A model generated the notes under the pieces. The model did not search any database. It saw nothing but the letters and a program-made list of their open reading frames with translations, and was not told where the DNA came from. DNA of 64,000 nucleotides from Glaciimonas sp. CA11.2. Lineage in GTDB: Bacteria; Pseudomonadota; Gammaproteobacteria; Burkholderiales; Burkholderiaceae_D. Position 1 is the first letter of the stretch. Each line of letters begins with the position of its first letter. Shown here one piece after another: positions 1-64,000 of the stretch. The stretch is taken from NCBI RefSeq assembly GCF_034314045.1, contig NZ_JAVIWL010000001.1, forward strand, positions 4,960,001 through 5,024,000, written 5' to 3'. The position numbers were made by a program, and so were the translations under genes.

Positions 1-157
1 CATTCGCATTCGATTGATTGCTATCTGCGGCTTGTACGGAAGTACCAAAAAGCATCGCCAGTAATGCAGCAAGGGCCAAAAATGAGGCACGAAAATGTTT
101 GAACTTGCTTTGTGATGATGTATTTGATGTCTGGATCAGGTATCGAGGGGAAAGCAT
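1..157 (-). CDS. Exported protein, N-terminal part only
   Basis: Reading left from position 157, 52 codons are open to the window edge. They begin MLSPRYLIQTSN and contain a basic stretch followed by a hydrophobic run (ASFLALAALLAMLFG) and an Ala-X-Ala-type cleavage site (SVQA-AD) near residues 43-46, so this is a Sec signal peptide. A strong ribosome site (AGGAGG at about 162-168) lies five or six bases upstream of the ATG, which fixes the start. The mature protein is outside the window and its function cannot be told. Confidence 0.75.
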   Translation of the reverse strand, partial: MLSPRYLIQTSNTSSQSKFKHFRASFLALAALLAMLFGTSVQAADSNQSNAN

Positions 158-328
158 AAAAACCTCCTTTTAATAGCGGCCAATAGATATCTGGCTGCTG
201 AAGACGAATTATGTTGCGAATATCGATGATGCCAGTGTTGGACTTCTTAAGATGTAATAAATTGTCTCAAACCAATTAAAGCCAGAAACAGAGGAGCACT
301 AAAACGTTTGTGTGACATATACCTCGTA

Positions 329-360
329 TTGGTGGGATACGTACTATTGCATCCCACCAA
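329..360. terminator. Strong stem-loop downstream of the RND operon
   Basis: A perfect 10-bp stem (329-338 with 351-360, arm TTGGTGGGAT) encloses a 12-base loop. It lies about 95 bases past the stop codon of the RND pump gene. No clear T-run follows on either strand, so it may be an mRNA 3' stabiliser or a weak terminator. Confidence 0.45.
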
Positions 361-453
361 ACCAAACTTCAACCACCGCTCCCGATGATTGAAGCCCATT
401 GAAGCTGAGCTTAGCCTTGTGACCATTAAATTTCTGTGATGTTCAATCGATTC

Positions 454-3400
454 TTAATCTGCCTGCAATAATTTTCCCGGAGCGGCTTTTTTTGCAGCAA
501 CCGCCTGATGATCTTCAGCCAGGAACAAATACATGGCAGGAACAACAAACAGCGTGAATAATGTGCCGATTGACAGGCCGGTAAAAATCACCAGCCCCAT
601 CGCATGCCGCCCCGCCGCGCCCGCGCCAGATGCGATCACCAGCGGTAATACACCAAAGACCATGGCCGCAGTCGTCATCAAAATAGGCCGCAACCGCACA
701 GCGGCAGCCTCTTCAATCGCCTGCCGTTTACCTACGCCGGTTTTTTGTAGTTGATTCGCCACCTCAACAATCAAAATACCGTGTTTGCTGATAAGCCCCA
801 TCAGGGTCACCAAACCGACTTCGGTATAAATATTGATCGAAGCAAATCCCAAAAAGATAAACATCGTGGCCCCGAACAATGCCAGCGGCACGGACACCAG
901 AATCACAATTGGATCGCGGAAACTTTCAAACAATGCAGCCAACGCCAGAAACACAATAATCACCGCAAATAGCATAGTCACGAGGAACCCGCCCGACTCC
1001 TGCATGAACTGCCGCGACTGTCCCGAATAATCAACCGTATAACCGCTCGGCGCGACCTCGGCGACTGCGCTGCGCATGAAAGCCAACACATCCCCTTGTG
1101 AGGAACCAGAAACGCCTGAAAGCGTGACCGAATTGAGCTGCTGAAAACGACTGATCGCTTCCGGCACTACGTCGTATTTAATATGGGCAACAGTGCTCGC
1201 TGGAATCATCGTACCGGTTGGCGTCTTGATGTAAAAATTCAACACCTCGGACGGATTTAAACGGTTGACTTGCAAGACCTGTGGAATCACCTTATACGAG
1301 CGCCCCGCGATCGAAAAATAATTGACGTAACCACCGCCCAGCGCAGCACCTAACGCAGCGCCCACATCTTGCTGCGTCATACCAAGCGCGGCAATCTTAT
1401 CCCGATCCACCACCACTGTCGCCTGCGGTTTATCGATCTTCAGGTCAGTATCGATAAAGTAAAATTTGCCGGAAGTCCGCGCCTTGTCCAATACGAGTTG
1501 TGCGATGGTATTGAGATTTTCGAAAGGCTCGGTAGTGGTGATAACAAACTGCACCGGCAATCCAGACGAGCCCGGCAAAGCGGGAAACTGAAACGCTGCA
1601 ATTTTTGCACCGGCAATCTTATTCCACTGCGCCTGCAAATCTTGTTGAATTTCCTTGGCGCTGCGGGTTCGATCTTCCCACGATTTCAATAGCATGCCGC
1701 CAATACCGGCATTCACGGTAGGCACACCGGTTATCTGGAACATTTGGCTATACTCAGACATGCCCTTGCCGACCTTGAAAACCTGGTCCGCATACCTTTG
1801 CATTTGATCCGAGGTAGCCGTTGGTGCACCGACGACCTGAGACAAGACGATGCCCTGATCTTCTTCCGGCGCAAGTTCCGATTGCGACATCTTGAACATC
1901 AGGCCAAGCACCACCATCAATATCACCGCCATCACAATTAACACCGGCCAGGTATTCAACAATGAATGCAAGGTGCGCTGATAAGTGTGATGGACCTTTT
2001 CAAATACCCGATCGATTTTTTGTACAAAGCGCCCCGTGTCCTGCTCCGGACGGAAGAAGCGCGAACACATCATTGGTGACAAGGTCAAGGCGACCACGCC
2101 CGATACAGCCACCGCACCCGCCAGCGTGAACGCAAACTCCGTGAATAACGCACCGGTCAGACCACCCTGAAAACCAATCGGTACGTACACCGCAATCAGC
2201 ACCACGGTCATGGCCAGAATCGGACTACCAAGTTCACGCGCGCCCAGCAACGCGGCATCCATCGGCGACTTGCCTTCCTTCATATGCCTGTCAACGTTTT
2301 CCACCACGATAATCGCATCATCCACGACCAGACCGATCGCTAGGACGATGGCCAGCAGGGTCAGCAAATTGATGGAGTAACCCAATGCCAACATCACAAA
2401 GAAGGTACCGATCAACGACAACGGCATCGCAATCACCGGCACCAACACAGCGCGGACACTGCCGAGGAAAAGGAAGATCACAATCGTTACAATCAACAGC
2501 GCCTCAACCAAGGTTTTAATAACCTCTTTAATCGAGGTATTGATGAACGCAGTTGAGTCGTACACAATTTCGCCCGTCAAGCCCGCTGGCAACTGTGACT
2601 GAATACTCGGAAAAACGGCGCGAACACGTTTAGCAACGTCCAGAATATTGGCATCTGGCGCAACTTTGATACCAATGAACACTGAACGTACGCCGCTAAA
2701 GGCTACGTTGAAATCATAGTTTTCAGATCCAAGCGAGACTGTCGCCAGATCCTCCAGTCGAACCACGGAATCACCACTGTTCTTGATGACCAGTTTCTTA
2801 AACTCATCTACCGAATGGAGATCGGTACCAGCGGTCAACGGTATCGTGACCATTTGACCTTTGGTTGATCCCAGCGCCGCCAAATAATTATTATTCGCCA
2901 GGGCCTGACTGACATCCGCAGCTGTCACGCCATAAGCAGCCATTTTTGTAGCGTCAAGCCACGCTCGCAGCGCAAACAAACGCGCACCCAGCAACTCGGC
3001 TGTCTGCACGCCATTTACCGAATCCAGCTTAGGCTTGACCACCCTGCTTAGAAAATCGGTCACGTTATTGGTCGGCAACGTGTTGCTGTAAAAACCCAGA
3101 TACATGGCATCCGTGGTCTGACCTGTCTGAACGGTCAGTACTGGTTGCTGCGCCTGCGCTGGTAACTGATTTTTAACCGAGCTGACTTGGGTATTAATTT
3201 CGGTCAAAGCCCGATTGGCATCGTAGTTCAGCCGCAAAGTTGCCGTGATGGTTGAGACGCCACTACTGCTGGAGGACGACAAATAATCGATCCCCTGCGC
3301 CTGCGCAATCGCCGACTCGAGCGGTTGCGTAATAAAACCCGCTATCGTCTGCGCATCAGCGCCGTAATAGGTAGTCGACACGGTAACAACGGCGTTCTGC

Positions 3401-3519
3401 GTTTTTGGATACTGATTGATCGGCAAGCTAAACAGTGAGCGCAATCCCAGCACCACCAGGAGCAAGCTCACCACCATGGCCAAAACAGGTCGGCGGATAA
3501 AAATATCGGTGAAATTCAT
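454..3519 (-). CDS. RND multidrug efflux pump, inner-membrane permease
   Basis: This is the proton-driven inner-membrane pump of a tripartite efflux system (HAE1 family, 1021 aa, normal length). The N-terminus (MNFTDIFIRRPVLA) and first membrane helix at residues 10-30 are typical of the MexW/MexI-like branch. The proton-relay Asp pair is seen as VVDDAIIVVENV (D400-D401) in TM4. Two large periplasmic loops lie at roughly 35-335 and 560-850, each followed by blocks of membrane helices. It is the last gene of a three-gene operon and starts 20 bases after the adaptor gene ends. Substrates cannot be read from sequence. Confidence 0.95.
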   Translation of the reverse strand: MNFTDIFIRRPVLAMVVSLLLVVLGLRSLFSLPINQYPKTQNAVVTVSTTYYGADAQTIAGFITQPLESAIAQAQGIDYLSSSSSSGVSTITATLRLNYDANRALTEINTQVSSVKNQLPAQAQQPVLTVQTGQTTDAMYLGFYSNTLPTNNVTDFLSRVVKPKLDSVNGVQTAELLGARLFALRAWLDATKMAAYGVTAADVSQALANNNYLAALGSTKGQMVTIPLTAGTDLHSVDEFKKLVIKNSGDSVVRLEDLATVSLGSENYDFNVAFSGVRSVFIGIKVAPDANILDVAKRVRAVFPSIQSQLPAGLTGEIVYDSTAFINTSIKEVIKTLVEALLIVTIVIFLFLGSVRAVLVPVIAMPLSLIGTFFVMLALGYSINLLTLLAIVLAIGLVVDDAIIVVENVDRHMKEGKSPMDAALLGARELGSPILAMTVVLIAVYVPIGFQGGLTGALFTEFAFTLAGAVAVSGVVALTLSPMMCSRFFRPEQDTGRFVQKIDRVFEKVHHTYQRTLHSLLNTWPVLIVMAVILMVVLGLMFKMSQSELAPEEDQGIVLSQVVGAPTATSDQMQRYADQVFKVGKGMSEYSQMFQITGVPTVNAGIGGMLLKSWEDRTRSAKEIQQDLQAQWNKIAGAKIAAFQFPALPGSSGLPVQFVITTTEPFENLNTIAQLVLDKARTSGKFYFIDTDLKIDKPQATVVVDRDKIAALGMTQQDVGAALGAALGGGYVNYFSIAGRSYKVIPQVLQVNRLNPSEVLNFYIKTPTGTMIPASTVAHIKYDVVPEAISRFQQLNSVTLSGVSGSSQGDVLAFMRSAVAEVAPSGYTVDYSGQSRQFMQESGGFLVTMLFAVIIVFLALAALFESFRDPIVILVSVPLALFGATMFIFLGFASINIYTEVGLVTLMGLISKHGILIVEVANQLQKTGVGKRQAIEEAAAVRLRPILMTTAAMVFGVLPLVIASGAGAAGRHAMGLVIFTGLSIGTLFTLFVVPAMYLFLAEDHQAVAAKKAAPGKLLQAD

Positions 3520-3539
3520 AAAGGATCGCCTTGGTGGCC

Positions 3540-4724
3540 TCAGTGTTCCTGCGGAGTCGGGTTTGGATTATCGAGTGGCTCGACCGTATTGTTAATGACT
3601 ACAGCAGTACCGTTTTTCAACTTCAATTGTCCACTGGTAACCACACGTTGGCCTTCCTTCAGACCGGTCAATATCGCGACCTGATCACCTCGCGTTTCGC
3701 CGGTTGTCACAAAAACCTGCTGGACTACAAGATCGCCTTCTTTAGGCGCGTTGGCCGCATCTTTAGGTGCATCCTTAGGTGCATCTTTAGAGCCATCTTT
3801 TTGTGGCGGTTTCTTCTCGGCCGGCGCGATAACGAACACAGTGGACCCGTACGGGTTGTATGTAATCGCGGTTTGCGGCAGCGTCAAATACATCTTCTTG
3901 CCACCTATTTCAACGTTCACATTTGCAAACATACCTGGCAATAGCTGGCGCTTGGCGTTAGACACCGTAGCCTCAACCTGCACATTTCGCGTAGCCGGAT
4001 CCACCTTGGAACTGATGGCGGTGACCTTACCACTGAAGGCGGTATTGGCGTAAGCGTCGTTCGTCAGATTTAATACCTGTCCAACCAATAATCCACCGAG
4101 TTGTTTTTGCGGGATATAAAAGTCAACATAGATTGGATCAATCGTTTGCAGCGTCACAATCTTATCGCCAGGATTGAGATATTGCCCCGGATTAACTGTC
4201 GTTATTCCTAACTTACCCGCAAATGGAGCGCGAATGGTCTTCTTATCAACCGTGGCAGATTGTTGGTCGGCTAATGCGCGCTTGCTCTTTAAATCGGCCA
4301 TATCGCTATCGATCTGCGCCTGACTAATCGCCTGCACTGCAAGCTGTTGTTTGTCACGCGCTAATACCGAGGCCGCAAGTTCAGCATTGGCTTGTAGAGA
4401 GTGCAATTGGGCAATGTCGGAATCAGCGTTCAGTTGAACCAGCAACTGTCCGGCTTTAACATCCTCACCTGACTTGAAATTGACTGTGCGTACCAACCCC
4501 GCAATTTCGCTCGTCACATCAACGCCTCGCACCGCCACCATCGTGCCGACCGACGATAAATGCGGCTGCCATTCAACGTTTTTAATCGTCGTAGCCGAAA
4601 TCGTTTGAGCGCCTTGTTTGGGCGCACTAGCGATCAATTTTCTGATATGAAGAAAAAATCCAAGAGCCAATAAAGCAATCAAAAAGATCACCGCTCCAAG
4701 CATAATGAGCATGCGTTTAGTCAT
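3540..4724 (-). CDS. RND efflux periplasmic adaptor (membrane fusion protein)
   Basis: This 394-aa HlyD/MFP-family adaptor would link the inner-membrane pump to the outer-membrane channel. One N-terminal membrane anchor lies at residues 7-27. A split biotinyl-lipoyl-like domain follows (SEIAGLVRTVNFKSGEDV and APFAGKLGITTVNPGQYL), with a helical hairpin between the halves, then the beta-barrel domain. An unusual low-complexity insert (KDAPKDAPKDA, about residues 315-326) interrupts the C-terminal membrane-proximal domain; a 12-bp tandem repeat encodes it. It is the second gene of the efflux operon. Confidence 0.94.
   Translation of the reverse strand: MTKRMLIMLGAVIFLIALLALGFFLHIRKLIASAPKQGAQTISATTIKNVEWQPHLSSVGTMVAVRGVDVTSEIAGLVRTVNFKSGEDVKAGQLLVQLNADSDIAQLHSLQANAELAASVLARDKQQLAVQAISQAQIDSDMADLKSKRALADQQSATVDKKTIRAPFAGKLGITTVNPGQYLNPGDKIVTLQTIDPIYVDFYIPQKQLGGLLVGQVLNLTNDAYANTAFSGKVTAISSKVDPATRNVQVEATVSNAKRQLLPGMFANVNVEIGGKKMYLTLPQTAITYNPYGSTVFVIAPAEKKPPQKDGSKDAPKDAPKDAANAPKEGDLVVQQVFVTTGETRGDQVAILTGLKEGQRVVTSGQLKLKNGTAVVINNTVEPLDNPNPTPQEH
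3757..3790. repeat. 12-bp tandem repeat inside the adaptor gene
   Basis: Nearly three copies of a 12-base unit (GCATCTTTAGGT, one base change in the middle copy). On the coding strand they encode Lys-Asp-Ala-Pro repeats. Copy-number change here would keep the reading frame. Confidence 0.8.
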
Positions 4725-4839
4725 GGATACTTCCCTTTAGCATTCTGAATTCAGATGTTATTTGTTGATTTTTGTTAGGTCTATTGCGTGCAGGGTAAAA
4801 CAGGCATAACGTCTACATTATTGCCGCTTTCGGCTCCGG

Positions 4840-4860
4840 GTACTAAGTACTGAGTACTAG
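4840..4860. repeat. Short GTACT-containing repeat between efflux genes
   Basis: Three GTACT words sit within 21 bases of the 187-base spacer between the outer-membrane factor and adaptor genes. Their role is not known. The spacer holds no gene. Confidence 0.4.
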
Positions 4861-4911
4861 GGTCACCACTAAAGTAGCTGTCACAGCCACATTGTCCAAC
4901 GTGCAGATCGA

Positions 4912-6441
4912 TCAATCTTCTTTAATAGGAACAGGCAAGGTCACCCCTGTGGACGCCGCTGCCAACGTGGCGCGATTCCACCAGCCGCCGCCAAGCGCCT
5001 GAAACAACGCGGCGCTGTCGGCATAACGTGCCGCTTGCGCCTGAACCAACCCGACTCTCGCCTGTTGATAAGTGCGCTGTGCGTCGAGTAGCGTGAGATA
5101 ACTAATTGCACCAAGCTTAAATTGTTGCGTGCTCAGGTTCAAAGATTCCCGCGACAGGGATTCGACTTCGGCCTGTTGCTTCAGCGTCGATGCGTCTAAA
5201 TCTAACGCTCGCAGTGAATCCGCCACATTTTGAAATGCAGTCAGCACGGTTCCGCGATAATTCGCCGCAGCCACATCGTACGCAGCAATCGCCGCCCGCC
5301 GTTTGGCGGTCAGTGCGCCACCATTAAAAATCGGTTGAGTCAGTCCTGCGGCCAAACTCCAAATCGCCGCACCGCCAGTAAATAGCTTAGGAAACTCAGT
5401 GGCAACCGGACCATAACTTCCGGTCAAATTGATTTGTGGATAGAGATTGGCGGTGGCGACACCAATTTGCGCACTGGCCTGGTGCAGCAAGGCTTCGCTG
5501 GCGCGAATATCCGGTCTTTGTCGAACCAGCGCCGATGGTAACGATACCGGCATTTCTTGTGGCAGTTGCAACGATCCCAGATCGAATTCAGACAAACCCG
5601 CTTCGCTTGGAAGCTTGCCCGCGTAGACGGATAATTGGTTACGCGTTAAAGCTAATTTTTTTTCAAGCGGCGGTATCGTCGCGCGCGTCTGCGCGACCGT
5701 ATTGCGCTGAAGCAGAATGGTCGAACGCGCGATAGCACCAAGGCTGAACTGTTTCTCAATCACGTCTAACTGCTGCTCTTGTGCCTTGAGTATCTCGCGC
5801 GTAGCCTGAAGTTGAGCCCGCAATGAGGACTCCTGAATCGCGGTTGTCACCAAATTTGATGTCAGGGTCAAATAGGTCGCTTCTACCTGAAACTGTTGAT
5901 AGTCAAGACTAGCCTGCAGCCCTTCCAGCTGACGACGGTTAGCGCCGAATACATCCAACGTGTATGACACGTTGACTGAAGCGTTATACAAATTAAAAAT
6001 TCCTGAACCTTGGCTGTTTAGTGGACTAGCCTTCTCACGCGTAGCGCCAAGTTGGCCGGAGACACTAGGAAAAAGCAGACTGCCAGTTTGGGCGCGCAAA
6101 TTTTCCTGTGCTTCACGCAACGAAGCTTGGGCAGAAGCCATGCTTGGACTACGTTTAAGCGCGTCACGAATCATTTGATCAAGCGCAGCAGATTGAAAGA
6201 GTGACCACCATTGTGCCGGAATATCTTGCCCAATGGAAAAACTCTGTGCAATCCCTGCAGGACCGGGCGCAGCGTCAGTTTGTTGCGGAAGCGACGTCGG
6301 GGTGTAATGATCACCAACGTCAGGTACATCGGGGGCCTTGAAATCAGGACCCACGGCACATCCGGCGAGCAGCAGCAACATAGCCACACTCAACCGTGCA
6401 CGCGCAGTCAGATAAGAACCTCCGCTTATGTGCTGGCGCAT
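4912..6441 (-). CDS. Efflux outer-membrane factor lipoprotein (NodT/OprM family)
   Basis: This is the trimeric outer-membrane channel of the tripartite efflux system. The lipobox (AMLLLLAGC) gives a lipid-modified Cys at residue 28 from the chosen ATG at 6441. The reading frame is open to 6573, but the upstream starts (6507, 6573) would give leaders of 50-71 residues, so 6441 is preferred. The mature part begins VGPDFKAP, the typical NodT opening, and contains two OEP repeats, each an alpha-helical hairpin plus beta-strands. It is first in the operon OMF-adaptor-pump; a TetR gene diverges from it. Confidence 0.92.
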   Translation of the reverse strand: MRQHISGGSYLTARARLSVAMLLLLAGCAVGPDFKAPDVPDVGDHYTPTSLPQQTDAAPGPAGIAQSFSIGQDIPAQWWSLFQSAALDQMIRDALKRSPSMASAQASLREAQENLRAQTGSLLFPSVSGQLGATREKASPLNSQGSGIFNLYNASVNVSYTLDVFGANRRQLEGLQASLDYQQFQVEATYLTLTSNLVTTAIQESSLRAQLQATREILKAQEQQLDVIEKQFSLGAIARSTILLQRNTVAQTRATIPPLEKKLALTRNQLSVYAGKLPSEAGLSEFDLGSLQLPQEMPVSLPSALVRQRPDIRASEALLHQASAQIGVATANLYPQINLTGSYGPVATEFPKLFTGGAAIWSLAAGLTQPIFNGGALTAKRRAAIAAYDVAAANYRGTVLTAFQNVADSLRALDLDASTLKQQAEVESLSRESLNLSTQQFKLGAISYLTLLDAQRTYQQARVGLVQAQAARYADSAALFQALGGGWWNRATLAAASTGVTLPVPIKED

Positions 6442-6704
6442 GGCCTGCAATCCAGCCTTATGCGCTCGGTTTCTTAGCTTATTACGTGGTCGATTTGTAG
6501 GGATCATGGTTCTTATCCGACTGTGTGATATACCGACACCATAGCTTGAAAGAGTTAATTCAAATAACAGCAACTTATCGCAGATTTTACCTAATTTTTC
6601 TAATCTTTTCTGACAGAGAATAACCGCTTCTCTGGCCTGTGCTCGCTGTTAAAACAAGTTAAGCACTGGTAATATTGTGAGGCTTTTAACTACGTTTGTT
6701 GTTT

Positions 6705-6732
6705 CTTTAACCTTGGGGAAAATTGGTTAAAG
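6705..6732. promoter_or_regulatory. Candidate TetR operator (inverted repeat)
   Basis: CTTTAACC (6705-6712) and GGTTAAAG (6725-6732) form a perfect 8-bp inverted repeat with a 12-base spacer. It lies in the region between the divergent tetR and efflux operons. The size and place fit a TetR-family operator, but binding is inferred. Confidence 0.45.
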
Positions 6733-6821
6733 GTTGATCTCACTGACGACCTGAGCAAGATACTAAAAACGAAGTATGTTAATGTAGCATGAATTAAAAA
6801 AACCAAACGTTTTATTTACCC

Positions 6822-7547
6822 ATGAAAATAACAGCTCCAAAAGACAGACAAAAAGTGGCGCAGGAATCGGTCCAGGACCTGGCCCTTACTGCTCCAGCTA
6901 CTATTATCAAAAAAAACCGTGTTGGCCGACCACGTTTAGGCACGGAGGCAGAACGCCTCGATCTTCTGCTCGATGCCGCGACGACGGTCTTTTTGGAAGA
7001 GGGCTACGGGCTAGCAAGCATTGCCCAGATTGCTCGCGCTGCCGGTGTGTCCACGCGTACCATTTACGAGAATTTTTCCAATAAGTCTGCACTTCTGATC
7101 GCAACGGTTAAACGATTAGTCGTCAATGAGCTGACCAAAGTCATTGAAGACGGCGTACTCGAGACCTGCACACCAGACGCGGCGCTCACCAGACTCGGCA
7201 CCGTCATTCTGACGCGGGTCACTTCTCCGGATGCCATTAGGCTGTACCGCCTGGGTTTGGCGGAAGTTGCACGAAATCCAGATCTGGCAGAAACTGTTTA
7301 TCAGGCTGGGCCGATGCATACTGAATCACTGGTTGCTGGTTACCTTAAGGCACAAGTCTGCCGCGGAACGTTGGAAATAGATGACCCAGTGAAAGCGGCC
7401 AGATTATTCATCGGCATGGTCACCGCAGCCCCGCTTCAAATTGCGTTATTTGGTTTAACGCAACGAATAGGCCAAACTGAACTAGACCAACATATTAAAA
7501 GCGCGGTACAGTTATTTCTTAGGGGCACATTGCCGCGAGAGAAATAA
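6822..7547 (+). CDS. TetR-family transcriptional regulator, likely efflux repressor
   Basis: This 241-aa protein has an N-terminal TetR DNA-binding domain. A ~40-residue basic leader (KKNRVGRPRLG) precedes the helix-turn-helix (SIAQIARAAGVSTRTIYENF, about residues 66-85). The C-terminal half resembles the TetR_C AefR-like ligand domain. It is transcribed away from the RND efflux operon, so it is probably its local repressor. No strong ribosome site precedes the ATG. Confidence 0.9.
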   Translation: MKITAPKDRQKVAQESVQDLALTAPATIIKKNRVGRPRLGTEAERLDLLLDAATTVFLEEGYGLASIAQIARAAGVSTRTIYENFSNKSALLIATVKRLVVNELTKVIEDGVLETCTPDAALTRLGTVILTRVTSPDAIRLYRLGLAEVARNPDLAETVYQAGPMHTESLVAGYLKAQVCRGTLEIDDPVKAARLFIGMVTAAPLQIALFGLTQRIGQTELDQHIKSAVQLFLRGTLPREK

Positions 7548-7725
7548 TGGAAACTATGATGAGAGTCAAAACGCGAGCCATATAAAGAACCCATATGTCT
7601 CCTTCACCATGAATCCCCATTAATTCATTCCACCCGGCGCAAACATTCGCGCCTTTACCCAAGAGTTTAACAATCGAGCAATATTTTTCCACCCTGTTTT
7701 TATCGATCAATATGCCAGACCCAAC

Positions 7726-8349
7726 ATGCGCGAACTCCCAGACCTGATCGCTTGCGAAGGATGTGATGCTGTTTATCATAAGCGGACTCTGCACAACCGT
7801 GAGATCGCGGTTTGCTTGCGCTGTGGTACAGAACTGGCGCGCGATTCATCGCACACGCGAGCACGTATATTGCCGCTGGCTGTCGCTGGCCTGATCGTGT
7901 TCATCATTGCAAATGCCTTTCCGATTGTTGAAATTGAACTACAGGGACTGACCAATCAAACGACATTGTTTGGTGCCGTGCTGGCCTTAAGCGCGGAAGG
8001 CATGTCGCTGGTCGCTTTTTTAGTATTGGCAACCACTATCCTCTCGCCTCTTCTACAGTTGGTCATACTCATCTATTTGCTAGTTCCACGTTCAGAGGCG
8101 CTACAACCTCCCGTATTTCGCTGGTTGCTGCACACGATGCAAACGCTGCGCCCTTGGGGCATGATCGAAGTATTTTTACTTGGCGTGCTGGTAGCTATTG
8201 TTAAGCTGTCAAATATGGCCACCGTCCTACCGGGCATCGCGTTATGGGCTTTCGCCGTATTGACAATATTACTGGCAGCAATTATTTCATTTGATCCGCG
8301 CTACCTATGGCAAACAACGTCGCAATATGAAGACGGAGAAACGCCGTGA
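7726..8349 (+). CDS. pqiA: Paraquat-inducible protein A, first half-protein
   Basis: This 207-aa membrane protein corresponds to one of the two PqiA domains that are fused in enterobacterial PqiA/YebS. It carries an N-terminal zinc-ribbon-like Cys pair set (CEGCDAVYHK and CLRCGTEL) and four hydrophobic helices, starting RARILPLAVAGLIVFIIANA. With PqiB and PqiC it would form a trans-envelope phospholipid conduit. The stop overlaps the GTG start of the next gene (GTGA), so the two halves are translationally coupled. Confidence 0.9.
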   Translation: MRELPDLIACEGCDAVYHKRTLHNREIAVCLRCGTELARDSSHTRARILPLAVAGLIVFIIANAFPIVEIELQGLTNQTTLFGAVLALSAEGMSLVAFLVLATTILSPLLQLVILIYLLVPRSEALQPPVFRWLLHTMQTLRPWGMIEVFLLGVLVAIVKLSNMATVLPGIALWAFAVLTILLAAIISFDPRYLWQTTSQYEDGETP

Positions 8350-9170
8350 GTACGCCAATGTCATACCCAGCTGCGTCTGATGCCAGAGCCGAGATTAATG
8401 GCGGCGTTATAGACTTCCAGGATGAGGAAGAAGTTAGCAAAATCGCACTTCCAACTGCGGTCAGCCTTGGTTTGATTTCCTGCCATCATTGCGGCACAGT
8501 ATGGAAAGAAGTAAAAGAACACGAACGCTGTGGCCGCTGTAAAGCCACGCTGCATACGCGTAAGTCAGATAGCATCAACTGCACCTGGGCGCTGCTTATC
8601 GCCGCTTGCATCATGTATATTCCAGCCAATCTGATGCCGGTCATGATCACCCGAACGCTTCTCAGCGTTCAGCATGACACGATCTTGAGCGGTGTCATTT
8701 ATTTTTGGATATCAGGAGATTGGGAACTTGCCGGCATTATTTTTATCGCTAGTTTTTTAGTGCCGTTATTTAAACTAAGTGCCATGATATTGCTGACCAT
8801 CACGGCGCAACGACAAAGCAGATGGCGTCGTTTCCAGCGCGCAAAGCTATATCGTATTGTGGAACTGATTGGGCGCTGGTCAATGCTGGACGTTTTTGTC
8901 GTATCGCTACTCGCGGGACTGGTGCAGATTAGTGGCTTCGCCAGAATTACCGCCGGCGTTGGCGTAGCGGCATTTGGCTCGGTAGTGATCTTGACCATGC
9001 TCGCCTCACTGACCTTTGACCCACGACTTATATGGGACCAAGGGGACCAAGGGGACCAAAATCCCGAAGAACCGCATCAGGATCGGACGCAAGACCAAGC
9101 TTCGGAAGTCACTGACATGGCAGACGCCACAGACAGACAAGAGAATAAACGGAAAGAACGCAATGACTGA
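8346..9170 (+). CDS. pqiA: Paraquat-inducible protein A, second half-protein
   Basis: This 274-aa protein is a second PqiA domain with its own Cys motif (CHHCGTVWKEVKEHERCGRC) and four predicted membrane helices. Translation starts at a GTG that overlaps the upstream stop. After the last helix comes an acidic, Asp/Gln-rich tail of about 45 residues (GDQGDQ repeats, then KRKERND) encoded partly by a 9-bp tandem repeat. It overlaps pqiB by 8 bases. Two separate PqiA genes are usual in betaproteobacteria; the tail is not part of the core fold. Confidence 0.9.
   Translation: MSTPMSYPAASDARAEINGGVIDFQDEEEVSKIALPTAVSLGLISCHHCGTVWKEVKEHERCGRCKATLHTRKSDSINCTWALLIAACIMYIPANLMPVMITRTLLSVQHDTILSGVIYFWISGDWELAGIIFIASFLVPLFKLSAMILLTITAQRQSRWRRFQRAKLYRIVELIGRWSMLDVFVVSLLAGLVQISGFARITAGVGVAAFGSVVILTMLASLTFDPRLIWDQGDQGDQNPEEPHQDRTQDQASEVTDMADATDRQENKRKERND
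9034..9059. repeat. 9-bp tandem repeat in the second pqiA
   Basis: Almost three copies of GGGACCAAG occur in tandem and encode Asp-Gln-Gly repeats in the tail of the protein. Copy-number change would keep the frame. Confidence 0.85.
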
Positions 9171-10794
9171 AGAAAAAGAAAATCCTTCGCTACCCGACCT
9201 GCCGACGCCGCGGATGAAACGCCAGCGTAACTGGTTGCCGTCTCTTGTATGGTTGATTCCGATTGTTGCCGCCTTAGTCGGTCTGACGCTGGTGGCAAAA
9301 ATAATCGTCGAACGAGGTCCGGTTATTACCGTCACGTTTATTACCGCAGAAGGTCTGGAGGCGGGTAAAACCAAAGTGAAATACAAAGATGTGGATATTG
9401 GGACGGTTGAAAAAATTACGCTTAGTAAAGACCACTCTCATATTATCGCGACAATACAATTACTTAAAGAGGCCAAAAGCTTTACCGCGATGGATGCCCG
9501 CTTTTGGGTGGTACGCCCGCGCGTTGCCGCATCCGGCATATCCGGCCTTGGCACCCTACTCTCTGGTGCCTATATCGGTGCCGATGCGGGTAACTCCACA
9601 GAGACCAAAGACGAATTTACCGGACTTGAAGTCCAACCCATCGTTACCCGTGACTCTACCGGCTTACGCTATCTGTTACATGCCAGCGATATTGGATCGC
9701 TGGATATTGGCTCGCCAATTTATTATCGCCGCATTAAAGTCGGCCAGGTCGCCGCTTACGATCTGGACAACGATGGCAAAGGTGTCACTTTACGTATTTT
9801 CATCAACGCTCCTTACCAGAAGTTTGTTGGCGCAAATACGCGGTTTTGGCATGCCAGCGGATTCGATATGCAAATTAGTTCCAGTGGGTTTAAACTTCGC
9901 ACCGAATCGTTGGCAACGGTTGTTTTGGGCGGGATCGCCATGCAATCGCCCGACGATAATATTGGAACGCTGGCGAAAGAAAATACCGCATTTGGATTGG
10001 CAGAAGATCAAAGCGCCGCAATGAAACCAGCCGACGGCCCGCCTCAGACAGTCTTACTTTACTTTAACCAGTCGCTACGAGGACTATCGCCAGGTGCCAC
10101 GGTTGACTTCCGAGGCGTCGAACTAGGTGAAGTCAAATCGATCGGAGTCGAATATGACACCAAAAAACGTGAGTTTCTGATGCCGGTACTCATCCAGATC
10201 TATCCTGAACGATTAGGACGCCGGATGATAGAAGACGAACGGGAATCCCCTTATACCCAGCAGCAACGGTTGCAATATATGATCAGTCGCGGACTGCGGG
10301 CGCAACTGCGGACTGGCAATTTGCTTACCGGTCAGATTTACGTCGCACTCGACTTTTTCCCCAAAGCACCGGCGGTAAAATTTGATGTCACAAAAGCACC
10401 ATTAGAATTGCCAACCATTCCAAACAGCCTGGACGAAATCCAATCTCAAATCGCTGATATCGCGCGCAAATTGAGCAAAGTACCATTCGACCAAATTGGC
10501 ACCGATCTCCAGAAAACGTTGGGAACACTCAATCGCACTCTGACCAATACGGAGAAATTAACCAACACATTGAACACCGATATTGCACCAGACGTTTCCG
10601 CAGCAATGAAAGATCTGCGCAAAACTTTGTCCGCTGCACAGCAAACGTTATCGTCGGACGCACCTCTACAGCAAGATATTCGTCAAACCTTGCAAGAACT
10701 ATCGCGCTCGGCGGCTTCATTGCGGGTGTTAACCGACTATCTGGAACGCCATCCCGAATCTTTGATCCGCGGCAAGCAAGAGGACAAAAAATGA
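9163..10794 (+). CDS. pqiB: PqiB, MCE-domain intermembrane lipid transport protein
   Basis: This 543-aa protein (MTEEKENPSLPDLP...) has one N-terminal membrane helix (LVWLIPIVAALVGLTLVAKI, about residues 27-46) and three successive MCE domains. A long helical C-terminal region follows, which in the family forms a needle across the periplasm. The frame is open to 9016, but the ATG at 9163 has a purine-rich ribosome site (GGAAAG) and begins just before the upstream stop, so it is the likely start. The gene overlaps pqiC by ATGA. Confidence 0.93.
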   Translation: MTEEKENPSLPDLPTPRMKRQRNWLPSLVWLIPIVAALVGLTLVAKIIVERGPVITVTFITAEGLEAGKTKVKYKDVDIGTVEKITLSKDHSHIIATIQLLKEAKSFTAMDARFWVVRPRVAASGISGLGTLLSGAYIGADAGNSTETKDEFTGLEVQPIVTRDSTGLRYLLHASDIGSLDIGSPIYYRRIKVGQVAAYDLDNDGKGVTLRIFINAPYQKFVGANTRFWHASGFDMQISSSGFKLRTESLATVVLGGIAMQSPDDNIGTLAKENTAFGLAEDQSAAMKPADGPPQTVLLYFNQSLRGLSPGATVDFRGVELGEVKSIGVEYDTKKREFLMPVLIQIYPERLGRRMIEDERESPYTQQQRLQYMISRGLRAQLRTGNLLTGQIYVALDFFPKAPAVKFDVTKAPLELPTIPNSLDEIQSQIADIARKLSKVPFDQIGTDLQKTLGTLNRTLTNTEKLTNTLNTDIAPDVSAAMKDLRKTLSAAQQTLSSDAPLQQDIRQTLQELSRSAASLRVLTDYLERHPESLIRGKQEDKK

Positions 10795-11465
10795 CATTCC
10801 CCCTATTTCGTGCGTATCAACCCGCGCATCGCCTTGGTCTTAAGCACGCCCATAAATCTGCGTTTTATGGCCTCGCTGCCATCGCCGCAGTCACGATATT
10901 AGCCGGATGCTCGGTGACGCCAACACGGTTCTACACGCTCGCAACGCCATCCGCGGTTCGTGCATCCAAGCCCGTTGTGGCACAACAAAGCATCTACATT
11001 GAAGTGCCTGCGGTTGGCGTGCCAGAACGTCTGGCGCGACCGCAACTCGTGGTGCGTGCGCAAAATACCCGGGTCGATATTCTGGAGCAGGATCGCTGGT
11101 CATCGCCATTCAATTACGAACTCAGGGATGCGCTGGCAAGCGGACTGGCAGACCGACTGAGTGCGGTCGACGTCACCCGTGGCGGTCGTCCATCTGGCGC
11201 ACCTGGCTATCGGATTGCGATTGACTTGCGTGAATTCGATGCAGCACCGGGGGATAAGGTTCACGCGTTATTCGGTTGGACCATCACACGCTCTGACGAT
11301 GGCCGCAGCACTTCGTGTCAGTTAGCGGTTGCGGAACCAGTGAATGGCGGAATCGACGGGTTGGTTGCGGGTGTCCAGCGTGCGATAGCGGAAACCGTGG
11401 AGGCTATCGCGGTAGACGTGGGCACATTGGCAGCGGGTAATCCCAGCCGGTGCAAAAGTCTTTAA
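10791..11465 (+). CDS. pqiC: PqiC, outer-membrane lipoprotein of the Pqi system
   Basis: This 224-aa DUF330 / ABC-type transport auxiliary lipoprotein has a lipobox (TILAGC) with the lipidated Cys near residue 40, followed by VTPTRFYTL, a hallmark of the family. It would dock the PqiB tube at the outer membrane. The ATG overlaps the pqiB stop by four bases. The leader before the hydrophobic core is long (about 25 residues), so a later start is possible. Confidence 0.9.
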   Translation: MTFPLFRAYQPAHRLGLKHAHKSAFYGLAAIAAVTILAGCSVTPTRFYTLATPSAVRASKPVVAQQSIYIEVPAVGVPERLARPQLVVRAQNTRVDILEQDRWSSPFNYELRDALASGLADRLSAVDVTRGGRPSGAPGYRIAIDLREFDAAPGDKVHALFGWTITRSDDGRSTSCQLAVAEPVNGGIDGLVAGVQRAIAETVEAIAVDVGTLAAGNPSRCKSL

Positions 11466-11513
11466 TGAGATTGTTTTAGCCTGACCTTGCAAAAAAACTT
11501 ATTACTAAAAAAA

Positions 11514-11550
11514 CACGCAATGGAACGTCAGCAACTCCTTGCGTGCTTTT
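11514..11550 (+). terminator. Rho-independent terminator after pqiC
   Basis: A 7-bp stem (CACGCAA 11514-11520 with TTGCGTG 11539-11545) is followed by CTTTT and preceded by an A-run, so it could work for both strands. It separates the pqi operon from the convergent beta-lactamase gene. Confidence 0.65.
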
Positions 11551-11604
11551 CAGTGGAGACGTGATGTTTCGCTAACTTAGCCGGTACTAGAGAGGGATTA
11601 GCGA

Positions 11605-12789
11605 CTATTTTTTTGATCCGCTCTGACGATTCAATTGATCTAATATTTGATAAGCAGCGGTCACTCTTTGATCCACCGGATAGGACTTGTTTGCCAGGAT
11701 CACAATCCCTATTTTCTTTGTCGGAATAAAAGCAGCATAAGATGAAAAACCATTAGTAGAACCCGTTTTGTTAATCAGCACATCTTTTTTTGGCTGCAAC
11801 GGCGGATGCAAGGCCGTTGCTATAGATCCATCATAGACGAAGGACGCGGCGTTTCCAGCTAGTAATTTTTTCAGTTCCACCGGATAAGCATACTGTTCCC
11901 AGATCAAATCCTGCGTAAACTCGCCCGTCGTGAAATATCCTGTATGCGTAGCGGTCACTGCTCGCTGCAATGTGGCATCAAGGTGGATCACCGCCATATT
12001 GGCTTCAATAAATCGAATCAAGTCGGCAGAATCAGTTTTCACTCCATAAGCTTCTGACGCCAGAACGCCGGGATTCACTCTGACCGGCACATCCTTTGTT
12101 GTGTAGCCTTGCGCATAATCCTTTTGCTGATCTGCTGGCACATTGATATAACTGTGCGTCATCCCCAACGCAGGAAATAAATTCTTTTCAAGCGCATCTT
12201 CAAAAGACACGTTCATACTCTTGGCGGCAATTACGCCGAGCATGCCAATACTGACATTCGAGTATTTTCTGTAAGTGCCCGCGGCGTGCGTCGGCTTCCA
12301 GAGCTTCAAATAATCCATCAACTGGTCGGTATTATTAATACTGTCCGGCACTTGCAGCGGAAGGCCACCGCCAGTATGTGTGCCGAGATTAAGAAGACTG
12401 ACGTTATCGAAACTGCTGCCTCGCAATGAAGGCAAATACTTGCTTGCACTATCCGTTAGCAAAAGACTGCCATTAATTTGCGCATAAGAAGCCAGTGTTG
12501 CCGTAAAGGTTTTGCTAAGCGACCCGATTTCAAAAAGAGTTTTGTTGGTAATGCGTTGCTGCGTCTCCTTTGAAGCCAAGCCATAGTTATAGAAATAACT
12601 CTCTCCATTAATCGTGACGGCAATCGCCATGCCCGGGATACTATATTTTTGGATGAGCGGCGCGACAGCATTGTCCACGACATCTTTTATGGTGGCTTGT
12701 TCGGCATTACCTGCAGCAAAACTGCTGTTTGCCAAAAAAAATGATAGAAAATATAAAATTTTTATCCTGCTTATTGCACTTCCACGCAT
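11605..12789 (-). CDS. ampC: Class C (AmpC-type) beta-lactamase
   Basis: This 394-aa exported serine hydrolase carries all three class C motifs at the expected spacing: SLSK (S90-K93, nucleophile), YSN (Y176-N178) and KTG (341-343). The N-terminus has a signal peptide (ILYFLSFFLANSSFAAG) with cleavage near residue 26. LGTHTGGGLPLQVP matches the conserved AmpC stretch after the active site. It would hydrolyse cephalosporins and penicillins in the periplasm. No ampR-type regulator lies next to it; the gene is monocistronic between the pqi operon and a TAXI gene. Confidence 0.93.
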   Translation of the reverse strand: MRGSAISRIKILYFLSFFLANSSFAAGNAEQATIKDVVDNAVAPLIQKYSIPGMAIAVTINGESYFYNYGLASKETQQRITNKTLFEIGSLSKTFTATLASYAQINGSLLLTDSASKYLPSLRGSSFDNVSLLNLGTHTGGGLPLQVPDSINNTDQLMDYLKLWKPTHAAGTYRKYSNVSIGMLGVIAAKSMNVSFEDALEKNLFPALGMTHSYINVPADQQKDYAQGYTTKDVPVRVNPGVLASEAYGVKTDSADLIRFIEANMAVIHLDATLQRAVTATHTGYFTTGEFTQDLIWEQYAYPVELKKLLAGNAASFVYDGSIATALHPPLQPKKDVLINKTGSTNGFSSYAAFIPTKKIGIVILANKSYPVDQRVTAAYQILDQLNRQSGSKK

Positions 12790-13091
12790 AGGTTAAACAC
12801 CCTTCAATTTCAAATAAAAAGATTTATTAAAAACGTCTCGCTGACATAACTCTGACGCAAAAGTGATCCTTTATCAAGATCGGAAATTCACCACTTTGCA
12901 CAGCAAATCGGCAATATCCTCGCTTGCTCAACTTGCTCAACTCGCTAGCATGGATGAAGTTCAGATCAATCTAGTCAGTAATGAAATCCGCGCATAACCG
13001 GATTATTGACCAAGCCATTCATGAACCGGCGAATCATATTGATGACATTTTATTGCCGCGTCAGGGATGATTGGAAAGGCGCAGTTGGACT
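12790..13091. other. Intergenic stretch upstream of ampC
   Basis: About 300 bases with no convincing gene. It should hold the ampC promoter. A TTGCTCAAC word is repeated in tandem at about 12926-12943. A 29-codon frame (12981-13070, + strand) ends in NHIDDILLPRQG, faintly like the end of IS66-type transposases, but it is too short to call. Confidence 0.4.
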
Positions 13092-14444
13092 TTAATGATT
13101 ATTGGCCAGTCTGGACCGGACGAAGCCTATATGTTCCCGGAGCACATAAAATTGATCGGCAAAAGCTAGTGGCATTTTCATCCGATTAACAGATTCTTCA
13201 ATATGATCGAGCCGTTGCAGCATATCGGCACGCTCTTCCGGAGTCTGCGCGGTTGCCCCACGCTCGAGCGCTATCAACGAACCGTACCAGCGATAAATCC
13301 GTGATTTTATGCGCCAGCCATAGAGCAAAGGAACCAGACGAAATGCGGGGATCAGAAGCAATATCAACGGCAGCAATATCACCACAGTGCGATCAACAAG
13401 GCTAGCCAGCCAGTATGGCAATGTACGATAAAAAAATCCTTTACCTGACTTGTAATACCGCGTTGCATCGTCGCTGATCCGAAATTCGTGCGCCAGCGGA
13501 GCGGGAAACTCATTAGCGCGTTGCAATATGTTCGCACCGCTATGCACTTCCTTGAGGGCGTCAATGAGCAAGTCAGATAAGGCCGGATGCAAATCATCCC
13601 GTGCAATCAACTCAGCAGTCGGTGCTATGAGTTGAATATCGCGGTTAGGAATATTTTTTCCAAAATCGAATACCCCCTTAGGAATTTTCAACTCATTCAG
13701 ATAAGCAAAGCGCCGCGCATAAGCACTCGCCTGGGCAAAATCCAGCAGGCGAATACCGGGCGCTCGCAGTAACCTACCCATAGTTGGCGGCGCAGCGGAG
13801 TCACCCATCAAGAATGCTGCATCGATCGTATCATCCGTCAGTGCCTTGGCCGCTTCATCCCCGCCCATATCCAACAGTGCAGTGTTGCCGCCCGGGACAA
13901 TACCATTTGCCTTCAAAAGAGTGAGAGCGAGCACTCGCGATCCACTTCCTTGCAGACCGATTGCCACGCGCTTGCCTTTTAATTCGGATAGCCGATCAAT
14001 GGATTTTTTGCCTCGATAAAATACCGACACCGGAACGTACGCAATACTTCCCAGCGACATCAAACGATCTGTCGACATATCTGCCGCCACGCCGCCTTGC
14101 ACAAGTCCGATGTCGACGCCAGTGGTTGGATCGTTCAGTTTTCGGAGATTATCCAGTGATCCTTCAGACGTGACGATGATGAGCTTGACGCCGTTTCGGG
14201 CTAATATCTTGCGATATTTTTCCGCATCGTTCCAGAAATTACTATGCTCCGGTCCGGTCGAAATAGTGAGTGTTTTGGGCGGTGCCGGATCGATCAACCA
14301 GATCGCCAGCCAGATCCCGATGATCCCAAGCAAAACAATCGGACCGAAACTGATCGCAAGATCGCGCCACGAGATCGCGACAAAGCGCGTCTTGATGTTT
14401 TTAACAGATTGCTTATATTCAGATGCAGTGTTTGGAATCGCCAT
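13092..14444 (-). CDS. TAXI-family solute-binding protein, membrane-anchored
   Basis: This 450-aa protein is related to TRAP-type TAXI periplasmic binding proteins. An N-terminal membrane helix (about residues 29-51) is followed by the binding domain (LTISTGPEHSNFW, VDIGLVQGG, GKRVAIGLQGSGSRV). A second hydrophobic segment (VVILLPLILLLIPAFRLVPL, about 353-372) precedes a cytoplasmic helical tail. Usual TAXI proteins are free periplasmic proteins of about 320 aa, so this double-anchored form is a distinct subtype. No TRAP permease lies nearby. It starts 4 bases after the acyltransferase stop. Confidence 0.82.
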   Translation of the reverse strand: MAIPNTASEYKQSVKNIKTRFVAISWRDLAISFGPIVLLGIIGIWLAIWLIDPAPPKTLTISTGPEHSNFWNDAEKYRKILARNGVKLIIVTSEGSLDNLRKLNDPTTGVDIGLVQGGVAADMSTDRLMSLGSIAYVPVSVFYRGKKSIDRLSELKGKRVAIGLQGSGSRVLALTLLKANGIVPGGNTALLDMGGDEAAKALTDDTIDAAFLMGDSAAPPTMGRLLRAPGIRLLDFAQASAYARRFAYLNELKIPKGVFDFGKNIPNRDIQLIAPTAELIARDDLHPALSDLLIDALKEVHSGANILQRANEFPAPLAHEFRISDDATRYYKSGKGFFYRTLPYWLASLVDRTVVILLPLILLLIPAFRLVPLLYGWRIKSRIYRWYGSLIALERGATAQTPEERADMLQRLDHIEESVNRMKMPLAFADQFYVLREHIGFVRSRLANNH

Positions 14445-14448
14445 GAAC

Positions 14449-15639
14449 CTATTTTAACGTTGAAAGCGTCGGTTGCAAAAATTGCGGTGCATTACTATCA
14501 ACCAGCGGACGTCGCAGTGTGCCCCATGAAAGGCGGCCAAGCGGACACTGCACCCAACGATAAAACGCAGCACCAGCCAAAATACTTGCCATCCACGCCA
14601 CCAGCATACCGATCGCTTGCAATAGCGGCCTTGTCGCAACAAAGCGGGTAAAAATCGCGTTCACAACCAAACAAACCGGAAAATGCACCAAAAATATACC
14701 ATAGGAAATATTCCCACACCCGCGAAAACGCGACCACCATTGTTTTCCGACAATAATATTGGACTGACTGCTAAGCCGACTAATCCAAATTAAAGCACAC
14801 GCAATGACCAAAGCAACCGCAATGCGGCTACGAAAATCGATGAGTAGCGCGCCGGTTGCTGGCAACAATATCGCCGTAAGCAGAAGCGCAACCGACAGTG
14901 GCCGACGCGCCGGATCGCGTGCCCACCAGGCAATGACGCCTAAACCGTAGCTTCCAAAAAAATATACTGCCCAGGAATCCCATCGCGCATCCCGATTAAA
15001 GTATAGAAGTGATAAACAAACGCCGCCGATGATCATCGCGGGCACAAGCCATGGCACGCTGCGCCGCGCAGCCAGCTTGCCCGCCGACCACAGCATCAGC
15101 GTTAACAAAGCATACAACTGAAAGTCAATCGCAACATACCAGGCACCGGCCGATATCGACTCATACCCTAATACGGTATGGAGTAACAGAACGTGCGCAG
15201 CCATTTGCGCGAACGTGGGCATTGCAGAGATAGAGGAATGCGTCATCCACACACCAGCCAAAATCGACGCGCCGACTGCCAATCCTGTCGCGACCATAAA
15301 AGGCGGCACTAAACGAATATAACGCCGCCATACCGTGTGTAACGGGTCGATGAAGCCCGGCGCACCTTTTGGGGAGAGCGATTTCGCAGCTAAAAACCCA
15401 CTGGTCACAAGAAAAACCTGTACCGCGATCCGCGCGTAAGATTCCAGCCAACCGATAAAAGTGGGCGCGAAAGGTCTGACGTAGTCCGACATAGGGCCAT
15501 AAAATGCCAAATGGTGCAGCACGATCAACTGTGCGGCGATGATCTTTAAGAAATCAATAAAGCCGCTTTGGAAGCCGTGGCTATTACTGTTTTTTAGATC
15601 GGAATTCGATGGCCCGGGCAAAGGCGGAAGATCGCGCAT
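14449..15639 (-). CDS. Acyltransferase 3 (OafA-like) membrane protein
   Basis: This 396-aa polytopic protein belongs to the acyltransferase 3 family, which O-acetylates or otherwise acylates cell-surface sugars. The diagnostic opening FIDFLKIIAAQLIVLHHLAFYG contains the conserved His pair near residues 41-42. About ten hydrophobic helices follow. It lies directly upstream of the TAXI gene with a 4-base gap, so the two are probably cotranscribed. The sugar substrate is unknown and no polysaccharide genes are adjacent. Confidence 0.87.
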   Translation of the reverse strand: MRDLPPLPGPSNSDLKNSNSHGFQSGFIDFLKIIAAQLIVLHHLAFYGPMSDYVRPFAPTFIGWLESYARIAVQVFLVTSGFLAAKSLSPKGAPGFIDPLHTVWRRYIRLVPPFMVATGLAVGASILAGVWMTHSSISAMPTFAQMAAHVLLLHTVLGYESISAGAWYVAIDFQLYALLTLMLWSAGKLAARRSVPWLVPAMIIGGVCLSLLYFNRDARWDSWAVYFFGSYGLGVIAWWARDPARRPLSVALLLTAILLPATGALLIDFRSRIAVALVIACALIWISRLSSQSNIIVGKQWWSRFRGCGNISYGIFLVHFPVCLVVNAIFTRFVATRPLLQAIGMLVAWMASILAGAAFYRWVQCPLGRLSWGTLRRPLVDSNAPQFLQPTLSTLK

Positions 15640-15861
15640 TTTTACTTGTTTTTATAACGACTGGGCGCTCATGATACTGTTTACGTTGTGCCTGTCTAGT
15701 AAATTAATTTTTACACCCGATATTTTCTGAATGACAATTCTTACTCATGAACAAGAATGGTAGGACGGGAGCAACATAACCATTAATATTCACCGCAAAA
15801 TAAGTTGCACATTATGTTATACCTAGCCGGTTTGACCACGCACTAAGCCCCGACATTTAAG

Positions 15862-16086
15862 ATGAACCCCGACCATTTACCCCTTTTAGTGAGCCGCGAA
15901 ATGCCCTTCGGCAAATATAAAGGTCGCTTGATTGCCGATTTGCCAGGCCATTATTTGGGCTGGTTTGCGCGGGAAGGTTTTCCATCCGGGGAACTGGGAG
16001 GGCTATTAGCGCTGATGTATGAGCTTGATCACAATGCACTAAGGCATCTGCTTGACCCGTTGCGGACCACAGCCAGACAAAAATAA
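15862..16086 (+). CDS. DUF3820 small protein
   Basis: This 74-aa protein shows the DUF3820 pattern: MPFGKYKGRLIADLP followed by YLGWFAREGFPSGELG and a short helical end. The family is widespread in proteobacteria, and its biochemical role is not established. It is a lone gene between a leftward acyltransferase gene and a leftward thioesterase gene. The length is normal for the family. Confidence 0.82.
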   Translation: MNPDHLPLLVSREMPFGKYKGRLIADLPGHYLGWFAREGFPSGELGGLLALMYELDHNALRHLLDPLRTTARQK

Positions 16087-16187
16087 CGCTCTCTCGGCCG
16101 CTATCGTTAACAACAGGCAATCATCAACGCGCCATGCCGCTGCGGCAGATTAACCCATGACGCGTAAAGAATCACGCCAATCCTGGT

Positions 16188-16682
16188 TTAACGTTTGGTT
16201 TCGATTTTTTTGCGGAATTCTCTGCGAACTATTGCATTTTGAAAACGTTGTATTTGCTCATCGGTGACAGGAACCAGCGGTGCTACGGGGATAGGCTTAC
16301 GATGCTCATCGACTGCAACCATTGTAAAATAGCAACTATTTGCATGGCGAATCAAGCGTTTCTGGATATTTTCGGTGACAACTTTGATTCCGATTTCCAT
16401 GGATGTGGTGCCCGTGTAGTTGACCGACGCCAAAAAAGTGACCAATTCACCCACATGAATCGGTTCGCGGAAAACGACCTGATCGACCGATAGCGTCACC
16501 ACATAAGTAGCAGAATAACGGCTAGCGCAAGCGTAAGCCACGCTGTCGAGATACTTTAGTACAGTGCCACCGTGCACATTACCCGAAAAATTTGCCATGT
16601 CAGGCGTCATCAACACGGTCATCGTGAGTTCGTGCGAAGGAGAAGCGATCATTGTGAGTTCCGGGGAGGGAGAAGCATTCAT
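16188..16682 (-). CDS. Hot-dog-fold acyl-CoA thioesterase (YciA/BACH type)
   Basis: This 164-aa acyl-CoA hydrolase has the family hallmark MTPDMANFSGNVHGGTVLKYLD, with the catalytic Asn/His/Gly region, and VDQVVFREPIHVGELV. The N-terminus holds an internal duplication (SPSPELTM then SPSHELTM) made by a 30-bp imperfect direct repeat at about 16617-16676. Either the first ATG or the one at the second repeat could be used; the first has a ribosome site (AAAGG). Confidence 0.88.
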   Translation of the reverse strand: MNASPSPELTMIASPSHELTMTVLMTPDMANFSGNVHGGTVLKYLDSVAYACASRYSATYVVTLSVDQVVFREPIHVGELVTFLASVNYTGTTSMEIGIKVVTENIQKRLIRHANSCYFTMVAVDEHRKPIPVAPLVPVTDEQIQRFQNAIVRREFRKKIETKR

Positions 16683-16805
16683 AAAACCGTACCTTTAATA
16701 ATATTGCGAATTCTATTGATATTGTTTAACACGCATACGAAGTTACTTTTTTTCATATTATGCCGCAGATAGCATGCCAAACATCGCAAAGCCACTGCAC
16801 CGCGC

Positions 16806-17906
16806 TCAAAATTTCAACGGTTTCACATAACCGGTCAATTCAAAATAGCCGCGCCCAACCGGCTTGCCTGCCCTGCTGACCGTCACAGCGCCCTCCCAAT
16901 AGACCGATCCGGTCGACTGTCGTGAATCCAGTTCCTGATCGTCTTGCAAGGGATTCAGCGCCCATTCAACCGTTCCTGTACGCAACACGGATTGCACCGG
17001 ATAACTGGCATCCGTGCGTGGCGAGCGCCAATTGCGCTGCGGTAAAAACTGCACCTGATCCTGGTTAAACTGCGTCGTTTCTCCATTCGCCTCACGCAAC
17101 ACCGCATGCGCCCACACTTTGGCACCGTTGCGACTACGAATTTGAAATGCCATCAACGCCACGCCATCGTCCAGATTAGCACCCAGCCAATCCCAGCCAG
17201 AGGCATCGGCCGCCAACACGCTGGTCGACCACTCATGATCAAGCCAGGCCGTTCCCGTCACCACTTCCTCACGACCAGCGCGTCCAATCGTGCCACTCAC
17301 ACGTAATTGTGGTTCGCTATAGTAATAACTGGCCTGTGCCGGCAAAGGCCCCTTGCGAGAATAACCGTTCTCTCCTTGTAATAAAGGAGCTTGTGTTGGC
17401 GTCAAAGCAAACTTCAGGGTGAAATCCCGCGCCTCAACGGTGACTTGATACCTACCATCAACGCCGCGCACTAGTCGCCAATTATCCAGCGCCACATCAG
17501 TATTACCTTCTTTTGCATACGCAAGACCAAAACCGGCGCGGGCGCTCTTTTGATCATGTAACAACTTACCCAGACTAGGATCGGATAACGCGGCGTGCGC
17601 GATGATTAATTGGGTTGGCGCAAAAGCACTGGGGTTAGCATGATCGTTATCCGTGGCGGACCGAAAAAAAGTGATCTGAAATCCCAATGGCTTACCGTCC
17701 GGTTTGGTCAGCCAACCAGTGGCGTACCACCATTCCGTGCGAAAATCCGGATGCGCACCAGTATCGCGGGGCAGCGAGACTGCATGATCTGGTGTTACCT
17801 GAGAAAACTGCGGCGGCGCGGCATCTGCCATACGCATTGATGTCGCTACCGATACGGAAAACATCATGAACAAAACAGCTAACCAACGTTTGCAGACCGT
17901 GTGCAT
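16806..17906 (-). CDS. AttH/CrtC-like lipocalin-type secreted hydrolase
   Basis: This 366-aa exported protein belongs to the AttH (CrtC-N, DUF2006) family of double-lipocalin proteins. A signal peptide covers about residues 1-28. FRTEWWYATGWL and WLDHEWSTSVL are the conserved Trp-rich family motifs. The ATG at 17906 overlaps the permease stop as TAATG, which argues for it over the TTG six bases upstream. In Agrobacterium-type attEFGH operons the same trio occurs (ATPase, permease, AttH), so it likely handles a lipid substrate delivered by the ABC exporter. Substrate unknown. Confidence 0.85.
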   Translation of the reverse strand: MHTVCKRWLAVLFMMFSVSVATSMRMADAAPPQFSQVTPDHAVSLPRDTGAHPDFRTEWWYATGWLTKPDGKPLGFQITFFRSATDNDHANPSAFAPTQLIIAHAALSDPSLGKLLHDQKSARAGFGLAYAKEGNTDVALDNWRLVRGVDGRYQVTVEARDFTLKFALTPTQAPLLQGENGYSRKGPLPAQASYYYSEPQLRVSGTIGRAGREEVVTGTAWLDHEWSTSVLAADASGWDWLGANLDDGVALMAFQIRSRNGAKVWAHAVLREANGETTQFNQDQVQFLPQRNWRSPRTDASYPVQSVLRTGTVEWALNPLQDDQELDSRQSTGSVYWEGAVTVSRAGKPVGRGYFELTGYVKPLKF

Positions 17907-20488
17907 TACCAATCTTCCTTTACAGCGCGTACCGCATCAATAGCCACCGCCCGCAGTCCTGATACGACCGCCGTGATCGTGGCAGAAATCAGTAGCAACA
18001 GCGCGACCGAACCGAGACTAAGCCACGGCATATGTAGTTGCATGGTCCAATGAAACGACTGCGGGTTAACGATAAAAACAAGGATCAGACTGATTGTCCA
18101 TCCCAGCAAGAAACCGACCGCAATCCCCGCAGCGGTTAGTAGACCACCTTCCACCGCCAAGACGCCCAAAATCTGCCGCCGCGTCACACCGACATGACGC
18201 AACATGCCAAATTCCTGCGTGCGAGCCAAGGTCTGCGCCGAGAAGGTCGCTGCCACGCCAAACAGACCAATTACAATCGCAACGATCTCCAACAAATACG
18301 TCACGGCAAAGCTGCGATCAAAAATTTTAAGACTAATGTCGCGAATGTCACCCGGCGTAGAAAACTCCAGCAACTTGCCAAATGACAACTTGCGCATTGC
18401 CGCTACCACCGTAGAGAGTTGAGCGCCGTGCTGCAGAGTAATCGCTGAATCCGTCGCATCATTATCCCCGCTCAGTCGACGATAATCGTTCAGTTGCAAC
18501 TCAACAGTCCCGGTTTGCCGCGCATAGTCGCGCAAAATACCTGCAACCACAAAATGTTGTGCGTGCGCGCCAATCGGTAGTTGAACCCGCTGACCCAACT
18601 TGTATCCATAACTATCTCGCATCGCCTCAGATACCCAGATCGGTAACGCATCAGATGAAATTGCTGATGGAAGAATATTTTTACCGATTAATGGCAGACT
18701 TTGCGCTGGATCTGATACATCAATTTCACGCGCGACTAATGTCACAGGCGGACGCGCCGAATCGAGTGTCAAGGTGGAAGTGTGCGAAAACCTGGCGCGC
18801 TCAACACCTGGAATGGCCGCCAGCAAAATCTGCTCACCACGTCGCATTGATCCGGTATCGCCATTAGTTGCCGAGCGCACGTATAAATCGGCCGACAGCA
18901 ATCCTGTCAGCCAGTCGTCAACCGACACCCGAAAACTCGACACCATGATCGCCATCGCTACAATTAAACTAAAGCTTGAGAGCACACCGCCCAACGCGAT
19001 CGAAGCCTGACCCGGCACATTGGCAAGACGCGCCACCGCTAAAGTCCAGATGACACTACTATGGCCACTCACTTTTTGGACGACAGGAAACACCAGCGCC
19101 GATAATCGCGGCGTCAGCGCAATGCCGCCGATCAACAACAATGCCACAGCGATGTAACCGAAGATCGGCAGATCAAACAACGGCGGCATCTGCGTCAACA
19201 GCCCACCAACCATCAGGCACAGCAACGCAGGCCACGCCGTCGCAAGACGCCCTAACGCAGTTTCTTCGCTACCCGATTTTAGTGCCGCGGCAGGCCTCGC
19301 TCGGGATGCTTCGAGCGCTGGCACCAGACTGCCAAGTAGTGCAATACCAGTGCCAAGCAGCAAAAAAATACCCGCTGCGGGTGCATCGACCTGCACGCGT
19401 GGTTCTACGCCACGGAAAAAACCGCCACCCAAATCACCACCGAAAAAATGTAATGCCGCTGCCGCCATCACGTATCCCAACAGCAATCCTAAAAGCGATC
19501 CCAATCCTCCTAGCAAACCGCCTTCCAGCAAAACCTGACGCAGCAACTGACCACGTTCCAAACCCATCACACGCAATAATGCAAACTGCGCACGGCGTCG
19601 AATCACCGATAACGCCTGTGTCGAAAATACCAAAAATGCGCCGGTGAACAGCGCCACCAATGCCAGCACATTCAGGTTAACCCGATAAGCACGCGACATA
19701 TTATTCGTGCGATCTTCCTGATCCTGATTTTCCTGAACCTGCAACCGGCCTTGCATCTGCGTCTGAAGCGCACGTCGAAATACCTCCCGATTGACACCGG
19801 GTGACAATCTCAGATCGACGCCCGACAATTGTCCTAAACGGTCAAACCGCCATTGTGCCGCGCCGATATCCATCACCGCAATGCGCTGCCCTTCCCTTGC
19901 TCGCACCAAACCGCCAGCGACGCGCAAATTAACTGTTCCGGTGCCATTGCGCAACGCAAGTTGATCGCCCGGCCGCACATTGAGCCATTCCTGTGCTGCT
20001 GTAGAGAGAAATATCGCATCGTCAGAAAGCGTATCAAATGGATGCGTCGGGTCCGGCACGCCGATTAAGTCAGGTGCAATAAGAGCGGCTCGAAAGACAT
20101 CAATTCCCAAGACTTTCAATGCACTGCGCTGTCCCGGTACAGTGACATCGAGTTCCAATATAGGACTTGCCAGCGCCACCCCTTTTTCACGTGCAATGAC
20201 TGGATACAAGCCCTCGTTGAAGAGCGGCTGCACGCCACGAATCTGGAGATCGGATGCACCAGAGAGACTCCTCGCCGCGGCCGAAAACTCGTTAAATGCC
20301 GCGCCATTAATTAAGTCGACGGCATAACCCAACGAGACCCCGAGCGCGATAGCAATGATCGCCACCAGCGAGCGCACCGGATGCGCGCGCCATTCAGCAC
20401 GCAAGAGCCAGCGCGATAATAGACGGGTCGGACTGAAGCCAGACCGGAATCGGTCAATGGCGGGCGGTTTCTCAATCACTTGACTCAT
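17906..20488 (-). CDS. ABC transporter permease, FtsX/MacB-type, two-domain
   Basis: This 860-aa permease has two FtsX-like blocks. The first membrane helix is at about residues 36-58 ([20 protein letters not shown]), then a periplasmic domain, three helices, an unrelated central helix block, a second periplasmic domain, and three C-terminal helices. It resembles AttF/AttG and YbbP exporters acting on envelope lipids or lipoproteins. The ATG at 20488 is preferred because the frame's first start (20539) would overlap the ATPase by 32 bases. It is the middle gene of the ATPase-permease-AttH operon. Confidence 0.9.
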
Positions 20489-20507
20489 TGCCCGATTTTC
20501 GAAGAGG

Positions 20508-21188
20508 TCATGCCGCGACTCGCAAAGGATGCAAACCACTTGCAGTCAACTCAAGAATACGATCCGCGGTGGCGGCCGCTGCCATCGAATGCGTCACCAT
20601 GATCGCCGATGCACCGTTAGCTTTGATTTCGTTGCGTAGTAAAGTCAACACATCATGCGCAGTTTCTGGATCGAGATTACCGGTTGGTTCATCGGCCAGA
20701 ATAAGTTTAGGGCGATGCACTAGCGCACGGGCGATCGCAACACGCTGCATTTCTCCGCCAGACAATTGGCGTGGAAAGTCGTTACCTCGTCCCGCCAGAC
20801 CAACCGCTGCCAGCATCTCAGTGGCACGTTCAAACCCCACCCCATTCAACAACAGCGGCAACGCCACGTTTTGTTGCAGGGTCAAATGCGGAAGGACATG
20901 AAAAGCCTGAAAAATGAAGCCGAGTTTTTTTCGCCGTAAGCGTGTAGCCGCATCGTCATTCAGACTAGACATAGCGACACCATCAATCAATACCGCTCCT
21001 GAATCCGAGACATCAAGCCCGGCGATCAAATTTAACAGGGTCGATTTACCGACGCCGGAATCACCCATCACAGCGACGTATTCTCCGGGCTGAAGCACAA
21101 AGTCGAGATGCGCCAGAACGGTGCGTCCATGACCATAAGATTTTTGCAAACCGCGACATTCCAGCGCGGGAACCGTGGCTTTATTCAT
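20508..21188 (-). CDS. ABC transporter ATPase, LolD/YbbA type
   Basis: This 226-aa nucleotide-binding subunit has Walker [10 protein letters not shown] (about residues 42-50), signature [15 protein letters not shown], Walker [13 protein letters not shown] and a switch His (THS). The size and the LolD-like signature place it with exporters that extract lipids or lipoproteins from the inner membrane. It is the first gene of the AttEFGH-like operon. A 228-base spacer separates it from alkB upstream. Confidence 0.93.
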
Positions 21189-21416
21189 AGTTACGCATAG
21201 ACAGTGTTAATTCTATTGGCATGACATCTAACAAAGATTGAATTGTGTGGAAAATAGAAATAGGAAAATGTAAGCGCGCATTAGATAAACTTATGCAATC
21301 ACTATGAGTGTAGCGGATTCGGCGCAAAGTCACCGGCCGCCGAATTTAAGCGATTAAGACTAATCACTATCACCCAAATAGTACGCACCAATTCACCATT
21401 TCAGGGACCTGTTCGG

Positions 21417-22073
21417 TTATTTGCTTACTTTTCGAAACGTCAGATTGATACGAAACGCACCCGTCAATGGATGCACCCCGTCTTTGATCGGCAACACGCC
21501 GTGAAAATACAGTCTGGCCGGACCGCCCCACACCACCACATCCCCGTGCGTCAACTGCACGCGCAGTGGTTTGTCCTCACGTCGCAGCCCGCCAAATTGA
21601 AAATTTGCCGGAAGACCCAATGAAACCGAAACGATAGGGGCGCCCAGATCGGGCTCGTCCTTGTCCTGATGCAACGACATCTTTGCACCCACCGCATAGC
21701 GGTTAATAAGGCAGGCGTCCGGTACAAAACTCGGATATCCGGCAGCAGTCGCCGCCTCTATCCCCAATCTGAGTAACGCGTCTGGAAGCGGTGGCCATGG
21801 CAATCCTGTCTGTGGATCTGTAGTGTTGTAGCGGTAACCAGTTCGATCTGCCAGCCAGCCAAATCCCCCGCAACTCGTCATCGCTGCCGACATCTGAAAG
21901 CCACCCGGCGTCACCATGTGACGAAACGGTGCTTGTCCCACAACATCAGTGAGCGCCGCAAAAATCACGGTTTCATAGGTCAAAGCAAAGTGTCGAAGCA
22001 CCACAGCACCGGGGCAAATTGTTTCTTTCCAGACACGGCTTTGCTCTGCATGGTCGAATAAATTCAGCGTCAT
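21417..22073 (-). CDS. alkB: AlkB, DNA oxidative demethylase
   Basis: This 218-aa Fe(II)/2-oxoglutarate dioxygenase reverses N-alkyl damage (1-methyladenine, 3-methylcytosine). The iron ligands are seen as H-x-D (SLHQDKDEPD) and the distal His (YFHGVLP). The 2-oxoglutarate-binding RINLTFRKV closes the protein. The ATG at 22073 (MTLNLFDH) matches usual family starts; the frame is open 12 codons further. It stands alone, with no ada gene in the window. Confidence 0.93.
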   Translation of the reverse strand: MTLNLFDHAEQSRVWKETICPGAVVLRHFALTYETVIFAALTDVVGQAPFRHMVTPGGFQMSAAMTSCGGFGWLADRTGYRYNTTDPQTGLPWPPLPDALLRLGIEAATAAGYPSFVPDACLINRYAVGAKMSLHQDKDEPDLGAPIVSVSLGLPANFQFGGLRREDKPLRVQLTHGDVVVWGGPARLYFHGVLPIKDGVHPLTGAFRINLTFRKVSK

Positions 22074-22544
22074 GATCAATCCACTTGTTTTCGTTACAAA
22101 TAGCACCAAGGCACGATAGAAAGATGCGAATCGACCAAAAGGAGCATTTTCAATCTTACCAATAATGATAAAAGAATTTTACCTCCGCTTTATACTTAGC
22201 TCTCGTGCATGACATCAGAACTCATTTAAAAATATTTTCTTTTTTGTGACGGGTATTTCCCAAGCACACAATTAATAATATTATAAAAGCCCTCAATTTA
22301 GCGCCACTACGGTGCTAAATCAGTCCCAAGATGGTGCCTTGTGCACGCATTAAATGCAACCGCGCACCAAGCTGAATCCGCAGTTAACATTCACCTATCA
22401 CCAATCAAGTCTTTTAGATTATTGCATGTCCACGACCATGTATACATCAACGACGACATCAACTAATATACCAACGGACACACCCATTCACGCAGGCAAC
22501 TTACCGTTTGCATCAACATCGATTATCACAATTAAGGGTCGACA
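22074..22544. other. Intergenic region with a stem-loop, upstream of the first peptide ABC operon
   Basis: About 470 bases between divergent alkB and the peptide transporter. An AT-rich part (22180-22290) is followed by a 10-bp stem (22296-22305 with 22311-22320, one G-T pair) and a 5-base loop, about 225 bases before the operon start. No T-run follows, so it is more likely a leader structure than a terminator. No gene is supported here. Confidence 0.5.
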
Positions 22545-24050
22545 ATGGCGAAGCGTTTGGCATCACTAATGGTTTATGGGGTCTATGGCGTCTCTGGTTT
22601 GTTGGCTGGCATCGGCGGTTCTGCCAATGCGATGACCATCAATATTTCTCTGGATAACGATCCCGGCAAACTTGATCCGACCCGCTCATCGATGATCGCC
22701 GAGCGCATGGTGTATCAAAGCATCTTCGACAAATTGCTCGATCTGGACGAGACTGGCAAGATCATTCCCATGCTGGCCCAGCGCTGGACCATTTCGGATG
22801 ACAAAAAAACCTATACGCTCTTTCTGCACAAGGGCGTCAAATTCCAGGATGGCACACCGTTTAATGCCAAAGCGGTGGAATTTAATCTGCGCCGCGGACA
22901 GGAAAATAACTCCCTTCGCAAAAATGATCTCAAATACATTAAGCAGATCACAGTCGTGGATGACGCGACGGTGAAGCTTGAACTGAGCGAGCCGTTTGCA
23001 CCGTTTTTATCGATCCTCACTGATCGTGCGGGCATGATGTCATCACCCGAAGCCGTGAAAAAATTTGGCGACGACTACGTCAATAATCCGGTCGGTACGG
23101 GTCCCTTTATTTACAAGGGCCGTCTGAAAGGCGCCACACTAACGCTGGATAAAAATCCCAATTACTGGCAACCCGGCTTGCCTAAAGCGGATCAGGTGGT
23201 CTACAAGATCATGTCCGACGTCAACGTCGCATTCAATAATTTGCGCAGCGGTCAGGTGGATATCACCAATCGTTTTCCGTACAAAGAACTCAGCAACAGC
23301 AATCCCGGTGCCAAATATACGGTCATCAACAAACCTTCACTCGGCTTCCGTGGTTTCTATTTTAATACTTCCAAATCGCCATTCGATAAAAAAGAAGTAC
23401 GCGAAGCGATTGATATCCTGATCGACCGCGTTGCTATTGCCAAGGTGGTCTATAACGGCGCTGTATCTCCCGGCCATTCACCCTTCAGCAAATCCCAATT
23501 CGCTAACGGACCTTTGGATCTTCCCCCAAAAGTCGATCTGGCAAAAGCCAAGGCGTTGTTAAAGGCCGCTGGCAAAGAAGCTGGATTCTCGTTTCGCTTG
23601 ACCTTGCCGACCACGCCGGAAGAGTTACAAGTCGGTCAGATGATACAAGGCATGCTGCGCCCTGCCGGCATCAGCGTCACGCTAGAAAAAGCCGACTTGG
23701 CGACCCAAATTGAATCTGGCAAAGCGGGTACTTATGAAGCGCTGATGGTTGGCTGGAGCGGCCGCCCCGATCCCGATCAGAATATCTATGATTTTGCGGT
23801 CACCAACGGTTCGCTGAATTATTCCAAATACGGCACCAAAGAAGTCGATACGCTGTTGCAGCAAGCGCGGATCGAAAGTGATGACGCAAAACGGAAAGTT
23901 TTCTATGATCAGGCGATGCAGATTCTGGTCAGCGATGTGCCGTATGTTTATCTGAATCATGACAACGTCCTGTTCGGTATTGCGAAGGCCGTCAAAGGAT
24001 TCAAATTCGTGCCCGATGGCGTGATCAGAACTGTGACGCTTTCCAAATAG
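22545..24050 (+). CDS. Peptide ABC transporter, substrate-binding protein (family 5)
   Basis: This 501-aa periplasmic binding protein of the DppA/OppA/GsiB family has a signal peptide ending at GGSANA (residue ~29). The mature protein opens MTINISLDNDPGKLDPTRS, typical of the family, and contains NPVGTGPFIYKG. A ribosome site (AAGGG) lies before the ATG. It is the first gene of a six-gene rightward unit with two permeases, two ATPases and gamma-glutamyltransferase, which points to glutathione or other gamma-glutamyl peptides among possible ligands. That link is inference. Confidence 0.93.
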   Translation: MAKRLASLMVYGVYGVSGLLAGIGGSANAMTINISLDNDPGKLDPTRSSMIAERMVYQSIFDKLLDLDETGKIIPMLAQRWTISDDKKTYTLFLHKGVKFQDGTPFNAKAVEFNLRRGQENNSLRKNDLKYIKQITVVDDATVKLELSEPFAPFLSILTDRAGMMSSPEAVKKFGDDYVNNPVGTGPFIYKGRLKGATLTLDKNPNYWQPGLPKADQVVYKIMSDVNVAFNNLRSGQVDITNRFPYKELSNSNPGAKYTVINKPSLGFRGFYFNTSKSPFDKKEVREAIDILIDRVAIAKVVYNGAVSPGHSPFSKSQFANGPLDLPPKVDLAKAKALLKAAGKEAGFSFRLTLPTTPEELQVGQMIQGMLRPAGISVTLEKADLATQIESGKAGTYEALMVGWSGRPDPDQNIYDFAVTNGSLNYSKYGTKEVDTLLQQARIESDDAKRKVFYDQAMQILVSDVPYVYLNHDNVLFGIAKAVKGFKFVPDGVIRTVTLSK

Positions 24051-24078
24051 ACCTCACCGATACAAGTTACCCAAACCC

Positions 24079-25017
24079 ATGCCTAAGATTTTGAAACGGA
24101 TTTTGCTGGTTTTGCCGACGTTGTTGCTGGTAAGTATCGTGATTTTTTCGTTGCTTGCCATTTTGCCTGGTGACCCCGTAACCGCCATCCTAGGACAAGA
24201 AGCCACGCCCGAAGCAGCACTTGCATTGCGGGCGCAACTGGGGCTGGACAATCCTATCTATGTGCAATACGGGCATTGGCTTTGGGCAGTTTTACACGGT
24301 GATTTAGGACGCTCCTTTGTTGACCATACTCCGGTAGTCGATAGTCTGATGCAACGACTTCCCGTGACCATCGAGTTGGCACTGGGAAGTTTTCTGGTGG
24401 CCGTTCTGATTGCCGTACCGGCCGGGATCATGGCGGCTGCCCGTCCTCGCGGTGTTGCCAATTATGTCAGCACATTTATCGCATTGTTTGGCATGTCCGT
24501 ACCGCATTTTTGGCTCGGCATGATGTTCATCGTATTGTTTGCGGTCAAGTTAGGATGGCTTCCCGCATCTGGTTACGTCCCTTTTATGGAGGACTGGCGC
24601 GGCAATCTTCTCGCCATGCTGATGCCGGTAGTGGCAACGGGATTGCGCGAATCGGCGATCCTTATGCGGATGGTGCGCAGCAGTCTGCTGGAAGTATTAA
24701 ACGAAGATTACATCCGCACTGCATTCTCAAAAGGTTTAAAAGACTGGCAAGTCGTCATCGGTCATGCTTTGCGTAACGCGATGATCCCTGTGGTGACCGC
24801 GAGCGGCTTGATGGTCTCTGGCTTGCTCGGCGGTTTAGTCATTACTGAGAGCATCTTTGGGATTCCCGGAATGGGAAAAATGATCGTCGATGCCATCTTC
24901 CAGCGCGATTATGTGACAGTACAAGCCGGTGTCATGGCGGCGGCCTTGATGGTCATCATCGTCAATCTTGCGGTAGATCTGCTTTACAGCATGATCGATC
25001 CGCGTATCGCTAAATAG
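24079..25017 (+). CDS. Peptide ABC transporter permease, DppB/GsiC type
   Basis: This 312-aa inner-membrane permease has six helices. The N-terminal helix (ILLVLPTLLLVSIVIFSLLA) is followed by the family motif GDPVTAILGQEATPEA and the EAA loop (EDYIRTAFSKGLKDWQVVIG, about residues 212-231) that contacts the ATPases. It starts 28 bases after the binding-protein gene and pairs with the next gene as the translocation pore. Confidence 0.94.
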   Translation: MPKILKRILLVLPTLLLVSIVIFSLLAILPGDPVTAILGQEATPEAALALRAQLGLDNPIYVQYGHWLWAVLHGDLGRSFVDHTPVVDSLMQRLPVTIELALGSFLVAVLIAVPAGIMAAARPRGVANYVSTFIALFGMSVPHFWLGMMFIVLFAVKLGWLPASGYVPFMEDWRGNLLAMLMPVVATGLRESAILMRMVRSSLLEVLNEDYIRTAFSKGLKDWQVVIGHALRNAMIPVVTASGLMVSGLLGGLVITESIFGIPGMGKMIVDAIFQRDYVTVQAGVMAAALMVIIVNLAVDLLYSMIDPRIAK

Positions 25018-25026
25018 AGGATACGC

Positions 25027-25953
25027 ATGAATCAATTGCATCAACCTCTTGCCCAAACCGGGCAAACCGGACAGACCCAACCAGCAAGTCCGGTCAATGC
25101 ACTCCCGCAAGTAGTGCGCTTTGCCGCCTTGCGCCGCTTCGCAGCTAACCGTCTGGCTGTGGTCGGCGCGGTAATTATCATGCTGCTGATTTTGATCGCC
25201 ATATTTGCACCGTTGATGGCGACGCATGACCCCATTTTTGATCAGGACTACGGCAACATTTTGTCGTCCCCTAGCAGCGCGCACTGGATGGGAACCGACG
25301 ACTTAGGGCGCGATATTTTTTCACGCATGGTGTTCGGAGCGCGAATCTCGTTGCAAGCGGCGCTGATTGCTGTCGGACTGGCTTTTTTTATCGGCGTACC
25401 AATCGGTATTGCAAGCGGTTATTTCCGCGGATTTTTGGATGAATGGATCGTGATGCGGGTGGTAGATGCTTTGCAAGCTTTCCCTTCATTAATTCTCGCG
25501 CTAGCCCTTGCCGCAGCGTTGGGCGGTGGTTTTTATAACGCGATGGTCGCCATTGGGATTGGTTTTATTCCGGCCTTCATCCGACTCGCCCGCGGGCAAG
25601 CAATGTCTATCCGCAATCTGGATTACGTCATGGCGGCGCGCTCGGTCGGTGCCACCGATCTACGTATTATGCGACGCTACGTTTTGCCTAATGCAATGGC
25701 GCCGTTGGTCATTCAAGCGACATTTGCGATGGGCTCGGCGATCATTGCCGAGGCTGGATTATCGTATCTGGGCATAGGCGCAAGACCGGAAGACCCAAGT
25801 TGGGGCTCGATGCTGCATATCGCGCAGGGTTACCTGAATACCAATCCGACATTGGCATTGTGGCCCGGCATAGCGATTTTTACCGTCGTGCTCGGATTCA
25901 ATCTTCTCGGCGATGGCATTCGTGAAGTCTTTGATCCCAAATTAAGTCGCTAA
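25027..25953 (+). CDS. Peptide ABC transporter permease, DppC/GsiD type
   Basis: This 308-aa inner-membrane permease is the second half of the pore. The N-terminal domain OppC_N is seen as FAANRLAVVGAVIIMLLILI, followed by [20 protein letters not shown], a strong family signature. The EAA loop reads DYVMAARSVGATDLRIMRRY. A Gln/Pro-rich cytosolic N-terminus of about 35 residues (QTGQTGQTQP) precedes the first helix. It follows the DppB-type gene by 9 bases. Confidence 0.94.
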   Translation: MNQLHQPLAQTGQTGQTQPASPVNALPQVVRFAALRRFAANRLAVVGAVIIMLLILIAIFAPLMATHDPIFDQDYGNILSSPSSAHWMGTDDLGRDIFSRMVFGARISLQAALIAVGLAFFIGVPIGIASGYFRGFLDEWIVMRVVDALQAFPSLILALALAAALGGGFYNAMVAIGIGFIPAFIRLARGQAMSIRNLDYVMAARSVGATDLRIMRRYVLPNAMAPLVIQATFAMGSAIIAEAGLSYLGIGARPEDPSWGSMLHIAQGYLNTNPTLALWPGIAIFTVVLGFNLLGDGIREVFDPKLSR

Positions 25954-25966
25954 AGAAAGCTGATCC

Positions 25967-26926
25967 ATGCTGGAAGTCAACAATCTCAAGGTCGAATTTA
26001 AAAGCCATGGCAAATCCGTCGCTCCGGTAGATGGCGTATCGTTCACCGTCGGCGACAACGAAACCGTCGGTTTACTTGGCGAATCCGGCTGCGGAAAAAG
26101 TGTCACTGCCCTTTCCGTATTGCGGCTATTTCCCATGGCGAGTAAGCCGATATTAAGTGGTGACGTGCGCTACGGTGGACGCGATTTGTTGGCGGCCAAT
26201 GATGCAACGATGCGCAGCATTCGCGGCAAAGAGATCGCGATGATCTTTCAAGAGCCGATGACCTCACTCAATCCGCTCCATCGTATAGGTACGCAGCTTG
26301 GTGAAATGCTCCGCATGCATACCACGCTTGACCGTCAGCAGGTTGATGCGCAGGTCATCGCCATGCTACAACGCGTCGGCTTGTCGCGCGCAACACAGTT
26401 AATTGACGATTATCCCCATAGTCTCTCGGGCGGTATGCGCCAACGTGTCATGATTGCCATGGCCCTTTTATGCAAGCCAGGACTATTGATTTGCGACGAA
26501 CCGACTACGGCGCTGGACGTGACCATTCAAGCGCAAATCCTGGACCTGATGCGCGACCTTAAGCGGGAACAGGGAACGTCCATTTTAATGATTACGCATG
26601 ATCTCGGCGTAGTGGCGGAAATGTGCGAACGGGTCGTGGTTATGTATGCCGGACAAGTGGTAGAACAAAGCACAGTGCGCGACCTGTTCGACGCGCCTGC
26701 CCACCCTTACACGCAAGCTTTAATGCGCGCACGCCCGGCGCTGGATAGCATTCCCGGCCAGCCGCTCATGGCAATCCCGGGATCGGTGCCACTGCCGGGA
26801 TCAGTCGCAACGGGTTGTCGCTTCGCGGCACGTTGCCCCAAAGCAGACGACCGCTGCCGTGCGTTAATGCCAGCGCTACAACCAGTCAAATCCAATCACT
26901 TGGCGCGATGCTGGTATCCGGGCTGA
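25967..26926 (+). CDS. Peptide ABC transporter ATPase, DppD type
   Basis: This 319-aa ATPase has Walker [10 protein letters not shown], signature [15 protein letters not shown] and Walker [13 protein letters not shown]. The C-terminal oligopeptide-transporter extension carries four Cys residues ([15 protein letters not shown] ... RCW) that in DppD/OppD bind an iron-sulfur cluster. It pairs with the next ATPase and starts 13 bases after the permease. Confidence 0.94.
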
Positions 26927-27007
26927 TCCCATCAAATCCTTGCCGAATTTGAAGCCGACTTTAAAGGCGAATTTAATGCCGAATTTAACGACTATGCCGA
27001 CACTCAC

Positions 27008-27973
27008 ATGACTTCACCAACGTTACCGCTACTGCAAGTCTCTGGACTCAAAAAACATTTTCCATCAGGAACCCGCGGTTTGCCGCCGGTGAAGGCGGTC
27101 GATGACGTTTCGTTTGAGATCGCCGAAGGCAAGACGCTTGGATTGGTTGGGGAATCCGGTTGCGGCAAATCGACAACCGGACGCAGTGTATTGCGCCTGA
27201 TTGAACCAACTGGCGGCGCGGTTCATTTTATGGGTCAGAATCTTGGTGGATTATCAGCGTCTAAATTGCGTGCCATGCGCCGCAATATGCAAATGGTGTT
27301 TCAAGACCCGTTTGCCTCGCTCAATCCACGCATGACAATCGGCGAAGTGCTGGAAGAGCCATTGATCGTGCATCAACTGTTTGACCGAGCAACCCGTAAA
27401 CGTAAAGTCGCAAAAATACTGGACGTGGTAGGACTCAGCCAATCCTATGCTGGCCGTCACCCGCATGAGTTCTCGGGCGGACAGCGGCAGCGCGTAGGGA
27501 TTGCCCGCGCCATCATCACGCGTCCCAAACTGGTGGTCGCTGACGAGGCGGTATCGGCATTGGATGTCTCCATTCAAGCCCAAATTCTCAACTTGCTGTT
27601 AGATTTGCAAAAAGAATTGGGACTCACCTATTTATTTATCTCCCACGATCTAGCCGTGATTCGCCACGTCAGCGATACCATCGGCGTCATGTATCTGGGG
27701 CGCATGGTTGAGTATGGAAATTGCGAGTCCGTTTATAAAGCACCGAAGCATCCCTATACGCAAGCGCTACTATCCGCGATTCCACGTGAACATCCCGATC
27801 AGATTCGCCAGCGCATCGTATTACAGGGCAGCATTCCCAGCCCGACCGCGCCACCGACCGGTTGCCATTTTCATCCCAGATGCGCATCTTGCATGGACAT
27901 CTGCAAAACGCAGGCCCCGCCGCCAGTTCAAACCGCTCCCGGCGAATATGTGACTTGTCACCTTTATTCTTAG
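27008..27973 (+). CDS. Peptide ABC transporter ATPase, DppF type
   Basis: This 321-aa ATPase has Walker [10 protein letters not shown], signature [15 protein letters not shown] and Walker [13 protein letters not shown]. The Cys motif near the end ([15 protein letters not shown]) again fits the Opp C-terminal extension. It follows the DppD-type gene after 81 bases that hold an imperfect tandem repeat of GCCGAATTTAA words and no gene. It ends 48 bases before the gamma-glutamyltransferase gene. Confidence 0.94.
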
Positions 27974-28021
27974 CCACCTTATTGTTAATATCCTTTATAG
28001 CTAACCGCCTAGAAAGAATGT

Positions 28022-29632
28022 ATGCCATCCTTCAACACTAATCACTATCCCTACGCTTCCCGCCGAAGTGCAGTCTTCGCCAATCGCGGCATGGTGGCAA
28101 CATCGCAACCCTTGGCTGCGCAAGCTGGTTTACAGGTTTTGCAAGCTGGTGGAAATGCCATTGATGCAGCCATCGCTGCGGCCGCCGCGCTGAGCGTGGT
28201 CGAGCCAACCGCTAACGGTATCGGAGGCGACGCCTTCGCCCTGATCTGGCACAAAGACAAGTTGCACGGGCTCAACGCCAGCGGCGCGGCGCCGCAGGCC
28301 ATTTCGCTCGAAGCCCTTAAAGCCGCGGGACATACCAGCATGCCAAAATACGGCGCATTGCCGGTGACTGTGCCGGGGACACCGGGCGCGTGGGCCACCA
28401 TGGCAGAACGTTTTGGCAAGTTGCCGTTGACCCAGTCGATGGCTGGTGCGATCACTCTGGCGCAAGAAGGATTCCCCGTTTCGCCGATGATCGCCGTAGC
28501 TTGGGAAGCGGCGCATAAAGGCTTCACCATCAACCTGAAAGAAGCACACTTCAAGCCATGGTTCGACACCTTCGCCCCGCAAGTCCGTGCGCCCCGTGCT
28601 GGTGAAATCTGGCGTTCCGCAGACCACGCCCAAACGCTACGCACTATCGCTGAAGATAACGCCGAAAGTTTCTATCGCGGTGCCTTGGCAGAAAAAATCG
28701 CCGCCTGTGTACGTGGTGCTGGCGGCTATCTGGATGTCGCCGATCTGGCCGCTTACAAACCGGAATGGGTCGATCCGATCAGTGCCAATTATCGTGGCTA
28801 TGACGTATGGGAAATTCCGCCAAATGGTCATGGCTTGGTGGCGTTGCTGGCACTGAATATATTGAAGGGATTTGATTTCAGCGAGCGTGATGCGTTGCTG
28901 ACCTATCATCGTCAGATCGAAGCGATCAAGTTGGCTTACGCTGACGGTCTGACACATATTGCTGATTCTGGTCACATGCGGGTGTCGGTTAAAGATTTGC
29001 TGTCCGATGGTTATGCCGACGAGCGTCGCAAACTGATCGGGCAACGCGCTAACTTGCCTGTGGCTGGTGAACCGCCGCGTGGGGGAACCGTTTATCTCAG
29101 CACCGCTGATAACGAGGGCAATATGGTGTCGTTCATTCAGAGTAATTACATGGGCTTCGGTTCTGGATTGGTCGTGCCGGGCACTGGCATCGCGCTGCAT
29201 AATCGTGGTAACAACTTTACTTTGGACGCTTCTCATCCTAATTGCCTGGGGCCTGGCAAGCGGCCTTATCACACTATTATTCCTGGCTTTCTGACCAAGG
29301 ATGGGCATGCGGTTGGGCCGTTTGGTGTGATGGGAGGCTTTATGCAGCCGCAAGGACATGTGCAGATGGTGATGAATACGGTGGATTTTGGCTTGAATCC
29401 GCAGTCTTCACTTGATGCACCGCGTTGGGAATGGGAGACTGGTAACAAAGTTAGTATTGAGCATACTACTGTTGAACCGTTGTTTCGTGGTTTGAGTGGG
29501 TTAGGTCATGATGTTGCCTGGTCTGGTAATCAGCTTGGATTTGGTCGTGGGCAGATTATTTGGCGCGATGAGTTTGGTGTGCTTTGTGGTGGTACGGAGC
29601 CGCGTTCGGATGGGTGTGTGGCGGCTTGGTGA
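28022..29632 (+). CDS. ggt: Gamma-glutamyltransferase family Ntn-hydrolase
   Basis: This 536-aa precursor would self-cleave before the catalytic Thr356 (RGGTVYLSTAD) into large and small subunits. GGNAIDAAIAAAAALSVVEP near the start and RPYHTIIPGF in the small subunit are family marks. No signal peptide is seen, unlike periplasmic E. coli Ggt, so it probably acts in the cytosol on imported gamma-glutamyl peptides (YwrD-like branch). It is the last gene of the first peptide-ABC operon. The final 200 bases are unusually T- and GGT-rich compared with the rest. Confidence 0.9.
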   Translation: MPSFNTNHYPYASRRSAVFANRGMVATSQPLAAQAGLQVLQAGGNAIDAAIAAAAALSVVEPTANGIGGDAFALIWHKDKLHGLNASGAAPQAISLEALKAAGHTSMPKYGALPVTVPGTPGAWATMAERFGKLPLTQSMAGAITLAQEGFPVSPMIAVAWEAAHKGFTINLKEAHFKPWFDTFAPQVRAPRAGEIWRSADHAQTLRTIAEDNAESFYRGALAEKIAACVRGAGGYLDVADLAAYKPEWVDPISANYRGYDVWEIPPNGHGLVALLALNILKGFDFSERDALLTYHRQIEAIKLAYADGLTHIADSGHMRVSVKDLLSDGYADERRKLIGQRANLPVAGEPPRGGTVYLSTADNEGNMVSFIQSNYMGFGSGLVVPGTGIALHNRGNNFTLDASHPNCLGPGKRPYHTIIPGFLTKDGHAVGPFGVMGGFMQPQGHVQMVMNTVDFGLNPQSSLDAPRWEWETGNKVSIEHTTVEPLFRGLSGLGHDVAWSGNQLGFGRGQIIWRDEFGVLCGGTEPRSDGCVAAW

Positions 29633-29691
29633 CGTTGGTTTTTTTGACGTTTGAATGTTGATTTAAATTTTCTTTTAAGTAGTGTCGATTT

Positions 29692-29713
29692 GGTTAGGTT
29701 AGGTTAGGTTAGG
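29692..29713. repeat. GGTTA pentamer tandem array
   Basis: Four and a half exact copies of GGTTA stand directly before the first long dispersed repeat. The unit equals the insect telomere pentamer TTAGG by chance. Related GGTT words continue to about 29735. Confidence 0.9.
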
Positions 29714-29741
29714 TGGTTGTTTAGGTTAGTTGGTTGTTGAG

Positions 29742-30178
29742 ACGGTTGATGCTCCGTGGATGCTTGTCGGGGGTAGCCCGACAGCTAGTTACTTTTTCTT
29801 GCTTCGCCAAGAAAAAGTAACCAAAAAGAAGGCGACCGCAACGACGCCGCCCTGCGGGTTCCCAAGTATTTCAGCCGCCAGTCGGGTTGAAAGACCAACT
29901 CGCTACGCTCAAACATGTCTTCCAACAATTCCCGACTGACAGCTGAAATACTTGGCAGCGTCCATGACGGAGTACGTCAAGGTCAACTTCAAGAACAACC
30001 GCAACGTCAAAGGTGGCTGCGCCTGCAAGGTCAAAGGCAACGTCAACTGTGGCTGCGCCTGCAAGGTCAAACGCAACTGCAACTGCAACTGCAACTGTGG
30101 CTGCGCCTGCAACGGCCTTTATAGTTGATGTGATTTAGTTTTGTACTAACCTCATCTACAAGCTTTATATGAATACGC
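29742..30178. repeat. Long dispersed repeat, full copy 1
   Basis: About 437 bases with high similarity to 32091-32530 in the same orientation. The parts in order are: a CTCCGTGGATGCTTGTCGGG-type lead; a 14-bp hairpin (GTTACTTTTTCTTG and its complement, loop CTTCGC, about 29788-29821); a conserved block; a CAACNN-rich minisatellite with three copies of GTGGCTGCGCCTGCAA (30013, 30049, 30097; spacing 36 and 48); and a conserved tail to ATACG. Glu/Leu/Arg-rich reading frames exist on both strands, only because the repeats are multiples of six. Confidence 0.88.
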
Positions 30179-30216
30179 ACTTTAGACTGATTTTCGATAA
30201 CGACAAATAAATCATC

Positions 30217-31044
30217 ATGAAGAAAATCTCAATCACCCGCGTTTTATCCGAGTTACCTGACTCGTCTGAATCGGTTCCAGCCATTACTGGTGGTGAGCCT
30301 GTTAAATCAGTTTCACTGCCTGAATATGTCTATGCAAAGTTACGCGAAGATATTTTTGAGATGCGGCTGTTGCCGGGTGATCAAATCACGGAAACTGATA
30401 TCGCAGCTCATTTCAAGGTATCCCGTACACCCGTGCGTGAGGCTTTGCAACGTTTACAGGGTGACGGTCTTGTGCAAGGCTATGTGCGTGGCGGTTGGGA
30501 AGTTGTGCCGATCAATTTAAAACGTTTCGAAGATTTATACGAATTTCGTAAACTGATCGAAGTACACGCGGTCGGCCGCCTTTGCGCTGGATTAGCCGGA
30601 GGATTAGCCGATGGTGGCGCGGTCAATGGTGCCTTGATCGATAACCTCAAAGCGATCTGGTGTGTGCCGGTGAGCGAACGCTTGACTGATGGCGGCCAGG
30701 TCGCTGCTATGGACGAGGTATTCCATCAAACCTTGGTGCGTGCGAGTGGAAATCTGGAAATGGCAAGTGCTTTTGACCGCCTGACTGATCGCATCCGTAT
30801 CGTACGGCGTTTAGATTTTGTCTACGGTGATTGCGTACAATCAACCTACGATGAACATGCGGCGATTTTGGCGCAAATCAGCGCGTACGCGGGTGGGGAA
30901 GCTATTCGACTGATAACGGAACACATTGAAGGTAGCCATGCCGAAGTGAATCAAATTACGTTGCATAGCCTTCACAGCGCACGTGCCGCGGCGTCAACCG
31001 AGCGAGTGCGTTATGCGGCGGTAAAGGTATTGCGCAATGCTTGA
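30217..31044 (+). CDS. GntR-family regulator, FCD subfamily
   Basis: This 275-aa regulator has a winged-helix domain (about residues 33-100; PGDQITETDIAAHFKVSRTP and VREALQRLQGDGLV) and an all-helical FCD ligand domain (about 105-250) with His residues placed to bind metal and an organic acid ligand (DEVFHQTLVRASGN, ITEHIEGSHAEV). It sits between the two peptide-transport units and converges with the M55 peptidase gene, so it may control either. The segment it shares with dppA is bracketed by dispersed repeats. Confidence 0.9.
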   Translation: MKKISITRVLSELPDSSESVPAITGGEPVKSVSLPEYVYAKLREDIFEMRLLPGDQITETDIAAHFKVSRTPVREALQRLQGDGLVQGYVRGGWEVVPINLKRFEDLYEFRKLIEVHAVGRLCAGLAGGLADGGAVNGALIDNLKAIWCVPVSERLTDGGQVAAMDEVFHQTLVRASGNLEMASAFDRLTDRIRIVRRLDFVYGDCVQSTYDEHAAILAQISAYAGGEAIRLITEHIEGSHAEVNQITLHSLHSARAAASTERVRYAAVKVLRNA

Positions 31045-31086
31045 TCAGGTATTTAACACCATTATTCTGACACCGTCATTTCGCGC

Positions 31087-31908
31087 TTAGTTACGCAACA
31101 TAAAAGACATCGCCGACAAGCTATTTAATATCCTGACAGCGTATTGCACAGAGGGTGCAGAGAAGCTCACATTAACACCATCAATCCTCTGCAATATCGG
31201 CAGTTGACAGAAACAATCTGCCAGCGCAGGACTCTGCGTTTGTAGCTTGCAGGTGATCTGTGGCTGTAGAACGAACGGAGCGGCGTCTTTAATCGTGTGC
31301 ATTGCGGCTTCGGCGCCTTCGGCTAGCAACGTAACAGCACGTTGTGGCGATATCGAGATGCCGCTGGTATTTCCTTGCGCCATTTTTACGCTGATCAGAT
31401 TGGCTTGTGGAAATAGCAGTTTGGCCTCATCAACGAAGATATCGTCACCGCTGCCAAAAATCACCGGGACGCCGAACTCTCCGGCCAGTGCGCCGTAGAT
31501 TCCAGCCTCTCCTAACTCCAGATCATTGAGCCAGACTCGGGCGAAGGCGAAGCTGTTGATGGTGTGCGCGAGGATACCGCTACTTTGTGAGCGGCCGTGA
31601 TAGCCGACCATCATCACCGCGTCAACGCCGGTCTCGACGCCGCTCATCATTCCTAGCAGGCGGGGTTTGCCGAGAATTGCGCTGGCGGAGGGGTGCAATA
31701 GATCCGGTAGGAGGTTACGAAAACCGCCGTGTGAGTCATTGACGAGGACTTCTGTTGCTCCTCCGGCGAATGCGCCCTCGATTACTGCGTTGGCTTCTAG
31801 TGTCATTAGGCGTCGTGCACGTTCGTACTCGGGATTACCGGCGCGGGTTTGTTCGGGATGGAATACGCTGGCAATGCCCTCTATGTCTACCGAGATAAGT
31901 ATTTTCAT
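31087..31908 (-). CDS. dppA: M55-family D-aminopeptidase (DppA type)
   Basis: This 273-aa zinc-dependent peptidase, in the family of Bacillus DppA, releases N-terminal D-amino acids such as from D-Ala-D-Ala. Zinc-binding motifs are ISVDIEGIASV at the start and NDSHGGFRNL, with GYHGRS and GSGDD further on. The ATG at 31908 (MKILISVDIEG) matches family starts better than the one nine bases upstream. It lies on the same strand as, and downstream of, the dmpA operon, but dispersed repeats (31967-32530) now separate them. Confidence 0.92.
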   Translation of the reverse strand: MKILISVDIEGIASVFHPEQTRAGNPEYERARRLMTLEANAVIEGAFAGGATEVLVNDSHGGFRNLLPDLLHPSASAILGKPRLLGMMSGVETGVDAVMMVGYHGRSQSSGILAHTINSFAFARVWLNDLELGEAGIYGALAGEFGVPVIFGSGDDIFVDEAKLLFPQANLISVKMAQGNTSGISISPQRAVTLLAEGAEAAMHTIKDAAPFVLQPQITCKLQTQSPALADCFCQLPILQRIDGVNVSFSAPSVQYAVRILNSLSAMSFMLRN

Positions 31909-31966
31909 TGTGGTCATTCTTAATTAGGTCTTCTATTGCGATGGTTTGAGTCGTCTGTAGCTGAAA

Positions 31967-32058
31967 CGGTTGCGGCTCCGCGGGTGCTTGTCAGGGATTA
32001 GCCCGGCGGGCTTCCTCGCCGAGAAAGTGCAACGATAAGGACACGGCTCTTTCGGGTT
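31967..32058. repeat. Truncated, diverged third copy of the dispersed repeat
   Basis: The lead part (CGGTTGCGGCTCCGCGGGTG, then CTTGTCAGGGATTAGCCCGG) and the start of the next block are recognisable, but the hairpin is degraded and the minisatellite is missing. It lies about 30 bases left of full copy 2, same orientation. Confidence 0.7.
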
Positions 32059-32090
32059 GTTGTATCAAATACAGTCGTCGTTAATTATTG

Positions 32091-32530
32091 CGGTTGCCGC
32101 TCCGTGGGTGCTAGTCGGGGGTAGCCCGACAGCTAGTTACTTTTTCTTGCTTGGCTCGGCGCCCCCCACCAAGAAAAAGTAACCAAAAAGAAGGCGACCG
32201 CAACTGACGCTGCCCTTCGGATTCCCAAGCATTTCAGCCGCCAGCCGGGTTGAAAGACCAACTCGCTGCGCTCAAACATGTCTTCCAACAATTCCCGACT
32301 GACAGCTGAAATACTTGGCAGCGTCCATGACGGGGTAGGTCAACTTCAACTTCAACTTCAACGGCAACGGCAACTTCAGCTTCAAGAACAACCGCAACTT
32401 CAAAAGTGGCTGCGCCTGCAAGGTCAAGAGCAACGTCAACTGTGGCTGCGCCTGCAACTGCAACTGCCTAAATAGTTGATGTGATTTAGTTTTGTACCGA
32501 TCTCATCTACAAGCGTTATATGTTAATACG
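32091..32530. repeat. Long dispersed repeat, full copy 2
   Basis: Same architecture and orientation as 29742-30178. The hairpin arms are identical (GTTACTTTTTCTTG and complement), but the loop is longer and GC-rich. The minisatellite has two copies of GTGGCTGCGCCTGCAA (32406, 32442; spacing 36) and more CAACTT/CAACGG hexamers on the left. The tail (TAGTTGATGTGATTTAG...) is almost identical to copy 1. The copies therefore differ mainly in repeat number and hairpin loop. Confidence 0.88.
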
Positions 32531-32541
32531 TCTTAATTGAA

Positions 32542-33615
32542 TTAATTACGTTTAGTAGTATCGTCACCAGACGCCGCCACATCCCGCAACGATCTGCGCA
32601 GATGACCGTCCCGCCCTTCCACTGTTTCAGCTGCAAACAAGGCATTAACTATCGCTTGTTCAGTGCTCTCAGCCACGGCCTGAAACAACGGATCAAGCAC
32701 GCTATCGTGCAGCGTTGTCCATTGTTGTGTCGCGCAATCGGGACGGTATGAAACCGTTTGCGTGGTCGAGAACGCTAGCGCTAGGTCGCCGCTGCCGTGT
32801 CCGTAGTTGGAGCCGGCGCGACCAAGACCGATACCGCAGCGCGTGGCTAGACGTCTTAACTGACGTGCATCCAGCGGTGCATCGGTTGCGATAATCATGA
32901 TAATTGAACCCATTTCCGGCGCGTCGTTTAGAGGCAACCAAGGATGGGCCAAATTGAGTTGATGCAGTTGTTCGCCGATGTTGATGCCGGCCAGTGTCAA
33001 CTCAGGGAGTTTGCCGAAGTTCGCCAATACTAATGCGCCGACACAATATTGTTGACCATTAGCGCCGCCAATGTTGGCGTAGCGCGATGCAGAGCCGATG
33101 CCGCCTTTCAAGTCAAAGCAGGACATGCCACGGCCTGCACCCACGGAACCTTGTAAAAATATCGGTTCTGCGGCGTTCAATGCATGCTGGTAATGCTCGG
33201 TAGTGACCGCCATCGCCTGAATATCGTTGAGGTAGCCATCATTACATTCAAATACCAACGGATTGAGAGTGGGATCAGCGCGCCCGATTTCGGGATTCGT
33301 TTTGATCGCTGAGATGATCTGTGCGGTGGCGACCGTGCCTACCGACAGCGTATTGGTCAACGCAATCGGCGTCTCCAGCACGCCTAGTTCCTGCAACTGT
33401 ACCAAGCCGATACTTTTGCCAAAACCATTGAATACCACGGCTGCGGCAGGCACTTTGTCGCGGAACGGGTCACCGTCGTGGGGGCGGATGACTGTCACGC
33501 CGGTCTGTATCGCACCTTGCATCAAAGTGACGTGACCAACAGTGACGCCAGCCACATCGCTGATCGCATTGTTGGGGCCGGCAGCGAGCGAGCCGATGAT
33601 AGGAATGGATAGCAT
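32542..33615 (-). CDS. P1-family aminopeptidase (DmpA/BapA type)
   Basis: This 357-aa self-processing Ntn-like hydrolase belongs to MEROPS family P1, whose DmpA and BapA members remove L-, D- or beta-amino acids. The autocleavage site and nucleophile appear as MGSIIMIIATDAPL (Gly236-Ser237). FNGFGKSIGL and the Asn-rich ECNDGYLND are also typical. No signal peptide is seen. Its ATG overlaps the permease stop as TGATG, so it is translationally coupled to the transporter. Substrate class is inferred. Confidence 0.9.
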   Translation of the reverse strand: MLSIPIIGSLAAGPNNAISDVAGVTVGHVTLMQGAIQTGVTVIRPHDGDPFRDKVPAAAVVFNGFGKSIGLVQLQELGVLETPIALTNTLSVGTVATAQIISAIKTNPEIGRADPTLNPLVFECNDGYLNDIQAMAVTTEHYQHALNAAEPIFLQGSVGAGRGMSCFDLKGGIGSASRYANIGGANGQQYCVGALVLANFGKLPELTLAGINIGEQLHQLNLAHPWLPLNDAPEMGSIIMIIATDAPLDARQLRRLATRCGIGLGRAGSNYGHGSGDLALAFSTTQTVSYRPDCATQQWTTLHDSVLDPLFQAVAESTEQAIVNALFAAETVEGRDGHLRRSLRDVAASGDDTTKRN

Positions 33616-34556
33616 CAGCGACGATCGATCTTAGGGTCCAAAGCATCCCGCAGACCATCTCCTAGCAGATTAAATGCTAGCACCGTAAAGAAAATTGCCA
33701 GACTCGGGAAGATCGCAATATGTGGCGCTGTCATCATGTCGGCACGTGCCTCATTGAGCATCGCGCCCCACTCCGGCATCGGCGGCTGTGCGCCCATACC
33801 AAGGAAAGACAGACTCGCTGCGGTAATAATCGAGGTACCGATACGCATCGTGAAATATACCACCACAGCCGACACCGTACCGGGAAAAATATGCCGCAAG
33901 ATAATCGTGCGATCATTCGCGCCAATACTGCGCACCGCCTCAATAAAAGTCAGATGCTTCAATACCAGCGTATTGCCGCGTACCAGGCGGGCAAAGGTGG
34001 GAATGCTGAAAATAGCCACCGCGAAGATGACGTTCGACATACCGCTACCCAAGATCGCAACGATACCGATGGCCAGCAAAATGCCGGGGAAAGCGAACAA
34101 TACGTCGCAGATACGCATAATGATGCGATCGGCCCAGCCTTCATAATAGCCCGCGATCAGACCGAAAAATGTACCCACGATTGCGCCCACCGCCACCGAT
34201 GAAAATCCTGCGGCAAGAGAAATCCGCGTACCCATCAATATACGGCTAAAAATATCGCGGCCCAGAGAGTCGACACCGAACCAGTGCGCCAGCGATGGAC
34301 CGGCATTTAGTGCATCATAATCAAAATAGTTTTCTGCGTCATAGGGCACCAAATACGGTGCTGCTATTGCCAACACGATCAAAAACAATACGAAGCAACC
34401 GGCTGCGACGGCCAGATGTTGCTTCTTGAACTTGCGCCAGAACTCACTCCATGGTGTCCGAATAGAAGTGGGAAGCGGGGCTAAGACAGCAGCCACAATA
34501 GCGGCACTGCGGACGGATGGAAGATCGCTGGTTGGGTTCGACACGGCCGGCCTCAC
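33615..34556 (-). CDS. Peptide ABC transporter permease, DppC/GsiD type (second system)
   Basis: This 313-aa permease has the OppC_N helix and the signature [20 protein letters not shown]; the EAA loop reads [20 protein letters not shown]. Its start overlaps the stop of the DppB-type gene by four bases (ATGA) and its stop overlaps the peptidase start. It forms the pore with the next gene upstream. Confidence 0.94.
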
Positions 34557-35473
34557 TTGTAACGGATGCTCGGATTGATGACGGCATACAACATGTCAAC
34601 GATCAGATTAATAAAGATGAATTCGAGCGAGAACAACAGAATCTCCGCCTGAATAACCGGATAGTCACGCATATCAACCGCGTCAATCAGCAGCCGCCCC
34701 ATGCCCGGCCAGTTAAAGACCATTTCCACCACGATAGAACCGCCCAGCAAAAAGCCGAATTGCAGGCCCATCATCGTCACGACCGGAATCAGCGAATTGC
34801 GCAAACAATGTTTAAGAACGACAACAGTTTCAGAAAGTCCCTTGGCTCGTGCGGTTCTCACAAAATCTTCTTGCAGAATCTCTACAAAAGATGCACGGGT
34901 AAAACGCGCCATCACCGCAGCGACTGCCGCGCCAAGGGTTAGCGACGGCAAGATATAGTGACGCCAACTATCTGCACCAATCGTCGGCAACCAGCCAAGC
35001 TTGACCGAAAACAGTTCCATCAACAGCATGCCAAGTGCAAACGCCGGGAATGAAATCCCAGACACTGCCAATGTCATGCCTAGTCGATCAGGCCATTTAT
35101 TGCGCCATACCGCAGAGACGATGCCAATGAACAAACCAAAGAATACCGCCCACACCATGCTGGTCACCGTCAGCAAGAACGTAGGCCAAAACCGCTCCGC
35201 AATCTCCTGACTCACCGCACGCTTGGTACGTAGCGAATGTCCGAAGTCACCCCGCAAGGCATTGCCGAAATAATTCAAAAATTGCTGATGAATCGGCTTA
35301 TCCAGACCAAGATCGTGACGAATCATCTGCACCGTCTGGAGATCCGCTTCGGGTCCCGCAACCAGACGCGCAGGATCGCCCGGTAACAAATGGACGAACA
35401 TAAACACCATGACCGCAACAATCAGCAAGGTCGGTATCAGGCCCATCAGGCGTTTTAATACATAAGGAAACAT
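34553..35473 (-). CDS. Peptide ABC transporter permease, DppB/GsiC type (second system)
   Basis: This 306-aa permease has first helix [20 protein letters not shown], then [18 protein letters not shown]; the EAA loop reads [20 protein letters not shown]. The ATG at 35473 (MFPYVLKRL) is chosen because family members begin this way; the frame is open ten codons upstream. A 14-bp stem-loop lies between it and the binding-protein gene upstream. Confidence 0.93.
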
Positions 35474-35678
35474 GGCACGTTCTGGTAAATGGTGAATCTG
35501 CAATTTCTACAGAGCCAGCCGGGATGAGTGATGTTGCATGATGTTGCGTTATTTTTTTGCACTATCTGGCGAGCGGTCTTGCAGCCGCAATATGGCATTA
35601 GCGGCATTAGCAACTTTTACGGCATTACTCCAAGTCTGCGACCACCCCATCGCCTTTTCCTGCTGGTACAACTTTATT

Positions 35679-35722
35679 TGATGGGAGTGAATGATGTGTT
35701 TTTATTCCATTCATTCCCATCA
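35679..35722 (-). promoter_or_regulatory. Stem-loop between binding-protein and permease genes
   Basis: A 14-bp stem (TGATGGGAGTGAAT 35679-35692 with 35709-35722, one G-T pair) lies 11 bases past the binding-protein stop. No T-run follows on the minus strand. Such hairpins commonly protect the upstream mRNA so that binding protein is made in excess over permease; that role is inferred. Confidence 0.6.
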
Positions 35723-35733
35723 GCAAGTGACGA

Positions 35734-37302
35734 CTATTTCAATTCTATTTCGTCGAAATTGAACGATCCATCAGGCATCACAAACATACCGCTCAGATTT
35801 TTGCTTCGTGCGTACAGCAATTTTTCAGTCACGAGGAAAGCCCAAGGTGCATCCTTCCAGATTTCAGTCTGCGCATCTTTGTAAAGAGCAGTTTTTTGCG
35901 CACGGTCAGTGGTAGTGAGCGCATTGGCGATATCAGCATCCACCTTGACGCTCTTGTAATAGGCGGTATTGAACAACTTAGGTGGGAACGATTCCGACGC
36001 TAATAATGGACGCAAGCCCCAATCCGCCTCGCCAGTAGACGACGACCAACCTGTGTAATACATCCGTACCGGCGCCGTGGCGGGATTCGGTGAACTTTCC
36101 ACCTTCTCCACACGTTGTCCGGCTTCCAGTGCCATGACCTTCACTTTGATACCAACCTGCGCCAACTGCTGCTGAACAAACTGAATGATTTTCTGCGCTG
36201 TTGTGTGGTTATAGGCTGACCACAACTCCGTTTCGAAACCGTTCGGATATCCCGCTTCAGAAAGTAATTGCTTGGCTTTTTTAATGTCGTAAGGCCAAGG
36301 ACCGGTTTTCAAGGCGTAATCGACGCCTTGTGGCAACACGCCATCTTGCGGCACGGCATAGCCATTAAAGGCAACTTTTACCAGCGCTTGTTTATTGATC
36401 GCGTAATTGATCGCTTCGCGTACTTTTGGGTTATCAAACGGCTTTTGTTGCGTGTTCATCGAAATGTAACGTTGCACAATCGATGGCGAAGAAATCAAAT
36501 CCAAATTGGTCTTGCTCTTCAGCAAATCAGCTTGTTCATAAGGCAGTGGAAACGCAAACTGTGCCTCGCCGGTTTGCATAATCGCGCTGCGGGTATTGTT
36601 ATCGATGACCGGCTTCCAGGTAATGCTATCAATCTTCGGATAACCTTTTTTCCAATAGCCGTCAAACTTGGTCACTTTCAAATAATCGGTTTGCTTCCAT
36701 TCCACAAATTTGAAAGGGCCAGTACCGACCGGATGGAAAGCAATTTCCTTGTTACCGTATTGCTTCAAAGCAGTCGGTGAAATCATCGCGGCAGAAGAAT
36801 GTGCCAGCGTATTGATAAATGGCGAGAAAGGTTCTTTCAACGTGATCTTGGCTTCGTAGTCATTGACAACATCGACCTTAACAATCCGATTGAACAGATT
36901 AAACCGTTTAAGTTTATTATCCGGATTGATCACCCGTTCGAGCGACATTTTGACCGCATCTGCCTTGAAATCAGTACCGTCCTGAAACTTCACATTTTTG
37001 CGCAGGCGGATGGTGTACACCAAACCGTCTTTGCTAACGTCATAACCTTCTGCCAGCACATTCACCAATTTCAAATCTTTATCAAAGCCAAACAAACCTT
37101 GATAAAACGACTTAATCACTGCTTGTGACAACGTATCATTACTATCATATGGGTCCATCGTAGTGAACGTCGACGCGACTGCCAGCGTGACATCTTTGGC
37201 GGCAAAAGCCTGCCCCGCTGCAAGTTGTGCTGCCAGTGCGACTGCGGTGCTGACTAGCACTTTGCCGATCGGTTTTCCATAAAAATGTCGCGCTGAAAGC
37301 AT
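35734..37302 (-). CDS. Peptide ABC transporter, substrate-binding protein (second system)
   Basis: This 522-aa family-5 binding protein, close to GsiB, has a signal peptide ending [10 protein letters not shown] (about residue 35). The mature start [20 protein letters not shown] and [19 protein letters not shown] are diagnostic. A strong ribosome site (AGGGGA) lies 6-7 bases before the ATG. It sits between the fused ATPase gene and the permeases. Spacers of 193 bases upstream and about 260 downstream suggest separate control of its level. Confidence 0.93.
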
Positions 37303-37495
37303 GTTATTTCCCCTGGTTCAGATTTAATTCAAGATTGGTTAGGCAGATACAAATGACTATTAAAGCAAAAAAAACAAGAAAAATAGTGGACGAATCACGC
37401 CCCAGAATTAAGCGCAGAATTGACGCCTTATTCATTCGCTAGTGCAGCTAAGAAAGTAACGCACTCGAGGCGATTTTGCATAAGTTGCATCCTAT

Positions 37496-39436
37496 TTAAA
37501 AAGCGCCACCTACCTTATGCATAGCCACAAAGTGTCCCGGGCCAACTTGCCTCAACGGCTCAACCAACGGCAGATCGCCGACTGCACGAATGGGACTAGG
37601 AATTTCATCCTGCTGCAACGCGCGTTTCCGATGACGCTGAGTTGGATCAGCGACCGGCACGGCAGCCATTAACTTGCGGGTATAAGGATGCTGCGGATTT
37701 TCAAAGATTGCACGGCGCGGACCAATCTCCACAATTTGTCCGAGATACATGACCGCCACCCGATGACTGACGCGCTCCACCACAGCCATATCATGTGAAA
37801 TAAAGATGAACGAAATACCTAATTCTTGCTGCAAATCCAGCAGCAAATTCACAATCTGCGCCTGTATCGACACATCCAGTGCCGAGACTGATTCGTCCGC
37901 AATCACTATCTTGGGATTCAGTGCTAACGCACGCGCGATACAAATGCGCTGACGCTGACCGCCAGAGAATTCATGCGGATAGCGCTGTGCATGTTCCGGC
38001 AGCAAACCTACCCGCTCCAGCAAATACGCCACCCTGTCTTGTGCGCCTTTTGCCATGCCATGCACCAACAGCGGTTCCATGATGGAGTATCCCACCGTTA
38101 AGCGTGGATCAAGGGAGGCGAACGGGTCTTGGAAAATAAATTGAATCTCACGCCGCAGCGAACGCAATTCCGAGCGCGGCAAAGTCGCCAGATCACGACC
38201 ACCAAACTCCACGCTTCCGCTGGTGATATCCACCAGTCTCAACAACGAACGTCCAGTGGTCGATTTGCCACAGCCCGACTCGCCAACCAACGCCAATGTC
38301 TCACCCGGATAGAGATCAAAACTAATTTGTTCGACCGCATGCACGCGCTGCCTAACGCGACTGAAAATACCGCTTTTTATATCGAAGCGCGTCGTCAAAT
38401 TGCGTACTTTTAGCAACGGCTGTTGCGTCGGATCTGCACCGGGAATCGACCGGACCAACTGCGCTGCATCGGCCAGGTCCACGCTCATCGACGGTACAGT
38501 TCCAGCGATGGCAATTCGCTCCGGCAAGTCGGTCCCTTGCATTGCACCAAGACGCGGCACTGCCGCCAGCAACGCACGCGTATAGGCATGCTGCGGTGCT
38601 GCAAAAATCCCGTGTACGACCCCTTCTTCGACCTTTTCACCCTGACGCATGACAACTACCCGGTCTGCGATTTCTGCAACGACGCCCATATCGTGGGTGA
38701 TGAACATCACGGCCATTTGCATTTCATCCTGCAAAGCGCGGATTAGTTGCAATATCTGGGCCTGAATCGTCACGTCCAGCGCCGTAGTTGGCTCATCCGC
38801 AATCAACAGTGACGGCTTGCAAGATAGCGCCATCGCGATCATTACGCGTTGGCGCATTCCGCCAGATAATTGATGTGGATGCCGATCCAGCATCCGCCGT
38901 GCTTCTGGAATCCGCACGATCTCCAGCATACGTAATGCTTCAGCGCGTGCAGCAGAAAAGTCCTTGCCCTGATGCAGTCGAATCGACTCAGCGATTTGCT
39001 CACCCACCGTAAACACGGGATTAAGTGACGTCATCGGCTCCTGAAAAATCATCGCGATTTCTGCACCACGGATGTGCCGCATCGTATTTTGATCGGCGCT
39101 TGCCAGATCAATGGCGCTGCCATTACGACGGTGAAACATCATCCGACTGGTGTTGGATATCTTGCCGCCACCATAATCAATCAAGCGCATAATCGCTTGT
39201 GAAGACACTGACTTACCGGAGCCCGATTCACCCACAATCGCCAATGTTTCCCCCGCATCAACATGGAATGATAGCCCTCGCACTGCTTCGACCGACCGCT
39301 CCGAGGTCACAAAACTGACCCCAAGCTGATCCACGGTCAACACACGGCGCGCAACTGGATTGCGCAACTCTTCAGACGCTGGCACTTGGTGCGCTGATTG
39401 GGTCATGGTCGTCATGGTGGTCATGATCCGCGTCAT
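37496..39436 (-). CDS. gsiA: Fused double ATPase of a peptide ABC transporter (GsiA type)
   Basis: This 646-aa protein carries two complete nucleotide-binding domains in one chain, as in GsiA of the glutathione importer. The first has [24 protein letters not shown] and [12 protein letters not shown]. The second has [24 protein letters not shown] and [12 protein letters not shown]. The start overlaps the iaaA stop by ATGA; four Met codons in the first eleven residues (ATGACC repeats) leave the exact start open. In E. coli iaaA-gsiABCD is the same order, supporting a Gsi-like system. Confidence 0.93.
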
Positions 39437-40446
39437 TGGCTATCTGACTTATAAATTGCCGTCAGCGGCGATTCGCCGACTCTTGCGACGCCGCGATACA
39501 TACCTTCAGTATTAAAAGGAAACGTCACATTACCTTTTGCATCGATAGCAATTAACCCGCCACGACCGTTATAACGCGGCAACAATTCCATCACCACCTG
39601 TTCGGCCGCATCTTTTAGCGATAGTCCCGCATACGCCATCCGCGCTGAAATATCATACGCGGCGACAGTACGCATAAAGGCTTCGCCCGTTCCGGTAGCC
39701 GAAATAGCCGCCGTACGATTGTTGGCGTAACAACCCGCTCCAATGAGCGGCGTATCGCCCACCCGGCCTATACGTTTATTTGTAATCCCGCCAGTCGATG
39801 TCGCCGCCGCCAAGTTACCGTGCGAATCAAGCGCTACCGCCCCAACTGTTCCAAATTTATTATCCGGATCGATGGGCGCAATCTCGGCAGCAGCGTTGCC
39901 AGCAGCTTCGCTAGTCGCATCATGATCCAACAACATCATGCCGCCCTGATTACGCGCACGTAGCCACTGCGCATGACGCGCTTCGGTATGAAAATAAGCA
40001 GCATCGACAACCGCAACACCATAATCCGCCACAAAACTTTCTGCACCCGCACCCACCAACAAGATGTGTTCGCTATGCTCCATCACGGCACGTGCCGCCA
40101 ATATCGGATTGCGCAGATGGGAAACATTGGCAACCGCACCGGCAGCCAACGTCGCGCCATCCATAATCGCTGCATCCAATTCGTGCGTTCCTGCGGACGT
40201 GTAGACCGCCCCTTTGCCGGCATTGAACAGCGGGCAATCTTCCAACATACTGACCGCAGTAGCAACGGCATCTATTGCGCTGCCGCCATCCGCCAATATT
40301 TTTTGACCAGCGCGAAGGATGTCATTCAAAACTTGGTGATACGCCCGCTCTTGCTCGGTATTCATCGCGCTGCGCAAAATCGTACCCGCACCACCGTGGA
40401 TGGCGATCGTCGCGGAGATGGCTGAAGTTGAAATTGCGGTTGTCAC
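39433..40446 (-). CDS. iaaA: Isoaspartyl peptidase / plant-type L-asparaginase
   Basis: This 337-aa Ntn-hydrolase precursor cleaves before Thr200 ([12 protein letters not shown]) to form alpha and beta subunits. [10 protein letters not shown] at the start, the asparaginase-2 loop [21 protein letters not shown] and [20 protein letters not shown] are the family marks. It hydrolyses beta-aspartyl dipeptides in the cytosol. Start and stop both overlap neighbours by four bases (rpiR upstream, gsiA downstream), so it is firmly inside the operon. Confidence 0.94.
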
Positions 40447-41546
40447 GTTAGCTCAGCCTTTTTGGGAAGTGATTTGATTTTTCCTGTCTTAGTAACAGGT
40501 AATTTAGTAGCAGCCGACTTAGCACCGGCAGACTTAGTATCCGCAGACTCATCAGCGGCTACTTTTAGCAGCGACGATTTCTTATTGGTTTTGCTGGCCT
40601 TCACAACTGGCTTACTTTGTTCAGCGTCAGACTTTTCCTGCCAGTCCGGATAATGCAACCAAGGCAGCACAAATTCAGTCATTTTCGATGCAGCATGGAC
40701 GGAGCGATCCGCCCGATGCGCAACCGCGTCGCAGGTTGCCTGAATCAGCGCCAGCGCCGCAGCATCCGAAGTTGGCGACAATTGACGCTCGGTCTGCGCA
40801 TACAACGTCACATCGGCCAACGGCACCAACGGCGAAGTTGGCACATCGGTAAACGCCAGCAACTGCGCGCCGCGCTCCTTCGCCAGCGTTGCCAGCGTGA
40901 TCGTATCCGAGACATAACGCGGGAAAGCCATCGCAATCACCAGATCGCGTTGATCCACTTTAAAAAACTGACGCGCTGTCTGCGACGGGCCGCCTGGCCC
41001 AGCCACCGACAACACATTGCGACAATACGGCTCCAATCCATGCGCCGTGATACCGGCCAGATGCGCACTTGCCCCAAACCCAAGCACAAAAATGCGCTCC
41101 GCCTTGAGTATCATGCTGACCGCCCGATCACACAGTTCCGGCACCAGCGCCCGCTTGGTCGCCTCCAGATTCTGAATATCCGCAGCCAGCGCATTCGCCA
41201 TGATTTCTGCACTAGTCGCCGCCCGCCCAACCTGATCGCGCAGCTTTTCAACCGGTGCTAACGACGATGCAAAATCCAATACCAACGCCGCCCGAAACGC
41301 GGGATAGCCATCAAACCCAAGAGCATGCGCAAAACGATTTGCCGTCGCCAGAGAAAAGCCAACAACGTCAGCCAGTTCATCAATGGTCATCGTCGCCGCC
41401 CGAAAGACATTCGCCAAGACGTAATCAGCAGCCTTCCGGTGCGCCTTTGACAGCTCGGGATAAACTTTGCCTATACGCTGGGCAACGGCGCTATGACGTT
41501 GCCATGCATTTGCAGTGTGATGTTGCACCCGATATCTCGCTCTCAT
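40443..41546 (-). CDS. RpiR/MurR-family regulator with a Lys/Ala/Ser tail
   Basis: This 367-aa regulator has an HTH-6 domain (TMTIDELADVVGFSLATANR) and a SIS sugar-phosphate-binding domain. About 55 extra residues at the C-terminus are rich in Lys, Ala, Ser and Thr (TKSAGAKSAATKLPVTKTGK), like a histone-H1-type tail and not usual for the family. The frame is open to a TTG at 41573; the ATG at 41546 is preferred though no ribosome site is clear. First gene of the second peptide operon, so probably its regulator. Confidence 0.9.
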   Translation of the reverse strand: MRARYRVQHHTANAWQRHSAVAQRIGKVYPELSKAHRKAADYVLANVFRAATMTIDELADVVGFSLATANRFAHALGFDGYPAFRAALVLDFASSLAPVEKLRDQVGRAATSAEIMANALAADIQNLEATKRALVPELCDRAVSMILKAERIFVLGFGASAHLAGITAHGLEPYCRNVLSVAGPGGPSQTARQFFKVDQRDLVIAMAFPRYVSDTITLATLAKERGAQLLAFTDVPTSPLVPLADVTLYAQTERQLSPTSDAAALALIQATCDAVAHRADRSVHAASKMTEFVLPWLHYPDWQEKSDAEQSKPVVKASKTNKKSSLLKVAADESADTKSAGAKSAATKLPVTKTGKIKSLPKKAELT

Positions 41547-41762
41547 TATTAAGTTATGTAAATATATTCTCAAAACATTTTTATGTAAAGAAAATTTATT
41601 TTCATTTTTAAAGCGTTAAAAATTGCACAGAACTATGCAAAAAATAGGTGATTTCATGCTTAAATACACAATATTGCGTATAAACAAGAAATGCAAAAAA
41701 ATGCACCGCTGAGGCATAACCTGAAGAGTAAAAGTAGAGAAAAGACAGAGCAAAGGCAAAAT

Positions 41763-42338
41763 ATGCGCAGCCACGTAACAGGAAAAATCATCAGCTTTGC
41801 TTTAGCGCTCGGCGTCGTTAGCGCCCTATTTTGGGTGATGTCGACATCAATAAATTTACCGCAAAAAGACAAACCACAGCCATCGCCGCAAACCACCGAC
41901 ACTCCGAGCAAAGCTAGCCTCGCTCCAAATAATCCTCCAAATCGAGAGCCAAACCAAACAATCCAATCCGATCAGCAGAACCAAATATACAAATGCAGAA
42001 CCAACAATCGGGCAAGCTACTCGGATCAAAAATGCGGCGATACGCAAAGAACGACCACCGTTAACATCCACGAAACAAGCGGCGGATTTATCAGCCCAGA
42101 TCCACACACCATCGCGGACACACGCGCAAAAATAAGAACAGAAATGCAGCAGCCAGGTGCAACCGCCATCGTCTCTGACTCAACGACGAATAATCCTCCT
42201 TATGAATGCACGTATCTTGCTGCGGAAATTAACGCGATTGACGCTGCGTCGAGAGAACGTCATACAGGACAAGAGCAACAGCGACTTCGGTTGAGACGAG
42301 AAGAGGTGAGGACGCGGGAGTTTCGTTTGGGATGTTGA
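41763..42338 (+). CDS. DUF4124-like membrane-anchored hypothetical protein
   Basis: This 191-aa protein has an N-terminal membrane helix or uncleaved signal (IISFALALGVVSALFWVM, residues 8-25), a Pro/Gln/Asn-rich linker, and a short IYKCRTNNRASYSDQKCGD motif that resembles the DUF4124 core. Two more Cys residues lie in the C-terminal helical part, one as the last residue. The ATG at 41763 has a purine-rich site (AAAGG) and puts the hydrophobic segment at the N-terminus; the frame is open to 41691. Function unknown. Confidence 0.7.
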   Translation: MRSHVTGKIISFALALGVVSALFWVMSTSINLPQKDKPQPSPQTTDTPSKASLAPNNPPNREPNQTIQSDQQNQIYKCRTNNRASYSDQKCGDTQRTTTVNIHETSGGFISPDPHTIADTRAKIRTEMQQPGATAIVSDSTTNNPPYECTYLAAEINAIDAASRERHTGQEQQRLRLRREEVRTREFRLGC

Positions 42339-42661
42339 GGTGTGTGATTCACGCACACTCGTTTCACATTCCTAAAACAAAATCGTCGCGATAATTTTGC
42401 GCATGAATCCGCTCTTTGGGCGTTGCAAAATAAACTGCAAACTCTTACAAAAGTAAAGTTTTGTCTGCAATTTTAGCCAAGCGCTTCGCTTGCAGAAATG
42501 TATAAAGAATATCGGCCCAAAGCGCACTAAAAAGTAACGGAGCCTGACCGATTAAACGCCCTCTAAGCGCTTGCTCTTTGATTATTTTAAAGAGACTAAG
42601 CCAGAAAAAAACAGAAGCACTAGTACAAATATTGAACAGAGGATATAATTCCACCCCTGTT
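42339..42661. other. Leader region upstream of tRNA-Lys
   Basis: About 320 bases without a supported gene. A TATAAT box lies at 42644-42649, 12 bases before the tRNA. A TTGCTCTTTGA word near 42570 is similar to boxA antitermination sequences, which is only a resemblance. Confidence 0.4.
42644..42649 (+). promoter_or_regulatory. Probable -10 box of the tRNA-Lys promoter
   Basis: A perfect TATAAT sits 12 bases upstream of the mature tRNA 5' end. No good -35 hexamer is seen at 17 bases. Confidence 0.5.
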
Positions 42662-42737
42662 GGGGCGTTAGCTCAGTTGGTAGAGCAGCGGACTCTTAAT
42701 CCGTAGGTCGTGTGTTCGAATCACACACGCCCCACCA
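42662..42737 (+). tRNA. tRNA-Lys (anticodon CTT)
   Basis: A 76-base cloverleaf with acceptor stem GGGGCGT/ACGCCCC, D arm TAGCTCAGTTGGTAGAGCA, anticodon loop CTCTTAA giving anticodon CTT, T loop GTTCGAATC and encoded CCA at 42735-42737. It reads Lys codon AAG. A decayed integrase gene begins 39 bases downstream, so its 3' end has probably served as an attachment site. Confidence 0.97.
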
Positions 42738-42775
42738 AGCTACATAAGGCTCTCCGAGATATAGCGGGAACCTTT

Positions 42776-42934
42776 TCATTTTTTGTGGTGGGGGAAATTT
42801 TGTCTAATCTTCTCAATCGCAGCCTTAAGCGAGTCATTCGCAAGGTGCGCATACCGCTTTGTACTGCTTGCAGACTTAAATCCCAATACAGCGCCGACAG
42901 TATATTCCCCGAAAGATGGAAGGCTCGGACGAAT
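42776..42934 (-). pseudogene. Tyrosine integrase, C-terminal remnant
   Basis: The minus strand keeps 52 codons ending EYTVGAVLGFKSASSTKRYA, then HLANDSLKAAIEKIRQ and a stop. This is the last part of a phage/island tyrosine recombinase: the LGHKS-type box (here LGFKS) and the RYAHL box with the nucleophilic Tyr. The rest of the catalytic domain is missing. Its place right beside tRNA-Lys marks the scar of an integrated element. Confidence 0.78.
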
Positions 42935-43064
42935 GTAAATTTATCTAACCGTCTGTTGATATCCTATTCTGAATCTTGCATGATTTTCTCTCCTTGGGAT
43001 CAACTTACTGCGTAACGTGAGTGATTTTTATGGAATGGGCGGGGATAAATTATTAAAAAAGTGA

Positions 43065-43301
43065 TCACCGTGTTTACCTAACACACACAAAATCGAACAA
43101 AATGTTTCCAAGGAAGGAAATTTCAAGGTCTGTGTACTCCTAACCGATCACATAGCTCATAACGGTTTGTCGCCAGAACAGGCGGAACAAATCGCCCAAC
43201 AGATGGCGCTTGGGCCGGACTACTTTAAGGGGTATATGGTATCGACTGAGGTGAATCGTATAGGCAGAAGTGATCCGTCCATCGTTGAAGCGCTTGGTTA
43301 G
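43065..43301 (+). pseudogene. C-terminal gene fragment, unknown family
   Basis: An open frame of 78 codons with no start codon near its beginning encodes KVCVLLTDHIAHNGLSPEQ, then AEQIAQQMALGPDYFKG and ends SIVEALG-stop. The composition is protein-like. It looks like the tail of a lost gene within the decayed zone after tRNA-Lys. I do not recognise the family. Confidence 0.4.
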
Positions 43302-43486
43302 AAACTGGAGTTAGCGCCCTTTCCGTCGACGCCGAATGTCATTTGATATTTTAATCAACTGCCTGCTTTCGACCCGAAGCGGTCTTTCGACTTGCCGGAA
43401 ACGAGTAACTCAATATTTACGTAAAAAAACTACCTTCGTTTGTGTGAAGTTGAGAATCTACGTGACTAATCGCTTGATAAATACCT

Positions 43487-44131
43487 TTAAGTAGGGCGCC
43501 GTATAAAGGCCAGAATCAGGCCAAATACGATCAACATTGCACCACTTATAAGATTGAACCATCGAAATCTTCGAGCGTTATTCGTCAACGTTCCGAGCCG
43601 TGCGCCGATACCCGCATAAATGGCAATGGCTAACAATTCAAACAATAAGAACGTCGTACCGAGTATAAAAAAGCTAGTCGCGTATGCCGAACGATCAACA
43701 AATTGCGGGAAAAATGCGGTAAAAATTAGAATTGCCTTTGGATTTCCCGCTGCGACGAGAAATTCTTGTTTCGCAAGTCGCCGTAGCTTGTCCCTTGGAA
43801 GCTCGGCGTCGAACTGAGTTTCTTTAACTGAATCTGATAGGTGAACGGGTACAGAGCGGAGCATTTTTACGCCGAGCCATACGAGGTAAGCTGCACCACC
43901 AAATTTCAATAAAGTGAAAAGTGTTTCTGATGCAATCAGAAGCGCTCCTAAACCAAAGCCGGAGATTGATATCATCCCAGCAAAGGCGAGCAATCTTCCA
44001 AATGCCGCAAGTATTGAATAGCGGACGCCATCACGAGCACCATTGGATAAGGACAGTACGTTATTTGGGCCGAATGCCATATTTAGAGCAAAGCAGGCAG
44101 GAAGAAAGAGCCAGTAATTTTGAAACGACAT
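43487..44131 (-). CDS. LysE/RhtB-family amino-acid exporter
   Basis: This 214-aa polytopic membrane protein has the family opening ACFALNMAFGPNNVLSLSNG with the conserved Gly/Pro-Asn loop, six hydrophobic segments, and NPKAILIFTAFFPQF in the middle. It would export an amino acid or derivative. The ATG at 44131 is chosen because an AGAGG site lies eight bases upstream; the GTG three codons earlier overlaps that site. It is a single gene in the accessory zone. Confidence 0.9.
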   Translation of the reverse strand: MSFQNYWLFLPACFALNMAFGPNNVLSLSNGARDGVRYSILAAFGRLLAFAGMISISGFGLGALLIASETLFTLLKFGGAAYLVWLGVKMLRSVPVHLSDSVKETQFDAELPRDKLRRLAKQEFLVAAGNPKAILIFTAFFPQFVDRSAYATSFFILGTTFLLFELLAIAIYAGIGARLGTLTNNARRFRWFNLISGAMLIVFGLILAFIRRPT

Positions 44132-44292
44132 TTTATTCACCTCTCTTTAGCTAACTGTATTACCGTTGTTAGCCGATTGTACGCATTTGGTAACTGGCGG
44201 TTTAGACCCGAAGCGCATGTTCGGACATTCTGGAGAACGGTCATGTATCGTCGGGTGCAAAAGTGTCAACCTATTTCAGGACGGAAGCCCAC

Positions 44293-44327
44293 AAAAAAAA
44301 GCCCGCATGACCTTTCGGTTGCGGGCT
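44293..44327 (-). terminator. Rho-independent terminator reading leftward
   Basis: AGCCCGCA (44300-44307) pairs with TGCGGGCT (44320-44327), and on the minus strand the stem is followed by eight T. No minus-strand gene lies upstream for at least 400 bases, so it may end a lost transcript or act as an attenuator before lysE. Confidence 0.75.
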
Positions 44328-44817
44328 GAATCCAAACCTTTGCGGTGTTGGAGGAGACAGCTAAACTTTAACACAAAAATGGTGCGGTGCAATATGGTAA
44401 AAATACGGTAGTGCCAATTGCCTAACCATAACGCGGACTATGCGGGGCGCTGTTTCAATCTGGCGTGGGGTACAAATACCCTAAAAATGGCGATGGGCCT
44501 TTTAGAATTATGATTTATTCTAGATCGAAAAAAACAACAATGCGTATAAAAAACTGCAACAATTCATTTCCTTGTCGCAAATAATATTAAAAAATCCATT
44601 GATTCAGATTGCTTTTCACCTTTGCTGACACTACGATAAATCAAATGCGTGCGGATTCTGCAACCCAAGACGAGCGCGTGTAAGTCTGCAATCAATGATT
44701 CAGAGAACGATAGACGAATGATTGCTCTGATCGTCCTATTTCTTGATACAGCATCGCTTAGCGAGGCTTTTCACTGCACTAAAACCGCCCGCTCCCACAC
44801 CCGATCTGGAGATTATT
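44328..44817. other. Non-coding stretch, likely element debris
   Basis: About 490 bases with no supported gene. It contains a GGAGGAGACAG word shortly after the terminator and AT-rich sequence to 44640. Composition differs from the flavoprotein gene that follows. I see no clear promoter. Confidence 0.35.
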
Positions 44818-45888
44818 GTGACGGAACCACGCAAAGGCCAAGCGCCTGCAGTGTTAAAAAGAGATGAGTTTCACCTTGAATTTCGTCGCTCTTTTATTGA
44901 TCCCACGTTTGATGTGGTGAAGTCGGAAATCGATAAAGTCGAGCAAGTGGCGTGGGAAAACTATATCAATGGCAACAAATCACCCATCACTGCAAAGGCG
45001 GGTCCCGAATTTGAGGACCCTGATTATGATCTGTCGGTGGAGTGGAAGGCGACCCGCGATGCTTTGATTGAAGCGGAGGATCGACAAAAGAATCCTGCGA
45101 CGAAATCGCGGGTTTTGTTGATTTGTGGTTCTGCGCGCAATGACGGCAGTTGTCCTGGCGAGATATCCAAAAGTTTTCGGCTAGTTAAGTACGCTACCGA
45201 GACGTTGGAAGCACGCGGTATTGAGGTGGATTTGCTGGATCTGAGTCTGCTCATTTCGGACTATGACAAGCATATTTATCCTTGCAAAGCCTGTGCTTCT
45301 ACAGCGATGCCGTTGTGTCATTGGCCGTGCAGTTGTTATCCCAATCATGGTCAGCGGCAGACCAATGACTGGATGGCGGATATCTACGAAAAATGGGTGT
45401 CGGCGCATGCGATCATTATTGTGACCCCGGTTTATTGGTATCAGACGCCGTCGGTGTTGAAACTAATGATAGACCGGTTGGTGTGTGCTGATGGTGGCAA
45501 TCCCGATCCGACCACAACGTCGGGCAAAGATGCGAAGAAAGCCAAGGATCTGGAGTTGAAAGGATGGCCGTATCCGAAGCATCTGGCGGGCCGTGGTTAT
45601 GGTCTGGTGGTGCATGGTGACGTGGCGGGGATTGAGGGCGTGCGGCGCGGATTGTCGGATTGGCTGGATTGGATGGGCCTGATTGATGCGGGTGCATCGT
45701 CGCGGCTGGACCGGTTTATCGGCTATTACGAATCGTATGCAGAAAGCCATGAGGTTTTGGACCGTGACCTGGCGGTGCAACAAGAGGTGCGTAACGTTGC
45801 CAGCGCTGTGGCGAATGCGGTGGTCAAAATAAGGGAGGGGAATTTTACGCCGCCGGATGCGGATTTGAAGCGCCCTAGGCCTAAATAG
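44818..45888 (+). CDS. Flavodoxin-fold NAD(P)H-dependent oxidoreductase
   Basis: This 356-aa protein has an FMN-reductase/flavodoxin-like core (RVLLICGSARNDGSCPGE, IIIVTPVYWYQTPSVLKLMI) with a cluster of Cys residues (YPCKACASTAMPLCHWPC then SCYPNH), suggesting a metal or Fe-S site. A helical region of about 115 residues precedes the core. The GTG at 44818 is chosen because GGAG lies six bases upstream; the frame reaches a TTG at 44743. Redox partner and substrate are unknown. Single gene. Confidence 0.82.
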   Translation: MTEPRKGQAPAVLKRDEFHLEFRRSFIDPTFDVVKSEIDKVEQVAWENYINGNKSPITAKAGPEFEDPDYDLSVEWKATRDALIEAEDRQKNPATKSRVLLICGSARNDGSCPGEISKSFRLVKYATETLEARGIEVDLLDLSLLISDYDKHIYPCKACASTAMPLCHWPCSCYPNHGQRQTNDWMADIYEKWVSAHAIIIVTPVYWYQTPSVLKLMIDRLVCADGGNPDPTTTSGKDAKKAKDLELKGWPYPKHLAGRGYGLVVHGDVAGIEGVRRGLSDWLDWMGLIDAGASSRLDRFIGYYESYAESHEVLDRDLAVQQEVRNVASAVANAVVKIREGNFTPPDADLKRPRPK

Positions 45889-46012
45889 GGTTGGCTTTAT
45901 TGGACGGCGTTTGCAGCTTACAAACGATTCAGCGGAATCTTGCTCTAAAAGTTTGCGCTTGATGGATATATCCGCTATCGTCTGCTGGTCTCCGAGAAAA
46001 AGGAGAACGGGT

Positions 46013-46063
46013 TTGATCGCTCGACAATGTACAAGGCGCACAACGGCGCAATGCCGTTTTTTT
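46013..46063 (+). promoter_or_regulatory. First target site of the C4 RNA plus intrinsic terminator
   Basis: TTGATCG (46013-46019) and GTACAAGG (46029-46036) are complementary to two segments of the C4 RNA downstream. Right after them, CGGC-GCAAT-GCCG (46044-46056) is followed by seven T, an intrinsic terminator; an outer 7-bp pairing (46037-46043 with 46062-46068) includes part of the T-run. The layout matches the upstream a1/b1 target copy of phage P1/P7 c4 systems. Confidence 0.65.
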
Positions 46064-46090
46064 GTGCGACTTTCCTTCGCTCGTCCTTAA

Positions 46091-46170
46091 TGGGCGGTGG
46101 TGGTGGGGATACCTTCGGGTATGCCGGTATCCTTGTACGCCGGTCGATCAACCTTATCATTTACCGCCCA
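46091..46170 (+). ncRNA. C4-type antisense RNA
   Basis: An 80-base structured RNA. The outer stem is TGGGCGGT/ACCGCCCA (46091-46098, 46163-46170). Hairpin 1 is ATACC-TTCG-GGTAT (46109-46122). Hairpin 2 is GCCGG/CCGGT (46123-46127 and 46140-46144), its loop carrying TCCTTGTACG (46130-46139). After it comes CGATCAA (46145-46151). The loop segment pairs with CGTACAAGGA (46200-46209), which contains the ribosome site of the next gene, and CGATCAA pairs with 46177-46183. This is the a'/b' against a/b logic of c4 antisense RNAs (P1, P7, P4). Confidence 0.82.
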
Positions 46171-46210
46171 CCCCGTTTGATCGCGGGGCGCGGTCTAACC
46201 GTACAAGGAA
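46171..46210 (+). promoter_or_regulatory. Second C4 target site, covering the ribosome site of the small ORF
   Basis: CCCCG-TTTGATCG-CGGGG (46171-46188) is a hairpin that shows the b target TTGATCG in its loop. The a target CGTACAAGGA (46200-46209) contains the AAGGA ribosome site seven bases before the ATG at 46217. Binding of the C4 RNA would hide this site and block translation. Confidence 0.7.
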
Positions 46211-46216
46211 TCAATA

Positions 46217-46339
46217 ATGTCTAGTACCGTCACATTTACTACCCCCCACTTACAAATCACGCCACGCCTTGCCCACCAAGCCAGCGCCCGTTTCATTCAA
46301 ACGATTGCCGCTAACATTATTGGGAGGATCCAATCATGA
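46217..46339 (+). CDS. Small 40-aa protein under C4 control
   Basis: A short frame (MSSTVTFTTPHLQITPRLAH...) begins seven bases after the C4-target ribosome site AAGGA and stops at TGA overlapping the next ATG (ATGA), so the two are translationally coupled. It has no recognisable domain; it could be a leader peptide that carries ribosomes into the next gene or a small effector. Support comes from the regulatory site and the overlap, not from homology. Confidence 0.6.
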   Translation: MSSTVTFTTPHLQITPRLAHQASARFIQTIAANIIGRIQS

Positions 46340-46665
46340 GCGATCCGAGCATGAATGATCCGTCATCGTCTCCAAAACCAGAGTCATTGCATCAAGCGTT
46401 TTCATGGTTACCGGCCCGCCATCAATCAGATGAGCCTGCGCAGTTTTATGCCATGACAAAGGATGTCTGCGAAGGTATTCAGACCTGTGTCGATTTGGCC
46501 CATTTCAGCATCATGGACAGAGATAGTGATACGACGCCAATGCTGAATGTGGACGACACGGATGGGTTGCTGTGCTTGGCGATAACGTCGTCTCAGATGC
46601 TGGCGCACATTGCTTCTCTGCGGATTGATGGGTTGGATGTGTGTGCGCGTAAGAGGCGTCAATAA
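46336..46665 (+). CDS. Hypothetical protein, DUF3077-like
   Basis: This 109-aa protein has a variable N-terminus and a second half (DTTPMLNVDDTDGLLCLAIT then SSQMLAHIASLRI) resembling DUF3077-type proteins of pseudomonads and relatives, whose function is unknown. It overlaps the small ORF by ATGA and would be controlled through it by the C4 RNA. No phage structural genes lie nearby. The domain call is from memory of the pattern and is tentative. Confidence 0.6.
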   Translation: MSDPSMNDPSSSPKPESLHQAFSWLPARHQSDEPAQFYAMTKDVCEGIQTCVDLAHFSIMDRDSDTTPMLNVDDTDGLLCLAITSSQMLAHIASLRIDGLDVCARKRRQ

Positions 46666-46986
46666 TCCTGCTTTAAAGTGGCCAGTCTCACCGCACGTGC
46701 TCTGATTTTTTTAAGCATTTCGAAAAAAAAGAAATTCACAAACCGCAAGCAACATTGGCCTCAGATCAGCGGACTGGGCTGATCTCGGCTTGATGATACC
46801 AAGGTGAAGCAACTGCTCACCTTGGGTTTGGTCGGCTTGCGCCATCTATTTATCGGTGATTTCTGGCGCAATAACTAGATCAGTCCAGCGTATTGTTGAT
46901 TTGGGTAATTTCGCAATATACTGATCTGTCGCGCCAAGAGCACGCGCCGGATCAGCAATTTTCTTAGCACAGCGACTGCGCAAGCA
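46666..46986. other. Intergenic stretch with one stem-loop
   Basis: About 320 bases without a supported gene. CCAAGGTGA (46799-46807) pairs with TCACCTTGG (46816-46824), with two more pairs inside; a GTTTGGT follows, so it may be a weak terminator for the C4 operon. Confidence 0.45.
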
Positions 46987-47355
46987 TCATCGCGGCTTAT
47001 TGCGGGTGATGAAAAGCCAGCCATAGATGCCGAGATTGACAATTATGACGACACAAGCCAGTAATAACTGGATGTCTCTGGATAAACCGGCGGGATAGAT
47101 AATCGCCAGGAAATAATGTTCGACGAAGTCACCCGCATAGCCCGATTGACCAGCTTTGACGCGCAGGAAATTCTCGATATAGGTAAGAGGACAAATGCGC
47201 CCCGTAAGCTCTACAAAAAATCCCCATGCAACGGCTGGCAAATGCGCGACGATGAGCCAACGCCAGCGCACCACTAACGCGGCTCCGAGAAGGACGAACG
47301 CGATAAAAGTGAGATGAAATAGCAGTACTGCGTCGGCGGCTAGTCGATAGAGCAT
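46987..47355 (-). CDS. DUF2784 membrane protein
   Basis: This 122-aa protein has four hydrophobic segments and the DUF2784 motifs HLPAVAWGFFVELTGRICPL and YAGDFVEHYFLAIIYPAGL. The family is widespread and of unknown function. The ATG at 47355 (MLYRLAADAVLLFH) puts the first helix at the N-terminus as in relatives; the frame is open 20 codons upstream. Single gene. Confidence 0.82.
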   Translation of the reverse strand: MLYRLAADAVLLFHLTFIAFVLLGAALVVRWRWLIVAHLPAVAWGFFVELTGRICPLTYIENFLRVKAGQSGYAGDFVEHYFLAIIYPAGLSRDIQLLLACVVIIVNLGIYGWLFITRNKPR

Positions 47356-47770
47356 GATCTCAATGGCACGCGGTGGGCGGCCAAACCTTTTATAAATAAC
47401 ACTGTAAACACACATTTATCTATGACACCACGATCTGGCGTGTAATTTGCCCGCGTCGGCGAATTTATGCGAAAGACGTTTGTGTCACCTTCATAAAACG
47501 TTGAATGGGAATGCATTTGACATCTTAGCGCCATCCTTTAGTTTAGTTGCAATCTATGCAGCCACTCAGGTTGACGATGCACTATTTTTTGATCCGGTTG
47601 AGGACTTCGCTTCGTTGGCTGAGCAGAAATAGGCTAGGCTCAGGCAACATTGGGCGAGCGCACCGTATAGGTCAGATGGATAACTCAGGCAATTTAAACC
47701 TGCATCGTCAAAGTTAGCAAGATGCGTCAGATAGCTGCGCGGTACGCCCCAACAACAAGTGAGGTAAAAC
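47356..47770. other. Non-coding stretch before the VOC pseudogene
   Basis: About 415 bases. Short frames exist on both strands, but none has a ribosome site or recognisable product. The GAGG ribosome site of the VOC gene lies at its right edge. Confidence 0.35.
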
Positions 47771-48168
47771 ATGCTGGATCACATTTTTGTTTCGGTCAGC
47801 GACATGCAGCAATCAATCGCGTTCTACGAAAAACACTGATACCACTTGGCATTAGCCACGTGATTGACTACGACGGGGCCAAGGGACCTGCGGGCCATCC
47901 TGACCTGAAAGGCTTTGGCCGCGACGGCCGTGTATTCTTCTGGCTGCGGCACGGTACTGCAGATGCCCGCGCAATCCATGTCGGCTTTGTCGCCGATAGC
48001 GAACCGGTAGTGGATACGTTCTATGCTGCAGCCATCGCAGCAGGTGCTACCGATAACGGCAAACCTGGCGCTCGCCTCTACTACGACCCGCGCTACTACG
48101 CTGCTAACGTTTTCGATCCCGATGGTTACAGCCTTGAGGCGGTGTACAAGAGCTGGCAACACCCGTAG
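47771..48168 (+). pseudogene. VOC-superfamily (glyoxalase-like) protein, frameshifted
   Basis: From ATG 47771 (ribosome site GAGG six bases upstream) the frame reads LDHIFVSVSDMQQSIAFYEK and hits TGA at 47837. The next frame continues the family pattern without break: LIPLGISHVIDYDG, GRVFFWLRHG, HVGFVADSEPVVDTFYAAAI, FDPDGYSLEAVYK. One missing base after the A-run at about 47829-47833 explains it (GAAAAA-GCA would restore YEKALIPLG). Intact, it would be a ~132-aa glyoxalase/dioxygenase-fold protein. Confidence 0.85.
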
Positions 48169-48269
48169 TCATGAGAGAGAATCCTCAATGACTACGAACT
48201 TGTGCGTTATGGCGTGATTAGCCCATTGAAGAGCACCGTATTGATGCTCTTGTGATGACGAGGTTACGG

Positions 48270-48542
48270 TTAATACACCAATGAGGCCGCAAACTCAAGT
48301 GCGCTTCTAAACTGAGGGCGGCTCTTATAAGTGAGTGCGGCGTAGAGTTTCAGTCTGTGCTTAAAAGCCTTCCGATTCGTCACCGCATTGCTACTTGAGA
48401 CGATAGAAAAATAATCGCACGCCTCGTTGACGACGGCCTCCATTTCGCGGTCAACGTTTTGTCCTGAATCCGCCTGAGTGGCCAATTGCTGCACTTGAGA
48501 AACATAGAGTTTGATCAAACTTTCATCACGAGACGCTTGCAT
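48270..48542 (-). CDS. Small hypothetical helical protein
   Basis: A 90-aa frame with a good ribosome site (TTGGAG, seven bases before the ATG) begins MQASRDESLIKLYVSQVQQL. The product looks all-helical with no membrane segment or signal. I recognise no domain. Codon use and the ribosome site make it a likely real gene. Confidence 0.55.
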   Translation of the reverse strand: MQASRDESLIKLYVSQVQQLATQADSGQNVDREMEAVVNEACDYFSIVSSSNAVTNRKAFKHRLKLYAALTYKSRPQFRSALEFAASLVY

Positions 48543-49173
48543 TCGCTACTCCAATAAAAAAATGTAATCGATCCTACGACTCTGTACCCACTTGTCGAGT
48601 GAGACAGCAAGTTAAGACATCTCTCAACAGAAACAGTTATCATTTTAACATTATTTATTTATATACAACGTGTTTAATATTGAAATTATCGGTCTACGGA
48701 ATAATTGAGAGCTTTGAAGTGAACATTCCTCGAAACGCGAGAGCGGTCACGGATTTAGTTATTTTAGCTATGCACACAATGATGATGATCAGGAATTCTC
48801 TCTCGACGGATCACTTGGGATGGAAGCCCCACGGCTACGAATCGACAGTAATCTTCCAATAAGTTGATGCATCAGCAGCGATGCCCTGGTCGATGGTACG
48901 TTCCAATTTAGTTGGCAATCCTGTTCGCAATGATCAGCGTCCATCCAGCAGATTTCTTGGGCGCAGGATTCGGTAGTTTTGGTCTGGATCATGCGCTCAC
49001 ACAAAATCAGAAAAAGAAAACGGCTAACAGTAAGTCGATATTCTTTACAGCTACAACCTTTTTTGACAGGGGTTGCGCGTAAGTATCTGATTGTTATATC
49101 AATAATTTTTAGGCATCTTTATTGCTTATCTAACTCCGATAGTATTAATTTTTACTTGACCATAAAACTAAAA
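48543..49173. other. AT-rich non-coding stretch upstream of the PEP-CTERM gene
   Basis: About 630 bases. An 87-codon frame (48599-48862, + strand) lacks a ribosome site and a protein-like composition. The promoter of the PEP-CTERM gene should lie at its right end, near 49085-49165. Confidence 0.35.
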
Positions 49174-49803
49174 ATGAAACTTTCCCACCTGACTTTCCTC
49201 GCCGCCGCATTATTTAGTCTTGCCGCCGTGTCAAATAACGCGATTGCGGCCGCGATAACCTCGTTAAGCGGTACCGCGGTTACTATCCCTGTCACTCAGA
49301 CGTCGAGCGCAGGCCCGATTGCGGTCACGCCCAACATTACATGGTCCAGTACGACCGCGTATTCGGTATTTGGCTACAATGCCAGTTATGGATTTGGAAA
49401 CAATGGAAACTGGAACGCAAATCTTTCAATGGTCGGTTCGAATTCAGCCAGTGATACGATGACATTTTCATTCCTGGCACCGGTAGCCGGTTTTGGCGGC
49501 TTCCTGAACTACGCTCCTGGTTATGGCCCAACGGCCATTTCAACGTACGATGCGATGAATACTCTCTTGGAATCTACCCTACTGACATTTACAACTAATG
49601 GCTCGACTAATTCTGGCGAATTTTTAGGCTTTCTCGATACAACAGCAGATATCAGCTCTTTTACATTACAGGGTGCATACATTGGCGGGGCGAACTTTAT
49701 CGTGGTGGATGGAGACGTTCCTGAGCCGGCTTCCTTAGCACTTTTGAGCTTGGGCTTGTTAGGTTTTGGCTTGGCGCATAAGCGTAGACAATCAGTCGCT
49801 TAG
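49174..49803 (+). CDS. PEP-CTERM sorting-signal protein
   Basis: This 209-aa exported protein has a signal peptide (HLTFLAAALFSLAAVSNNAI, cleavage after IAA near residue 25), a Ser/Thr/Gly-rich beta body, and the tripartite C-terminal sorting signal: VPEPASLALLSLGLLGFGLA followed by HKRRQSVA. Such proteins are cut and processed by an exosortase in exopolysaccharide-producing Gram-negatives; no exosortase gene is in this window. The frame is open to 48979, but the ATG at 49174 alone gives a proper signal peptide. Confidence 0.88.
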   Translation: MKLSHLTFLAAALFSLAAVSNNAIAAAITSLSGTAVTIPVTQTSSAGPIAVTPNITWSSTTAYSVFGYNASYGFGNNGNWNANLSMVGSNSASDTMTFSFLAPVAGFGGFLNYAPGYGPTAISTYDAMNTLLESTLLTFTTNGSTNSGEFLGFLDTTADISSFTLQGAYIGGANFIVVDGDVPEPASLALLSLGLLGFGLAHKRRQSVA

Positions 49804-49868
49804 ATTGCGTAATCCTTCTGCGTGAAGGCTTACCAGATTGGAAGCAGAATGAAGTGTCGACGTTGCCT

Positions 49869-49892
49869 GGCAATGTTGCATTGCCGTTTATT
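49869..49892 (+). terminator. Likely terminator after the PEP-CTERM gene
   Basis: GGCAATG-TTG-CATTGCC (49869-49885) is followed by GTTTATTGTT. The tight 7-bp stem and T-rich tail fit an intrinsic terminator. Confidence 0.6.
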
Positions 49893-50048
49893 GTTAAAAA
49901 ATATTATTAGAAACGCTGCCTGAAGTTTCTGAAACTCCCAACCAGTAAACGCCAATTTCTTACTCGTCCCCGGGGAGCCATTGTTACGGCATCTCGCAGC
50001 GTTTTAAAGATAACAGGTCTGCAATCACAATGTGCTATCAATTAGCGC

Positions 50049-50303
50049 ATGAAAGCAAAACACCGAAGAACGTTACAAGCGGTATTTACCAAACCAACCT
50101 TGCCGTTTATTATTTTTTCTGACATGGAAGCGCTAATCATTGCGGTCGGAGGCGAAGTGCGCGAAAGCGAAGGGTCTCGCGTTGTGTTTGAATTAAATGG
50201 CAAACGCCTATATCCCCACCGTCCACACCCCGGTAAAGAAGCCAAGCATTATCAAGTTGAAGAACTCCGTGAGTTGCTTACTTCACAAGGAATCACACCA
50301 TGA
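50049..50303 (+). CDS. hicA: HicA-type mRNA interferase toxin
   Basis: This 84-aa double-stranded-RNA-binding-fold toxin opens KAKHRRTLQAVFTKPTLPFI, the usual form of the longer HicA group, and carries GGEVRESEGSRVVFELNGKR and YPHRPHPGKEAKHYQVEELR with the catalytic His region. It cuts mRNA when free of HicB. The stop overlaps the hicB start by four bases, the standard hicAB arrangement. No good ribosome site is visible. It appears intact, whereas its antitoxin is frameshifted. Confidence 0.88.
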   Translation: MKAKHRRTLQAVFTKPTLPFIIFSDMEALIIAVGGEVRESEGSRVVFELNGKRLYPHRPHPGKEAKHYQVEELRELLTSQGITP

Positions 50304-50637
50304 ACAATGCAATGATTTATAACGGTTACACCGCCCGTATAGAGTTTGATCCACGCGACAATATTTTTGTGGGCCGCGTGCTGGGCATCACCGACAGCAT
50401 CAGCTTTCACGGCGAAACGGTCACAGAGCTCAATGCTAATTTTCATCAGGCGATTGCGCATTATTGTGCCGATTGCAAAGCCACTGGTCGCCCCCCGAAA
50501 AACCAGCGTCCGGTAAACTCATGCTGCGCGTGCCGCCAGAAGTGCATGCTTCTGCTAGCATTGCCGCACAAGCATCCGGCAAGAGTCTGAATCAATGGGC
50601 CAGTGAAGCATTGGCACGGGCTGCGCACGCTCTATAG
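50300..50637 (+). pseudogene. hicB: HicB antitoxin, frameshifted in a C-run
   Basis: The N-terminal RNase-H-like HicB domain is intact (MNNAMIYNGYTARIEFDPRD, RVLGITDSISFHGETVTEL). At CCCCCC (50491-50496) the frame slips and ends at 50590. Adding one C restores the usual end: EKPASGKLMLRVPPEVHASA, then SIAAQASGKSLNQWASEALA and stop TAG at 50635, the ribbon-helix-helix DNA-binding part. As written, the antitoxin keeps the toxin-binding half but lacks the DNA-binding half. Confidence 0.85.
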
Positions 50638-50793
50638 CGTGAATGCCAAGTGCCCATCTAATCGGCATAAGCTACGATCTGCGCACCAACTCTTATTGGA
50701 TTTAAGTACGGACGATCACACCTTGATTTAGAGACCCGTTACTAAAACACTGCCCGTAGGTCGACATCTGCTCACGACCGATGCACCTATTTT

Positions 50794-50840
50794 TTGTATA
50801 AACAAAAAATACCTGACCTAAAGAATTTTTGTTTATACAA
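50794..50840. promoter_or_regulatory. 15-bp perfect inverted repeat
   Basis: TTGTATAAACAAAAA (50794-50808) and its exact complement (50826-50840) are separated by 17 bases. The left arm itself overlaps a smaller palindrome (ATTTTTTGT/ACAAAAAAT). It lies eight bases before a small ORF at 50849, so it could be an operator; it could also be the scar of a mobile element. Confidence 0.55.
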
Positions 50841-50848
50841 TAAATCGA

Positions 50849-51007
50849 ATGAACCATGAATTCGATACAGCCAACGCCAACGCGCATGGCATCGGCCAAA
50901 AACGTACCAAGGGCTATACCATCAAAAACGTTTACCAGTCACTTCACCGAAGCACCAAAGTATACGCGCTCCACCAACGACAAAGCCTGCTTAACGCGGG
51001 CTTATAA
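50849..51007 (+). CDS. Small ORF, unknown, weakly supported
   Basis: A 52-codon frame (MNHEFDTANANAHGIGQK...) stands just after the 15-bp inverted repeat. It has no ribosome site and no domain I know. A terminator-like stem (50983-50990 with 50996-51003) overlaps its end. It may be a real short gene or chance. Confidence 0.25.
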   Translation: MNHEFDTANANAHGIGQKRTKGYTIKNVYQSLHRSTKVYALHQRQSLLNAGL

Positions 51008-51046
51008 GGTTTTGGTGCGGGTTGCTACCACCGTTTACCGGCGCTA

Positions 51047-51058
51047 AAATCACTCCCA
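51047..51058. repeat. Candidate attachment site, left end of the guaA island
   Basis: AAATCACTCCCA is identical to 55741-55752, the sequence that spans the last codons of guaA. On the minus strand it reads TGGGAGTGATTT, i.e. Trp-Glu-stop as at the end of GuaA. It bounds the integrase-bearing island on the side away from guaA. Confidence 0.7.
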
Positions 51059-51092
51059 TTGGATCATCAATGAGGTTCGCCGACCCGCATGG

Positions 51093-51494
51093 TTAAAGGG
51101 TTTGGCTGTGGTCGATATGGCGTCCCAGACGATGCCCCCCCAATCCCACCTGTTTATTCGGGGGATTCTTCTCCAACAGCAACCACAACGAACGAATCAG
51201 ATTCTTGATCATCAATTCGATATGTTGACGGTATAAAAAGACGATGGGATAGACCAGAAAATCCAGGTGCCGGCCTGTCCCTGCCGCTCGATCCACAAGC
51301 ATGTCCGCAGCATCCCTGTAGCCTGTTGCGTAGACCGACCACTTGTCACCATACAAGCGATGGTTAAGCTGCGCGCTGTCAACCCATGAACCGCTTTTGA
51401 AAAGCTTGTCGCCGGGCACCGGGAACAAGACTCCACTGATCAGATCTGAGGGATCGTCCAATCGCGGTTCTTCATCATCGCCGGGAGTTGTCAT
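51093..51494 (-). CDS. Hypothetical island gene, probably truncated
   Basis: This 133-aa frame carries SGSWVDSAQLNHRLYGDKWS, YATGYRDAADMLVDRA and LDFLVYPIVFLYRQHIELMI, a pattern seen in hypothetical proteins of mobile islands that are usually longer. It starts at an ATG overlapping the hamA-remnant stop (ATGA). A run of seven C (51135-51141) lies just before the end; the alternative frame stays open to the att site and ends in Gln-Trp-Glu-stop, so a slip or truncation at the island border is likely. Function unknown. Confidence 0.5.
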   Translation of the reverse strand: MTTPGDDEEPRLDDPSDLISGVLFPVPGDKLFKSGSWVDSAQLNHRLYGDKWSVYATGYRDAADMLVDRAAGTGRHLDFLVYPIVFLYRQHIELMIKNLIRSLWLLLEKNPPNKQVGLGGHRLGRHIDHSQTL

Positions 51495-51939
51495 GGCCTG
51501 ACCTTATGTCTATCGAACAGACGTTCAAAGAAATCGATCACTATTTTCTTGGCCTGCGGCCCTACAATCCATGCCAAACGCGAGCACATCCTCTCCCCGC
51601 ATTGACATATTGCGATGGTCTTTCCACCGCAAGCGCTGGACCCATGTTTGAAAGCCGTGAACTCTCCAAGGTAGGAAGTTCCCAAGATTTCACCTAGATC
51701 GCCGGAACGAATGGGCTTTGTCGTGGGCAGCTTCTCTTCGATGAATTCGGCCATCGCAGTCTTTCCCAACGTCTTCATTAGGTGGGCGACACGTGCGCCT
51801 GACGCGTATTGCGAGGGGATAGCTTTGCTAGCGCCTTAACGGCAGCATTTACTCTCTTCGGTTCAGCATCGAGAACCGTCATCTCGTGGCCGTTGACACT
51901 CTCCTTGGTGGATATACACCATTTTGCGAACTGCGTCAT
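51491..51939 (-). pseudogene. HamA (DUF1837, Hachiman defence) remnant
   Basis: Pieces of one protein lie in successive frames: MTQFAKWCISTKESVNGHEM then TVLDAEPKRVNAAVKALAK from ATG 51939 (ribosome site GGGAGG); then AIPSQYASGARVAHL and KLPTTKPIRSGDLGEILG; then RLRWKDHRNMSMRGEDVLAF. These match the order of HamA-type DUF1837 proteins. Single missing bases at two places and an internal deletion before KKIVIDFFERLFDRHKVRP explain the breaks. The partner helicase hamB is not present in the window. Confidence 0.72.
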
Positions 51940-52002
51940 TCCCCTCCCCGATTTGTTGTAGTTTTCTTAAAATAGTATCAGATTAATCACATAGGTAACG
52001 GT

Positions 52003-53049
52003 TTACGCAGGTTCGCCAGGAGGAACATCTTCAGGAGACGAGGGCACATTTGCCTTTTGCTGAATGATTCGGCATCGTTCCAGCAGAACCTCAAAAGGCT
52101 CAGCGTCATCCAGGAACAAGCCGTCATCGACCATGTGCTGATAGTCGGAAGCAAGCGTAACCAGCGCACCGTCATCTGGTACAAGTTGCAGGCCGCCAGA
52201 AACTGCCGCGTGGTAGTCGATCAGTTCGCCCTGCGGGGATTTCTCGGCGAAGAACATGTTCTTATGATCGGCAACTGCTTTACCGAGCGCAGTGTCTGCG
52301 ATAGCCGCATCCACGAAACCGGCCGCATCCAGCCGAGCCACGTCATGCCAATGACGAGCAAAACGTTCACCCCCACGGAAAGCACCCTGGGCACAGAAGA
52401 CATGGATCGCCGTGGCCTTCTCCCAAAAGGTGCGCTCGGCGCGCATCACCTGCGGCGTGGCCATCGGGAATACGAGCATCGGCAGGTATGCAGCCGCATC
52501 GCACTGGATAAGGCGTGGTTCGCTGGGCTCGCCGGTAGAGCGGGCACCGAATTCCAGCATGACAGCCGAGGCAACGTAGCCCGTACCTGCTATCAACGGA
52601 ACGTAGTCGATAAAAACCTTGTCATGTTCGGCCCGTACCGATGCGGGTAGAGACTGCCGCTCAAGGTCCTGCTTGAGCCTTGGCACAATTTCGCTAGCAA
52701 CCCATTCTGCCAAGCGCGCCCGGATCTCTTTGCTCCATTTCTTTTCTTGGCTCTTGCTGGCTGGCAGCGGTGCGTCGGCGTCTCCGACTAGATCACCTGC
52801 GATTGCGCGGATATCGTAGGTCAGATCGACATCCTCCGAAAACCGGCGGATGACACCATAGGCCTTGGACAGAGATGTTCCACCCTTGAAGACCAGATGA
52901 CCAGCATGGGGACCATCGAACAGGTGTCGTAGCGACCAGACGACCCAGATATCTTTTTCAAGCAGATGAGGCAGGCGGCCGGAACTGCTGGCAGCCGCGT
53001 TGAGCGCCTCCAGACGCTCAACAGTGGAGAGTTCGAAAAACTCAGCCAT
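52003..53049 (-). CDS. AbiEii-type nucleotidyltransferase toxin
   Basis: This 348-aa protein belongs to the AbiEii/AbiGii (DUF1814) family of type IV toxin-antitoxin and abortive-infection systems. The nucleotidyltransferase motifs are seen as VFKGGTSLSKAYGVIRRFSE then DVDLTYD. The ATG at 53049 overlaps the last codons of the antitoxin gene by eight bases, typical for the pair; the frame runs 17 codons further. In the family it transfers nucleotides to a cellular RNA and stops growth on phage infection. Confidence 0.9.
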   Translation of the reverse strand: MAEFFELSTVERLEALNAAASSSGRLPHLLEKDIWVVWSLRHLFDGPHAGHLVFKGGTSLSKAYGVIRRFSEDVDLTYDIRAIAGDLVGDADAPLPASKSQEKKWSKEIRARLAEWVASEIVPRLKQDLERQSLPASVRAEHDKVFIDYVPLIAGTGYVASAVMLEFGARSTGEPSEPRLIQCDAAAYLPMLVFPMATPQVMRAERTFWEKATAIHVFCAQGAFRGGERFARHWHDVARLDAAGFVDAAIADTALGKAVADHKNMFFAEKSPQGELIDYHAAVSGGLQLVPDDGALVTLASDYQHMVDDGLFLDDAEPFEVLLERCRIIQQKANVPSSPEDVPPGEPA

Positions 53050-53638
53050 GCGCCAGCAAAGCGCTAACTTCTTGCGCCATCCAGGTCGGCAAGCGCGCAC
53101 GCGCCGATGCGACTTCTTCGAGTTCGGACGGTTGCAGTTTGGACCGAAGCTTACGTAGTGCTTCGCCAGCCTTCTCAGGCCCCAGCCAAGCGAGCGCCCG
53201 CACTACTTCTCCAGCTGGACGGCCAGGAAAGATCAGTTGCCAGATTGGCGCGTGCCGGAATTCGACCGTTTGCGCGCCGACCTTCAGACGCCGATTGCGC
53301 CCGGATGTCAGATAGATGGCCTTCATTGGCACTTGAGTGGTGAGGCCAAGCGCATTGGCTGCAGCTGCCCCATGGGGCACGATTGTTTCCCCACGCTGAC
53401 TAGCCAGTCCTTCGACCAGTTTGTTGGTGGACGGCGCATGCGTCCCGAAACGGCTCTCCACGGGCAAAACGTAAATACCTCGCCCAGCCCGCAACAAGGC
53501 ACCGCGCTTCACCAGGCGAGAGAGCACTTGATCGACAGCAGCCCTGCCACCCAAATGCAGAAGCTCCTTAGCGACCAAAGGGGTGCCTTCCGGCAACCCG
53601 GCTGCGTATTCCAGTACTTGTTTGGCAATGGTTTGCAT
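53042..53638 (-). CDS. AbiEi-type antitoxin (DUF6088)
   Basis: This 198-aa protein has an N-terminal winged-helix domain (VAKELLHLGGRAAVDQVLSR, LVKRGALLRAGRGIYVLP) and a C-terminal helical part with FRHAPIWQLIFPGRPAGEVV. AbiEi members repress their own promoter and neutralise AbiEii without direct binding (type IV). It lies directly upstream of and overlaps the toxin gene. The spacer to the divergent alpA gene is 189 bases and should carry the operator. Confidence 0.87.
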   Translation of the reverse strand: MQTIAKQVLEYAAGLPEGTPLVAKELLHLGGRAAVDQVLSRLVKRGALLRAGRGIYVLPVESRFGTHAPSTNKLVEGLASQRGETIVPHGAAAANALGLTTQVPMKAIYLTSGRNRRLKVGAQTVEFRHAPIWQLIFPGRPAGEVVRALAWLGPEKAGEALRKLRSKLQPSELEEVASARARLPTWMAQEVSALLAHG

Positions 53639-53827
53639 AATGAAACACCCTATTTGGTAGAATTATGCGAAAACTTCTGACACTTGTCAAGTTGGCTGAC
53701 GGATGACTTGGCAGCGCCCGCCCATGTACGCCCTAGCGAGTTGTCTACAAGACTGCCTATAGTCATCATTGCTCTACGTGACCAATTCCGAACGATGAAT
53801 GATCATCGCCCCGTGAGGGAACAAAAG

Positions 53828-54625
53828 ATGGATAACCAAGATTCAGGCCAACTTGACCGCATCAACGCTCGCAGCACGTCGGCCGAACCGCCTTGCGGCG
53901 TCGACGGATACGAAGAACGCCACCAACTTGTCGTTGCCCACCCTCTCCCCTTACGGCGCACCATCCGCCGACCCGAACTGCACCAGTTGGTCCCGCTCGC
54001 TGATACGACGATCTACGATATGGAGCGCCGTGGAGAATTTCCGAGGCGCTTCAATCTGACGCCGCGTTGCGTGGTGTGGGATCTTGCGGAGGTAGAGGCT
54101 TGGCTGGCGGCGCGCCGCCAAGCCTCGGATGCAGATGCGCTGAAACGCACCCCTTCACCGGATGTACGCCAACGCAAGCGACGCCCGTCAAACAAGCGCC
54201 CGAAGCGTAGGCACCGACAGCGACGCAGGGAGCAGCGTGGCCGTATAAGCACCAGCTCCCACCCAAGCATCAACCATATTCGCCCACTCCTGCAACATGT
54301 GCCGACGCTGCTCACCGTATTCCGCTTTGTTGTAAATGGCTCGCGACGAACGTCCGTCCTCGTGCGCCAAGGACTTCTCGATCCAATCACGGTTAAAGCC
54401 AACTTCGTTGAGCAATGTCGATCCAGTTCGCCTCAGGTCGTGCACTATGAACGGTTCCAGTGGGAGGCCGGTTGTTTTCGCCCGCTCAGCCACGATCTGC
54501 GTGACCCGATTCAACGTTGCCTGGGACATGCACCGACCCGCGTCGTAACGCGACGGCAGCACGTACTTGGAGCCGCCAGCGCAAGTGTGCAGCGCCACCA
54601 TGATGTCGATTGCTTGCCGGGATAG
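53828..54625 (+). CDS. AlpA-family excisionase/regulator with read-through tail
   Basis: The first ~110 codons encode an AlpA-type winged-helix protein (RRPELHQLVPLADTTIYDME, FPRRFNLTPRCVVWDLAEVE and AWLAARR), normally 70-110 aa. The ATG at 53828 has a good ribosome site (AGGGA, eight bases). No stop follows where relatives end; the frame continues through a basic stretch into sequence antisense to the integrase gene until 54625. The true product may be much shorter in function. It probably controls the integrase of this island. Confidence 0.7.
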   Translation: MDNQDSGQLDRINARSTSAEPPCGVDGYEERHQLVVAHPLPLRRTIRRPELHQLVPLADTTIYDMERRGEFPRRFNLTPRCVVWDLAEVEAWLAARRQASDADALKRTPSPDVRQRKRRPSNKRPKRRHRQRRREQRGRISTSSHPSINHIRPLLQHVPTLLTVFRFVVNGSRRTSVLVRQGLLDPITVKANFVEQCRSSSPQVVHYERFQWEAGCFRPLSHDLRDPIQRCLGHAPTRVVTRRQHVLGAASASVQRHHDVDCLPG

Positions 54626-55444
54626 ATAGACGTTGTGCGGATTGCGGCCCTTCATGCGGGACTTCGGAATGGTCCATAGAGCCCCCTCGAAATCGACCTC
54701 ATCCCAAGTCGCCTGGATCAACTCGCTCTTACGCACTAGGGTGAGGAGGATCATCCGTAGCGCCAGCCGGATGGTAGGGTATGTCGCCACTGACTCCATT
54801 TGGCGGTGCATCAACCGGATTTCGGTTGGCGTGAGCGCCCGGTCCTTCGGAACAAATGTAGCAATGGATGCCGCCCCCACATCGTCCGCAGGATTGGCGA
54901 CCTTCTCACCGTGCAGGATCGCAAAGACGTAGATCTGTTTGACGATGTCGCGGACATGGACGGCGGTAGCCAGCGCTCCCCGAGCCTTGACCTTCTGGCA
55001 GAGCGTTCGCAGATCGTCGGCGCTGATCTCGCCGAGCAGTCGATTTTTGAAAACCGGCGTGATGTCGCGGTCGATGATGCTCTTGCGCATTGAGCGCGTG
55101 GTCTCCGCCATCTTGGCACCCGCCAGCCATTTGACGGTAAACTCGCCGAAAGTCTTGGCCTCGGTCAGACGGCGTTTTTCGCGCTGCTTCTCCATTGCTG
55201 GGGACTTGCCGTTGCCGATTGCCCGCTTGGCATCCAGCAGCTTCTCCCGGGCCATCGCCAGCGAGATACCCGCCGGACCATAGCGGCCGATAGTCAGCGC
55301 CTCTCGACGACCATTGAGACGGTAGTCGTAGCGGAAAGTGATCGTTCCCGCCGTTGATACCGTGACGTACATACCGTCACGGTCGGCGAGCTTGTACGGA
55401 GCCGCGCCAGGCTTGAGGTTTCGGAGTGCGGTGTCGGTAAGCAT
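54188..55444 (-). CDS. Tyrosine integrase of the guaA island
   Basis: This 418-aa P4-type integrase has DUF4102 N-terminal domain (LTDTALRNLKPGAAPYKLAD, RREALTIGRYGPAGISLAMA), then a core-binding domain, then the catalytic domain with Arg (LTLVRKSELIQATW), H-x-x-R (FIVHDLRRTGSTLLNE), His (LAHEDGR) and the nucleophilic Tyr (AIYNKAEYGEQR). The ATG at 55444 with an AGGAG site is preferred over 55483. It lies 299 bases from guaA and is oriented away from it, as usual for islands at guaA. It appears intact. Confidence 0.92.
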   Translation of the reverse strand: MLTDTALRNLKPGAAPYKLADRDGMYVTVSTAGTITFRYDYRLNGRREALTIGRYGPAGISLAMAREKLLDAKRAIGNGKSPAMEKQREKRRLTEAKTFGEFTVKWLAGAKMAETTRSMRKSIIDRDITPVFKNRLLGEISADDLRTLCQKVKARGALATAVHVRDIVKQIYVFAILHGEKVANPADDVGAASIATFVPKDRALTPTEIRLMHRQMESVATYPTIRLALRMILLTLVRKSELIQATWDEVDFEGALWTIPKSRMKGRNPHNVYLSRQAIDIMVALHTCAGGSKYVLPSRYDAGRCMSQATLNRVTQIVAERAKTTGLPLEPFIVHDLRRTGSTLLNEVGFNRDWIEKSLAHEDGRSSRAIYNKAEYGEQRRHMLQEWANMVDAWVGAGAYTATLLPASLSVPTLRALV

Positions 55445-55470
55445 CTTGGGTTTTCTCCTGTTCGAGACGG

Positions 55471-55616
55471 TTTTTACCGTCAAGGGTCAGAAGACCTAAA
55501 GATGCCCGAAAACCCGCATGAAACCTAGCTTTCCGGGGTGATTTTTACCGTCAAGACCGAAATAGTCATAACGGTAAAAATCTGGGTCTGAATCCGAGGT
55601 CAAAATCTTACCGTCA
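55471..55616. repeat. TTTTTACCGT repeats upstream of the integrase, likely arm sites
   Basis: TTTTTACCGTCAAG occurs exactly at 55471-55484 and 55542-55555, its core inverted at 55571-55580, and partly at 55608-55616. Repeats of this kind between an integrase start and the att core are expected for integrase arm-type binding sites; the first copy also forms GACGGT-TTTT-ACCGTC. Confidence 0.6.
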
Positions 55617-55667
55617 GCTTTACCGGCAAGTTATTTTGCTTGGGGTCGATAGCTACCGATAGCTACC

Positions 55668-55704
55668 GTGACGTAAATTATTATAAATCAATAACTTACG
55701 TCAC
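55668..55704. repeat. 9-bp inverted repeat near the island end
   Basis: GTGACGTAA (55668-55676) and TTACGTCAC (55696-55704) flank an AT-rich 19-base centre, 36 bases from the att core. Just to the left CGATAGCTAC occurs twice in tandem (55648-55667). It may bind the excisionase or a host factor. Confidence 0.5.
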
Positions 55705-55740
55705 TTTTTCGATAGGCACCGATAGTCCCCGAACAACCTC

Positions 55741-55752
55741 AAATCACTCCCA
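55741..55752. repeat. Candidate attachment site at the 3' end of guaA
   Basis: AAATCACTCCCA covers the stop and last codons of guaA (Trp-Glu-stop on the minus strand) and recurs at 51047-51058. The 3' end of guaA is a known integration hotspot in proteobacteria. Confidence 0.75.
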
Positions 55753-57321
55753 CTCAATCGTTGCCGGAGGCTTGCCTGAGATGTCGTAGACGACACGATT
55801 TATGCCGCGTACTTCGTTAATAATCCGATTCGATACACGCCCCAAAAGCTCGTACGGCAAATGTGCCCAATGTGCTGTCATAAAGTCTTGGGTTTGCACG
55901 GCGCGTAAGGCAACGACATACTCGTAGGTGCGCCCGTCGCCCATGACGCCAACGGATTTGACCGGCAAAAATACGGCAAACGCCTGACTGGTTTTGTCGT
56001 ACCAGGACTCACCGCTCTCGTCTTTGGTATTGCGCAATTCTTCAATGAAAATCGCGTCAGCACGGCGTAACAGATCAGCAAATTCTTTTTTGACTTCACC
56101 CAAAATGCGCACGCCTAAACCTGGGCCCGGGAACGGATGACGATAGACCATGCCATGCGGCAGACCTAATGCGACGCCGAGTTTGCGGACTTCGTCTTTG
56201 AAGAGTTCACGCAATGGTTCGAGTAATTTCAGATTCAAGGTTTCTGGTAAACCGCCAACGTTGTGATGACTCTTGATGGTGGCGCCCTTTTTGCCCTTAC
56301 CAGCGCTTTCGATGACGTCTGGATAAATCGTTCCTTGCGCTAGCCATTTGGCGTTTTTTAGCTTGGCTGATTCGACCTGAAAAACTTCGACGAATTCACG
56401 ACCAATGATTTTACGTTTGGCTTCAGGATCAGTTACACCCGCCAGATGCCCCATGAACTGGGCGGTAGCATCGACACGGATGACTTTGACGCCGAGATTT
56501 TCGGCGAACATTTCCATAACCATGTTGCCTTCATCGAGACGCAGCAAACCGTGATCGACAAATACGCAGGTCAACTGATCGCCGATAGCGCGATGGATCA
56601 GGGCTGCGGCGACACTACTGTCGACGCCGCCGGACAAACCGAGAATGACCTCATCCGTACCGACTTGCTTGCGGATTGACTCTACCGCTTCGGCGATGTA
56701 ATCGGGCATATTCCAATCAGGCTTGCACCCACAAATATCCACAACGAAACGTTTAAGGATGGCCTCGCCCTGCTCAGTGTGCGTGACTTCAGGATGGAAC
56801 TGAACGCCATAAAAGCGACGCTCTTCATCGGCAATACCAGCGATCGGGCAATTCGTGGTCGATGCCATCAACTTAAAACCTGGCGGCATCTGCTCCACTT
56901 TGTCGCCATGACTCATCCATACTTTCAGCATCCCGTGTCCGTCTGGCGTGACGAAATCAGTGATTTCATTGAGCAGCGCGGTGTGACCACGTGCCCGTAC
57001 TTCGGCGTAACCGAATTCACGCACTTTGCCCATTTCGACCTTGCCGCCGAGTTGTTCGGCCATGGCTTGCATGCCATAACAAATACCAAATACCGGCACG
57101 CTCAATTCAAATACTGCTTGCGGCACGCGTGGCGTATCGCCTTCGGTCACGCTGTTCTGTCCACCGGAAAGAATCACGCCAGCTGCACCGTAATTGCGAA
57201 TGAATTCGTCTGATACATCGTACGGATATACTTCGGAAAATACACCCGCATCACGCACACGACGTGCAATCAACTGGGTAACCTGAGAACCGAAATCGAG
57301 AATGAGTATTTTTGAGTGCAT
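55744..57321 (-). CDS. guaA: GMP synthase (glutamine-hydrolysing)
   Basis: This 525-aa enzyme converts XMP to GMP. The class I glutamine amidotransferase domain has Cys81 ([12 protein letters not shown]), His176 and Glu178 ([12 protein letters not shown]). The ATP-pyrophosphatase domain has the P-loop SGGVDSS (230-236), and the dimerisation domain ends PPATIEWE. Length is normal and the frame is intact, including the 3' end that the island reconstitutes. guaB lies upstream on the same strand, 371 bases away. Confidence 0.97.
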
Positions 57322-57355
57322 GATGTGCGCCTAAATAGCATAAAAAAATAAATAA

Positions 57356-57452
57356 GACTTACGCAAAATCGCCCCAGTGGCAGTGCGCCTTTCTGGACGC
57401 CTAGCGTGCCGTCTTGGTCAACACGCTTTGTTGGGATGGTTTTGCGTAAGTC
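57356..57452. mobile_element. MITE-like element between guaB and guaA
   Basis: A 97-bp element whose ends form an imperfect 21-bp terminal inverted repeat (GACTTACGCAAAATCGCCCCA at the left, TGGGATGGTTTTGCGTAAGTC at the right; the outer 14 bases match exactly). It has no coding capacity. The ends look like those of an insertion sequence that could move it in trans. It lies 34 bases before the guaA start, in its leader. Confidence 0.72.
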
Positions 57453-57606
57453 CTGATAAAAGGTAAATTCCAATCTGGTACGATAATATGCGCATGCAAT
57501 GCAGAGAGCGCTAGCTTTCATCCGACTACAAACAAAATCAAGTTAAAACCGCAACTACGTCGACCTTTATGACAACAAGTTACGTGCACTTAAGCCGAAA
57601 CCACAA

Positions 57607-57637
57607 GCGCCACGTATGGTAAAACCACACGTGGCGC
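57607..57637. terminator. Stem-loop downstream of guaB
   Basis: GCGCCACGT (57607-57615) pairs with ACGTGGCGC (57629-57637), 56 bases past the guaB stop. On the minus strand it is followed by TTGTGGTTT, a weak T-tract, so termination or partial termination before guaA is possible. Confidence 0.55.
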
Positions 57638-57692
57638 GACGTTCACAGGCCAAGCTGGGGATCGGTGGTAAAACCGTTCACCAGAATATCGG

Positions 57693-59185
<1,493 letters not shown>

Positions 59186-59343
59186 CAGAAATCTTGACAA
59201 CTCGTCGCCTATGTAACGCTTTTTAGCGTAACTATTCGCTTCTCTGTGCTCCTCTGTTTCACTCGCTGATTGACATGGCAATCAAAGCATGGCGAAATCA
59301 GACTCTGACTTGATCGCCGACTCTTGTAAGGTTTTGGATAAAA

Positions 59344-59871
59344 ATGATCCAACTTCGTATAAAACACTTTTTTATCACTACCGCCACGTTTTGCCTGTTG
59401 GGCATTGGTAGCGCAGCTTTAGCACAATATGTGTGGCTCGATGATAAAGGTTCGAAACAATATTCGGATATGCCGCCACCTACTTCCGTACCGGCCAAAC
59501 GCATACTGAAGATGCCGGGAAATTTTTCCATTCCCTCCGCCGATATCAGCCCAAATAAAGCCGAAAGGAGCGACACGCAAAATGGCACTCAAAGCATGGA
59601 AAAAGTTCCGCCTACGCTGGCGGAGCAAAACGCTGCTTTTAACAAACGTCAGAGCGATCAGGCTGAAAAAGACAAGAAAGCCGCTGATAATGCCAAAATC
59701 GCAGCAAATAAAGCCAAAAGTTGCGAAAGCGCCCGGGCTTTTCAGCGGAACCTCGACTCTGGCCAACGCATCGCTCAAGTGGACAAAAATGGACAGCGTG
59801 CTTTTTTTGACGATAGTCAACGTAACCAGGCGTCGCGTGACAACAGGCAAGTTTTGGACGAGTGCAAATAG
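59344..59871 (+). CDS. DUF4124 exported protein
   Basis: This 175-aa protein has a signal peptide (FFITTATFCLLGIGSAALA) and a DUF4124 domain right after cleavage (QYVWLDDKGSKQYSDMPPPT). A charged helical region rich in Lys/Ala (SDQAEKDKKAADNAKIAANK) and a C-terminal Cys follow. DUF4124 proteins are periplasmic and of unknown role. It is divergent from guaB, with a 190-base shared upstream region. Confidence 0.85.
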   Translation: MIQLRIKHFFITTATFCLLGIGSAALAQYVWLDDKGSKQYSDMPPPTSVPAKRILKMPGNFSIPSADISPNKAERSDTQNGTQSMEKVPPTLAEQNAAFNKRQSDQAEKDKKAADNAKIAANKAKSCESARAFQRNLDSGQRIAQVDKNGQRAFFDDSQRNQASRDNRQVLDECK

Positions 59872-60127
59872 ATCTACACTTATGCCGTGAGTCTAGGAGA
59901 CTTGGTTGCAACGTGATCGTATAGTTGAAAATTGTCGGCGCTGTAAGCATAACTGTAATGTATTTATGCTGAAAAACAAAAAACAATCCATTGGGGTGCC
60001 GAGCGATTTCGGGCGCCGGAACCGGCACCGACTGCCTTGCGAAGCCTTGGCTTATGGAATAAAACTCTGAAACGTGGTCGCTGGCTAGCGACGGTACTTG
60101 AAAGCAATTTTCTCCCGTTAACCCGTT

Positions 60128-60505
60128 TTACGATTTCTCATGGGATTTTTTGTCTGCCCGTTTCCGTCTCGATTCCTTAGGATCTGCAATCAGAGCGCGA
60201 TAAATTTCAATTCTATCCAGTTCCCGTACAACGGTATCGAGCGTTTTGAGCTTGCCGAAAATACCGACGCGACAAAGGTCTAGGTCAATTTCAGGACATT
60301 CATCTAGCAACCCGCTCAAGATAATCGCATCTTGTAGCAAGGTGCCTTGCGGCACACTCAAAGTGCGGATTGGCTGACTGGTTGGCGTGCCATAGCAAAC
60401 CTGAATGCGGATCAACGCTACGCTGGAATCTGCCTTCTCCGAGTTTGCAGACGCATCAATGATTTTAGTGTCAGGGGCCGTGACCTGATACGTATTAGTC
60501 GTCAT
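60128..60505 (-). CDS. rnfH: RnfH-family (RatB) ubiquitin-like-fold protein
   Basis: This 125-aa protein carries the RnfH/UPF0125 beta-grasp domain (IRIQVCYGTPTSQPIRTLSV, GIFGKLKTLDTVVRELDRIE, IYRALIADPKESRRKRADKK). About 25 extra residues precede it compared with E. coli. It follows ratA after nine bases, the conserved ratA-ratB order beside smpB. Its molecular role is not settled. Confidence 0.92.
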   Translation of the reverse strand: MTTNTYQVTAPDTKIIDASANSEKADSSVALIRIQVCYGTPTSQPIRTLSVPQGTLLQDAIILSGLLDECPEIDLDLCRVGIFGKLKTLDTVVRELDRIEIYRALIADPKESRRKRADKKSHEKS

Positions 60506-60514
60506 ATCCGCATC

Positions 60515-60955
60515 TCACGGATTGTCGCCGTAAACAGTTTCAGCACGTTTGCAAAACGAGTCTACAAAACTATTGGCGATCATACTGAACACTGGACCGA
60601 TTAATTTGTCCAAAATTTTATTTGAAAATTCATAGTGCATATCGTACTCAATCTTGCATGCATCTGCTCGTAACGATTTAAACGTCCATGTGCCTTCCAG
60701 ATGCTTGAAAGGCCCTTCCACTAGCCGCATTTGCATTGAGACCGGGGCATTATTGATATTTTCAGTAGTAAACGACTGCTTGATGCCGTGATAGTGTATG
60801 TTGAGGGTCGCGATTAATTTGTTATCGTCCCGCTCGAGCACCTTAACACCGCCGCACCATGGCAAGAATAGCGGATAATCTTCCACGCGCTCGACAAGGG
60901 CGAACATTTGTTCAGCGCTGTATCCCAATAATACCGTTTTGTGTACAACTGCCAT
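60515..60955 (-). CDS. ratA: RatA-type START-domain protein (COQ10-like)
   Basis: This 146-aa protein has the polyketide cyclase/COQ10-START fold: VHKTVLLGYSAEQMFALVER, VEDYPLFLPWCGGVKVLERD, and a long C-terminal helix with LIGPVFSMIANSFVDSFCKR. In E. coli RatA was described as blocking 70S assembly; relatives bind ubiquinone. The ATG at 60955 is used because the frame's first start is a TTG three codons earlier. It is divergent from smpB with 65 bases between them. Confidence 0.93.
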   Translation of the reverse strand: MAVVHKTVLLGYSAEQMFALVERVEDYPLFLPWCGGVKVLERDDNKLIATLNIHYHGIKQSFTTENINNAPVSMQMRLVEGPFKHLEGTWTFKSLRADACKIEYDMHYEFSNKILDKLIGPVFSMIANSFVDSFCKRAETVYGDNP

Positions 60956-61020
60956 TAGCTTCAACCATTTGATAGAATCACAACTTGAAATTTTAACCGA
61001 CCTGCACCATCTTTGACTAC

Positions 61021-61470
61021 ATGAGTATTATTGACAACAAAAAAGCTTTTCATGATTACTTCATTGAAGAGCGTTTCGAAGCCGGCATGGTTCTTCATGG
61101 CTGGGAAGTAAAAGCTATCCGGGCAGGACGCGCTCAGCTAAAAGAAGCCTACGTGATTATCCGTGACGGTGAAATTCATTTGTTTGGCGCGCATATCAGC
61201 GCCTTGCTGAGCGCCTCTACGCACGTCCATCCAGAGGCAGTACGTACCCGAAAATTGCTTTTGCATGCCGAAGAGATCAAAAGACTGATCATCAAGGTAG
61301 AGCGTTCAGGTTTTACAATGATACCGCTGAATTTACATTACAAAGGCGGCCTCATTAAATGTGAAATTGGAATCGGCAAAGGTAAAAAGCAACATGACAA
61401 ACGCGATACGGAAAGACAACGTGACGGCGAGCGCGAAGTGCAAAGTGCGATGAAGCAACACCGACGTTAA
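61021..61470 (+). CDS. smpB: SmpB, tmRNA-binding protein
   Basis: This 149-aa protein is the partner of tmRNA in rescuing stalled ribosomes. [39 protein letters not shown] and [20 protein letters not shown] are the conserved core. The C-terminal tail ([14 protein letters not shown]...) that follows the mRNA channel is present. No ssrA gene is found in this window. Confidence 0.97.
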
Positions 61471-61522
61471 GAGTTTTCTTCCATAAAGAAAGTCTGTTTA
61501 GCATCGGGGCTTTAAATGTCAA

Positions 61523-61561
61523 CAGCGCCATCAAAACGTTTTGCTGGCGCTATTTTATTTT
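61523..61561 (+). terminator. Rho-independent terminator after smpB
   Basis: AGCGCCA (61524-61530) pairs with TGGCGCT (61545-61551), with CAAAA-CG-TTTTG inside, followed by ATTTTATTTT. It also separates smpB from the convergent stomatin gene. Confidence 0.82.
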
Positions 61562-61604
61562 CTTCTGCGTAGAGACTTAAAATTTTTGTATTAAAGGTTT
61601 TGCG

Positions 61605-62531
61605 TTAAGGCTTTCTCACGCCACCCTGGGATTTAACCACTTGCATCGCTGTGCTTATCAAGCCACTGATATCGCCCAAATTTGATGGGATGATAATAGA
61701 GTTGTTGGTTTTTGCAAGTTGGCTAAATGCTGCGACGTATTGTTCGGCTACCTTTAGATTGGCAGCGTCCGTACCACCGGGTTCTTGCAATGCTGCTGCT
61801 GTTTTACGAATAGCTTCGGCACTGGCCTGAGCGATTGAAAGAATTGCAGCAGCCTGACCTTCAGCGCGATTGATTGATGCCTGCTTTTCACCTTCTGACT
61901 TGGCGATCGATGCTTCACGCTCACCAGTGGCAATATTAATTTGCTCTTGCTTGCGTCCTTCAGAGGCAGCAATCAATGCACGCTTCTCACGCTCGGCAGT
62001 AATTTGGGCCTGCATCGCGTGCAAAATTTCTTTTGGTGGTGTCAAATCCTTGATCTCGTAACGTAAAACTTTTACGCCCCAGTTAGCGGCCGACTCATCA
62101 ATCGCGTTCACGATCGTGGTGTTAATGTGATCACGCTCTTCAAACGTTTTATCGAGTTCCATCTTACCAATTACCGAGCGTAAAGTCGTTTGCGCTAATT
62201 GTGTAATCGCAGCAAGATAGTTTGATGAGCCATAAGATGCGCGCATCGGATCGGTAATCTGAAAGTAAAGAACACCGTCAACTTGCAACTGCGTGTTATC
62301 ACGCGTGATACACACTTGCGGCGGAACATCGAGTGGGATTTCTTTTAGAATATGCTTGTATGCAACGCGGTCGATAAAGGGCAAAACGATGCTCAGTCCT
62401 GGTCCAAGCGTTGCGTGGTACTTCCCTAAACGCTCCACAACCCAAGCATGCTGTTGCGGCACGACTTTGACCGTTTTCATGACAAACACGATAGCGATAA
62501 AAAATATAATTAACGTTACGCCCTGGAACAT
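61605..62531 (-). CDS. SPFH-domain (stomatin/QmcA-like) membrane protein
   Basis: This 308-aa protein has one N-terminal membrane segment (VTLIIFFIAIVFVMKTVKVV), the SPFH domain (VPQQHAWVVERLGKYHATLG, PGLSIVLPFIDRVAYKHILK) and a coiled-coil (ITAEREKRALIAASEGRKQE...). It would form large ring assemblies at the inner membrane linked to membrane-protein quality control. It lies just downstream of the NfeD-type gene, the common stomatin-NfeD operon. Confidence 0.93.
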   Translation of the reverse strand: MFQGVTLIIFFIAIVFVMKTVKVVPQQHAWVVERLGKYHATLGPGLSIVLPFIDRVAYKHILKEIPLDVPPQVCITRDNTQLQVDGVLYFQITDPMRASYGSSNYLAAITQLAQTTLRSVIGKMELDKTFEERDHINTTIVNAIDESAANWGVKVLRYEIKDLTPPKEILHAMQAQITAEREKRALIAASEGRKQEQINIATGEREASIAKSEGEKQASINRAEGQAAAILSIAQASAEAIRKTAAALQEPGGTDAANLKVAEQYVAAFSQLAKTNNSIIIPSNLGDISGLISTAMQVVKSQGGVRKP

Positions 62532-62548
62532 AGTAAATCCTTCCTCTA

Positions 62549-63016
62549 TTATTTATTTGAATGACCGGCCACAATTAAGCGACTGCCACGTATTTCCTGA
62601 ATAAAGAATTGCCCGGAATGCGCCACTTCTCCTTGGGCCAATTCAACATCCCACAACGCACCACGGTACTTAACCCGTGCTGTATACAATCCAACATCGG
62701 CTGCATCGCCGCCAACGTTTTCTTTCATCCAATGCGCGACATTGATGGTCTGCCCGATGTCTAAATTGACATTGCGATCCTTGGCAGAGTCGATCTTTTC
62801 ACGCTTACCAAATTGACTACGCCGCACCACAATTGTCCCCGCAACCGACACAATGGCAGCAATCACGAATTGCCACTCCAAATCGGCACCAAGCCAAGCC
62901 ACTAGCGCACCAGCAACCATACCGATGGCGATCATCAACAAATAAAAGGTTCCGGTAAACAGTTCAGCCAACACGAGAGCGCCGCCTAATAAAAGCCATC
63001 CTATCCAAGGCATCAT
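62549..63016 (-). CDS. NfeD-family membrane protein
   Basis: This 155-aa short-form NfeD has hydrophobic helices at about 5-70 (IGWLLLGGALVLAELFTGTF and GMVAGALVAWLGADLEWQF) and a C-terminal OB-fold (YTARVKYRGALWDVELAQGE). It partners the stomatin-like protein encoded 17 bases downstream. Confidence 0.92.
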   Translation of the reverse strand: MMPWIGWLLLGGALVLAELFTGTFYLLMIAIGMVAGALVAWLGADLEWQFVIAAIVSVAGTIVVRRSQFGKREKIDSAKDRNVNLDIGQTINVAHWMKENVGGDAADVGLYTARVKYRGALWDVELAQGEVAHSGQFFIQEIRGSRLIVAGHSNK

Positions 63017-63056
63017 AAATTACTCCCTTGCAATTATTTGTTATTAGTTTAACGCA

Positions 63057-63086
63057 CAAAAAAAAATGCGAGCATTTTGCTCGCAT
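63057..63086 (-). terminator. Rho-independent terminator after ppsA
   Basis: ATGCGAGCA-TTT-TGCTCGCAT (63066-63086) is followed on the minus strand by a run of T. It ends ppsA transcription before the NfeD gene. Confidence 0.88.
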
Positions 63087-63160
63087 CTTTATGGAAAAAA
63101 ACTTAATTGAAGCAGCTTTAAAACCTGCTTCGAGGTCAAATCAACCTACAGATGGCAATG

Positions 63161-64000
63161 TTATTGCGCTGCAGCGAGATTCTTCCATGTATCAATGACA
63201 GTATCGGGATTAAGCGAAATTGACTCGATACCTTGCTTCATCAACCACTCGGCAAAGTCTGGATGATCAGATGGACCTTGACCACAAATACCGACGTACT
63301 TCCCTTTTGCCAGACAGGTCGCGATGACCTTGCTCAACAACACTTTGATGGCAGGATCACGTTCGTCAAAGTCAGCTGCTAATAACTCCATGCCAGAATC
63401 ACGATCAAGACCTAGGGTTAATTGAGTCAGATCGTTGGAACCGATGGAGAAACCGTCGAAATGCTCAAGAAACTCTTCAGCCAAAATAGCGTTAGAAGGC
63501 ACTTCACACATCATGATGACGCGCAAACCGTTCTCTCCACGTACGAGGCCATTTTTACCCAGTAAGCCAATGACCTTTTCGGCTTGGCCAACTGTACGCA
63601 CGAACGGCACCATGATTTCAACGTTAGTCAAGCCCATGTCTTCGCGCACACGCTTCATCGCCTGGCATTCCATTTCAAATGCTTCAGCAAAATCTTTAGA
63701 CAAATAACGTGCAGCTCCACGGAATCCCAACATCGGGTTTTCTTCATCTGGCTCGTAGCGTGAACCGCCGATGAGTTTTTTGTACTCGTTCGATTTGAAG
63801 TCTGACAAACGCACGATCACGGTCTTAGGCCAGAATGCTGCGGCGATAGTCGCAATCCCTTCAGCCAACTTATCAACATAAAACGCTTTAGGTGACGCAT
63901 GACCACGCGCTACCGATTCAACGGCTTTCTTCAAATCTGCGTCGATATTCGGGTACTCCAGAATCGCCCGTGGATGCACACCAATATTGTTATTGATGAT
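63161..64000 (-). CDS. ppsA: Phosphoenolpyruvate synthase, C-terminal part
   Basis: The frame is open to the window edge (280 codons seen; the full enzyme is about 790-800 aa). The PEP/pyruvate-binding barrel is recognised by [60 protein letters not shown] and the catalytic Cys in [14 protein letters not shown]. It makes PEP from pyruvate in gluconeogenesis. The protein start lies outside the window. Confidence 0.96.

Follow-up and report, generated by a model that had tools for sequence, protein, structure and literature searches.

The window, a 64,000-nucleotide stretch of the Glaciimonas sp. CA11.2 genome, very probably holds, as judged from its sequence, a chromosomal C4 antisense RNA switch with the design of the P1 c4-icd-ant and Gifsy-1 isrK-orf45-anrP operons, which has been multiplied along the chromosome and re-addressed. 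C4 RNAs are best known as phage immunity switches. Here, the RNA belongs to a dispersed cassette of about 730 bp, formed by an isrK-like leader, a terminator, the C4 RNA, a short ORF, and a small gene, in which the order of the parts, their pairings and covariation, and the gene coupling are apparent from the sequence. The C4 model matched the chromosome of this strain (genome of 5.5 Mb in two contigs) 23 times, 22 of them above the cut-off. These findings support the interpretation of the first-pass annotation, which missed the 22 further copies with other addresses because it saw a single window.

Organization of the window unit

All the parts of the unit lie on the + strand of the window. 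No promoter was found upstream by consensus scan, and the candidate -10 box recognized by eye (TATCGT, positions 45976–45981) is weak; many of the other copies have TATACT at that place. The isrK-like leader RNA (45988–46063) matches Rfam model RF01394 over its full length with 37.5 bits (E 2e-6), under the cut-off of 50, and holds the upstream pair of target sites, with the terminator at its end. This pair consists of the segment site TTGATCG (46013–46019), which is the exact complement of positions 46145–46151, and the loop site TGTACAAGG (46028–46036), which pairs with the C4 loop along 9 nt with one G-U. Between these sites and the C4 RNA, the intrinsic terminator (46042–46063) shows a 7-pair stem (46042–46058) followed by a T run, and the region folds so; the call alone is weak, with 3 such sites in 1 kb vs 1.2 expected, and the stem is also present in the aligned copies. 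The upstream pair had been described as lying beside a terminator, which is correct.

The C4 antisense RNA itself (46091–46170) had been proposed as an 80-base structured RNA, and a search with the Rfam C4 model had been suggested as a check. This search yielded a match to RF01695 above the cut-off (46086–46175, + strand, 67.8 bits vs a cut-off of 45, E 5e-11 when searching the window), complete from position 1 to 87 of the 87 of the model. The predicted fold contains the three C4 stems (-38.3 kcal/mol, z -2.41), and 3 out of 200 shuffled sequences folded equally well. Its loop TCCTTGTACG (46130–46139, b' in P1) is complementary to both loop sites, and its 3' segment CGATCAA (46145–46151, a' in P1) is the exact complement of both TTGATCG sites.

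The second pair of targets lies downstream of the RNA, and it includes the segment site TTGATCG (46177–46183), again the exact complement of 46145–46151, and the loop site CGTACAAGGA (46200–46209), a 10-nt complement of the C4 loop. The latter overlaps the ribosome site AAGGA (46205–46209), ahead of the ATG at 46217 that starts, 7 nt past AAGGA, a short leader ORF of 40 aa (46217–46339). Both predictions made on these pairings, two complementary places for each of the loop and the segment and a downstream pair over the ribosome site of the 40-aa ORF, were confirmed, with exact segment pairing and loop pairing of 9 and 10 nt. The stop of this ORF overlaps as ATGA the start of a 109-aa gene (46336–46665), the member in this unit of a family named A1 here. 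This overlap had also been foreseen, but the DUF3077 (PF11275) identity assigned to the gene was discarded, as this domain is absent from the Pfam matches of 15 paralogues. Regarding names, the segment site had been called b, but the annotation of P1 gives the names a1 and a2 to the 7-nt segment sites (46013–46019 and 46177–46183 here) and b1 and b2 to the loop sites (46028–46036 and 46200–46209). The c4-a1b1 model did not reach its cut-off in the window (18.3 bits vs 46.7).

A hairpin at 46171–46188 (CCCCG/CGGGG) may display the downstream segment site in its loop, as the first-pass annotation put forward. Among 17 aligned copies, 89.9% of its cells are paired, but its covariation was equalled by 53 of 500 shuffles, and covariation was not significant for the hairpins that would display the segment sites.

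No phage function was found among the five ORFs neighbouring the unit, in agreement with the earlier remark that phage genes do not flank it, and a visible prophage as the location of this copy was rejected on these grounds. One of the five, a LysE exporter, has a match to a PHROG without an assigned function and another, below the cut-off, to a holin model. Elsewhere in the window, a Betaproteobacteria_toxic_sRNA (RF02278) was located at 44293–44359 on the - strand (52.9 bits vs a cut-off of 50), one of seven matches in the genome, six of them above the cut-off. In addition, a glyoxalase-like gene at 47722–48168 (+) may be broken, as its start seems, by eye, to be in another frame.

Pairing words and their variation among copies

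The 3' segment appears in 13 versions among the 23 copies. In spite of this variety, an exact match to the copy's own segment site was found upstream in 20/23 copies, downstream in 17/23, and at both sites in 15/23, vs 26/506 (upstream) and 22/506 (downstream) exact matches to the sites of other copies, which is about 5%. In 20,000 permutations, the downstream matches had a mean of 1.7 and a maximum of 8, vs the 17 observed, and chance complementarity was rejected on the basis of these comparisons and of the loop pairing sums given below. The segment word was picked by its pattern past the P3 stem, and where there were several candidates, that with the best match to its own sites was kept, a choice that favours own matches. 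Similar figures were obtained for the sister genome G004 (23/26 upstream, 21/26 downstream, and 19/26 at both sites, the word of the copy at 5041940 being assigned by hand) and for G001 (9/9, 8/9, and 8/9, respectively).

Covariation was counted on the columns of an alignment of 17 of the 23 copies, the exact-match counts above being the all-copy figures. In these 17 copies, 119/119 cells of the upstream segment pairing were paired, 35 of them changed on both sides, and 118/119 of the downstream pairing, with 34 changed on both sides; these values are favoured by the exclusion of L013, L015, L019, L027, L029, and L030, dropped for lacking a site or having a diverged one. Changes on only one side were limited to a single cell at the downstream site and none at the upstream one. 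None of 500 shuffles reached the observed number of both-side changes at either site, whereas two of the five measures of segment covariation (double-change pairs and further pair types) were met by many shuffles. The stems of the RNA, whose covariation had been proposed as a test of its identity, behaved in the same way in the 17 copies, with 96.1% of the cells paired and 11 pairs changed on both sides, a number reached by 0/500 shuffles, although the covariation of the target pairings is stronger than that of the stems.

The loops and their sites co-vary like the segments, in a less sharp manner. Loop pairing sums exceeded all of 10,000 permutations at both sites in CA11.2 and G004 and at the upstream site in G001, whereas the downstream site of G001 did not exceed the permutation maximum. 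By loop score alone, the own site was the best target in 12/23 and 7/23 copies at the two sites. The mean duplex energies in CA11.2 were -21.8 and -19.1 kcal/mol for own sites vs -11.5 and -12.0 for those of others. On the basis of this simple duplex energy, the cognate RNA was the best partner for 16/23 upstream and 13/23 downstream sites in CA11.2, for 10/26 and 16/26 in G004, and for 6/9 and 6/9 in G001. Therefore, the addresses are real and insulation between copies is partial; full insulation was not established, as the cognate RNA is not the best partner at many sites.

We also searched for pairs of copies having both words in common. None of the 614 within-genome pairs from the three genomes did, vs 3.7 expected by permutation. 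With the loosest loop criterion, the joint tail, calculated as the product of three permutation tails, was about 0.013, and stricter criteria gave about 0.035 and 0.12. Avoidance of both-word sharing within genomes is thus suggestive and not significant under all criteria, and selection for private addresses was not established, given this dependence of the joint tail on the criterion. Between genomes, 8 of 1039 pairs share both words, which may include orthologues.

Distribution, surroundings, and cargo of the cassettes

The number of C4 matches differs broadly among congeners: 9, 1, 2, and 26 in G001, G002, G003, and G004, respectively, 25 of the latter being above the cut-off. Any C4 match was found in 12 of the 60 genomes searched and in 24 of the 369 genomes of a class-level survey, CA11.2 being counted in both. 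The largest copy numbers in the other genomes of this survey were at least 10, 6, 6, and 4, which are lower bounds because up to 11 candidates were scored per genome. Tandem C4 pairs were seen at four places in G004 (L063, L078, L079, and L082), and four matches lie inside about 1.4 kb on a single contig of G320 (L142).

The sequence common to the 23 copies of CA11.2 spans from about -180 to +550 with respect to the C4 start (blastn, E ≤ 1e-6). When up to 5 kb on either side of each of them was compared by blastn, no shared flanks past the cassette were detected, save two short matches of L024 located 3.3 kb upstream. The genome contains 20 isrK-like matches, none above the cut-off, 17 of them directly upstream of a C4 RNA, two before A1 genes devoid of C4, and one beside a degenerate copy. 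The two C4-less loci with an A1 gene and an isrK-like leader (L105 and L106) may be units that lost the RNA. For the other 22 copies, the longest ORF per side within 2.5 kb was taken (44), and 40 of them were scanned, a selection in which small phage genes could be missed; 38 of these 40 had Pfam matches (E ≤ 1e-10), and apart from a transposase beside L010, they belong to ordinary chromosomal genes for enzymes, transport, signalling, and regulation.

Comparison with G004 revealed the window unit at the same place, past the FMN-reductase gene. The segment and both segment sites are unchanged in this orthologue. The loop and both loop sites have changed jointly, agreeing with one another in each of the two genomes, and the loop and the downstream loop site also differ in length by 2 nt. 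By contrast, the L017 unit is absent at the orthologous place of G004, where conserved flanks are separated by 146 nt vs about 955. Units have thus been both inherited and gained or lost. At the window locus of G001, the FMN-reductase gene matches, and the match stops at its stop codon. In the L017 region, a short dispersed repeat past an acs-like gene (at about 4758–4852 of that region) has matches in the four congeners searched (4/4).

Regarding the cargo, the first-pass annotation had suggested checking whether a C4 element precedes the homologues of the 109-aa gene, and the outcome was mixed. In CA11.2, 18 of the 23 A1 matches lie next to a C4 RNA (two of the five without C4 are fragments), and so do 20 of 25 in G004, where one of the 20 C4 RNAs stands upstream of another in a tandem and a single gene accounts for two of the 25 matches. 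In the five other genomes with a match, only 3/8 adjoin C4, compared by position. The distant relatives of A1 (33–37%), found in one Massilia contig and three viral contigs, have no C4 above the cut-off in those contigs. One of the viral relatives adjoins an int-alpA RNA and an ORF that we take to be AlpA-like. A phage or satellite origin of the units is likely.

The cargo also differs between units. A protein of 74–78 aa is found directly under C4 in two copies of CA11.2 and three of G004, and the cargo in G001 includes a family of 133–142 aa. In G010, from another genus, C4 is followed by DUF3077 as the first ORF and then by a relative of the 109-aa protein, and Rha is encoded downstream of C4 in G053. 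The short ORF varies in sequence and in length (20 to 60 aa), and the ATGA coupling is present in 15/18 A1 units of CA11.2, 17/19 of G004 (two with truncated A1), and 7/9 C4 copies of G001. In L029, a CCCAA tandem repeat (from about position 5131 of that region) replaces the short ORF, in frame with A1 and encoding PTQPN repeats.

The model of the 109-aa protein consists of two helices (residues 33–62 and 72–108; mean pLDDT 84.9). Its lone Pfam match, ELP6 (E 0.1), is under the cut-off. The 15 aligned A1 paralogues gave no Pfam match above the cut-off, which includes antirepressors of the Ant or Rha type as a possible second gene, and no NCBIfam, PADLOC, or PHROG match was found for the family. 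A PDB fold search with the model returned nothing at E ≤ 0.001, and the best E in a PDB sequence search was 0.11. There was no match in the phage records searched, and the 16 in the plasmid records all had E of 0.6–0.9. The G001 cargo gave nothing useful when sought in viral contigs, and only E 0.0086 was obtained with defence models, for this same cargo.

Possible mode of action and relation to known systems

Transcription, processing, the direction of the leader effect, and the function of the cargo are here inferred. C4 RNAs are, as a class, processed by RNase P to about 77 nt. Transcripts reading through the terminator would be cut to free the C4 RNA, with its 5' end generated by RNase P, as in P1. 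The RNA would then pair with the downstream sites, blocking the short ORF, and as this is not translated, the coupled 109-aa gene would not be translated either and would probably be lost to Rho polarity. Since the C4 RNA and its cis sites hold the same address, each copy would be silenced mainly by its own RNA. The terminated leader, which has this address too, could let C4 enforce termination, as the P4 CI RNA does at seqA; alternatively, it could titrate C4 and thereby lift repression, as has been considered for IsrK and STnc1160.

It is plausible, even if we lean against it, that control takes place mainly at the upstream pair, with C4 favouring the terminator on the nascent leader and the block of the ribosome site being secondary. 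The segment site is exact more often upstream (20/23) than downstream (17/23), the terminator lies directly past the loop site, and the P4 CI RNA is described as acting in this way (PMC4825925). In addition, L015 and L019 have kept the upstream segment site and lost the downstream one, and the mechanism in these two copies cannot be a translation block. However, the ribosome site lies under the downstream pair, whose covariation is equally tight in the 17 aligned copies. The same exact, covarying cis sites, present in most copies, would not be maintained by trans-targeting alone, which makes it hardly probable that the copies regulate other bacterial mRNAs in trans, the role put forward for the C4-like RNAs in Acinetobacter baumannii, even though the loops here vary between copies and the authors of that study judged bacterial targets a potentially likelier role (PMC5320573).

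We consider unlikely a module resembling RNA toxin-antitoxin systems, in which the small coupled protein would harm the cell and C4 would be the antitoxin. The first ORF under C4 in P1 is icd, annotated as an inhibitor of cell division, and private addresses would stop antitoxins from neutralising other copies; however, A1 has neither a Pfam match above the cut-off nor a match to defence models, its predicted structure is a simple two-helix hairpin for which the PDB fold search gave nothing at E ≤ 0.001, and the cargo varies between genomes. Decay is visible in the degenerate copies L027 and L030 and in the 5/23 A1 matches without C4, two of them fragments, and the remote relatives that the 109-aa protein has in three viral contigs, one of them next to an int-alpA RNA, are what remnants of P4-like satellites or prophages could leave. 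That the units are merely decaying, functionless relics is nevertheless very unlikely, as most copies in three genomes retain both the three-way covariation and the ATGA coupling. The reading that we favour is thus that of a C4 switch multiplied and re-addressed within the chromosome.

P1 and P7 silence their own kind. If addresses are private, a resident would silence a copy having both words in common with it, and only new word combinations would stay independent. We propose tentatively, as a somewhat doubtful extension, that the Glaciimonas units are mobile RNA-switch cassettes diversifying under such private-address selection, giving about two dozen partly orthogonal switches with exchangeable cargo. 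In any case, the 23 copies, most of them with matched cis targets, represent a natural experiment on the evolution of antisense specificity, in which pairing words, two targets, and gene coupling lend themselves to comparison among paralogues and between sister species. They also supply collections of natural RNA switches that are already partly orthogonal, offer a way to read the C4-like RNAs of Acinetobacter, and draw attention to a family of small proteins, predicted to have two helices, that merits testing.

Compared with the annotated P1 record, where the order is a1, b1, c4, a2, b2, icd, and ant1, the window unit has the same order. The P1 segment, CTGTCAA, matches its two a sites exactly, and this same word is found in 3/23 copies; the P1 loop is exact to b2 and not to the whole b1. 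In P1, ant1 starts in an ATGA at the end of icd, and the window ORFs likewise overlap by ATGA. However, the second gene in P1 is an antirepressor, whereas in CA11.2, 18 of the 23 C4 RNAs are followed by A1, a family without an assigned function, among ordinary chromosomal genes. The isrK-STnc1160-orf45-anrP region of Gifsy-1 resembles the window unit, as judged from its published description and the isrK model match, in having a terminated leader sRNA, an RNA after it, and a coupled short ORF (PMC4825925). There, orf45 and anrP are coupled, the terminated leader RNA is described as activating orf45, and STnc1160 as a stable processed RNA that may act as P4 CI (PMC4825925). Unlike the Gifsy-1 region, the window unit yielded no antirepressor and no prophage genes among the tested neighbours, and its isrK match is below the cut-off. 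The P4 CI RNA has targets up- and downstream of itself (seqA and seqC), as the window C4 does, a likeness by description only, and differs in that the regulation in P4 is by transcription termination (PMC4825925).

C4 and c4-a1b1 are both listed by Weinberg 2010 (PMC2864571). The terms antisense, prophage, and small RNA do not occur in the main text of PMC10618363, on Glaciimonas sp. PAMC28666, and a literature search covering titles and abstract openings, with few subscription papers, yielded no C4 arrays with cognate cis targets. In Acinetobacter baumannii, 21 loop-variable Group 1 C4-like RNAs are described in one genome, with RNA-seq suggesting processing and targets given as unknown (PMC5320573). 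The authors propose two antisense sRNAs and targets in trans, and the available text describes neither cognate cis targets nor operons downstream (PMC5320573). Multi-copy C4-like RNAs are already known from Acinetobacter (PMC5320573), and what seems to be new in Glaciimonas, as far as our literature search shows, is the combination of private cognate cis targets with a cargo other than an antirepressor.
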